A stretch of DNA of 31,420 nt from a virus. Shown piece by piece: positions 1-31,420 of this stretch. A model generated the notes under the pieces. That model was not told the DNA's origin and did not search any database. It worked only from the letters and a program-made list of their open reading frames with translations. The stretch is taken from positions 1 through 31,420 of the IMG/VR virus record IMGVR_UViG_3300025316_000050; one strand, given 5' to 3'. Numbering within the stretch: position 1 is the stretch's first letter; every line of letters begins with the position of its first letter. A program made the position numbers and the translations under genes.

Positions 1-1
1 A

Positions 2-61
2 GCATCAAAACGTGCTGATGGTATAGCCACCAAAGGGTTTACAAAAGGCAGGATGAGATAA
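2..61 (+). CDS. 3' end of a small Arg/Gly/Lys-rich phage protein (partial)
   Basis: Frame 2 is open from the window edge to a TAA at 59-61 and encodes 19 residues ending KRADGIATKGFTKGRMR. The tail matches in pattern the C-terminal part of the small protein at 767-964 (RADGCAERGHTKG), and both share the DNA word CGTGCTGATGG. This argues that it is a real gene end and not chance. The stop overlaps the next start as TAATG, so the two genes are probably translationally coupled. Function is unknown. It belongs to the group of small basic Gly-rich proteins that fills the left end of the window. Confidence 0.6.
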   Translation, partial: ASKRADGIATKGFTKGRMR

Positions 62-540
62 TGCCTAGTACTAGCGCAAAACAACACAAATTTATGGAAG
101 CAATTGCCCATAACAAGGCGTTTGCAAAGAAGGTAGGTGTTCCACAATCGGTGGGGCAGGATTTTAGCAACGCCGATAAAGGCAAAACTTTTAAAGAAGG
201 TGGATCTATGAAGAACGAAATGCACGAACATCATATGCACATGGCGCATCATCACCTACAAGAGGCGATGAAGCATGGTGGTCATGTTAAGAAAATGGCT
301 TCTGGCGGCATGACTACGGGTATGCACGGCGATGATGAGAAAAAAGGCTTGACAACAGCCAAAATGGCCAGAGTCAAAGAAGGCGGCAACAAAGCCCACG
401 GCGAACATAAAGTTCAAGAGCGTGGTCACACACGCGCTATGGAGCCCAAAATGAAGGGCAACACCATTGGTAATGGCCCGTTGGTTAATGTTAAAGGCCC
501 TGCTATGAAACGCGGCGGCAAAACCCATCACAAAAAGTGA
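61..540 (+). CDS. Small Lys/Gly/His/Met-rich protein, putative virion-associated
   Basis: This 159-residue protein starts at the ATG of a TAATG overlap. The N-terminus (MPSTSAKQHKFMEAIAHN then KKVGVPQSVGQDF) is a pattern I recall from hypothetical proteins of uncultured aquatic phages. The rest is low complexity. A His/Met segment at about residues 53-75 is followed by several Lys-Gly-Gly-type elements (KEGGS near 46, KEGGN near 107, KRGGK near 153) and an ERGHTR element near 120. It has no Cys, no signal peptide and no membrane segment. It is strongly basic, so nucleic-acid contact in the virion is possible but unproven. Neighbours are similar small basic proteins upstream of the head-tail connector genes. 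Confidence 0.75.
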   Translation: MPSTSAKQHKFMEAIAHNKAFAKKVGVPQSVGQDFSNADKGKTFKEGGSMKNEMHEHHMHMAHHHLQEAMKHGGHVKKMASGGMTTGMHGDDEKKGLTTAKMARVKEGGNKAHGEHKVQERGHTRAMEPKMKGNTIGNGPLVNVKGPAMKRGGKTHHKK

Positions 541-547
541 GATCAAC

Positions 548-757
548 ATGAAACACCATCATCCAGAACATCACGAGCACGTTCATCCTGCCGGACACGA
601 GCATCCCCATGAGCACAAACACCATGTGCACCACATGAAGGAGCATCACGCAGGTGGGCATACGCACCACTCAGAGCACTACAAAGAGCACGCGGCAGGG
701 CACAAGTTGCACCACCACGAGATTGAGCATTTGCACAAGCACCAAAAACACCACTAG
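548..757 (+). CDS. Extremely histidine-rich small protein
   Basis: The 69-residue product contains 31 histidines by my count (about 45%). The rest is mainly Glu, Lys, Gly and Pro, with one Tyr and no Cys or Trp. Histidines occur in runs of two or three separated by Glu or Lys through the whole length, as in metal-storage or metal-buffering peptides. No hydrophobic core or membrane segment is visible, so it should be disordered without metal. It lies seven bases after the previous stop and nine before the next start, which has a good AGGAG ribosome site. This supports real cotranscription. Binding of Zn, Ni or Cu is inference from composition. Virion decoration is an alternative. Confidence 0.75.
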   Translation: MKHHHPEHHEHVHPAGHEHPHEHKHHVHHMKEHHAGGHTHHSEHYKEHAAGHKLHHHEIEHLHKHQKHH

Positions 758-766
758 GAGCACACC

Positions 767-964
767 ATGCCTATGATGCCAATGGCTAGACCAATGACAC
801 GCCCAATGGGCGCACGTATGCCTGTTGCCCCCATGATGGCGGCGGCTCGTCCGGGCGGTATGAAAAAAGGTGGATCCGCGCATAATCGTGCTGATGGGTG
901 CGCTGAACGCGGTCATACCAAAGGTACGATTGTGATGTGTGGCGGCGGGATGCACAAAAAATGA
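767..964 (+). CDS. Small Met/Pro/Arg-rich protein with KKGG and RADG motifs
   Basis: This 65-residue protein follows an AGGAG ribosome site. The first half is a Met-Pro-Arg-Ala-rich repeat-like stretch (MPMMPMARPMTRPMGARMP). The second half carries KKGGSAHNRADG followed by ERGHTKG and ends CGGGMHKK. The RADG-x-A-x-x-G-x-T-K-G element recurs in the truncated gene at the left edge. The KKGGS element recurs in several neighbours. It has two Cys (near residues 45 and 58). Its stop TGA at 962-964 overlaps the next ATG at 961 as ATGA. No enzyme fold is recognisable. It is probably a minor structural or packaging-related peptide, by location only. Confidence 0.7.
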   Translation: MPMMPMARPMTRPMGARMPVAPMMAAARPGGMKKGGSAHNRADGCAERGHTKGTIVMCGGGMHKK

Positions 965-1215
965 TGGCCAGCCGCGGTATGGGTGATATCAACCCATCCA
1001 AAATGCCCGGCAGAAAGACGATACATCGCAAGGACAATCCAAACGATGTATCAGTCTATAAAAAAGGCGGCGAAGTCTGGGATAAGCCAAGACCAAAAGG
1101 TTTAGGCAAACCCAAGAAACTAACGCCATCCAAAAAAGCCGCAGCTAAAGCTATGGCTAAAAAGGCAGGTCGGCCATATCCAAATTTGGTTGACAACATG
1201 AGAGCGGTTAAATAA
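961..1215 (+). CDS. Small basic protein, conserved in aquatic phages, function unknown
   Basis: I place the start at 961, in the ATGA overlap with the upstream stop, and not at the in-frame ATG at 937, because translational coupling is the rule in this cluster. This gives an 84-residue protein starting MMASRGMGDINPSKMPG. It contains a VYKKGGEVWDKP element and then a Lys/Ala/Pro-rich tract. It ends with AGRPYPNLVDNMRAVK, a C-terminus I recall from hypothetical proteins of freshwater phages. It is very basic, with no Cys, membrane segment or known domain. Its TAA overlaps the ATG of the gp4-like adaptor gene (TAATG), so the two are likely produced together. Confidence 0.72.
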   Translation: MMASRGMGDINPSKMPGRKTIHRKDNPNDVSVYKKGGEVWDKPRPKGLGKPKKLTPSKKAAAKAMAKKAGRPYPNLVDNMRAVK

Positions 1216-2168
1216 TGTCACAAACATCTGGTGTAGCGGCGTTTAATCTACAGCTTCCCGAGTTGGTCGAGGAGGCTTTTGAGCGTTGTGGGGGTGAATC
1301 CCGCACTGGATATGATATTAAAACAGCACGCCGGTCGATGAATTTGCTGTTTGCAGACTGGGCAAATCGCGGTATTAACATGTGGACGTTTGAGCAAGAC
1401 GTCATTACCTTGGTCCAAGGTCAGCCAACATACGTTTTGCCAGACGATACTGTAGATTTACTTGAACACGTTATCAGGACACAACAAAATCAGCCCAGTA
1501 ATCAGGCCGATTTAACGATTACGCGCATCAGTGTGTCTACTTATGCAACGATCCCCAACAAGTTGATACAAGGACGCCCTATCCAATTGTGGATTCAACG
1601 CCTGACAGCCAATACGCAGCCCACAGGAGTGACTGTTTATTCTGCTGTTGGCACTAGTGACACCCAGATAGCCGTTAGCACACTGGCCGGATTGCCAAAT
1701 GCAGGGTTTATTACTCTTGATAATGAGTTAATTGGGTACAACGAACTCCAAGCCGCGGCAAACGGCAGCCCAGCTTACATCTTAAACTGCACCAGAGGTC
1801 AGGGAAACACCACTGCGGCCACCCATAGCGTTGGAATTGCAGTACTTTTGAGTCAAAAGAACAGCGTAACTGTGTGGCCAACACCTGATGGAGCCAATAC
1901 ATACCAGCTTGTGTACTGGAGAATGCGCAGAATGCAAGATGCTGGCGGTGGAACTAACATTCCAGACGTGCCTTTTAGGTTTGTTCCTTGTTTAGTGGCT
2001 GGTTTGTCCTACTATATGGCTTTAAAAGTGCCAGGTGCGCTTGAAAGACTGCAAGTTTTGAAGGCTCAGTACGACGAAGCCTGGGAATTGGCCGCTGGAG
2101 AAGACCATGAAAAGGCTGCGGTAAGGTTTGTGCCTCGCAGAATGTACATTGGTGGGGGATATTCATAA
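1215..2168 (+). CDS. P22 gp4-like tail accessory / head-tail adaptor with inserted beta domain
   Basis: The 317-residue protein begins with a helical segment (LPELVEEAFERCG, then RTGYD, ARRSMNLLFADWANRG at about residues 36-53). This is the pattern of P22 gp4-like adaptors, which form a ring below the portal and stabilise packaged DNA. A SVTVWPTPD strand and VYWRMRRMQDAGG follow at about 217-245. The C-terminal helices (FRFVPCLVAGLSYYMALK, then YDEAWELA) also fit. Between RLTANTQPT and SQKNSVTV, about residues 134-216 form an extra beta-rich module with the IAVSTLAGLPNAGFITLDNE and CTRGQGNTTAATH signatures. As I recall them, compact family members lack it. One copy of the window's CAACAAGTTG word lies at 1556-1565. 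Confidence 0.72.
   Translation: MSQTSGVAAFNLQLPELVEEAFERCGGESRTGYDIKTARRSMNLLFADWANRGINMWTFEQDVITLVQGQPTYVLPDDTVDLLEHVIRTQQNQPSNQADLTITRISVSTYATIPNKLIQGRPIQLWIQRLTANTQPTGVTVYSAVGTSDTQIAVSTLAGLPNAGFITLDNELIGYNELQAAANGSPAYILNCTRGQGNTTAATHSVGIAVLLSQKNSVTVWPTPDGANTYQLVYWRMRRMQDAGGGTNIPDVPFRFVPCLVAGLSYYMALKVPGALERLQVLKAQYDEAWELAAGEDHEKAAVRFVPRRMYIGGGYS
1554..1565 (-). repeat. Dispersed word CAACTTGTTG, copy 1
   Basis: CCCAACAAGTTG on the plus strand (minus-strand orientation of the word), within the gp4-like adaptor gene, read as P-N-K-L. Core at 1556-1565. The strand field for all copies follows the CAAC-TT-GTTG orientation. Confidence 0.75.
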
Positions 2169-2557
2169 TGGGTAACCGATTCTCTTCTGGTAAAAATAGC
2201 ATAAGTGAATGTGATCGGTGCGGATTCAGGTTTAAGCTCACAGAACTCAAAAAAGAGATCATAAAGACGAAGGTTTACAACTTGTTGGTGTGCCCAACTT
2301 GTTGGGACCCCGATCAACCGCAGTTACAGCTTGGAATGTACCCTGTAGATGATCCACAGGGCGTCAGAGACCCCCGTCCGGACCTCAGTTACTACGCATC
2401 AGGCCAACTTGCCGATGGTAGCATTGGAGAAGGCAGTCGAGTATTTCAGTGGGGCTGGAACCCTGTGGGTGGTGCTAGTCAATTTGATGTTCCTTTGACT
2501 CAAAATGATTTGCTTCTACAGGTACAAATTGGTACAGTTACGATAGTCACAACGTAG
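2168..2557 (+). CDS. Zinc-ribbon phage protein
   Basis: This 129-residue protein starts in a TAATG overlap. Two CxxC knuckles, C15-x2-C18 and C42-x2-C45 (CDRCGFRF and CPTCWDPD), form a likely zinc ribbon in the first 50 residues. Between them is a Lys-rich strand-like segment. The remainder (LGMYPVDDPQGVRDPRPD onward) is Gly/Gln-rich and predicted beta-rich. The family is common in aquatic phages between the two adaptor genes, as I recall. Its role is unknown, and structural or packaging-associated is inferred from position. Two copies of the CAACTTGTTG word at 2278-2287 and 2295-2304 fall in the second knuckle region. The second copy encodes PTCW, including the ligand C45. Confidence 0.72.
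   Translation: MGNRFSSGKNSISECDRCGFRFKLTELKKEIIKTKVYNLLVCPTCWDPDQPQLQLGMYPVDDPQGVRDPRPDLSYYASGQLADGSIGEGSRVFQWGWNPVGGASQFDVPLTQNDLLLQVQIGTVTIVTT
2278..2306 (+). repeat. Dispersed word CAACTTGTTG, copies 2 and 3 (pair)
   Basis: Two cores at 2278-2287 and 2295-2304, 17 bases apart start to start. The second is extended to the full CCCAACTTGTTGGG at 2293-2306. They are read in different frames, N-L-L and P-T-C-W, within the zinc-ribbon gene. Confidence 0.85.
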
Positions 2558-2566
2558 GAGTTTAGA

Positions 2567-2758
2567 ATGAAACACGACGACATTAAAGAAGACAAAAAGC
2601 TCATTAAAAAGGCTTTTTCGATGCATGATAAGCAAGAGCACCCCGGGAAGAAAACCAACTTGTCCAAGTTGAAAAAGGGTGGCCCAACAGGCAAAGATAT
2701 GCGTGCTGTTGGTCGCAATCTGGCCCGTGCTCACAACCAAAAACCTGGGAGTAAGTAA
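2567..2758 (+). CDS. Small basic protein with KKGG motif
   Basis: The 63-residue protein follows a TAGGAG ribosome site. It is highly charged: MKHDDIKEDKKLIKKAFSMH leads into KQEHPGKKTNLSKL, then KKGGPTGKDMRAVGRN and a basic tail. The N-terminal half should be helical. The KKGG element and the following Arg/Gly pattern link it to the small proteins at 61-540, 767-964 and 961-1215. No catalytic motif is present. Its TAA overlaps the next ATG (TAATG). A perfect 7-bp inverted repeat at 2656-2671 inside it resembles half of the dispersed CAACTTGTTG word. Binding to packaged DNA or the connector is only a guess. Confidence 0.7.
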   Translation: MKHDDIKEDKKLIKKAFSMHDKQEHPGKKTNLSKLKKGGPTGKDMRAVGRNLARAHNQKPGSK

Positions 2759-3045
2759 TGAAGACCCAAGTTAAACCAACCAAAAAGAATAGCCCTGCTA
2801 TTCACCGCGCTCACGACGTAACCAACGGCCCTGCTGATGAGTATGCAAAACCTCATGACATGAAAGGCCGCAAAGTCGGTCCTGAAGCTGCATTTACAGA
2901 GCCAGAGTTCCAAAAGAAAAAGAACTGGGTGCCTTTGATGGGTGTGTCCATTACGATGGATGACCGCGTTGAGACTGAAGGCATCAAGATTCGTGGTACA
3001 GGCGCGGCAATTAAAGGCGTGATGGCCAGAGGCCCAATGGCATGA
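2758..3045 (+). CDS. Small protein ending in RGTGAA motif, function unknown
   Basis: The 95-residue product lies between the zinc-ribbon and SU10-adaptor genes and is coupled on both sides (TAATG upstream, ATGA downstream at 3042-3045). It has a polar N-terminus (about residues 1-40) and a middle segment FQKKKNWVPLMGVSITMD. The C-terminal IKIRGTGAAIKGVMARGPMA resembles the short Arg-Gly-x-Gly-Ala-Ala tails I recall from other aquatic phage hypotheticals. No Cys, signal or membrane segment is seen. Position suggests a minor head or connector component, but nothing in the sequence proves a function. Confidence 0.7.
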   Translation: MKTQVKPTKKNSPAIHRAHDVTNGPADEYAKPHDMKGRKVGPEAAFTEPEFQKKKNWVPLMGVSITMDDRVETEGIKIRGTGAAIKGVMARGPMA

Positions 3046-3902
3046 ACTACACTCAGCTTAAACAACTGATTCAGGACTATACGCAAAACTACGAAACTAC
3101 TTTCGTGGCGGATATTCCTACGTTTGTTGAACAAGCTGAGCAACGGATTTTTAACTCAATCCAGTTCCCGTCCTTGCGTAAAAATGTGGTAGGGTCAATT
3201 ACGCCATACAATCAATATTTGGCGCTCCCTTCTGACTTTTTGGCTCCGTACTCACTGGCTATTTATGAAAATGCTTCTACAACAGCCACAGGTACTTCAG
3301 GCGCTTATACCATCACGGTTGGATCCAGCTCAAATATTATCCCGGGACAGATTGCTTCTGGGACAGGTATTGCGCCAGGAGCCCTTGTTGTTAGCCTTAA
3401 TGGACTTGTTGTTACTTTAAATTTACCAAATACGGCCACAGTCTCTGGCACAATAACATTCCAAGGCAACTATTCATTTTTACTCAACAAAGACGTTAAC
3501 TTCATTCGTGAAGTCTACGGCAACCCCATTGCTTACGGCACGCCACAATACTACGCATTGTTTGGCCCAACAGTTGTATCAAGTGTGATAACGACCAATT
3601 TGTCTGTAATTATGGGGCCAACACCTGACACCAATTACTATTCCGAGCTCCACTATTACTACTATCCCGTGTCCATTTCACAAACGGCAGATGGCACAAG
3701 TTGGCTTGGAAACAATTTTGATACCGTGCTTTTGTACGGCTCTTTGGTTGAGGCTTACACCTTCATGAAGGGTGAGCAAGACATGATGGGTTTGTATAAC
3801 CAGAAGTATGTTGAAGCACTTGCCTTGGCCAAACGTCTTGGAGATGGGATGGAAAGACAGGATGCGTACCGCACTCCACAATTTAGGCAGGCAGTTACAT
3901 GA
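3042..3902 (+). CDS. SU10-type head-tail adaptor protein with inserted domain
   Basis: The 286-residue protein starts MNYTQLKQLIQDYTQNYET and continues with a helical IPTFVEQAEQRIFNSIQFPSLRK block (residues 25-47), a YLALPSDFLAPYSLAIY strand region (59-75), YSFLLNKDVNFIREVYG (144-160), LHYYYYPVSI and a C-terminal helical ALLYGSLVEAYTFMKGEQD-type segment. This order matches SU10-like adaptor proteins, which dock onto the portal and nozzle. A Gly/Ser/Thr-rich beta module (about residues 80-141, TITVGSSSNIIPGQ, ATVSGTITFQ) is inserted before YSFLLN. The start overlaps the previous stop as ATGA, and the stop overlaps the next start the same way. Confidence 0.75.
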   Translation: MNYTQLKQLIQDYTQNYETTFVADIPTFVEQAEQRIFNSIQFPSLRKNVVGSITPYNQYLALPSDFLAPYSLAIYENASTTATGTSGAYTITVGSSSNIIPGQIASGTGIAPGALVVSLNGLVVTLNLPNTATVSGTITFQGNYSFLLNKDVNFIREVYGNPIAYGTPQYYALFGPTVVSSVITTNLSVIMGPTPDTNYYSELHYYYYPVSISQTADGTSWLGNNFDTVLLYGSLVEAYTFMKGEQDMMGLYNQKYVEALALAKRLGDGMERQDAYRTPQFRQAVT

Positions 3903-4342
3903 GCATAGTCCAAACTGCTACGACCAGCTTCAGAGTTCAAATAGCTCAAGGTTTACACAACTTTGGGCCCACCAACCCCAACACGTTCAAAATTGCATTA
4001 TTTACGTCAGTGGCCACGTTGAATGCGACCACAACGCAGTACTCTACCCAACTTGTTGGGGAAGTAGTCGGAACAGGTTATACGCAAGGCGGACAGATTT
4101 TGACAATTAATCAAACTCCAACGTCTGGTTCTACAGGTGGCACAGTGGCCTATTGGTCTTTTGCAAATGCAGTGTGGAACCCAGCGGCGTTTACAGCGCG
4201 TGGTGCTTTGATCTACAATTCAAGTCAGAATAATGCTTCAGTTTTTCTATTGGATTTTGGCGCAGATAAAACTTGTGCTAACTCGTTCACAGTCACAATG
4301 CCTGCCATAAACAGCACTAATGCAATAATGAGGATCGTATGA
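3899..4342 (+). CDS. Beta-rich structural protein, paralogue A
   Basis: The 147-residue protein is Gly/Thr/Asn-rich with alternating hydrophobic strands. Recognisable blocks are GLHNFGPTNPNTFKIALF (about 20-37), TQLVGEVVGTGYTQGGQIL, GGTVAYWSFANAVWNP, GALIYNSSQNNASVFLLDFG and a final TVTMPAINSTNAIMRIV. The same block order occurs in the protein at 4540-5040, so the two are diverged paralogues. The family is common in aquatic phage tail modules, in my recollection, with no experimental role that I know. A full CCCAACTTGTTGGG copy at 4047-4060 encodes TQLVG. Both ends are ATGA-coupled to neighbours. Confidence 0.7.
   Translation: MSIVQTATTSFRVQIAQGLHNFGPTNPNTFKIALFTSVATLNATTTQYSTQLVGEVVGTGYTQGGQILTINQTPTSGSTGGTVAYWSFANAVWNPAAFTARGALIYNSSQNNASVFLLDFGADKTCANSFTVTMPAINSTNAIMRIV
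4047..4060 (+). repeat. Dispersed word, copy 4 (full 14-mer)
   Basis: Full CCCAACTTGTTGGG inside paralogue A, read as Q-L-V-G. It has six-base inverted arms around a TT centre. Confidence 0.85.
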
Positions 4343-4530
4343 TTATCACAACCACCAAAGGCGACATGGATACTTCATTGTTGGAGCATAGACCAGGCTC
4401 TTTAGACAATGACGTTGAGTACACAACATGGGATGAGTATTACCTTGATGGTGAGTTGGTTCACCGTTCTGCTCATGTAACTTTAAAAAAGATGCCAACT
4501 TTTGCATCTGCTGAAACAGCTTCACTATAA
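4339..4530 (+). CDS. Small acidic phage protein, function unknown
   Basis: The 63-residue protein starts in an ATGA overlap with paralogue A. It begins MIITTTKGDMDTSLLEHRPG, continues with DNDVEYTTWDEYYLDGELVH and RSAHVTLKKMP, and ends in a Ser/Ala tail. It has a compact alternating pattern with three aromatic positions (WDEYY), so it should be a small folded beta protein. I recall near relatives beside the same two beta-rich paralogues in aquatic phages, always unnamed. It sits between the two paralogous structural genes, suggesting a small partner or chaperone of those proteins. That is inference from position only. Confidence 0.68.
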   Translation: MIITTTKGDMDTSLLEHRPGSLDNDVEYTTWDEYYLDGELVHRSAHVTLKKMPTFASAETASL

Positions 4531-4539
4531 GGACTTATC

Positions 4540-5040
4540 ATGGCAAATACCCAGAGTATGTGTACTTCTTTCATGGGCCAGCTTTTAAACGGCGGGCATC
4601 AGTTTGGGACAATTACATTGGTCAGTCGAGGTAGCTTAACTGCTCCTACGGTAGACACCTTTAAGGCGGCGTTGTATTTTACAACTGCTTCATTGGGTGC
4701 AGGTACTACAGCTTACGCCACATCAGGGGAGGTAACCAATACCTCTGGCACGGGGTATACGGCGGGGGGCACGACAATTACAAATGCAAATCCACCTACA
4801 GCAACCAACTCATCGACAACAGCGGGCGTGGCTTATTGGACTCCTTCTGCAAGCTTTTCATGGACAGCTTTGACGGTAACCACAGCTTTTGATTCAGTAT
4901 TGGTGTACAACTCCACTCAAGGTGGTACGGCAGTCAGCGTTCACACCTTTGGTTCACAGACCATTACGGCAGGTACGTTTACACTGACAATGCCTTCAAA
5001 CTCGACATCATCTGCACTACTGCGGTTGTCAACAACATAA
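4540..5040 (+). CDS. Beta-rich structural protein, paralogue B
   Basis: The 166-residue protein follows an AAGGA ribosome site. Its blocks GGHQFG, TVDTFKAALYFTTASL, SGEVTNTSGTGYTAGGTTI, AGVAYWTPSASFSW, SVLVYNSTQGGTAVSVHTFG and TFTLTMPSNSTSSALLRLS parallel in order those of the protein at 3899-4342. This indicates duplication followed by divergence, with paralogue B about 19 residues longer. Composition is Thr/Ser/Gly/Ala-rich, with few charged residues and two Cys or fewer, as expected for an exposed phage structural protein. It may be a decoration or tail-surface protein, but nothing identifies it precisely. Confidence 0.7.
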   Translation: MANTQSMCTSFMGQLLNGGHQFGTITLVSRGSLTAPTVDTFKAALYFTTASLGAGTTAYATSGEVTNTSGTGYTAGGTTITNANPPTATNSSTTAGVAYWTPSASFSWTALTVTTAFDSVLVYNSTQGGTAVSVHTFGSQTITAGTFTLTMPSNSTSSALLRLSTT

Positions 5041-5043
5041 TGT

Positions 5044-5868
5044 ATGGCATTAACATGGGGCTATGGCACTTGGGGTAGTGGAGCTTGGGGTGGTACTCTA
5101 CCGCTCACAGGAGATCCAGCCTCGGGTAATGTAGGAACAGTTGGCCCCAATATCACCATCGCTTTAACGGGCGTAGGTGGTGTAGGAAATGTAGGGACAG
5201 TCGTAGCGCAAGATTCTGATGCAGATACAGGGGTATTTGCCACAGGCAGTGTAGGGACAGTAGGGCCAAACATTACCAAGGCGCTGACAGGGGTTGGCGG
5301 TAGTGGGGCGGTAGGATCGGTTAGTTTCAGTGTATCGGTGAGCTTGACTGGGGATACGGCATCTGGGTATGCTGGAACGCTCATAGCCACAAATGCACAG
5401 GCGCTGACAGGGGTTTTAGGTAGCGGGACGGTGGGTTCTGTAGCTCCTGCCAAGAGCTTTGGCCTGACGGGGGATAATGCTTCAGGTGCAGTGGGTACGG
5501 TGGCTCCCAGCAGTTCCACGGGATTGACTGGCACAAGTGCCACAGGCGCAGTCGGATCGGTTTTAGCGGCATTGAGGGGCGTGACTACCGTAGGGAATGT
5601 CGGGTCAGTGGGGCCAAACATCACGATAGCTCTGACGGGTGTTGGAGCAAGTGGCTTGGTTGGTTCTGTGACGATGGGAACAAGGACGGCTCAGTTGACG
5701 GGGGTGAACGCATCAGGTCAAGTGGGCAATATGTTTGCGGTTTATTGGAGTTTAATTGATGACAGCCAGAACCCTTCATGGCAGAATATCGGGGATGCAC
5801 AGACTCCCAATTGGTCAACAATTGACGACAGTGAAACGCCAAATTGGACAGTGATTTCAACAGGATAA
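5044..5868 (+). CDS. Gly/Val tandem-repeat structural protein
   Basis: The 274-residue protein opens with a Trp/Gly motif (WGYGTWGSGAWGG, residues 5-17). It continues as about eleven imperfect repeats of 16-22 residues with consensus LTG-x3-SG-x-VG-[ST]-V. It ends with three W-x2-I-x-D-x-[QE]-x-P-[SN]-W units at about 235-270. No Cys. The regular turn-forming Gly and alternating Val suggest a beta-solenoid or fibrous stalk. Its place immediately before the tail-fibre gene (three bases apart) suggests a fibre-associated role. The Trp/Gly motif recurs inside the tail hub at 10306-12408. A long reverse-strand open frame under these repeats is a by-product of the repeat codon pattern. Confidence 0.68.
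   Translation: MALTWGYGTWGSGAWGGTLPLTGDPASGNVGTVGPNITIALTGVGGVGNVGTVVAQDSDADTGVFATGSVGTVGPNITKALTGVGGSGAVGSVSFSVSVSLTGDTASGYAGTLIATNAQALTGVLGSGTVGSVAPAKSFGLTGDNASGAVGTVAPSSSTGLTGTSATGAVGSVLAALRGVTTVGNVGSVGPNITIALTGVGASGLVGSVTMGTRTAQLTGVNASGQVGNMFAVYWSLIDDSQNPSWQNIGDAQTPNWSTIDDSETPNWTVISTG
5107..5735 (+). repeat. Imperfect tandem repeats encoding LTG-x3-SG-x-VG-S-V units
   Basis: About eleven diverged copies of roughly 50-70 bases lie head to tail inside the Gly/Val-rich gene. Each encodes a unit with the LTG, SG and VG-[ST]-V anchors, and a GPNITIA or GPNITKA ending recurs in three units. Divergence at the DNA level is high, so the array is old or under protein-level selection. Confidence 0.75.
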
Positions 5869-5871
5869 AAC

Positions 5872-8166
5872 ATGACAGTTACTAATACATCACTACTAGG
5901 TTTAGCTCTACCCACTACTGGAACAGAGTCTGGTGTTTGGGGCGATGATGTCAACAATGGCTTGACGATCCTCATTGATGTATCCGTAGCGGGTACAAAC
6001 AACATCACGCAAGACTCGGATATCACGCTTGCGGTTAGCAACGGCAATAACTCATCGAGCTTTACATCCACAGCGACCAACTCGGCTGTAGCCCAGTACT
6101 ACGTCTTGAACTGCTCTGGCGCACGGACAGCTTTGAGAAACATCATTGTTCCCACAACAAGTAAGACATACGTTGTTACCAACGGAACCACTGGCGGGTT
6201 TGGTATCACAGTAAAGAAATCGGGTGGGACAGGTGTGACTGTGGCGGCTGGCGAGACAGCGATAGTGTTTTATAACACCGTGACTGGGGATGTGGCAAAG
6301 GTAACGTCAACAGTCAACGTATCTTCATTCAGCGCAGGAACGACTGGCCTTACCCCAAGCACCGCAACCACTGGCGCAGTGACGCTTGCAGGCACTTTGG
6401 TGGTTGGTAACGGCGGCACAGGCCAGACAACTTTGGCTACAGGATCCCTTGGATATGGTCAAGGAACAAGCGCACATGCCGCTTTGGCAATTGGTACGGC
6501 AGGACAGATTCTGACGGTCAACAGCGGCGCTACCGCTCCTCAGTGGACAACGCTAACTGATGTGGCTGTTACAACCTTCAGTGCAGGCACTACGGGGCTT
6601 ACACCCAGTACAGCAACATCTGGCGCAGTAACTTTGGCTGGCACATTGGCGACCACCAACGGCGGCACAGGACTGACATCATTTACAGCAAACGGTGTAG
6701 TGTATGCGTCTAGTACATCTGCTTTGGCTACTGGGTCAGGAATTACTTATAACGGCACTACATTTAGCACGACCAATGATGCGTCTATTAACGGTCTTAC
6801 AGTAGGCCGTGGTGCAAGTGCTGTATCTACTAATACTGCGGTGGGTGCTAGTGCTTTGGCGGCTAATACGAGTGGCGCGTACAACACTGCGATTGGCTAT
6901 CAGGCAGGGCAACTTAACACCACTGGAACTGGAAACTTGTTTGCAGGTATTCAGGCTGGCGTATCAAATACAACAGGTAATTACAACTCGTTTGTTGGTG
7001 GTTTTGACGCAAGTGGTAATCCTGCTGGCTTGTCTAACACCACAGGTGCAAGTAACGTAGCGGTGGGCGGTGGCGCACTTAAATCCAACACCACAGCATC
7101 TAACAACACTGCTGTAGGTTATCAGGCGGGGTATAGTAATACTACTGGCCTATATGTTACGGCTGTAGGTTCTCAGGCTTTATATAGCCATCAATCGCAA
7201 GGATATGTAACGGCTGTTGGCTATAGGGCTGGGTACTCCTATGTTGGTGGGTCTGAAAACAATGGCTCATCTTTCTTTGGTTTTTCCGCTGGAAGATTGG
7301 TTACAAGTGGGACTGACAATACTTTAATTGGCGCACAAGCAGGTGAAAGCACAACCACTGGAACTAACAATGTTGCTTTAGGCACTGCCGCTCTTGTTGC
7401 AAACACAACTGGCGGTTCAAATGTAGCTGTTGGCCTTAAGGCTCTCCAATCCAACACCACCGCATCTAACAACACTGCTGTTGGGTATCAGGCGGGGTAT
7501 ACAAACACAACAGGCACAGGATTAACTGTTTTAGGTTATCAGGCCCTCTACGCCAACACCACGGCAAATAACAACACGGCAGTTGGCTATCAGGCTTTAT
7601 ATAACTCAAACAGAACTGCAGATACAACTGGTGAAAATACAGCAATAGGACAACAAGCTGGTTACGAACTAACCACAGGACAAAAGAATACTCACTTAGG
7701 ACGTTACGCTGGTAATCAACTAACAACTGGTTCAACTTCTACTTATGTTGGTGCTTATACAGCGGCATCTTCGGGCAGTGTTACAAATGAAGTTGTTGTT
7801 GGTGCAAATCTTACTGGTAAAGGCGCAAATACTGCATTTATTGGCGGCACATCAGGTGCATACAATGGCGCAAATTCTGTTAACTGGTCAATCACTTCTG
7901 ACATTCGTATTAAAAAGAATGTTGCGTCTTTAGAGTCTGGTCTTGCTGTTGTCCAAGCTTTGCGCCCCGTAGAGTTTGATTACATTGAAAATGACAAGCA
8001 CGACATTGGCTTTATTGCCCAAGAATACCAAACTGTTTTGCCAGCGCAAGTAGCAGAAGGCGCAGATGGTATGTTGTCGTTAAACCAAAACCTTGTGCCT
8101 TATCTTGTCAAGGCTATCCAAGAACTCAAAGCTGAGTTTGAAGCATACAAATCAACCCATCCTTAA
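5872..8166 (+). CDS. Tail fibre / spike with YadA-like repeats and S74 chaperone domain
   Basis: The 764-residue protein has four parts. (1) An N-terminal attachment region, LALPTTGTESGVWGDDVNNG, continues to about residue 145. (2) A linker carries two copies of an FSAGTTGLTPSTAT...NGGTG block at about 152-265. (3) A long body at about 315-645 has repeats of the NTAVGYQAGYxNTTG type, like the YadA/Hia left-handed beta-roll. (4) A peptidase S74 domain begins SDIRIKKNV at S676-D677 and contains IGFIAQEYQTVLP. S74 domains act as intramolecular chaperones for trimeric fibres and cleave themselves off, normally just before the Ser of the Ser-Asp dyad, so release of about 89 residues is expected. 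The fibre probably binds host surface glycans. The repeat body is the likely host-range region. Confidence 0.88.
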   Translation: MTVTNTSLLGLALPTTGTESGVWGDDVNNGLTILIDVSVAGTNNITQDSDITLAVSNGNNSSSFTSTATNSAVAQYYVLNCSGARTALRNIIVPTTSKTYVVTNGTTGGFGITVKKSGGTGVTVAAGETAIVFYNTVTGDVAKVTSTVNVSSFSAGTTGLTPSTATTGAVTLAGTLVVGNGGTGQTTLATGSLGYGQGTSAHAALAIGTAGQILTVNSGATAPQWTTLTDVAVTTFSAGTTGLTPSTATSGAVTLAGTLATTNGGTGLTSFTANGVVYASSTSALATGSGITYNGTTFSTTNDASINGLTVGRGASAVSTNTAVGASALAANTSGAYNTAIGYQAGQLNTTGTGNLFAGIQAGVSNTTGNYNSFVGGFDASGNPAGLSNTTGASNVAVGGGALKSNTTASNNTAVGYQAGYSNTTGLYVTAVGSQALYSHQSQGYVTAVGYRAGYSYVGGSENNGSSFFGFSAGRLVTSGTDNTLIGAQAGESTTTGTNNVALGTAALVANTTGGSNVAVGLKALQSNTTASNNTAVGYQAGYTNTTGTGLTVLGYQALYANTTANNNTAVGYQALYNSNRTADTTGENTAIGQQAGYELTTGQKNTHLGRYAGNQLTTGSTSTYVGAYTAASSGSVTNEVVVGANLTGKGANTAFIGGTSGAYNGANSVNWSITSDIRIKKNVASLESGLAVVQALRPVEFDYIENDKHDIGFIAQEYQTVLPAQVAEGADGMLSLNQNLVPYLVKAIQELKAEFEAYKSTHP
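6328..6422 (+). repeat. Fibre linker repeat, copy 1
   Basis: This 95-base segment encodes FSAGTTGLTPSTATTGAVTL and ends in NGGTG. It recurs in the same register 249 bases downstream at 6577-6671 with scattered, mostly synonymous differences. It is an internal duplication inside the tail-fibre gene. Confidence 0.75.
6577..6671 (+). repeat. Fibre linker repeat, copy 2
   Basis: Second copy of the segment at 6328-6422, encoding FSAGTTGLTPSTATSGAVTL and ending in NGGTG. Both copies are in frame, so recombination between them would delete 83 codons without a frameshift. Confidence 0.75.
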
Positions 8167-8174
8167 GGACTAAC

Positions 8175-8492
8175 ATGACCACTTTTACAACTCGCATCAC
8201 AGCAATGTACACCCTGCAACAGCCTGACCCCAACTATGTGGTCAATGTGTTGTGGGAAGTCACTGGCGTAGATGGCACTAACACCGCCTCAATCGGTGGC
8301 AACACTCAGTTCAACTCTGCTGACCAAGTAGGCCCAGTGATTCCTTATGCTAGTTTGACAGAGGCGGTTGTCCTTTCGTGGATTCCTGAGTCAGCTATTG
8401 CAAGCGCACAGCAATGTGTACAGGGACAACTGGATTCAATGGCAAACCCGCCCGTATCGCCGCAAAATACGCCTTTGCCTTGGGGTGCATAA
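8175..8492 (+). CDS. Small conserved phage protein after the fibre (DUF7936-like)
   Basis: The 105-residue protein follows an AAGGAC ribosome site eight bases after the fibre stop. It is predicted as a small beta-sandwich: VVNVLWEVTGVDGTN, GNTQFNSADQVGPVIPYASLTEAVVLSWI, then a helix (ASAQQCVQGQLDSMA) and a Pro-rich tail ending PLPWGA. I recall a family of such proteins (possibly DUF7936) next to fibre genes, with a shared PF-x-x-LTE-x-x-[VI]-x-x-W pattern. The assignment is from memory. It could be a fibre-associated chaperone or a minor virion protein. The stop overlaps the next start (TAATG at 8490-8494). Confidence 0.68.
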   Translation: MTTFTTRITAMYTLQQPDPNYVVNVLWEVTGVDGTNTASIGGNTQFNSADQVGPVIPYASLTEAVVLSWIPESAIASAQQCVQGQLDSMANPPVSPQNTPLPWGA

Positions 8493-8641
8493 TGGAAAAG
8501 ATTACTCTATCAACCACACTCGTTAACAACATCATGGCTTACCTTGGAACCCGTCCGTTTCAAGAAGTATTTCAGTTGATTCAAGAAGTGCAAAAAGAAG
8601 CACAGGCACAACAACCTACTCCTGAGACACCCAATGTCTGA
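8492..8641 (+). CDS. Small helical protein, function unknown
   Basis: I start this 49-residue protein at 8492, in the TAATG overlap, and not at the in-frame ATG at 8414 inside the upstream gene. It reads MEKITLSTTLVNNIMAYLGT, then RPFQEVFQLIQEVQKEAQ and a polar Pro/Gln tail. Two amphipathic helices are likely. I recall similar sub-60-residue proteins in many aquatic phages near lysis genes, always hypothetical. Its stop lies within the next gene (overlap 8634-8641). No catalytic or membrane features are seen. Confidence 0.65.
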   Translation: MEKITLSTTLVNNIMAYLGTRPFQEVFQLIQEVQKEAQAQQPTPETPNV

Positions 8642-8828
8642 TACTGACAAAGACTTAGCTGTCCACGTTGCTGTATGCGATGAGCGTTACAGGAACATTG
8701 AAGCATCATTGAAAAGCGGAGAAAGGCGCATGACCAAGATCGAGTATTTGATCTACGCCGTGATGGCATTGGTCATGTTTGGCCCGGGAGTTGCGGCGCA
8801 GTTTTTCCACAAGTTCTTTGGAATCTAA
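8634..8828 (+). CDS. Single-span membrane protein of the lysis region
   Basis: The 64-residue protein has a charged N-terminal helix (residues 1-35, DERYRNIEASLKSGERRMTK) followed by one hydrophobic segment at about 38-56 (YLIYAVMALVMFGPGVAAQF) and a short FFHKFFGI tail. This layout fits small holin-like or haemolysin-XhlA-like phage membrane proteins. It lies directly upstream of another predicted membrane protein, a GTA-type holin and an endolysin, which supports a lysis role. The TAATG overlap at 8826-8830 couples it to the next gene. Whether it is a holin, antiholin or pinholin cannot be told from sequence. Confidence 0.65.
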   Translation: MSDTDKDLAVHVAVCDERYRNIEASLKSGERRMTKIEYLIYAVMALVMFGPGVAAQFFHKFFGI

Positions 8829-9387
8829 TGGATCCGATCACCATCTTTGCGGCGTGTAAGGCGGCTCACGCAGGGATTCGTGAGTGCATTGATCTCTACC
8901 AAGATTTCAAGAAAGACGGAAAAGACGTAGGAGATATCGTAGGGGATATTGGTAAGAACTTGGGTGCATTTTTTACTCACCAAGAGTCGTTCAAAGAAGC
9001 TGAAAAAGAAGCGAAGAAGAACCCATTGCCCAAGAATGTCAGCATCAATGAGGAGGCAATGAACCGAATCTTGCGCCAACAACAGATTGAGCAGATGGAG
9101 ACTGATCTTCGTGAGATGATTATTTATCAGGTAGGAATGCCGGGTCTTTGGTCAAAATTCACGGAAATGCGTGAGATTGTTAAAAAAGAGCGTGAAAAAG
9201 TCGAGCGTGAACAAAAAAAGCCACTGAGCTTGTCGCCCTCAAAAGGCGTCAGTTCATTAATAAATGGGAACTCCGAGCCTCGATCATGGCAGGAATCCTT
9301 GCTCTTTTCCTCACGTTTGCCGCGCTTATGTACGCCATACACATAGACTACCAGAATTCAAAGGAGCATAAGAATGGATTGGCTTAA
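8828..9387 (+). CDS. Membrane-anchored lysis-region protein, apparently made by -1 frameshift
   Basis: In frame 0 the gene runs to 9346 (172 residues), but after about residue 131 its sequence turns Ser/Pro-rich and loses protein-like character. The -1 frame carries on sensibly from the A-run at 9213-9219: ATELVALKRRQFINKWELRA, then a hydrophobic span of about 20 residues (SIMAGILALFLTFAALMYAI) and a polar tail ending at a TAA at 9385-9387. Joined, this gives 186 residues: a soluble helical part with MDPITIFAACKAAHAGI at the start, the IIYQVGMPGLWSKFTEMREIV core, a Lys/Glu coiled coil and a C-terminal anchor. Relatives I recall end in such an anchor in a single frame. Programmed frameshifting or one missing A in the assembly both explain it. 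The end overlaps the holin gene by 14 bases. Confidence 0.7.
9214..9253 (+). promoter_or_regulatory. Candidate -1 ribosomal frameshift signal (slippery site plus hairpin)
   Basis: The heptamer A_AAA_AAG at 9214-9220 is in the right register (0-frame codons CAA AAA AAG) for tandem -1 slippage, the same heptamer used by E. coli dnaX. Two bases later a hairpin can form. ACTGA (9223-9227) pairs with TCAGT (9249-9253), and CGCC (9234-9237) pairs with GGCG (9245-9248), with a six-base bulge (9228-9233) and a seven-base loop (9238-9244). The spacer is shorter than the usual 5-9 bases unless the base of the stem opens. Confidence 0.5.
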
Positions 9388-9871
9388 ATCGCTCGCACCT
9401 ACTCTGGCCACGGCACTTGGTGGCCCACTTGCGGGTATGGCAGTTGAAGCTATATCCAAAGCTATTGGGGTTGACCCTAGTGAAGTACAGAATACGATTA
9501 ACTCAGGCAAGATGACTGCCGACCAGATTGCGTCCCTACAAACCGCAGAGATTGCCTTAAAAGCTCGGGCGCAAGAGATGGGTCTTGACTTCGAGAAGTT
9601 GGCCGTAGCAGACCGAGCAAGCGCCCGTCAGATGCAGATCAGCACCAATAGCTTTGTTCCTCCTGCGTTGTCCATCATGATTGTGGTGGCATGGTCAGCA
9701 GTGCAGTATTTCCTATTGACGCACGTTATTGATCCCTCTATGCGTGAGCTGATTGCCCGTGTATTGGGTACTTTAGATGGTGCTTTGATGCTAGTCCTAT
9801 CGTTCTACTTTGGATCATCTTCAGGATCACAAGCCAAAGACACGATGCTCCACAACTCGACACCGACATGA
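9374..9871 (+). CDS. Holin of the GTA 3TM type
   Basis: The 165-residue protein opens with an amphipathic or hydrophobic Gly/Ala segment (residues 3-32, LKSLAPTLATALGGPLAGMA). A soluble helical region follows, with QTAEIALKARAQEMGLDFEKL and the D-R-A-S-A-R-x-M-Q signature (80-88). Two membrane spans follow at about 96-116 and 128-147, then a short polar tail. This order matches the GTA_holin_3TM family (PF11351, from memory), which permeabilises the inner membrane for endolysin release. The next gene is an M15 peptidase overlapping as ATGA at 9868-9871, a typical holin-endolysin cassette. Confidence 0.78.
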   Translation: MDWLKSLAPTLATALGGPLAGMAVEAISKAIGVDPSEVQNTINSGKMTADQIASLQTAEIALKARAQEMGLDFEKLAVADRASARQMQISTNSFVPPALSIMIVVAWSAVQYFLLTHVIDPSMRELIARVLGTLDGALMLVLSFYFGSSSGSQAKDTMLHNSTPT

Positions 9872-10302
9872 CTACACTACTAAGTGCCCATTTTTCGCTT
9901 GAAGAGCTTACAATCACAGATCACAGGGAGTACTCCAATGAACCTAACGAATCTGAAAGACAAAATCTCGTCCGTCTCGCAAACTTTCTTGAACAAGTTA
10001 AGTTCGTGCTGGGCGGCGTGCCGATCATGGTTAACTCGGCCTATAGATCCGCCGAAGTAAATGCGGCCGTAGGGTCAAAAGAAACCTCACAACACAGGCT
10101 GGGATGCGCGGCTGACCTCCGAGTACCTGGGATGACCCCAGACCAAGTAGTCCAAGCCGTCATTGGCTCACAGTTAGAATTTGACCAATGTATAAGAGAG
10201 TTCGACAGGTGGACGCACATCTCAGTGCCAAACCATGAGGGCGAAAAGCCTAGACGTCAGGCTCTTATTATTGACCGCACAGGCACAAGGAAGTATGCTT
10301 AG
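9868..10302 (+). CDS. M15-family peptidase endolysin (L,D/D,D-carboxypeptidase-like)
   Basis: The 144-residue protein contains the peptidase M15 set: the S-A-Y-R-S segment (57-61) with N65 and V68-G69, the SQHRLGCAADL motif with Zn ligands H76 and D83, and W115-T116-H117-I-S with the third ligand H117. E111 just upstream could be the catalytic acid. These enzymes cut peptide cross-links of peptidoglycan, and small phage versions act as endolysins. The N-terminus (HFSLEELTITD) is also usual for phage M15 proteins. No signal peptide, so it should depend on the upstream holin. C80 replaces a residue often small in relatives. Confidence in family is high, in exact bond specificity low. Confidence 0.85.
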   Translation: MTTLLSAHFSLEELTITDHREYSNEPNESERQNLVRLANFLEQVKFVLGGVPIMVNSAYRSAEVNAAVGSKETSQHRLGCAADLRVPGMTPDQVVQAVIGSQLEFDQCIREFDRWTHISVPNHEGEKPRRQALIIDRTGTRKYA

Positions 10303-10305
10303 ATC

Positions 10306-12408
10306 ATGCCATTTTCAAAAATCATCTTTAAACCCGGCGTTAACCGCGAAAACACTCGGTACACAAACGAGGGTGGATGGTATGAGTCCGACAAAGTAAG
10401 GTTTCGCCAAGGCAGTCCTGAGAAAATCGGTGGCTGGACGCAGTATTCTTCGGCTACATTCTTAGGCGTTTGCCGTTCATTGTGGAACTGGATCACGCTT
10501 TCAGCTCAGAATATCATCGGTCTTGGTACAAATTTAAAGTACTATTTGACGATTGGTAACCAATATTTCGACATCACGCCTATACGTTCAACGGTTACTT
10601 TATCAAACCCATTCACAGCCACCGCAGGTTCTTCTACTATTACAGTAGCCGCAACCTCTCATGGGGCTTTGATCAATGACTTTGTGACTTTCAGCGGTGC
10701 AGTCGGCCTGGGAGGCAACATCACGGCAGGCGTGCTAAATCAACAGTACCAGATCACAAGCATACCCAACGCCAATCAATTCACGTTTACCGCCACAGCA
10801 ACAGCCAATTCAACCGATGCATCAGGCTCACCCGGGGGCGGGAGCGCTGTTGTAGCCGCATACCAAGTCAATACTGGCCCTGCTTTCCAGACGCCATTTA
10901 GTGGTTGGGGTGCAGGTACTTGGGGTGGCGGTTCATGGGGTAATGGGCAGGCCGTCAAGAACAATCTTCAGATTTGGAATGCGTATAACTTTGGCCAGAA
11001 CTTGCTCTTTGGCCCTCGGGGTTCTGGGCTTTATTACTGGACAGCGCCTACTCTAAGCGCCAGGGGTGTGGCACTCAATACCACTGGTGGTACGGTGACC
11101 ATTACCAATTCTTCGTCTACGGGTGCCCCTGCGCTTATTACATCCACTGTTAATTTACCTAATAACAGTTCAATCCAACTGGGCACTACTGGGGCTTTGC
11201 CAACGGGCTTGTCCACCAACACCACTTACTACGTTGTCAACGTCCTTGGAACAGCGTTTAATGTGTCTTTAACTCAAGGCGGCATACCCATATCAACATC
11301 AAGCGCTGGATCGGGCACGCAGTCTATTTCGCTGTTGATGGATGTACCGCTCTTCCAAAACTATCTGCAAGTCTCGGATTCGTCTAACTTTGTCATTGTA
11401 TTTGGTACAAACGACTATGGCTCATCCACGCTAGACCCCATGCTTATTCGTTGGTCTGACCAACAAAGTACAGTAGTTTGGTATCCCGATATTACCAATC
11501 AAGCGGGTAGTGTCCGCCTGTCTCACGGCTCGCAAATTGTCACAGCCATTCAAACACGGCAAGAGATTGTGGTGTTTACAGATGCGGCGCTTTATTCTTT
11601 GCAGTACCTTGGCCCACCCTATGTTTGGGGCGTGCAACTTCTTAGCGAGAACACAACAATCATTGGGCCAAATGCGGCAGTGCTGGCTTCAGGCGTTATC
11701 TATTGGATGGGTATAGACAAGTTCTATATGTACGATGGACGCGCGCAGACACTCAGTTGTGACTTGCGGCGTTTTGTTTTCCAAGACATGAACTACTACC
11801 AAAATGAACAGGTGTACTGTTCAACGGTTGAGGGCTTCAATGAAGTCTGGTGGTTCTATGTCTCAGGCACAGGAAACCAGATTAATAGTTACGTTGTGTA
11901 CAACTATCTTGAAAAAAACTGGTATTACGGCACAATGGCAAGAACGGCTTGGCTTGATACCACGCTTCAAAACAACCCCATTGCAGCAACATACAACGGC
12001 TATTTACTGAATCAAGAAGATGGCGTGGACGACAATGAAACAGGAACACCTGCACCTATTGATGCTTATATATCTTCTTCTGAGTTTGATGTTGGGGATG
12101 GGGATCACTTTGTATTTATTGATCGCATACTTCCTGACCTCACTTTCTCAGGTTCTACCAGTGGTACTAGCCCAATCACTACAATGACTTTATACGCCTT
12201 GACCGATTCTGGCTCGGGAGTTACCCAAACCTACAATAATAACGTGGCATACACGGCGGCGTACAACATTACCGAAGAGTTTACGGGGCAGGTATATACC
12301 CGCATACGGGGCCGCCAGATGATTCTCAAGATGGAGTCCAACAAAGTAGGGACGACGTGGCAATTGGGTGCGCCTAGATTCAATATGAGACTGGACGGCA
12401 GAAGATGA
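10306..12408 (+). CDS. Large tail hub / stabilisation protein (P22 gp10-like)
   Basis: The 700-residue protein starts MPFSKIIFKPGVNRENTRYT, with GGWYESDKVRFRQGSPEKIGGW, the N-terminal pattern I associate with P22 gp10-like packaged-DNA stabilisation or tail-hub proteins. The later part (about 365-560: LRWSDQQSTVVWYPD-type, VVFTDAALYSLQYLGPPYVWGV, VIYWMGIDKFYMYDGRAQTL) has repeated blades typical of their beta-propeller. Two inserted beta modules (about 100-165 and 260-345, with DFVTFSGAV...LNQQYQITSIPNANQFT) resemble FCCH-type domains annotated in phage structural proteins. A Trp/Gly motif, WGAGTWGGGSWG, near 203 matches that of the protein at 5044-5868. Only a weak ribosome site precedes the ATG. 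Confidence 0.7.
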   Translation: MPFSKIIFKPGVNRENTRYTNEGGWYESDKVRFRQGSPEKIGGWTQYSSATFLGVCRSLWNWITLSAQNIIGLGTNLKYYLTIGNQYFDITPIRSTVTLSNPFTATAGSSTITVAATSHGALINDFVTFSGAVGLGGNITAGVLNQQYQITSIPNANQFTFTATATANSTDASGSPGGGSAVVAAYQVNTGPAFQTPFSGWGAGTWGGGSWGNGQAVKNNLQIWNAYNFGQNLLFGPRGSGLYYWTAPTLSARGVALNTTGGTVTITNSSSTGAPALITSTVNLPNNSSIQLGTTGALPTGLSTNTTYYVVNVLGTAFNVSLTQGGIPISTSSAGSGTQSISLLMDVPLFQNYLQVSDSSNFVIVFGTNDYGSSTLDPMLIRWSDQQSTVVWYPDITNQAGSVRLSHGSQIVTAIQTRQEIVVFTDAALYSLQYLGPPYVWGVQLLSENTTIIGPNAAVLASGVIYWMGIDKFYMYDGRAQTLSCDLRRFVFQDMNYYQNEQVYCSTVEGFNEVWWFYVSGTGNQINSYVVYNYLEKNWYYGTMARTAWLDTTLQNNPIAATYNGYLLNQEDGVDDNETGTPAPIDAYISSSEFDVGDGDHFVFIDRILPDLTFSGSTSGTSPITTMTLYALTDSGSGVTQTYNNNVAYTAAYNITEEFTGQVYTRIRGRQMILKMESNKVGTTWQLGAPRFNMRLDGRR

Positions 12409-12587
12409 GTATTCCACTTAACCCCGCTGTCCCCAACATGCCTTTGGCTCCAGAAGAGTACGAGCGCCAGTACACGGATAAACTCACCAACACCCTGCGC
12501 CTGTACTTTAACCAGATTAACAGCTCAAATGCTGAAGTTTTGGCTCAAATCTCAACAACCCAAACATTGGTTTGGCTGGGGGTCTAA
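12405..12587 (+). CDS. Small helical tail-module protein
   Basis: The 60-residue protein starts in an ATGA overlap with the tail hub stop and ends in a TAATG overlap with the next gene, so it is tightly coupled on both sides. It has a Pro-rich N-terminus (MSIPLNPAVPNMPLAPEEYE) followed by one predicted helix (YTDKLTNTLRLYFNQINSS). I recall proteins of this pattern directly downstream of the gp10-like gene in aquatic phages. Function unknown. It may be a small connector or fibre-attachment peptide, which is inference from position alone. Confidence 0.68.
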   Translation: MSIPLNPAVPNMPLAPEEYERQYTDKLTNTLRLYFNQINSSNAEVLAQISTTQTLVWLGV

Positions 12588-12925
12588 TGGCAAATTACCA
12601 AAACACCACCCCCAACTTGTTGGGCCAGACCGCGGCAACAACGGCCTACACAACGATTTACACAGCACCCGCCAATACGCGCACCTATGTCAAACACATT
12701 GATATTTGTAATACAACAAGCGGTGCTTTGACTATTTTTGTGTCACTAGTGCCAAACGGAGGAACGGCAGGGGCTAGTAATGCCTTGTACTATGGCCAGT
12801 CAGTGGCCGCTAACACCACGCTTTCATGGGCTGGAGTGCAGATTTTGTTGCCCGGATCGACCATTCAAGTCAAGGGAAGTGGCGCGGGTTTAACAATAAC
12901 TGCTAGTGGCGGAGAGGCCGTGTAA
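12587..12925 (+). CDS. Small beta-sandwich structural protein
   Basis: I start at the ATG at 12587 (TAATG overlap), not the in-frame TTG at 12572, giving 112 residues. Repeating strands (YTTIYTAPANTRTYVKHIDICNT-type, LTIFVSLVPNGGTAGASNAL, TLSWAGVQILLPGSTIQVKG, LTITASGGEAV) make a jelly-roll-like small structural protein that I recall widely from phage tail modules. A full CCCAACTTGTTGGG copy at 12611-12624 encodes PNLLG near the N-terminus. It probably decorates the tail or head. No experimental role is known to me. Confidence 0.7.
   Translation: MANYQNTTPNLLGQTAATTAYTTIYTAPANTRTYVKHIDICNTTSGALTIFVSLVPNGGTAGASNALYYGQSVAANTTLSWAGVQILLPGSTIQVKGSGAGLTITASGGEAV
12611..12624 (+). repeat. Dispersed word, copy 5 (full 14-mer)
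   Basis: Full CCCAACTTGTTGGG near the start of the small beta-sandwich gene, read as P-N-L-L-G. Confidence 0.85.
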
Positions 12926-12959
12926 ATGGTAAACTTAAACCTATTCTTGGAGCACTTCC

Positions 12960-15900
12960 ATGTCTGATATTTTTAGTAATGCACTGAACGGACTATCCGA
13001 TGCCATACATAGCGCGGGCAAAAGCTCTATTGGACAAATGGCCGAGGCGGCCGCGCTTACATATTTTCTTGGCCCAGCAGGCGCAGAATTCAGTATACCC
13101 ACCGCGGCTGGCTTGGCTGGAGGCATCACCAACTTGTTAAATGGCGGAAATATTGGTAGCGCCTTGACTGCGGGTGCAATGGGCTATGGGTTGGGCAGTT
13201 TAAGTGGCGTTGGAGAGGCAAACCCTAATGCGGCTAATGTTCCTGTTGAAGAAAGAATACCTACTCCCGTAGATCAAATAGCACCAACGGGTGTAAATGT
13301 CCCGGCTAGTGTGGCTAATTTTGAAGCCCCTCCTGCGCCATTTACGGGTACTGAGCTACCTTCTGATCTTAAAACATTAGAGCCAGGATCTGCATATCCA
13401 CAACCCGGCCCTTCGGCTCCACCACCCGGCCCTTCAACACCGGGTCAAATGGCTGTTGCAGATAATGCGCAATATGCTAATACAGCAAATCCTCTGACAG
13501 CCGCCCCTGCGCCTTCTGGTAATATATTGAGTAGAATGTATGACTATCTAACAACTCCTGGTACGCCAGATGCCGCAGGAACTGCACCAGGAACTGTCGC
13601 GGGTAAAACTTCTTTTTATCAAGATATTAAAAGTGGTCTTGCTGGTCTATCCCCGCTAGAAAAAGCAGGCTTGGGATTAGGTGCTGTATCTTTGCTTAAA
13701 TCCGCGGCTAAACCCCAAACATTAAATTACAAAGCCCCCAATAATCAACAAATACGATACTTTGGCGGTAATCAGTTCTCAGGCCCAAGTAATATGTATC
13801 AGACATCCACAGGAGCTACAGGCGGTCTTGTAGCTTTGGCACAAGGCGGTGGCGTGCGTCATTATGATGACGGTGGAAATGTTAATTCAGACTACACACC
13901 CCAGCAAATAGCTGACTATATTTCACAAAATAATTTGTCTGGTGACTCTCTTGCCGCCGCCGAACAACAGTTTGGTGTTACCCCAGATCAAGTGTCTTAT
14001 GCTCAAGCACAAGCCGCTCCTGCTGCTCCCGACACTTCTACTGCTCCTGCTGTTCCCGACACTTATACTGGAATTGGTGGGGATGGTGGTCTCAAGATGC
14101 CCGATTATTATGTTGCTCCTGCTTCCAACACTTCTCAACCAGACTACGTTCAGGCTCCCGACTACACTCCTGCAACACCGCAATACACATCATATACAGA
14201 TCAACAGATTAAAGATTATTTTGCTCAAAATCCAGGAGCCAATGTTGCATTAGCAGAACAACAATTCAACGCCGATCCAAACCAAGTAAACACAGTATTG
14301 GGGGCAGTTCCCAGTACGGCTGCCGTGTTGCAACAAAATGCACAACCAAACAACCTTGTTGATAGTTCTACTGCACCCGGAACGGGGGCGGGTGCGTCAG
14401 ATGGTTCGTATATTGCAGGCAATGGACATCTTATGGTTCCTGATGGCGGTCAGGATGACAACGGCCAACCAACCTACACTGATAGGGGCGTTCCACAAGG
14501 GGGTGCGTCTGTAAATACTGAAAGCGGTATTCAACCCATAGGGCCAACAGTACAAACACTTGCAAACCCCACATCTACAGGCATAGCATCTTTGCCTGCG
14601 GCATCAAATGCAGCTTCTACTTTACCGAGCACTACAACTGCAAAGGCTATTGACCCAACATCAGTAAATGGAAATTCAAGCGCGACACAAATTGCAGACG
14701 CTATTGGTATGCTTCAACGCATGAATCTATCAGACAATCAAATTGCTCAGCAACTGTACAACCAAGGCGTTCTTGCGCCACAAGTGCTATCAGCAGAAAA
14801 GGCGGCGCCGGGGGACGCCGCCTACAATAGAATTGAAAATGCCTACGGACAAACAACGCTCACCAATCCAAGCGTATATGGAATCGACCCCAACGCCCCA
14901 GTTTCTCCTGGCCTAGCCGCTATTGATAAAGCTATTACACAGAGCTCTACTGCAACACCCCAACAAGCCGGAATACAGGCAATTCAAAATGCAAAAGAAT
15001 ATGGTTTATTGCAATCAATTGCAAATCCCAGTGCAACAGATATAACCAATTTTAATAATAACAGCGCCGCCGATAAAAATAAAGCTATTCAAAATGCGGT
15101 TACTGCGGCCACAGATTTGTATGGTGGAAACACGACTCAAGCACAAGCCGCTATTGCCGCGCTCATGGATAAATGGGGCGTCAAACCTGCCGATGTTGGT
15201 ACGGCTATTGGCGTTAAACCAGATGTAATTCAAGGCCTTTATAACGCTGTAGATCCTGGTGGTATCTATGCTTTAAAAGCAGCAATTAATAATACAACAA
15301 CACCTGCAACGCCTGTTATAAGTCCAGCAAGTACTGGTGGCGGAGGGGCTTCAACAAGCAAAAGCACAGCGACTACTGCGCCAGCTTTAACCAACCCAAC
15401 AACTTTAACGCCAACTACACTTTCAGCGCCAACCACGCCTGTAACAACGCCTTTAACCACGCCAACAAGTACGTTCAGTCCTACGACTGTAATGGCCAAC
15501 ACGTTGACACAGCCTGCGAATAATTACACGCCGGGCTATATCAGTAATTCAACAACAAACCCAACATCTGCTTCAGGTGTTAGTGGTTCACACGCATTCA
15601 TTGATGCAAATGGGTATGTTTCGCAAAGAGCCAACCAAGTCGGGCAACCACTCAATGCGCAAGGTTTCTTAGGAAACTGGACGTCGCTACAGCAAATGAA
15701 AGACGCCTACACCAAGGCGGGTGGAAGTTTGGGCGCTACAAATCCAGCCGCTCCCGCCACGACCACAGATGCAGCAACACAGCATATTCTGGATATGTTG
15801 TCAGGAAAAATACCTGCATCAAAAGTACCTTATACGCCCACAGGTGAGATTTTCAAACCCTACTACACTTCTGTGATGGGTATGGCAGAGAATCCTGTAT

Positions 15901-16610
15901 ACACAATTTCTCAGCCAACCATATTTGATCCTACGTCTAAAAAGTATGTTACCAATCCAAACTACGACCCCAACTTCAATGCAACGGCAGATTATATTGG
16001 GGCTTACGATCCTGGATACACAGGAAAGGCCGTTCCTGGATTAAGTCAAAAGACGCTAGACTATTTAAATCAAAATGGTGTTAGTAGTTACGGAACAAGC
16101 ACAACTGCCGCTGCAAGTTTGCCATCAACCAATGCATCGGGACAACTAGTTGTTAAAGGTCAAACATACCCAACAGGTTCGTATATTGCAGGCAATGGCC
16201 ATCTTATGGTTCCTGATGGTGGCCAAGACGGCAATGGTCAACCAACTTACACCGACTTGGGCGTCCAAGCCGCAGGCGGTGGTTTGATGGGGCTTGCCGC
16301 AGGCGGTATGTCTGTCGGCCACTTAGGAGGATACTCAGATGGCGGACGCCTACTACGAGGCCCAGGTGATGGCGTGTCGGATTCGATCCCTGCTACTATC
16401 GGCAGTACTAATCCCGAGCCTGCTCGCCTTGCTGACGGTGAGTTTGTGGTTCCTGCTCGGATCGTTTCCGAACTCGGTAATGGCTCTACTGAGGCTGGCG
16501 CAAGACAGCTTTACAAGATGATGGATCGCATTCAAAACACACGTCGCAAAACGGTTGGTAAAAACGCAGTAGCAACCAACACCAATGCACACCAATATTT
16601 ACCTGCATAA
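12960..16610 (+). CDS. Large low-complexity virion protein with repeated helical modules
   Basis: The 1216-residue protein follows a GGAG site. The N-terminus (residues 1-90) is helical and Gly/Ala-rich (MAEAAALTYFLGPAGAEF, GNIGSALTAGAMGYGLG), with membrane-active character. Most of the rest is Pro/Thr/Ala/Asn-rich and disordered, with islands of a helical module (QQIADYISQ...AAEQQFGVTPDQV) near 313, 410, 574 and 723. A segment SYIAGNGHLMVPDGGQ occurs twice, near 482 and 1073. The conserved C-terminus (about 1135-1216: DGVSDSIPATI, LADGEFVVPARIVSELGNGS, ARQLYKMMDRI) is a pattern shared by large aquatic phage virion proteins. Position before three other large proteins suggests an ejection or internal core protein. 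This is inference. Confidence 0.65.
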   Translation: MSDIFSNALNGLSDAIHSAGKSSIGQMAEAAALTYFLGPAGAEFSIPTAAGLAGGITNLLNGGNIGSALTAGAMGYGLGSLSGVGEANPNAANVPVEERIPTPVDQIAPTGVNVPASVANFEAPPAPFTGTELPSDLKTLEPGSAYPQPGPSAPPPGPSTPGQMAVADNAQYANTANPLTAAPAPSGNILSRMYDYLTTPGTPDAAGTAPGTVAGKTSFYQDIKSGLAGLSPLEKAGLGLGAVSLLKSAAKPQTLNYKAPNNQQIRYFGGNQFSGPSNMYQTSTGATGGLVALAQGGGVRHYDDGGNVNSDYTPQQIADYISQNNLSGDSLAAAEQQFGVTPDQVSYAQAQAAPAAPDTSTAPAVPDTYTGIGGDGGLKMPDYYVAPASNTSQPDYVQAPDYTPATPQYTSYTDQQIKDYFAQNPGANVALAEQQFNADPNQVNTVLGAVPSTAAVLQQNAQPNNLVDSSTAPGTGAGASDGSYIAGNGHLMVPDGGQDDNGQPTYTDRGVPQGGASVNTESGIQPIGPTVQTLANPTSTGIASLPAASNAASTLPSTTTAKAIDPTSVNGNSSATQIADAIGMLQRMNLSDNQIAQQLYNQGVLAPQVLSAEKAAPGDAAYNRIENAYGQTTLTNPSVYGIDPNAPVSPGLAAIDKAITQSSTATPQQAGIQAIQNAKEYGLLQSIANPSATDITNFNNNSAADKNKAIQNAVTAATDLYGGNTTQAQAAIAALMDKWGVKPADVGTAIGVKPDVIQGLYNAVDPGGIYALKAAINNTTTPATPVISPASTGGGGASTSKSTATTAPALTNPTTLTPTTLSAPTTPVTTPLTTPTSTFSPTTVMANTLTQPANNYTPGYISNSTTNPTSASGVSGSHAFIDANGYVSQRANQVGQPLNAQGFLGNWTSLQQMKDAYTKAGGSLGATNPAAPATTTDAATQHILDMLSGKIPASKVPYTPTGEIFKPYYTSVMGMAENPVYTISQPTIFDPTSKKYVTNPNYDPNFNATADYIGAYDPGYTGKAVPGLSQKTLDYLNQNGVSSYGTSTTAAASLPSTNASGQLVVKGQTYPTGSYIAGNGHLMVPDGGQDGNGQPTYTDLGVQAAGGGLMGLAAGGMSVGHLGGYSDGGRLLRGPGDGVSDSIPATIGSTNPEPARLADGEFVVPARIVSELGNGSTEAGARQLYKMMDRIQNTRRKTVGKNAVATNTNAHQYLPA
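13129..13140 (+). repeat. Degenerate copy of the dispersed word
   Basis: CCAACTTGTTAA inside the 1216-residue gene, matching nine of the ten core bases. It may be a decayed copy or a chance match. Confidence 0.35.
14403..14491 (+). repeat. Duplicated 89-bp module, copy 1 (SYIAGNGHLMVPDGG)
   Basis: In-frame module of the 1216-residue gene encoding GSYIAGNGHLMVPDGGQ followed by NGQPTYTD. It recurs 1773 bases downstream at 16176-16264 with mostly third-position differences, so both copies have been kept under protein-level selection after duplication. Confidence 0.85.
14801..14822 (+). other. GC-rich intragenic hairpin
   Basis: GGCGGCG (14801-14807) is perfectly complementary to CGCCGCC (14816-14822), with an eight-base loop. 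It lies inside the 1216-residue gene, encoding KAAPGDAA, and is followed by no T-run. It stands out from the surrounding AT-balanced sequence. Confidence 0.5.
16176..16264 (+). repeat. Duplicated 89-bp module, copy 2 (SYIAGNGHLMVPDGG)
   Basis: Second copy of the module at 14403-14491, in the same frame, just upstream of the conserved Gly-rich C-terminal domain of the same protein. Confidence 0.85.
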
Positions 16611-16619
16611 GGGACGATC

Positions 16620-17858
16620 ATGACTACTACAGCATCAGCAACACCATCACAAATAACAGAATACCAAACAGGGTTTGCGCCTGAAATAGCAGATTACGGG
16701 CAAGCTTTGTTGGGTGAAGGTGCGTACTTTACAAACCCCCAAACCAACCCTTATCAGCAGTATCAAGGCCCACAAGTTGCTGGGTTTACGCCTTTGCAAC
16801 AGCAGTCCTATAACTCAGCCGAGGCATTGCAGTCTTCAGGTCAATTGCAAGATGCTTCTGCTATGGCAGGTATGGCGGGTATGGGCGGCTTAAATGCCAG
16901 TTACACATACAGCCCATATCAAGCAGGCCAAGCCAATGCACCTACGCTTAATAACTATCAAATGCAGGGGCCGGGCAACGTAGGCACTCAAAGTTTCACA
17001 AGTCCGGGCGTAGCACAAAGCTACATGAATCCGTATTTGATGAATTCTTTAGCGCCTCAGATGGCGCTGTTGAATCAACAACAGGGAGCACAAGCTCAAC
17101 AAAATGCGGCTCAAGCAACGCAAGCTGGGGCGTTTGGTAATTCACGTTTTGGTGTACAGAATGCGGCACAAAATCAAGCCAACCAACTGGCTTCTGCCAA
17201 CGTGTATGGTCAAGGTTTAAATAACGCCTACAACACCGCTCAAGGCCAATTTAATACCGAACAAGGGGCCAACCTACAGGCTCAGTTGGCCAATCAAAAT
17301 ATGGGCTATAACGTAGGGAATACAAACCTACAAGCAATGCTTGGCGTACAAAATCTTGGCGCTGGCCAGAATTTACAATCGCAGTTGGCCAATCAAAGCG
17401 CCAATCAATCAGCCGCCAATCTCAATGCACAGCAAGGACAATTTGGTGCTAATCTGGGGCTTCAAGGATTGAATGCCGCCAATACAGCGGCCAGTACCTT
17501 GGGCACGCTGGGTAATGCTCAGTACAACCAAAATATTGGTATTATCGGTCTACAAAATCAACTTGGCGGACAGCAACAACAGCAAGTCCAGAACCAGATG
17601 AATGTTGATCAGCAGAACGCCCTGAATGCTCAGAACTTCCCGTATCAGCAGATGAATTTCATGTCCAATCTGATTCGAGGACTACCAATGACGCAACAAA
17701 GCGCCTCTGTATACCAGGCCCCTCCAAGCACGCTATCTCAGGTGGCTGGAGCAGGCTTGACTGCGGCCGCATTGATGCATGCAAAAGAAGGCGGTTCTAC
17801 CAAAGACATCAGGTCAAGAGGTATTGTTGATTTGGCTCTAGCCAAGATGGAGGCATAA
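16620..17858 (+). CDS. Gln/Asn/Ala-rich virion protein
   Basis: The 412-residue protein follows an AAGGGA site. Its central part (about 140-345) is extremely rich in Gln, Asn, Ala and Gly with a loose period (QNAAQNQANQLA, LQAQLANQNMGYNVGNTNLQ). It should form long helices or coiled coil, or behave as a prion-like segment. The N-terminus carries ITEYQTGFAPEIADYGQALL. The C-terminus has PPSTLSQVAGAGLTAAALMH (a hydrophobic segment) and AKEGGSTKDIRSRGIVDLAL, sharing the K-x-G-G-S element with the left-end small proteins. Podoviral internal or ejected proteins are often similarly Gln/Ala-rich, so an ejection-protein role is plausible. No enzyme motif. Confidence 0.65.
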   Translation: MTTTASATPSQITEYQTGFAPEIADYGQALLGEGAYFTNPQTNPYQQYQGPQVAGFTPLQQQSYNSAEALQSSGQLQDASAMAGMAGMGGLNASYTYSPYQAGQANAPTLNNYQMQGPGNVGTQSFTSPGVAQSYMNPYLMNSLAPQMALLNQQQGAQAQQNAAQATQAGAFGNSRFGVQNAAQNQANQLASANVYGQGLNNAYNTAQGQFNTEQGANLQAQLANQNMGYNVGNTNLQAMLGVQNLGAGQNLQSQLANQSANQSAANLNAQQGQFGANLGLQGLNAANTAASTLGTLGNAQYNQNIGIIGLQNQLGGQQQQQVQNQMNVDQQNALNAQNFPYQQMNFMSNLIRGLPMTQQSASVYQAPPSTLSQVAGAGLTAAALMHAKEGGSTKDIRSRGIVDLALAKMEA

Positions 17859-19270
17859 TGTCTATTGCACCACAAAGTATCAGCACAAATCTGCGGAAAA
17901 TGTCAGATCAGCAGTTGGCTCAGTACGCCAAAATGCACGCCAGCGACCCGTATATATTCCCTCTGGCTTTTCAAGAAAGCCAAGACCGCAAGAGTATGCG
18001 CGCCGAAGCAATGGCAAAACAGTCCGGTCAAGCTCAACTTCCTGTAGTGCAACAGGATTTGGCGCAGATGATGCCCCAACAGGCTCCCCAACAGGCTCCC
18101 CAACAAGTTGGCGGTCAACAAGTTGCCCAACTACCAGAAGATCAAGGGATTGGTGCTTTGCCTGCTCAGAACATGCAAAGCCTGGCCGGTGGCGGTATTA
18201 CTGGCGAACAGCATTATGCAGATAAAGGTCTTGTTGAGCCAGCCTATGGGTATCAGGCTTTAACTGAAGCGGGTATCCCCAGTCAAATATCACCAGAAGA
18301 TGTTGTAGCGCGCTCACAAACATTGCAGTCTGCGGCTGAGTCTATGGCGGCACCAGAACAAGCAAAAACCAATGCCTTGTTTGATCCGTATATTGAAAAA
18401 CTAAAAAATAAGCAAGCTGATATTGAAGAAAGAAAAGGCAGTAACACCAACATGGCCTTGTTGCAAGCCGGTCTTGCAATGATGGGTGGAACTTCACCCT
18501 ACGGATTGGCCAACATAGCAAAAGGCGGTCAAGAAGGTGTATCCGCTTATTTAGCAGGCAAAAAATCCATTCAAGAATCGCAAGATTTGCTTGATCATTC
18601 TCAATTCCTTGCAGCTCAAGCCAAGAATTCTGCGCTTAAAGGAGATGTTAGAGACGCGCAATCTCTTCAAAATTCCGCTTTCACACAAGCGTCAAACGCC
18701 CAACATCTTCGCATGGCTGGTTTGCAATTGCTTAATTCGTCACAAGCTGAACAAGCTAAACTTGCTTTTGAACAAGAAGGCAACAAAATTAAACAATTTG
18801 AAGCCAATACCAATAAGGCAAAAGTTGATGCGATGGCGCCTTACTATACATCTGAGGTTGCGCTAAATAATGCTAGAGTAGCCTCCCTGCCCGATAAAAA
18901 TGAATTGCAAACCATAAAGAATATGCATCTTGCCGAGCTTGAAGCTGAGAGCGCAAATTCTGCGTTGAAAAAAGCCCAGGGTACCTACCCGCCCGGGTCA
19001 GAGATGTTTGATAAATATGATGCAATGATTCATAGAAATAGGGTTGCGGCTTACGCAAAATACAAACTTTCTGTACCTACCGCACCAGTTCCAACATTTG
19101 ATGCATCTCAAGATCAAGACGATGGGTGGCATTTACCGTCATGGCTTGGCGGACCGTCTAGTCCTGCGGCGACAAAACCTTTAATAACATCACAATCGCC
19201 TGATGCCGCGCCAGTTCCACCCGCATTAAAGACGACTCCTGGGGTAAAATTTCTAGGCTTTGAACAATAA
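17858..19270 (+). CDS. Conserved phage virion protein with helical C-terminus
   Basis: The 470-residue protein starts in a TAATG overlap. It has an N-terminal conserved block (MSDQQLAQYAKMHASDPYIF, PLAFQESQDR) and a Gln/Pro linker with QAPQQVGGQQVAQL. A LPEDQGIGALPAQNMQSLAGGGI block follows near 93-117, a pattern I recall from many aquatic phage proteins. It continues with a long helical or coiled-coil region (about 140-370) and a disordered Pro-rich end. It lies among the large putative ejection proteins. Two copies of the CAACAAGTTG word (18101-18110, 18116-18125) encode the two QQV triplets in the linker. Function is unproven. Confidence 0.65.
   Translation: MSIAPQSISTNLRKMSDQQLAQYAKMHASDPYIFPLAFQESQDRKSMRAEAMAKQSGQAQLPVVQQDLAQMMPQQAPQQAPQQVGGQQVAQLPEDQGIGALPAQNMQSLAGGGITGEQHYADKGLVEPAYGYQALTEAGIPSQISPEDVVARSQTLQSAAESMAAPEQAKTNALFDPYIEKLKNKQADIEERKGSNTNMALLQAGLAMMGGTSPYGLANIAKGGQEGVSAYLAGKKSIQESQDLLDHSQFLAAQAKNSALKGDVRDAQSLQNSAFTQASNAQHLRMAGLQLLNSSQAEQAKLAFEQEGNKIKQFEANTNKAKVDAMAPYYTSEVALNNARVASLPDKNELQTIKNMHLAELEAESANSALKKAQGTYPPGSEMFDKYDAMIHRNRVAAYAKYKLSVPTAPVPTFDASQDQDDGWHLPSWLGGPSSPAATKPLITSQSPDAAPVPPALKTTPGVKFLGFEQ
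18099..18125 (-). repeat. Dispersed word, copies 6 and 7 (pair)
   Basis: Two CAACAAGTTG cores at 18101-18110 and 18116-18125, 15 bases apart, both read as Q-Q-V in the Gln/Pro linker of the 470-residue protein. Confidence 0.8.
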
Positions 19271-19279
19271 GGATAAGCC

Positions 19280-22200
19280 ATGCCAATCGCAAGATTTGAA
19301 TTGCCCGATGGACGCATAGGGCGCTTTGAGGTTCCTGATGGCACAACGCCAGAACAGGCGATGCAGCTTATCTCCAGTAATTTGAGCAGCTTGATTCCAA
19401 AAGAGGAGCCAGCCCAACAAGTTGAGGCGACTGCCGCTCCGACCGCCCAACAAGTTGAGCCCCAAGGCAATTACAGCGAAATGAAACCATATGAGCCATC
19501 CTTTATGGAAGGTCTCATGAATTTAATTCCATCAAATAAAGCAAAATCAGCCAATGAATTTGCGGCCAGAAGAATTGCACAAGAGCAAGGCATACCCGTA
19601 TCTCAAGTTTATACAAATGCTGGTGGCGCTAGGCCAATCTTTAATCCAGAAGGCAGACCTCCTATTAAAGCAGGCGTAGAGGCTGCGCAAGTTGTCGCCA
19701 GCGAGGCGCCCAATATTGTTCCAGCGGTGATATCCACAGGATTACAAGCTGTCCGCGCAGGAGATATTGAATCACCCGAAGACAAAGGATGGCTCGATAA
19801 AACAATTTCAGCCATGAAGCCAACAAGGCCCGATGGCCAGCCAGACAAGAATTATGAGTCTTTCCAGGGTATCGGTGAATCCTTGGGCTTTAGTCTTGCC
19901 TCTATGGTGGCCAGCGCTACCGCTGATGCCGCCGCTACATTAGCTACCGCAAATCCAATTATTGGTACTGCGGCTGGTATGGCAACATCCGGAGCCCTTG
20001 CCTACAGGGCGCAAAAAGATGACTTCTTGAGTAGGGTTCGAGATAAATTAAATGATCAGTCTGTAAAAATTTACGGTCATCCAATTAGCCAAAAAGAATG
20101 GGATAGCGCCCGCAAAGAATACAACCAGGCCGCAGTAGAGTATGGCGCCTGGGAAGCCATACCAGAGGCCGTTAGTAATGCTGTATTCCTTAAAGCTTTT
20201 GCCGCTCCAGCCAAAGGCGCATCTAGACTTGCTAGTATTGCAGAAAAAGTAGGCTCTCAAGTTGTTGAGCAGGCGACTGAGACGGCCACCAATTTAGGTC
20301 AAAATGCCGCTGAACTTAAAGCTGGTTTAACCAATCAAGAAATGAGTCTTGCCGACGCCTTTCGACAGCAGTTTTTACAAACCATAATGATTGGCGGCGT
20401 AATGTCCGGTGGAGCTACTGGACTTGAGGCTGCAAACAAATTTTATAAAGAAAAAGTTGAGCCAAGAGTGGCGCCTAATTCTGCGTTGGCAAAAGCCATT
20501 AAAGCAGATATAGATGCTATTGCATTTTCACCTGAAAACATTCGCAAAGAAGCTGTTAGTAGACTTGATCCAAATTCTTACAATCAAGAGTTAATTCAAC
20601 AAGAGCCTGTTAGAAGTCCGCCTGCTGCTATGGCGCCCACTGCTCCGCCACCTACCCAACAAGTTGAGCCGCGTGTTGAGGCCGCTCCATCTGAAAGCCA
20701 AAATACTCAGGCCATGTTGGACGAGCTCACTGGTGAGGCTCCCGCAGAAAAACCTAAAGCAGAAGGGCCAAAAACACTTGACGATCATGTTAATAGTTTT
20801 GCAAACACTGTATATGATTTTGGCATAAAGACAGAAAAAGACCTTAAGGAGATGGATCCAAGTGAGGCAAAAAATAATATTAAAGAAGCTATTCTTGATG
20901 AAATAAAAGAACACGGAAAACTATCCAAAGATACTCGATCCGCTCTTTTTGAATTGGGAATTGATCAAAATCAAATAGACAATTTTGATAATGCCATCAA
21001 GCCGTTTGTTCCTGCTGCGCCTCAAAACACTCCCAAGCTGCCACCCAAAGTCGAACAAGTAGCCAGTTTCCCAATGGGCGAAAACACAGAATATCATGTT
21101 CTGAAAACGCCCACAGGTTACACCGCCAACATGTTTGACAAAGATGCGGGCAAATATGTTCCTGGTTCTGCAAAAATGTTTCCCACCAAGACGTTTGGGG
21201 ATGAGGCCCAGACAAAAGCTGTTGATTATGTAAAAGAACAGGCTGAAAAAGCAGCTAAATTTAATCCTGTTGAAAAGCCGCAAGAGGTGGTGACTCCACC
21301 TGAAAAAACTAAAACATTCCCATCTCATCTATCGCCTGAGTTCCAAGCCGCTTATGAGAATCACTTAAAGTCTGCTGATGCCGCCAATAAAGCCAAGTCT
21401 ATGGCCAAAGTTGGAACGGCAACCCAAGCACAGGCGCAGCCGTTTATAGATCGGGCAGAGAAAGCTCGTGCTGATATGTATGAGGCTTTATTCAAAGAAA
21501 GAGACAATCTCAGTCCAGAGAATAAAGAAACTATAGATCTTGCTCAAAGAGCCATTGATGTAGGTCAAAGAGGGTTTGCGGAGGGGATGCTATCCAACAT
21601 CATAAAAAACAGACCCCCTACTCCGCAAGATATGGATTTTCGAAGAACTAGAACGGCGGAACTCGAGACTCAAGCAAAGCCCAAAGAAAATGTTCCCATC
21701 AAAGAAACTCACAATCTTGACACGCTTTTTGAAAATTATCCACTTGATAAAAAGCGTTTAGATAATCTTAGTACATTTGACGATAGAACAAAAGAATCAA
21801 TAGCAAAGACCAATGAGTATTTGCAAAAGCTTGCCGATGCAATTAACGCTAAAGGGTTCAGGGTTTTTGAGGGCCATGCGTCAATGCCACAGGACGTCAA
21901 GAATCTTAAAGATGCATTTACAAACTTACATGCTGGTGCAAATCGCGTTTTATTGGACACTCAACATGTTGCCGGCAAAGAAGCCAGGAAGAGCAAAAAG
22001 TCTCATGGCGAGCAAAATGTAGAAATCCAAGCGGCGCAAAAGAAGCTCAATAAGTCTCACATTGAGCAAAACAAAGACATTGAAAAGGCCAGGGATTTGT
22101 TGGGTGAGATCAAGCGCAAAGAACCCAAATCTGCGTTTAAGCGTGATGAATTACAGGGTACGCCAGCACCACTACCGGAAGAAATTTCGGCTGCAGAAGA

Positions 22201-25200
22201 AACAGTTAGGTTAAACAAACAAGATATTAATAAAGCAAAGCGTGCGTCTTATAGTCTTTGGACTGCATTAAAAGGTACTTTAACGGCCGGGAATGTTGCC
22301 GATCTTGGTGACTCATATCGCATGTTGAAAGCCGGTAAAGGCAAGCAAGGTACTGATATATCAAGTCTTGTGCATTCGGGGGCCCTTGATCCATTTTTGC
22401 CCTTCAAGATGCGTACAGACTCAGACACATATGACGAGCTCGATGCTGTTGAAGAAATTAAAAGTAGATTGTCGGCAAAGAATTATTTGACCTATGAAGC
22501 GGAAATGGAAATCAAACAGCTCATGGGGTCAATTGAAGATGCTGAAGATCAAATCCGTGAATACTTAACACTGAAAGAAGTCAATGAACTCATCGACCAA
22601 GCAGCAGATGAACAAAGAGAGGCTGATCTCGACGCTCGAACACTTGAGTCCGAACGCGAGGAGGGAGCTATTGGAGCAGGCGAGAATGAATTGGCACTTA
22701 CAGGGCAAACACCTGAAGAAGTCCGGGCAGCAGAACGCGCCAAGAAAGACCGTCTAAAAGCCGATAAAGAAGCGGAGGCCAAGGCCAAAGCCGACGAAGG
22801 TGTTGAAGACTTTACATTGACTGGTAGTAACCGTCCTGCTGATATTGCAGCCGCTCAAGGTCAAGAGGGTCTGTTTGATCAACCAAAAGTTGAAGAGAAG
22901 CCTGCCGAGATGGAGGCCTTGAACGACAAAATACATGAGGTTGTTGAGCAAAAATCTCAAGAGTTTCAACCTGGTGACCATGCAAGCTTGGGCTCTGTTC
23001 CCGGAGTGGTGTTGGGGGTCGAAGGCGACTACGTTAAATTCAAGCCAGACAATGCCCCGAATCCCAAGGCATATCAACGAGTCCCCGCAAAAACATTGAC
23101 ATTTAATTTTAGGCCCGGCGCCGAACCCAAAGTTGCTGCATCCAAAGCGTCTGATCAACAGACCGGGACAGAAAAGGGCAAGTTAAACGCAGACATGGGC
23201 GGCCTTATTAAGCTTTTGGGCGCCAATATGTATGCGGCCAACATAGCAGACGTATCTGTAAAAGAATTGCTCCAAAACGCTTTTGATGCGTCCAAGGCTG
23301 CGGTCAAGTTGGGCTTGGTCAGCGTGGGCAAGATTGACATTGTTGTTAATGATAAAGAAAGAACGATCACGGTTACGGATAACGCTCGCGGTATGACGCC
23401 TAGCATCGTTAAAGATGCGTTCTTTACTGTAGCTGGATCCGATAAGTCTGACCTCGACCCCAAGGAACGTAGTGGTGGATTAGGCCTGGCCAAGATGGGA
23501 TTTATGCTTGGTTCTGAAAGGCTTAAACTTGATACCGTCAGGGATGGAATTAGGACTATCGTCGATACTGACTCGCAAGCAATTGCTGATAGTAAGTTTG
23601 ACATTAAGAAAACCAAAGCTCCGCAAATAGAGCACGGTACATCGGTAACGGTTAAGATTCCAGAGAAATATACCGACCCCAAAACTGGCGATCAAAAAGA
23701 TATTTGGTTTCCCTACAACAAGGATAGCATCGACACATTGAAGCAGCCACTTGTTGGTCCTGTCGAAGTAACTGTTGACTTTGACGGCAACAAAGAGACG
23801 TTGCCTATTGGGGTTAACTTTGATGACAAGAAAATGCCCAAGTTAACAACGGTGCATTTCTCATGGGGTGATGCCGATGTTTATTTTGGCGTTGATAGAA
23901 AAGAATCTACGGGGTACAGAAACAGACCCAGCCACAAGGTGCTGTCTAGTGGCGTTTATCAATTTAGACATGACTTTGCTTTAAATCAATCTGAGATTAT
24001 TCCTTACGATATTCTTGTCAACGTTAAGCCTGATGTAGATGCAAAGCATCCAGACTATCCGTTTGAGAATAGTCGCGAGCGTTTTAAGGGTCGTATTGAG
24101 GCGGATATTAAATCCCTTGGGCAGTACCTGCAACAAGTGGCAATGGGCAATGAGGCCAAGGACTTGCAAGAAAACTTCAAGGGTATTGTTTCAATGCCCC
24201 GTCTAGAGGTTGGGTCTGAGATTGCTGACGCATCCAAGAAACTTAAAAAAGCTTTTGACACCAGAAACGCCGGCAACGAAAAGAAATTTGAATTGCCTCC
24301 GGTTCCGCGGGAAATCTTTGTTAGCGATGGATTTGTTAAAACCAAAGCTGGCGAAGATTTGGTAAAGCCAACAGACAACAAAAAAGAATCAACTTTTACT
24401 TCTGAAAAAGAAGCGCCCAAGATGGCTGATTTCATGGTTAACATGAAACAAGACCCCAAGCTGCCTATCTTTCACAACAACACAAATGTTGACTATCTTG
24501 AAGTTGGCAGACCTTACGGTGACCCAGAAAAGTTTTTTGCGGAGATGGGCACGCTATTGGTTGAGATGAAAGAAGAGCTTGCTAACAGTGGTATTTACAA
24601 ATATGACATGCTCAAGCCAGAGAATCTCTTCTTCGGCGGTATTTCTATCGATAAAAAGTATGGTGGCGTTCATATCAAAGTCCCATACAAAGGCGTGTTT
24701 GTTAATCCGTTTTATGACTTTGGCGCAAAAACACTGGCCGGCGTTAGGGAGACAATTCTCAACACAATGATTCATGAGATTGCCCATACAGGCAGCATGT
24801 CTCACGGTGTTGAACACAACGGGCAGATGATTAAAGTTGCCAATCATCTTGCGGATGCGAGTATGATGGATTACTACCGAGATGCCATCATGGACATTTT
24901 GGTGAGAAATGAATCTGCATTTACTGCAATGAGGGAAGCATATGGAAAATCAACTACACAAAACACTTCAAAGTCTTTTGAAGATTACGACAAGTCCGCA
25001 GCCTCAAAAGCACCTGGAACAACTCAAGGCGTGGGTGTCAACCAATCTTCAACTGTACCAACAGGAGGGAAACAAAGAAGCTTATTCCCTCTATCAGGAG
25101 CTGGACAAACTGGTGGGCAAGGCCAAGTCAATCAAGGAGGTGGAGGCGCTCCTATAGGCCAACAAGGCAACATGTTCCCGCCCGGTCCTCCAAGCAAGAG

Positions 25201-27946
25201 GAACGTATTTGGCGGACCGGCTCCTAAAAACTCTTGGGAACTCGCGCCTGAGACCAAGCTTGGTCATTTGATAAACACGCTTGATTATAAAATTCATGAT
25301 AAGCATGTCGATACAAGACAAGTCCAGGCGGCTATCACAAAGAATGCCGGGCTGATTGACGACACATTTGATGCGTACATGAAGGAAGAGCTGTATCACA
25401 GTAGAACAGCCAATGAGATTAAAGATTTTCTCAAGAAAGATTTAAGTCCTATCATTGGAGACCTGATTAAAGACCGTCTCAATATTGACGATCTTGAGCA
25501 ATATTTACATAACCGACATGCCGAAGAGCGTAACGACGCCATTGCACAGATCAATCCCAGGTTTGCAGACGTCGATAATGAGCCCGGGTCCGGTATTGGC
25601 ACTAAAGCAGCCAGAGATTACTTTAAAAACCTTGATCCAACAAAAGCGGCTCAACTTGCAAAAATTGCCGCAAAGGTTGACGATATCATCAAGGGCACGC
25701 AAAAGATTTTGGTTGACCGCGGTCTTGAGACCCAGCAAACTATTGACAACTGGAATGGAGCCTACAAGCATTACATCCCACTTATGAGGGATCAGGAAGA
25801 GCTTGACTTCATGCATAACGGCGCCGGTCTTGGAAAAGGATTCCAAGTCAAGGGAAGCGCATCAAAGCGTGCTTATGGCTCTACGAAGTCCGTTGTAGAC
25901 ATCCTAGCCAACATCGCCATCCAACGTGAGAGCGCAGTCATCCGTTCCGAGAAAGCCCGCATCGGTCGTGCGCTCTACGGTTTAGCCTTAAAAAACCCAA
26001 ACCCAGACTTCTGGTTGCCCGTCAATCCTGATGCGGTCAAGAATAAAGCGGCTTTGTATCAAGAGCTTATTGCAATGGGCCTACCCATTTCTGTTGCACA
26101 AAACTTCATCCAAGAACCAAAGACCCCCAGTATTGATCCGCTGACAGGCCAAGTTCGGTACACCATCAATGCCGGCCTCAGAAGTAGCCCTAACGTCTTC
26201 CCTGTTCGAATTAATGGTAAAGACCGTTACATCTTCTTCAACACAAAGGATCCCAAAGCCATCAGAATGGCCCAGGCAATGTCAAACTTGGACGCCCAGA
26301 CCTTGGGTGGCCTGCTTGGTACGACGGCGCTTATAACGCGTTGGATCGCGTCTGTTAATACTCAATACAATCCTGTGTTTGGAGTTGTTAACTTTTATCG
26401 CGATACCCAGGGTGCGATGTTTAACATGACGAACACGCCTTTGGCTGGAATGCAAAAAGAGGTTTTAAGCCATGTGTTTCCTGCTATGTTTGCCATCATA
26501 CAAAATGAACGGGCAAGCAGAAACAATAAGACGGTAACAAACCCATACTCTGTTTTATATGATCGGTTCCGTAGAGCTGGCGGTACGACTGGGTTTAGAG
26601 AGGCATTTGCAAAAGGCAACTTCAGCGGCAAAGACACAACGATTATCGAAAGATTGTGGAAAGAAGAGACTCAGGGCGCCGCCATGAAAAAGGCGAGGTA
26701 TATCTTTGATGCGCTTTCAGACTACAACGAAGCAATGGAAAATGCGGTTCGCTTGTCCATCTTCAAGGTCGCGCTTGATCACAATCTAAGCGAAGAGCGC
26801 TCCGCTAGTCTTGGTAAAAACATCACCATCAACTTTAACCGCAAAGGTCAATCGACACCGCTGTTTCAAGCTTTATACGCATTCTTTAATCCTGCCGTAC
26901 AGGGCACGGTTCTTGTTGGTAAAACGCTTGCCGGGCCAGCAGGAAGAAAAATTGTTGCCGGCGGTCTTGCTATTGGTGTTCTTCAGGCTTTATGGATGGC
27001 CGCGGCTGGCTTTGACGCCGACGAACCACCAGACTACGTCAGAGACAAAAACTTCATCATTCCAATCGGAAATAAGAAGTATTTAACACTACCAATGCCT
27101 CCGGGATACAATGTAATTCCTGGCCTATCCCGAATTATTACCGAATATGTCCTCGGTCAAAACCATTTAATCAGTGGCGGTAAGCCCCTCACTGATGCGG
27201 CAGCTCAGATTTTGACTTTATTTGTAGATTCATTTAATCCATTGGGCGGTGGATCATTGTTACAAATGGTGTCCCCAACCGTCATCGATCCTATTGCGGC
27301 TACGGCTATGAATAAAGACGCATTTGGGCGTCCAATCTTTAAAGAAGATTTATCCACAAAACCAACACCTGGATTCATGAGAAGCCGGGAGAACGCAACA
27401 CAAGTTAGTCAATGGATTGCTGAGTTTTTAAACTACGTCAGCTCGCCTGCGGGCACGCATTACACAAAAGGCAAATGGAGTCCAACTGCGGATGAAATTG
27501 ACTACTACGCAGGTCAAGTTGGTGGAGGAGCCGCTCGAGAGGCCATTAAAGCCGCCGAGCTGGCCAAATCAGCCTTTACTAGTGAACCGGTACCCAGCTA
27601 CAGAATTCCGCTTGCAGGGCGGTTCTATGGGGATGCAAAGAGCCAATCAGCCATTCAAGACAAGTTTTACAACAACATCACGTTGATGAATAAATATGGT
27701 AATGAAATCACCAATATTCAAAAGTCTGGCCAGGATCCAAGTAAATACATGCGCGCACATCCAGAGGCGCAACTTTACAACGCGGCGTCCAATTTCAATA
27801 ACGCCATTAATGAAATGAATAAAAATAAAAAGAACATGCTGAAGAATAAACTTCCATTAAAAGATATTCGTGAGTATGAGGCTCAAAAATATCAAATAAT
27901 GAAAACTTTCAACGATCAGGTTGCTAGTGCCCAGAAACAGAGATAA
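19280..27946 (+). CDS. Giant polyvalent protein: GHKL ATPase + zincin peptidase + LPD38-like C-terminus
   Basis: The 2888-residue protein follows an AAGGA site. Domains in order: N-terminal PIARFELPDGRIGRFEVPDG module (1-35); Pro/Gln linker with two QQVE; Gly/Ala hydrophobic helices (about 204-245, 375-395); long Lys/Glu-rich linkers; GHKL/Hsp90-type ATPase (about 1295-1450) with N-box ELLQN (E1329, N1333), DNARGM (D1367, G1371) and GGLGLAK (1399-1405); a strand-rich region to about 1640; zincin domain with H1832-E-I-A-H1836 and H1842; a Gly/Gln linker (about 1890-1970); then a C-terminal region (about 1975-2888) with NPVFGVVNFYRDTQGAMFN and FNPAVQGTV, resembling LPD38. Polyvalent proteins of this kind are thought to be injected with the DNA and act on the host at once. 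ATPase and peptidase calls are strong, LPD38 moderate, role inferred. Confidence 0.8.
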   Translation: MPIARFELPDGRIGRFEVPDGTTPEQAMQLISSNLSSLIPKEEPAQQVEATAAPTAQQVEPQGNYSEMKPYEPSFMEGLMNLIPSNKAKSANEFAARRIAQEQGIPVSQVYTNAGGARPIFNPEGRPPIKAGVEAAQVVASEAPNIVPAVISTGLQAVRAGDIESPEDKGWLDKTISAMKPTRPDGQPDKNYESFQGIGESLGFSLASMVASATADAAATLATANPIIGTAAGMATSGALAYRAQKDDFLSRVRDKLNDQSVKIYGHPISQKEWDSARKEYNQAAVEYGAWEAIPEAVSNAVFLKAFAAPAKGASRLASIAEKVGSQVVEQATETATNLGQNAAELKAGLTNQEMSLADAFRQQFLQTIMIGGVMSGGATGLEAANKFYKEKVEPRVAPNSALAKAIKADIDAIAFSPENIRKEAVSRLDPNSYNQELIQQEPVRSPPAAMAPTAPPPTQQVEPRVEAAPSESQNTQAMLDELTGEAPAEKPKAEGPKTLDDHVNSFANTVYDFGIKTEKDLKEMDPSEAKNNIKEAILDEIKEHGKLSKDTRSALFELGIDQNQIDNFDNAIKPFVPAAPQNTPKLPPKVEQVASFPMGENTEYHVLKTPTGYTANMFDKDAGKYVPGSAKMFPTKTFGDEAQTKAVDYVKEQAEKAAKFNPVEKPQEVVTPPEKTKTFPSHLSPEFQAAYENHLKSADAANKAKSMAKVGTATQAQAQPFIDRAEKARADMYEALFKERDNLSPENKETIDLAQRAIDVGQRGFAEGMLSNIIKNRPPTPQDMDFRRTRTAELETQAKPKENVPIKETHNLDTLFENYPLDKKRLDNLSTFDDRTKESIAKTNEYLQKLADAINAKGFRVFEGHASMPQDVKNLKDAFTNLHAGANRVLLDTQHVAGKEARKSKKSHGEQNVEIQAAQKKLNKSHIEQNKDIEKARDLLGEIKRKEPKSAFKRDELQGTPAPLPEEISAAEETVRLNKQDINKAKRASYSLWTALKGTLTAGNVADLGDSYRMLKAGKGKQGTDISSLVHSGALDPFLPFKMRTDSDTYDELDAVEEIKSRLSAKNYLTYEAEMEIKQLMGSIEDAEDQIREYLTLKEVNELIDQAADEQREADLDARTLESEREEGAIGAGENELALTGQTPEEVRAAERAKKDRLKADKEAEAKAKADEGVEDFTLTGSNRPADIAAAQGQEGLFDQPKVEEKPAEMEALNDKIHEVVEQKSQEFQPGDHASLGSVPGVVLGVEGDYVKFKPDNAPNPKAYQRVPAKTLTFNFRPGAEPKVAASKASDQQTGTEKGKLNADMGGLIKLLGANMYAANIADVSVKELLQNAFDASKAAVKLGLVSVGKIDIVVNDKERTITVTDNARGMTPSIVKDAFFTVAGSDKSDLDPKERSGGLGLAKMGFMLGSERLKLDTVRDGIRTIVDTDSQAIADSKFDIKKTKAPQIEHGTSVTVKIPEKYTDPKTGDQKDIWFPYNKDSIDTLKQPLVGPVEVTVDFDGNKETLPIGVNFDDKKMPKLTTVHFSWGDADVYFGVDRKESTGYRNRPSHKVLSSGVYQFRHDFALNQSEIIPYDILVNVKPDVDAKHPDYPFENSRERFKGRIEADIKSLGQYLQQVAMGNEAKDLQENFKGIVSMPRLEVGSEIADASKKLKKAFDTRNAGNEKKFELPPVPREIFVSDGFVKTKAGEDLVKPTDNKKESTFTSEKEAPKMADFMVNMKQDPKLPIFHNNTNVDYLEVGRPYGDPEKFFAEMGTLLVEMKEELANSGIYKYDMLKPENLFFGGISIDKKYGGVHIKVPYKGVFVNPFYDFGAKTLAGVRETILNTMIHEIAHTGSMSHGVEHNGQMIKVANHLADASMMDYYRDAIMDILVRNESAFTAMREAYGKSTTQNTSKSFEDYDKSAASKAPGTTQGVGVNQSSTVPTGGKQRSLFPLSGAGQTGGQGQVNQGGGGAPIGQQGNMFPPGPPSKRNVFGGPAPKNSWELAPETKLGHLINTLDYKIHDKHVDTRQVQAAITKNAGLIDDTFDAYMKEELYHSRTANEIKDFLKKDLSPIIGDLIKDRLNIDDLEQYLHNRHAEERNDAIAQINPRFADVDNEPGSGIGTKAARDYFKNLDPTKAAQLAKIAAKVDDIIKGTQKILVDRGLETQQTIDNWNGAYKHYIPLMRDQEELDFMHNGAGLGKGFQVKGSASKRAYGSTKSVVDILANIAIQRESAVIRSEKARIGRALYGLALKNPNPDFWLPVNPDAVKNKAALYQELIAMGLPISVAQNFIQEPKTPSIDPLTGQVRYTINAGLRSSPNVFPVRINGKDRYIFFNTKDPKAIRMAQAMSNLDAQTLGGLLGTTALITRWIASVNTQYNPVFGVVNFYRDTQGAMFNMTNTPLAGMQKEVLSHVFPAMFAIIQNERASRNNKTVTNPYSVLYDRFRRAGGTTGFREAFAKGNFSGKDTTIIERLWKEETQGAAMKKARYIFDALSDYNEAMENAVRLSIFKVALDHNLSEERSASLGKNITINFNRKGQSTPLFQALYAFFNPAVQGTVLVGKTLAGPAGRKIVAGGLAIGVLQALWMAAAGFDADEPPDYVRDKNFIIPIGNKKYLTLPMPPGYNVIPGLSRIITEYVLGQNHLISGGKPLTDAAAQILTLFVDSFNPLGGGSLLQMVSPTVIDPIAATAMNKDAFGRPIFKEDLSTKPTPGFMRSRENATQVSQWIAEFLNYVSSPAGTHYTKGKWSPTADEIDYYAGQVGGGAAREAIKAAELAKSAFTSEPVPSYRIPLAGRFYGDAKSQSAIQDKFYNNITLMNKYGNEITNIQKSGQDPSKYMRAHPEAQLYNAASNFNNAINEMNKNKKNMLKNKLPLKDIREYEAQKYQIMKTFNDQVASAQKQR
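19413..19458 (-). repeat. Dispersed word, copies 8 and 9 (pair)
   Basis: Two CCCAACAAGTTGA copies at 19413-19425 and 19446-19458, 33 bases apart, both read as Q-Q-V-E in the N-terminal linker of the giant protein. Confidence 0.8.
20655..20667 (-). repeat. Dispersed word, copy 10
   Basis: CCCAACAAGTTGA read as Q-Q-V-E in a Pro/Ala-rich linker of the giant protein, near residue 460. Confidence 0.8.
24942..25157 (+). CDS. Candidate overprinted small gene in the linker of the giant protein
   Basis: In the +1 frame relative to the giant gene, an ATG at 24942 preceded by GAGGGAAG opens a 71-residue frame. Its product looks protein-like: MENQLHKTLQSLLKITTSP, KHLEQLKAWVSTNLQLYQQ, then EAYSLYQELDKLVGKAKSIK, with Leu-spaced amphipathic helices. 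In the giant frame the same stretch is a low-complexity Gly/Gln/Ser/Pro linker, which is the sort of place where a second gene can persist. It may equally be a chance frame. There are no neighbours in its frame and no homologue that I recognise. Confidence 0.3.
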   Translation: MENQLHKTLQSLLKITTSPQPQKHLEQLKAWVSTNLQLYQQEGNKEAYSLYQELDKLVGKAKSIKEVEALL

Positions 27947-28217
27947 ATCCCTGCTCAAACATTAAGCCAATAGTCTTGCGGTGGGCCTCCTCCCAGAGGT
28001 CTATCCGCTCTTGTTTGGACATGTCTTTGCCTTGGTCTAGTTCCATATGACACTTGTAGCAGAGTGACGCAACCCGATAGTCATGAGCTTTCAGGCCGCG
28101 ACCTTTGCCGTCTCTCAATTGATTGGAGTGAGCCGCCACAACGGTCCCGTCACTTGTGCCACAGTGCTGACAAGGCAACTCGCGACAGGCGTTTAATAGC
28201 GGTCTACTCCTGTACAT
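27924..28217 (-). CDS. YbcO/DUF1364-like HNH-type nuclease
   Basis: I start at the ATG at 28217, giving 97 residues, because similarity to the family begins there (RSRPLLNACRELPCQHCG). The longer in-frame extension to 28295 runs deep into the next gene. Two CxxC pairs, C16-x2-C19 and C53-x2-C56, with H30 (AAHSNQLRDGKGRGLKAHD) and H57, form the zinc-stabilised HNH-like fold of YbcO (DUF1364, from E. coli prophage DLP12). EERIDLW-type helices (KQERIDLWEEAHRKTIG) follow. Such nucleases occur in phage recombination modules, as here. Its stop lies inside the end of the giant plus-strand gene, a tail-to-tail overlap of 23 bases. Confidence 0.78.
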   Translation of the reverse strand: MYRSRPLLNACRELPCQHCGTSDGTVVAAHSNQLRDGKGRGLKAHDYRVASLCYKCHMELDQGKDMSKQERIDLWEEAHRKTIGLMFEQGFISVSGH

Positions 28218-28401
28218 TCTTTTTCCTTTTCTTGAGTGCCACAATCCCCTCTTGGGGGTCCAATTCCTCGAGTAACGCGTCAGCCAACACGACACAATCC
28301 TTTACAAGATCGTCAACTTGTTGACTAGAATGCACCCTGTCGGCCAGTCTGCTCAAGGCGAACATGGCCGCCAGTGCTCGAAAGTTTTCTCGGTCTTCCA
28401 T
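28204..28401 (-). CDS. Small helical early protein, function unknown
   Basis: The 65-residue product starts MEDRENFRALAAMFALSRLA and has a helical middle (DDLVKDCVVLADALLEEL) and a basic tail (ALKKRKKNVQE). It overlaps the nuclease gene by 14 bases and is coupled to the upstream gene by a one-base TAATG-type overlap at 28399-28403. An SSQQVDD segment is encoded by the most symmetric copy of the dispersed word (GTCAACTTGTTGAC at 28312-28325 on the plus strand). No known domain. The all-helical acidic-then-basic layout could suit a small protein or DNA adaptor. Confidence 0.65.
   Translation of the reverse strand: MEDRENFRALAAMFALSRLADRVHSSQQVDDLVKDCVVLADALLEELDPQEGIVALKKRKKNVQE
28312..28325 (+). 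repeat. Dispersed word, copy 11 (GTCAAC arms)
   Basis: GTCAACTTGTTGAC, with the same core and centre but GTC/GAC outer arms that preserve the inverted symmetry. It lies in a minus-strand gene, read there as Q-Q-V-D. Confidence 0.8.
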
Positions 28402-28607
28402 TAATGCATCTCCTTTTGGGCGTCTGCTAGAACGTCTTTGTACATGTTTTTGATGAGGTTCATAGCGTCGTCTTCAGGGATGTTGCAATGAATTGCAAGG
28501 CTACAAAATAGCCCTGCAAATGCCAAAAAAACTTCTACTGGGTTTTCTTCAATCTCATCGCTGAGTATGTGAGATACGCCAACAGCTATTCTTTGGGCAT
28601 CTTTCAT
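28401..28607 (-). CDS. Small helical early protein, function unknown
   Basis: The 68-residue protein reads MKDAQRIAVGVSHILSDEIE, then NPVEVFLAFAGLFCSLAIHC and an acidic helical end with PEDDAMNLIKNMYKD. The central segment is hydrophobic (about 24-42) but includes Cys and His and is flanked by Pro. It is more likely a buried helix than a clear membrane span. It is ATGA-coupled at 28604-28607 to the gene upstream and TAATG-coupled to the one downstream. No family recognised. It belongs to the minus-strand early cluster by position. Confidence 0.62.
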   Translation of the reverse strand: MKDAQRIAVGVSHILSDEIEENPVEVFLAFAGLFCSLAIHCNIPEDDAMNLIKNMYKDVLADAQKEMH

Positions 28608-28867
28608 TTTTGCAACTTCTTGATTCTTTTTTCGAGGATTTCTTTTAAGAAGTCCCCTCCCGCCATCTTGAGTTCCTTGTTGTTGGCAACCACTTTTGCG
28701 GCGTCCGTTAGACCTTTGTTGTACCCAGCCTTGAATTGATCACCGCCGTCCATGATCATGCAAATCGCATCCCTGACCAGACCAGAGGCTTTACGCTCTT
28801 TGGCCAGTTCTTTTATCTGCTCATAGTATTCCGGCGGTAAGTACACACTGTACGGGATTAGTCTCAT
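28604..28867 (-). CDS. Ribbon-helix-helix-like DNA-binding protein candidate
   Basis: I choose the ATG at 28867 (87 residues) over the one at 28879. It forms an ATGA overlap with the upstream stop and has a strong GGAGGA ribosome site about seven bases before it. The N-terminus MRLIPYSVYLPPEYYEQIKE has the strand-then-helix pattern of ribbon-helix-helix repressors (a short strand, PPEYYEQIKELAKE helix, then SGLVRDAICMIMD as second helix). A Lys-rich helical C-terminus follows. RHH dimers bind short inverted repeats and often autoregulate. This is a candidate reader of operators in this genome. The fold assignment is by pattern only. Confidence 0.6.
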   Translation of the reverse strand: MRLIPYSVYLPPEYYEQIKELAKERKASGLVRDAICMIMDGGDQFKAGYNKGLTDAAKVVANNKELKMAGGDFLKEILEKRIKKLQK

Positions 28868-29286
28868 TCTTTCCTCCAATGCTCAAAGCTCGAGCGCAGT
28901 TGGTTAAACAGAGCTCTTGCTTCAGTGTTGGTCTTGAGCTCCTTGCGGGACTCGATATCAAGGTATGAGCAAAGCCACTCTGCGCAGGCAAACTCATTCT
29001 TATCCATCAACCATTCTTTTTTGTTGAGCCAGTCCCAGAATTCCTTATCCCTGCAAAGCATACCGGCGATCTTCACCGCCATGTCTCCTGGGAACTCGTC
29101 TTCTCTGGATAGGGGCATTTCATCATCTCCGAGTCTGACCATGACCACAACATACCGTGACCCAACAAAATCCCGCATCAAGTCGTCGGGGATATCATCG
29201 GGATGCACGGCTAGTGTGAGTACATAACCATCCTTGGATTGTTTTAAGGCTGTTTTAATTGCCTCGAACTGGATTGGTTCTGTCAA
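28864..29286 (-). CDS. Conserved phage protein of the recombination module
   Basis: The 140-residue protein starts MTEPIQFEAIKTALKQSKDG, followed by YVLTLAVHPDDIPDDLMRDF and a strand YVVVMVRLGDDE. Its second half is helical with CRDKEFWDWLNKK, CAEWLCSYLDIESRKEL and a terminal NQLRSSFEHW. I recall this pattern (a beta-rich first half, then CR-[DE]-x2-F-W and SR-x-EL) in aquatic phage genes beside ERF and PD-(D/E)XK genes, where it is unnamed. It could be a single-strand DNA-binding or clamp-like accessory factor. It overlaps the coiled-coil gene by 32 bases. Confidence 0.68.
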   Translation of the reverse strand: MTEPIQFEAIKTALKQSKDGYVLTLAVHPDDIPDDLMRDFVGSRYVVVMVRLGDDEMPLSREDEFPGDMAVKIAGMLCRDKEFWDWLNKKEWLMDKNEFACAEWLCSYLDIESRKELKTNTEARALFNQLRSSFEHWRKE

Positions 29287-29497
29287 GTTTGTTCTCCAAA
29301 TAGTTGATTACCGCCCTTTGATCCAAGATTTTTATCTTTAAATCTTCTATTTCATCAAGTCTTGAGTCCAATAAATGCTTCAGATCGGTGATTTCCTCTT
29401 CCTGTCTGTGCATTGTCTCTCTGAGGTTCTTTGCAGTTCGGGGGCTAATTTCAATTGTCCCAGGGGTCACTGACTTGGGGTTGCTGCTTTTTCTCAT
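29255..29497 (-). CDS. Small coiled-coil protein
   Basis: The 80-residue protein has a polar N-terminus (about 1-25, SVTPGTIEISPRTAKNLRET). A charged helix follows with heptad-spaced Ile/Leu (EEEITDLKHLLDSRLDEIED, LKIKILDQRAVINYLENKL), a clear parallel coiled-coil pattern. It overlaps both flanking genes (32 bases downstream, 47 upstream), suggesting coupled expression with the SSB-like and conserved proteins. A dimeric or trimeric scaffold or spacer in the replication-recombination complex is plausible. No enzyme motif is present. Confidence 0.65.
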   Translation of the reverse strand: MRKSSNPKSVTPGTIEISPRTAKNLRETMHRQEEEITDLKHLLDSRLDEIEDLKIKILDQRAVINYLENKLDRTNPVRGN

Positions 29498-29714
29498 AAG
29501 TATTTACCTTTAATGAAACCATGTGATTGCCTTCTTTGTCCTTCTTCTTCCAACCGTCAAGTTTGATCTTGACCTCTTGATCGCCGGACTTTTCGATCAG
29601 GGACATCAATAAATCCTTATCGATATCAATGTACCCGTTGAAGTGCGGGGACTTTTCGTTGAACATCTTTTTAGCGGTAAACAACGTTCCGCTGTTTGGG
29701 TAATCTGCACTCAT
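29451..29714 (-). CDS. Small DUF736/SSB-like protein with acidic tip
   Basis: The 87-residue protein reads SGTLFTAKKMFNEKSPHFNG, a DIDKDLLMSL segment, then IKLDGWKKKDKEGNHMVSLK strands. This is the order of DUF736-like small phage proteins. The C-terminus QVSDPWDN is short, acidic and aromatic, like the acidic tips through which single-strand binding proteins recruit partners. It directly precedes, with an ATGA overlap, the ERF annealing-protein gene, so an SSB or annealing partner is a good guess. The family assignment is by pattern and recollection. An unrelated small beta protein is the alternative. Confidence 0.65.
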   Translation of the reverse strand: MSADYPNSGTLFTAKKMFNEKSPHFNGYIDIDKDLLMSLIEKSGDQEVKIKLDGWKKKDKEGNHMVSLKVNTYEKKQQPQVSDPWDN

Positions 29715-30445
29715 AGAAATGACTCCTTTTTAGCCTTGAACAAATCCAACAATTCGGCAAATTCTGTTGGGTATTCCTTCTTAAAATCCTCGTAAACCGT
29801 TTTGTTGACGCGGTAGATACTCTGCACGTCCTCGGCTGATTTCGTAAGCTCTACGGTCATTTTGGTGGCTTCTATGACCGTGTTCTTCCGGTCATCGCCC
29901 TCGAGCGATGGATTAACGCTGATCTTCCACTCAACCATTGGGTATTTTTCGCCAATATCCTTGAGTCCTGGGAACTCTTTTGAGTCCTTCAAGACTGTGG
30001 GTTTGGGGTTTTCGACCTTTTTGGGTTTGTCAACTTGTTGGGCAACTTGTTGGGCGGGCTTTGGGGGCTCCACTGGCGGGGCTGAATCGATGGGATCATT
30101 CTCGACCAACTCCATCGCGGTCATCCACAAATACCTTCTTTGGTAGGTTTCAACGGCGCCCAGATTTTGTATTTCATGTGCGCCTTTGAGGGAGGCGGTG
30201 GCCATAGGTGACTGGATAATCACCATTGTGCCGTCATCCACGTCTGTGATGGTCAAAGTGGCAAAGTCAGTCCCGTAGGATACGACGCCACAGAGCCCTA
30301 CTTTTTCGAAAATAAGCTGTACGGCCGGCAGAAAGTCTCCAAGTTCGAAGTACCTGTAGCCCTGAAAGCTGTTTTTCCCTGTCTTTTCGAGCTTGGCCAG
30401 TAGCAATTGGCATCTGGCATTCATCAGTTTTTTATGAACAGTCAT
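29711..30445 (-). CDS. erf: ERF-family single-strand annealing protein
   Basis: I start at the ATG at 30445 (244 residues), in an ATGA overlap with the nuclease stop and behind an AGGAAA site. The upstream in-frame ATG at 30499 lies inside the nuclease gene. The N-terminal domain has MTVHKKLMNARCQLLLAKLE, NSFQGYRYFELGDFLPAVQL and the ERF signature IQNLGAVETYQRRYLWM (residues 92-108). ERF proteins anneal complementary single strands in phage recombination and genome circularisation. A disordered Pro/Lys linker with AQQVAQQVDKPKKV (131-144) joins a C-terminal helical domain (about 165-244). The AQQVAQQV is encoded by two tandem copies of the dispersed word. Confidence 0.82.
   Translation of the reverse strand: MTVHKKLMNARCQLLLAKLEKTGKNSFQGYRYFELGDFLPAVQLIFEKVGLCGVVSYGTDFATLTITDVDDGTMVIIQSPMATASLKGAHEIQNLGAVETYQRRYLWMTAMELVENDPIDSAPPVEPPKPAQQVAQQVDKPKKVENPKPTVLKDSKEFPGLKDIGEKYPMVEWKISVNPSLEGDDRKNTVIEATKMTVELTKSAEDVQSIYRVNKTVYEDFKKEYPTEFAELLDLFKAKKESFL
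30031..30055 (+). repeat. Dispersed word, copies 12 and 13 (tandem pair)
   Basis: Two directly repeated 12-mers CAACTTGTTGGG starting at 30031 and 30043, read on the minus strand as A-Q-Q-V-A-Q-Q-V in the ERF linker. This looks like a 12-bp tandem duplication. Confidence 0.85.
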
Positions 30446-31320
30446 TCTTTTTCCTGTAGATATTGTTGATATTGATTGCAGAAACTGTTGACCTGACAAA
30501 ACGTCTCACAACGTGTTCTCTCGCCTGGCCGCGTCACAATTTCCGCCTTTCCTTTCACCGTAGTCAAGGCCTCTTGAGCCTCTAATACGCTTGTATGCAC
30601 GCTTGTGGCGCGCTTGTTGCCCTCTTTCATGATGGCGTAAGAGGTTGGTTTCTCCCACATCTGGTCTGGTGTACAGGGTGGAAGACTCCCGCCCATTTCA
30701 ACGTCCATTTCTGCGTTGGAATGTTCTTTTATTCTCTCGATGATGAATGCTTCTCTGACCTCAAAAGGCCATAGATGGATCGGTATGACCTTAATAGGGG
30801 CGTCTGGGTATCCTTGCCTCGATTCGGCGTCCCGACGGCTCCAATCGCGGATTATGGCCACGATCTCGACCTTCTGGACGGGCATCTGCTTGACCTTTTC
30901 GACCAACCAAGCATAAATGTTGAGCTGCAATTCCCAGTCGATCTTTTCATTCATGACCGCCCAAGCACCGGTAGTCTTGTAGTCATTGATCGTGACTGAT
31001 CCGTCTTCGTTGATGATCTGTAGATCGATTGCGCCAGAGATGGTCCAACCCTCAAGGGTGGTGGTGATCCGCTCTTCCACAACGTGGTTGTCGGCCTTTC
31101 CGTGCTCGAGGATGCCGTGGATAGCAGTCCCAAAGATCGACCAGACATTCTCGGTCACGTCACTCTCGAGTGAGTCCATATGAGCCTTGCGCAATTGGAC
31201 CAGTCTGGGCGCGGTGATCAGCTCGGTGGCAGACAAATGTGCTTTGCCCTTGCTGTAGGTGGGACGCTTCATGATATTCACGAAGGTCTCTGGAAGATTA
31301 AACTTGTTCGTTATTATCAT
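30442..31320 (-). CDS. PD-(D/E)XK nuclease, RecB/Cas4-like, with Cys cluster
   Basis: The 292-residue protein has the motifs of the RecB/Cas4-type nuclease core: H68 in FGTAIHGILE, D99 in SGAIDLQI, D113-Y-K115 in INDYKTT, and a QLNIYAW motif (132-138). Four Cys, C217 and C272-x3-C276-x5-C282, resemble the iron-sulphur cluster layout of Cas4 and AddB nucleases. The spacing is not identical. The enzyme would resect DNA ends to give single strands for the ERF protein encoded immediately downstream (ATGA overlap). The start is less certain: ATG 31320 lacks a strong ribosome site, and ATG 31272 is an alternative. Confidence 0.82.
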   Translation of the reverse strand: MIITNKFNLPETFVNIMKRPTYSKGKAHLSATELITAPRLVQLRKAHMDSLESDVTENVWSIFGTAIHGILEHGKADNHVVEERITTTLEGWTISGAIDLQIINEDGSVTINDYKTTGAWAVMNEKIDWELQLNIYAWLVEKVKQMPVQKVEIVAIIRDWSRRDAESRQGYPDAPIKVIPIHLWPFEVREAFIIERIKEHSNAEMDVEMGGSLPPCTPDQMWEKPTSYAIMKEGNKRATSVHTSVLEAQEALTTVKGKAEIVTRPGERTRCETFCQVNSFCNQYQQYLQEKE

Positions 31321-31420
31321 CGCGTGCTTTCATCATTTTGTCTGCCATCTCATAGCACAGCTTTGCATAATCATCGGCGTGCTTAGGGTCGCTGACCGGT
31401 CTTGATATGATTGCTTGCAT
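31298..31420 (-). CDS. Small early protein at window edge (possibly partial)
   Basis: A frame on the minus strand reads MQAIISRPVSDPKHADDYAK, then LCYEMADKMMKARDDNNEQV, and stops at 31298-31300, giving 40 residues from an ATG exactly at the window edge. The gene may start further upstream outside the window. The helical, charged sequence is protein-like, and the end overlaps the nuclease start by 23 bases, in keeping with the coupled early cluster. Function unknown. Confidence 0.5.
   Translation of the reverse strand: MQAIISRPVSDPKHADDYAKLCYEMADKMMKARDDNNEQV

Follow-up and report, generated by a model that had tools for sequence, protein, structure and literature searches.

A histidine-rich protein family encoded in the capsid-to-adaptor block of environmental phages, with metal binding as a tentative role

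The window analysed here, a virus record of 31,420 bases, encodes a 69-residue protein, designated HIS, in which 31 residues (44.9%) are histidines spanning positions 3 to 69. Codon comparison indicates that HIS is a translated product under strong purifying selection, and the homologue search proposed by an earlier, sequence-only reading of this DNA recovered 193 frames, encoding 109 distinct proteins of a family carried by uncultured tailed phages, from profile searches of 228 viral loci (the window counted); since some loci overlap on one contig, frame counts are not phage counts. It is proposed, tentatively and with rather less than even confidence, that HIS may be a metal-chelating protein in a virion-assembly setting, acting with the product of the gene immediately upstream. 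Coordinates of the features are collected in Table 1.

Table 1. HIS, its repeat units and the neighbouring genes in the window
Feature	Position	Strand	Remarks
HIS	548..757	+	69 aa, 31 His; 109 distinct relatives; dN/dS 0.03 versus closest relative
HIS repeat unit 1, residues 23-37 (HKHHVHHMKEHHAGG)	614..658	+	Lag-15 register of conserved His
HIS repeat unit 2, residues 38-52 (HTHHSEHYKEHAAGH), best-conserved part	659..703	+	His kept at 38, 40, 48 and 52 in 96% or more (52 relatives)
HIS partial repeat unit 3, residues 53-67	704..748	+	
Upstream partner protein, 159 aa	61..540	+	Upstream of HIS in 139/142 relatives with enough sequence
Partner N-terminal domain, ~44 residues	61..192	+	Common to phiKZ 165.1 and N-termini of jumbo-phage structural proteins
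Partner His/Met-rich segment, residues 53-75	217..285	+	In 36/36 high-His genomes, 0/37 low-His; alignment
65-aa Met/Gly-rich protein, KKGG and MCGGG tags	767..964	+	
g83, small basic protein marking the downstream side of the slot; SRGMGxIxPSKMP domain	964..1215	+	phrog_34011; downstream of HIS in 173/173
Adaptor A (SU10_adaptor match)	1215..2168	+	Pfam PF24175; tree of 92 rows
Adaptor B (SU10_adaptor match)	3042..3902	+	Pfam PF24175, E 1.6e-18

Composition, flanks and selection

The composition given by the sequence-only reading, 69 residues with about 45% histidine, is accurate. Histidine accounts for 0.9% of codons (71/7,769) in 12 large genes of the window, and with positions 541-757 excised the runner-up 69-residue stretch in the six frames of the window holds 13 histidines, while none of the 4,571 other open reading frames of at least 55 residues in the viral loci compared reached 20%. 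A search of positions 1-3100 found no tandem DNA repeat, so HIS is not a simple-sequence expansion, and an origin as an artefact or by chance was rejected on the strength of the composition, the dN/dS ratio, the repeat search and the open reading frame comparison. The same reading had allowed only charged or small residues between the histidines, which is incorrect: 12 of the 69 residues are Ala, Val, Ile, Leu, Met or Tyr and three are Pro. Cysteine is absent. Histidine codons in HIS favour CAC over CAT (21:10, versus 23:48 in the other window genes; P 0.001), and a translation-efficiency signature was considered on this basis and dropped, CAC being favoured above neighbouring genes in just 22 of 39 loci (P 0.2), which is not a family trait.

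The clean flanks and coupled cluster described previously are borne out by the spacing of the genes. The upstream stop codon ends at 540, seven bases before the HIS ATG at 548, and the HIS stop ends at 757, nine bases before the next gene, which starts at 767; further on, adjoining genes share a single base at 964 and again at 1215. No sigma-70-like promoter was found in positions 1-3100 of the window.

Relatives were gathered from IMG/VR by scanning with the HIS protein (39 loci), with alignment A1 (68 loci), with a lower-His form of the protein (80 kept of 204 relatives) and, independently of histidine, with g83 (at least 529 relatives, of which 80 were kept). Histidine content in the family ranges from 3.7 to 44.9%, the window protein being the highest of the 109; 33 distinct proteins have at least 30%, 36 have 15-30% and 40 have less. 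Over its 69 codons, HIS of the window differs from its closest relative (locus L001) by 14.5 synonymous and 3.5 non-synonymous changes (dS 0.65, dN 0.02, ratio 0.03), and dN/dS was below 1 in all 166 family pairs with usable dS (median 0.19; 545 saturated pairs were left out). These values uphold the earlier view that the composition is not sequence drift, and the ratio of 0.03 contradicts the possibility, also raised then, that no product is translated. Both CAC and CAT are in use at the fixed His columns.

Repeat register and predicted structure

An even spread of histidines had been reported; they do extend over nearly the whole protein, although with a register of about 15 residues rather than mere evenness. 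The His profile correlates with itself most strongly at a lag of 15 (r 0.34), and the unit can be written H-x-H-H-x-x-H-hydrophobic-K-x-H-x-A-G, two full copies being followed by a partial third in the window protein. Across 52 aligned relatives the share with histidine is 98% at position 33, 96% at positions 38 and 40, 98% at position 48, 100% at position 52 and 94% at position 55. The suggestion that His content might fail to be conserved in orthologues is therefore half borne out: total His varies from 4 to 45%, yet columns 33, 38, 40, 48, 52 and 55 are kept at 94% or more. The apparent invariance of positions 41, 48 and 52 among the first seeds is partly ascertained, because those seeds contained the core motif; L099 and L105, from the g83-seeded set, are family members without parts of that motif. 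The register is retained in lower-His relatives, as in L103 (EHKHNMDHVKQHAAGHMHEQDKVKQHSAGHKMHHDHVKAMCGGG), and in some cases it makes up the C-terminal part of a longer protein. In three loci a second protein with a similar His repeat adjoins HIS (L033 285-938, L059 1684-2301 and L061 3286-3903), with Phe instead of His at one repeat position.

Conserved histidines would lie on one helical face over residues 38-57 (moment P 0.009; five-residue arc P about 0.004), both regions having been picked with the data in view. There is a weak excess of His pairs spaced i,i+4 (17, versus 13.1 in shuffles; P 0.045), with fewer at i,i+3, and HxH pairs are not enriched (12, versus 13.5 in shuffles). AlphaFold models are of low confidence, both for HIS of the window (pLDDT 53, mostly coil with one helix at 55-66) and for a lower-His form (pLDDT 55, helix 4-43). 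Most lower-His relatives have a KAMCGGG-type tail in place of the partial third unit (residues 53-67), and a Cys tail of the form C-x-G-G occurs in 69 of 76 lower-His relatives versus 4 of 33 high-His members, as though the two groups had swapped His and Cys as ligands. A one-for-one replacement of His by Cys at a single repeat position was also considered and dropped, the register being off by one.

A fixed genomic slot and the upstream partner

In addition to two SU10-type adaptors, the window encodes an M15 endolysin, an S74-tipped fibre, ERF, an exonuclease and a protein annotated as a stabilisation protein in cultured relatives. By gene content it carries the structural block of a short-tailed phage, presumably a podovirus. 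L001, a longer relative, has among the preceding genes one for a capsid protein, with matches to the capsid genes of cultured HTVC023P, DSL-LC04 and Pag-Yong1. HIS sits inside a capsid-to-adaptor block, as might be expected of a virion accessory or internal protein, with the partner before it and an SRGMG-type g83 after it. When the g83-seeded loci are left out of the counts in Table 1, the partner is upstream in 110 of 113 and g83 downstream in 141 of 141. Within the g83-seeded loci that cover the partner (from the 80 kept of at least 529 relatives), HIS is present in 35 of 64 and absent in 29; L101 and L127 hold a HIS relative missed by the first profile, and L122 a further candidate. Given this occupancy and the constancy of the neighbours, the slot is fixed and HIS is its common, though optional, occupant. 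Some genomes (L032 and L034) have HIS fused to further small proteins of the cassette, and HIS shares end tags with neighbouring proteins.

HIS was not among the genes listed between capsid and adaptor in the cultured cousins HTVC023P, DSL-LC04, Pag-Yong1, CRP-902 and 023Pt_psg01. Gp48 of Pelagibacter phage HTVC023P (L078 5784-6143; 119 aa) has a short cluster of histidines, eight in all. Scanning of bacterial genomes with the HIS profile returned no relative, and scanning with g83 returned two MAG contigs, one of them in a Gammaproteobacteria bin and both lacking HIS. In relatives, the gene directly 3' of the capsid gene resembles, by eye, an HNH or GIY-YIG homing endonuclease (L001 7304-7894, L011 6861-7433 and L034 369-1118). 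Elsewhere in the window, positions 19280-27946 encode a protein of 2,888 residues that has an LPD38 polyvalent-protein domain and matches HATPase weakly. The tags K-K/R/E/H-G-G, RADGxAxRGxTKG and MCGGG are common to small proteins of the capsid-to-adaptor block (window 61-1215 and 2567-2758; L079 1713-2639; other loci). K[KREH]GG occurs in the window only in four such small proteins and in the C-terminal region of a 412-residue protein (16620-17858), which has a weak match to a DNA ejection protein.

The partner protein begins with a domain of about 44 residues (MPSxSKKQHNFM...FAKKVGVPQSVGKDF) that was found in 110 cultured phage records. This domain constitutes the 58-residue phiKZ protein 165.1 (L082 3629-3805) and starts an 844-residue GAP32 protein annotated as virion structural (L083 3001-5535; phrog_22033), and it may serve as a common piece for targeting to the virion or to assembly. 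The sequence-only reading had also pointed to a His/Met-rich segment at residues 53-75 of the partner, which is real and conserved in the alignment of near relatives. Its presence, scored by the pattern A[HEQK]HHL in distinct pairs, follows the His content of HIS: 36 of 36 partners of high-His members have it, 7 of 36 of the middle class, 0 of 37 of the low class and 0 of 29 where HIS is missing. In the tree built on the adaptor (92 rows), the window belongs to a clade of 14 (100/100), all of which are high-His, and five changes of the high-His label are needed over the tree; the partner segment also appears in separate clades in which the His content of HIS is raised (L101; and L089, L099 and L106). 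The His percentage of HIS shows a rank correlation of 0.66 with that of the partner, 0.57 with that of g83 and 0.09 (not significant) with that of the adaptor, although the associated P values overstate independence because the genomes are related.

Possible functions and comparison with known systems

Three functions had been offered for HIS: a metal buffer, a pH-responsive coat peptide and a membrane-active peptide. The last is unsupported, HIS being poor in hydrophobic residues and carrying a net charge of −2 with His uncounted, whereas metal binding appears to fit best. In the mechanism tentatively proposed here, the His side chains of HIS would bind transition-metal ions of the Zn/Ni/Cu class in the manner of Hpn and SmbP. 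A chain that is otherwise flexible would become ordered on binding metal, and the metal-bound protein would join the partner's His/Met helix; together the two could serve in head or neck assembly as a metal-bridged accessory, or be carried by the particle as metal-loaded cargo. We infer metal binding, helix formation, a physical partnership and presence in the virion for HIS, counting in favour the purifying selection, the fixed His columns, the lag-15 register, the helical face, the i,i+4 excess, the link to the partner, the Cys tail, the slot and the presence of the partner's N-terminal domain at the start of virion structural proteins. Counted against it are the low pLDDT, the lack of HxH enrichment, the tenfold variation in His content, the absence of HIS from 29 of 64 g83-seeded loci, the kinship of the genomes behind the partner correlation and the fact that g83 is also correlated. 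An extension of the proposal, on balance unlikely, is that HIS and the partner helix form a two-protein metal store or metal-triggered lock in the virion, with many ions per particle; were it true, metal binding or loss would control head/neck stability or genome release, and such phages would be metal-dependent particles and carriers of organically bound metal.

The histidines could feasibly act instead through charge, with HIS as a pH-switched polycation whose charge goes from near neutral at pH 7 to about +29 on full protonation, binding packaged DNA or the capsid in acid and releasing it at neutral pH. HIS alone is near neutral in a very basic neighbourhood (+9 to +16), the median net charge without His is −1 for high-His members versus +21 for partners, and what changes most between clades is His content and not sequence, all of which would suit such a switch. 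However, bulk charge would not need fixed positions in the His register and leaves the Cys tail of the lower-His relatives without a role, and we consider this reading improbable; the fixed register, that Cys tail and the joint rise with the partner point to metal coordination over bulk charge. A place outside the particle is similarly improbable, HIS then serving late in infection as a metal buffer in the host cell, for example by shielding assembly or lysis from free metal. A composition like that of Hpn, a cellular nickel-sequestering protein as described in an excerpt of PMC4671568, would accord with this, as would the optional nature of the gene (absent from 29 of 64 g83-seeded loci, from the 80 kept of at least 529 relatives), but HIS is locked to one slot of a structural block, is fused in L032 and L034 to other small cassette proteins and has end tags in common with its neighbours. 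Finally, it is quite improbable that HIS is a flexible assembly or scaffold peptide whose histidines make metal-free contacts with virion proteins, since high His is stable within the clade of 14 and tied to the His helix of the partner, even though a His fraction ranging from 4 to 45%, the low confidence of the AlphaFold models and a cassette rich in low-complexity basic proteins would all be in keeping with such a role.

No family match was found for HIS or the relatives tested in Pfam and NCBIfam (curated cut-offs), PHROGs or the PDB, a PHROG match at E 0.09 and the few Pfam and NCBIfam matches below threshold being treated as chance; a PDB profile search with HIS itself was likewise without a match. 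Searches of 50,697 cultured phage records gave nothing credible (best E 3 to 5) and plasmids gave no match, nulls that are in both cases weakened by the BLAST low-complexity filter. The earlier statement that no characterised phage protein of this kind was known agrees with these searches, in which no described phage family was found, and with the literature, in which none was found as judged from listings rather than full texts.

Several known systems nevertheless bear comparison with HIS. SmbP corresponds to Pfam SMBP and carries its His repeats on helices. The protein, from Nitrosomonas europaea, is His-rich, periplasmic and binds Cu, Ni, Zn and Mn, as stated in an excerpt of PMC10893511. 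HIS is similarly His-rich but is encoded in a phage structural block; it had no match to Pfam SMBP at E 0.1, and ten related proteins had none at E 10. As to a helical His face, the His moment over residues 38-57 has P 0.009, while the models stand at pLDDT 53 and 55. The internal head proteins IPI-III of T4 are small accessory proteins dispensable for assembly (PMC9958956, in part), and HIS is likewise absent from many related genomes, although no sequence relation is seen and packaging of HIS is putative. HxH iron sites have been proposed in phage tail fibres, those of T4 gp37 and Alteromonas phage R22Y (excerpt of PMC11705849), and these are the nearest printed phage idea found, again with His-based metal binding proposed for a phage structural protein. 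They are, however, His pairs in large trimeric fibres as opposed to a small His repeat encoded between capsid and adaptor genes; HIS is not a fibre gene, and its 12 HxH pairs compare with 13.5 in shuffles.

The closest likeness in size and composition is to Hpn of Helicobacter pylori, which has 60 residues with 28 histidines, serves to sequester nickel and has a second His-rich protein, Hpn-2, as an interaction partner, according to the same excerpt of PMC4671568. HIS, too, falls within 60-70 residues with at least 40% His and would act with a second protein, one that carries a His/Met-rich segment. Hpn is bacterial and contains two Cys pairs, whereas HIS lacks Cys, repeats its His in a 15-residue register and is encoded among phage structural genes; neither NCBIfam nor Pfam gave a match that would indicate homology, a weak test for low-complexity sequence. 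By analogy, HIS may work like Hpn, with no claim of membership. The family also exposes short tags shared by uncharacterised structural proteins of a large environmental phage group. Hpn-type His-rich chelators are known from bacteria, and the phage version, a dedicated and widespread His-rich protein locked in the capsid-to-adaptor block, did not turn up in the literature searched or in cultured phage records; if HIS binds metal in the virion, it would provide a genetic handle on the use of metal by phage particles, hitherto discussed for the HxH sites of tail fibres.
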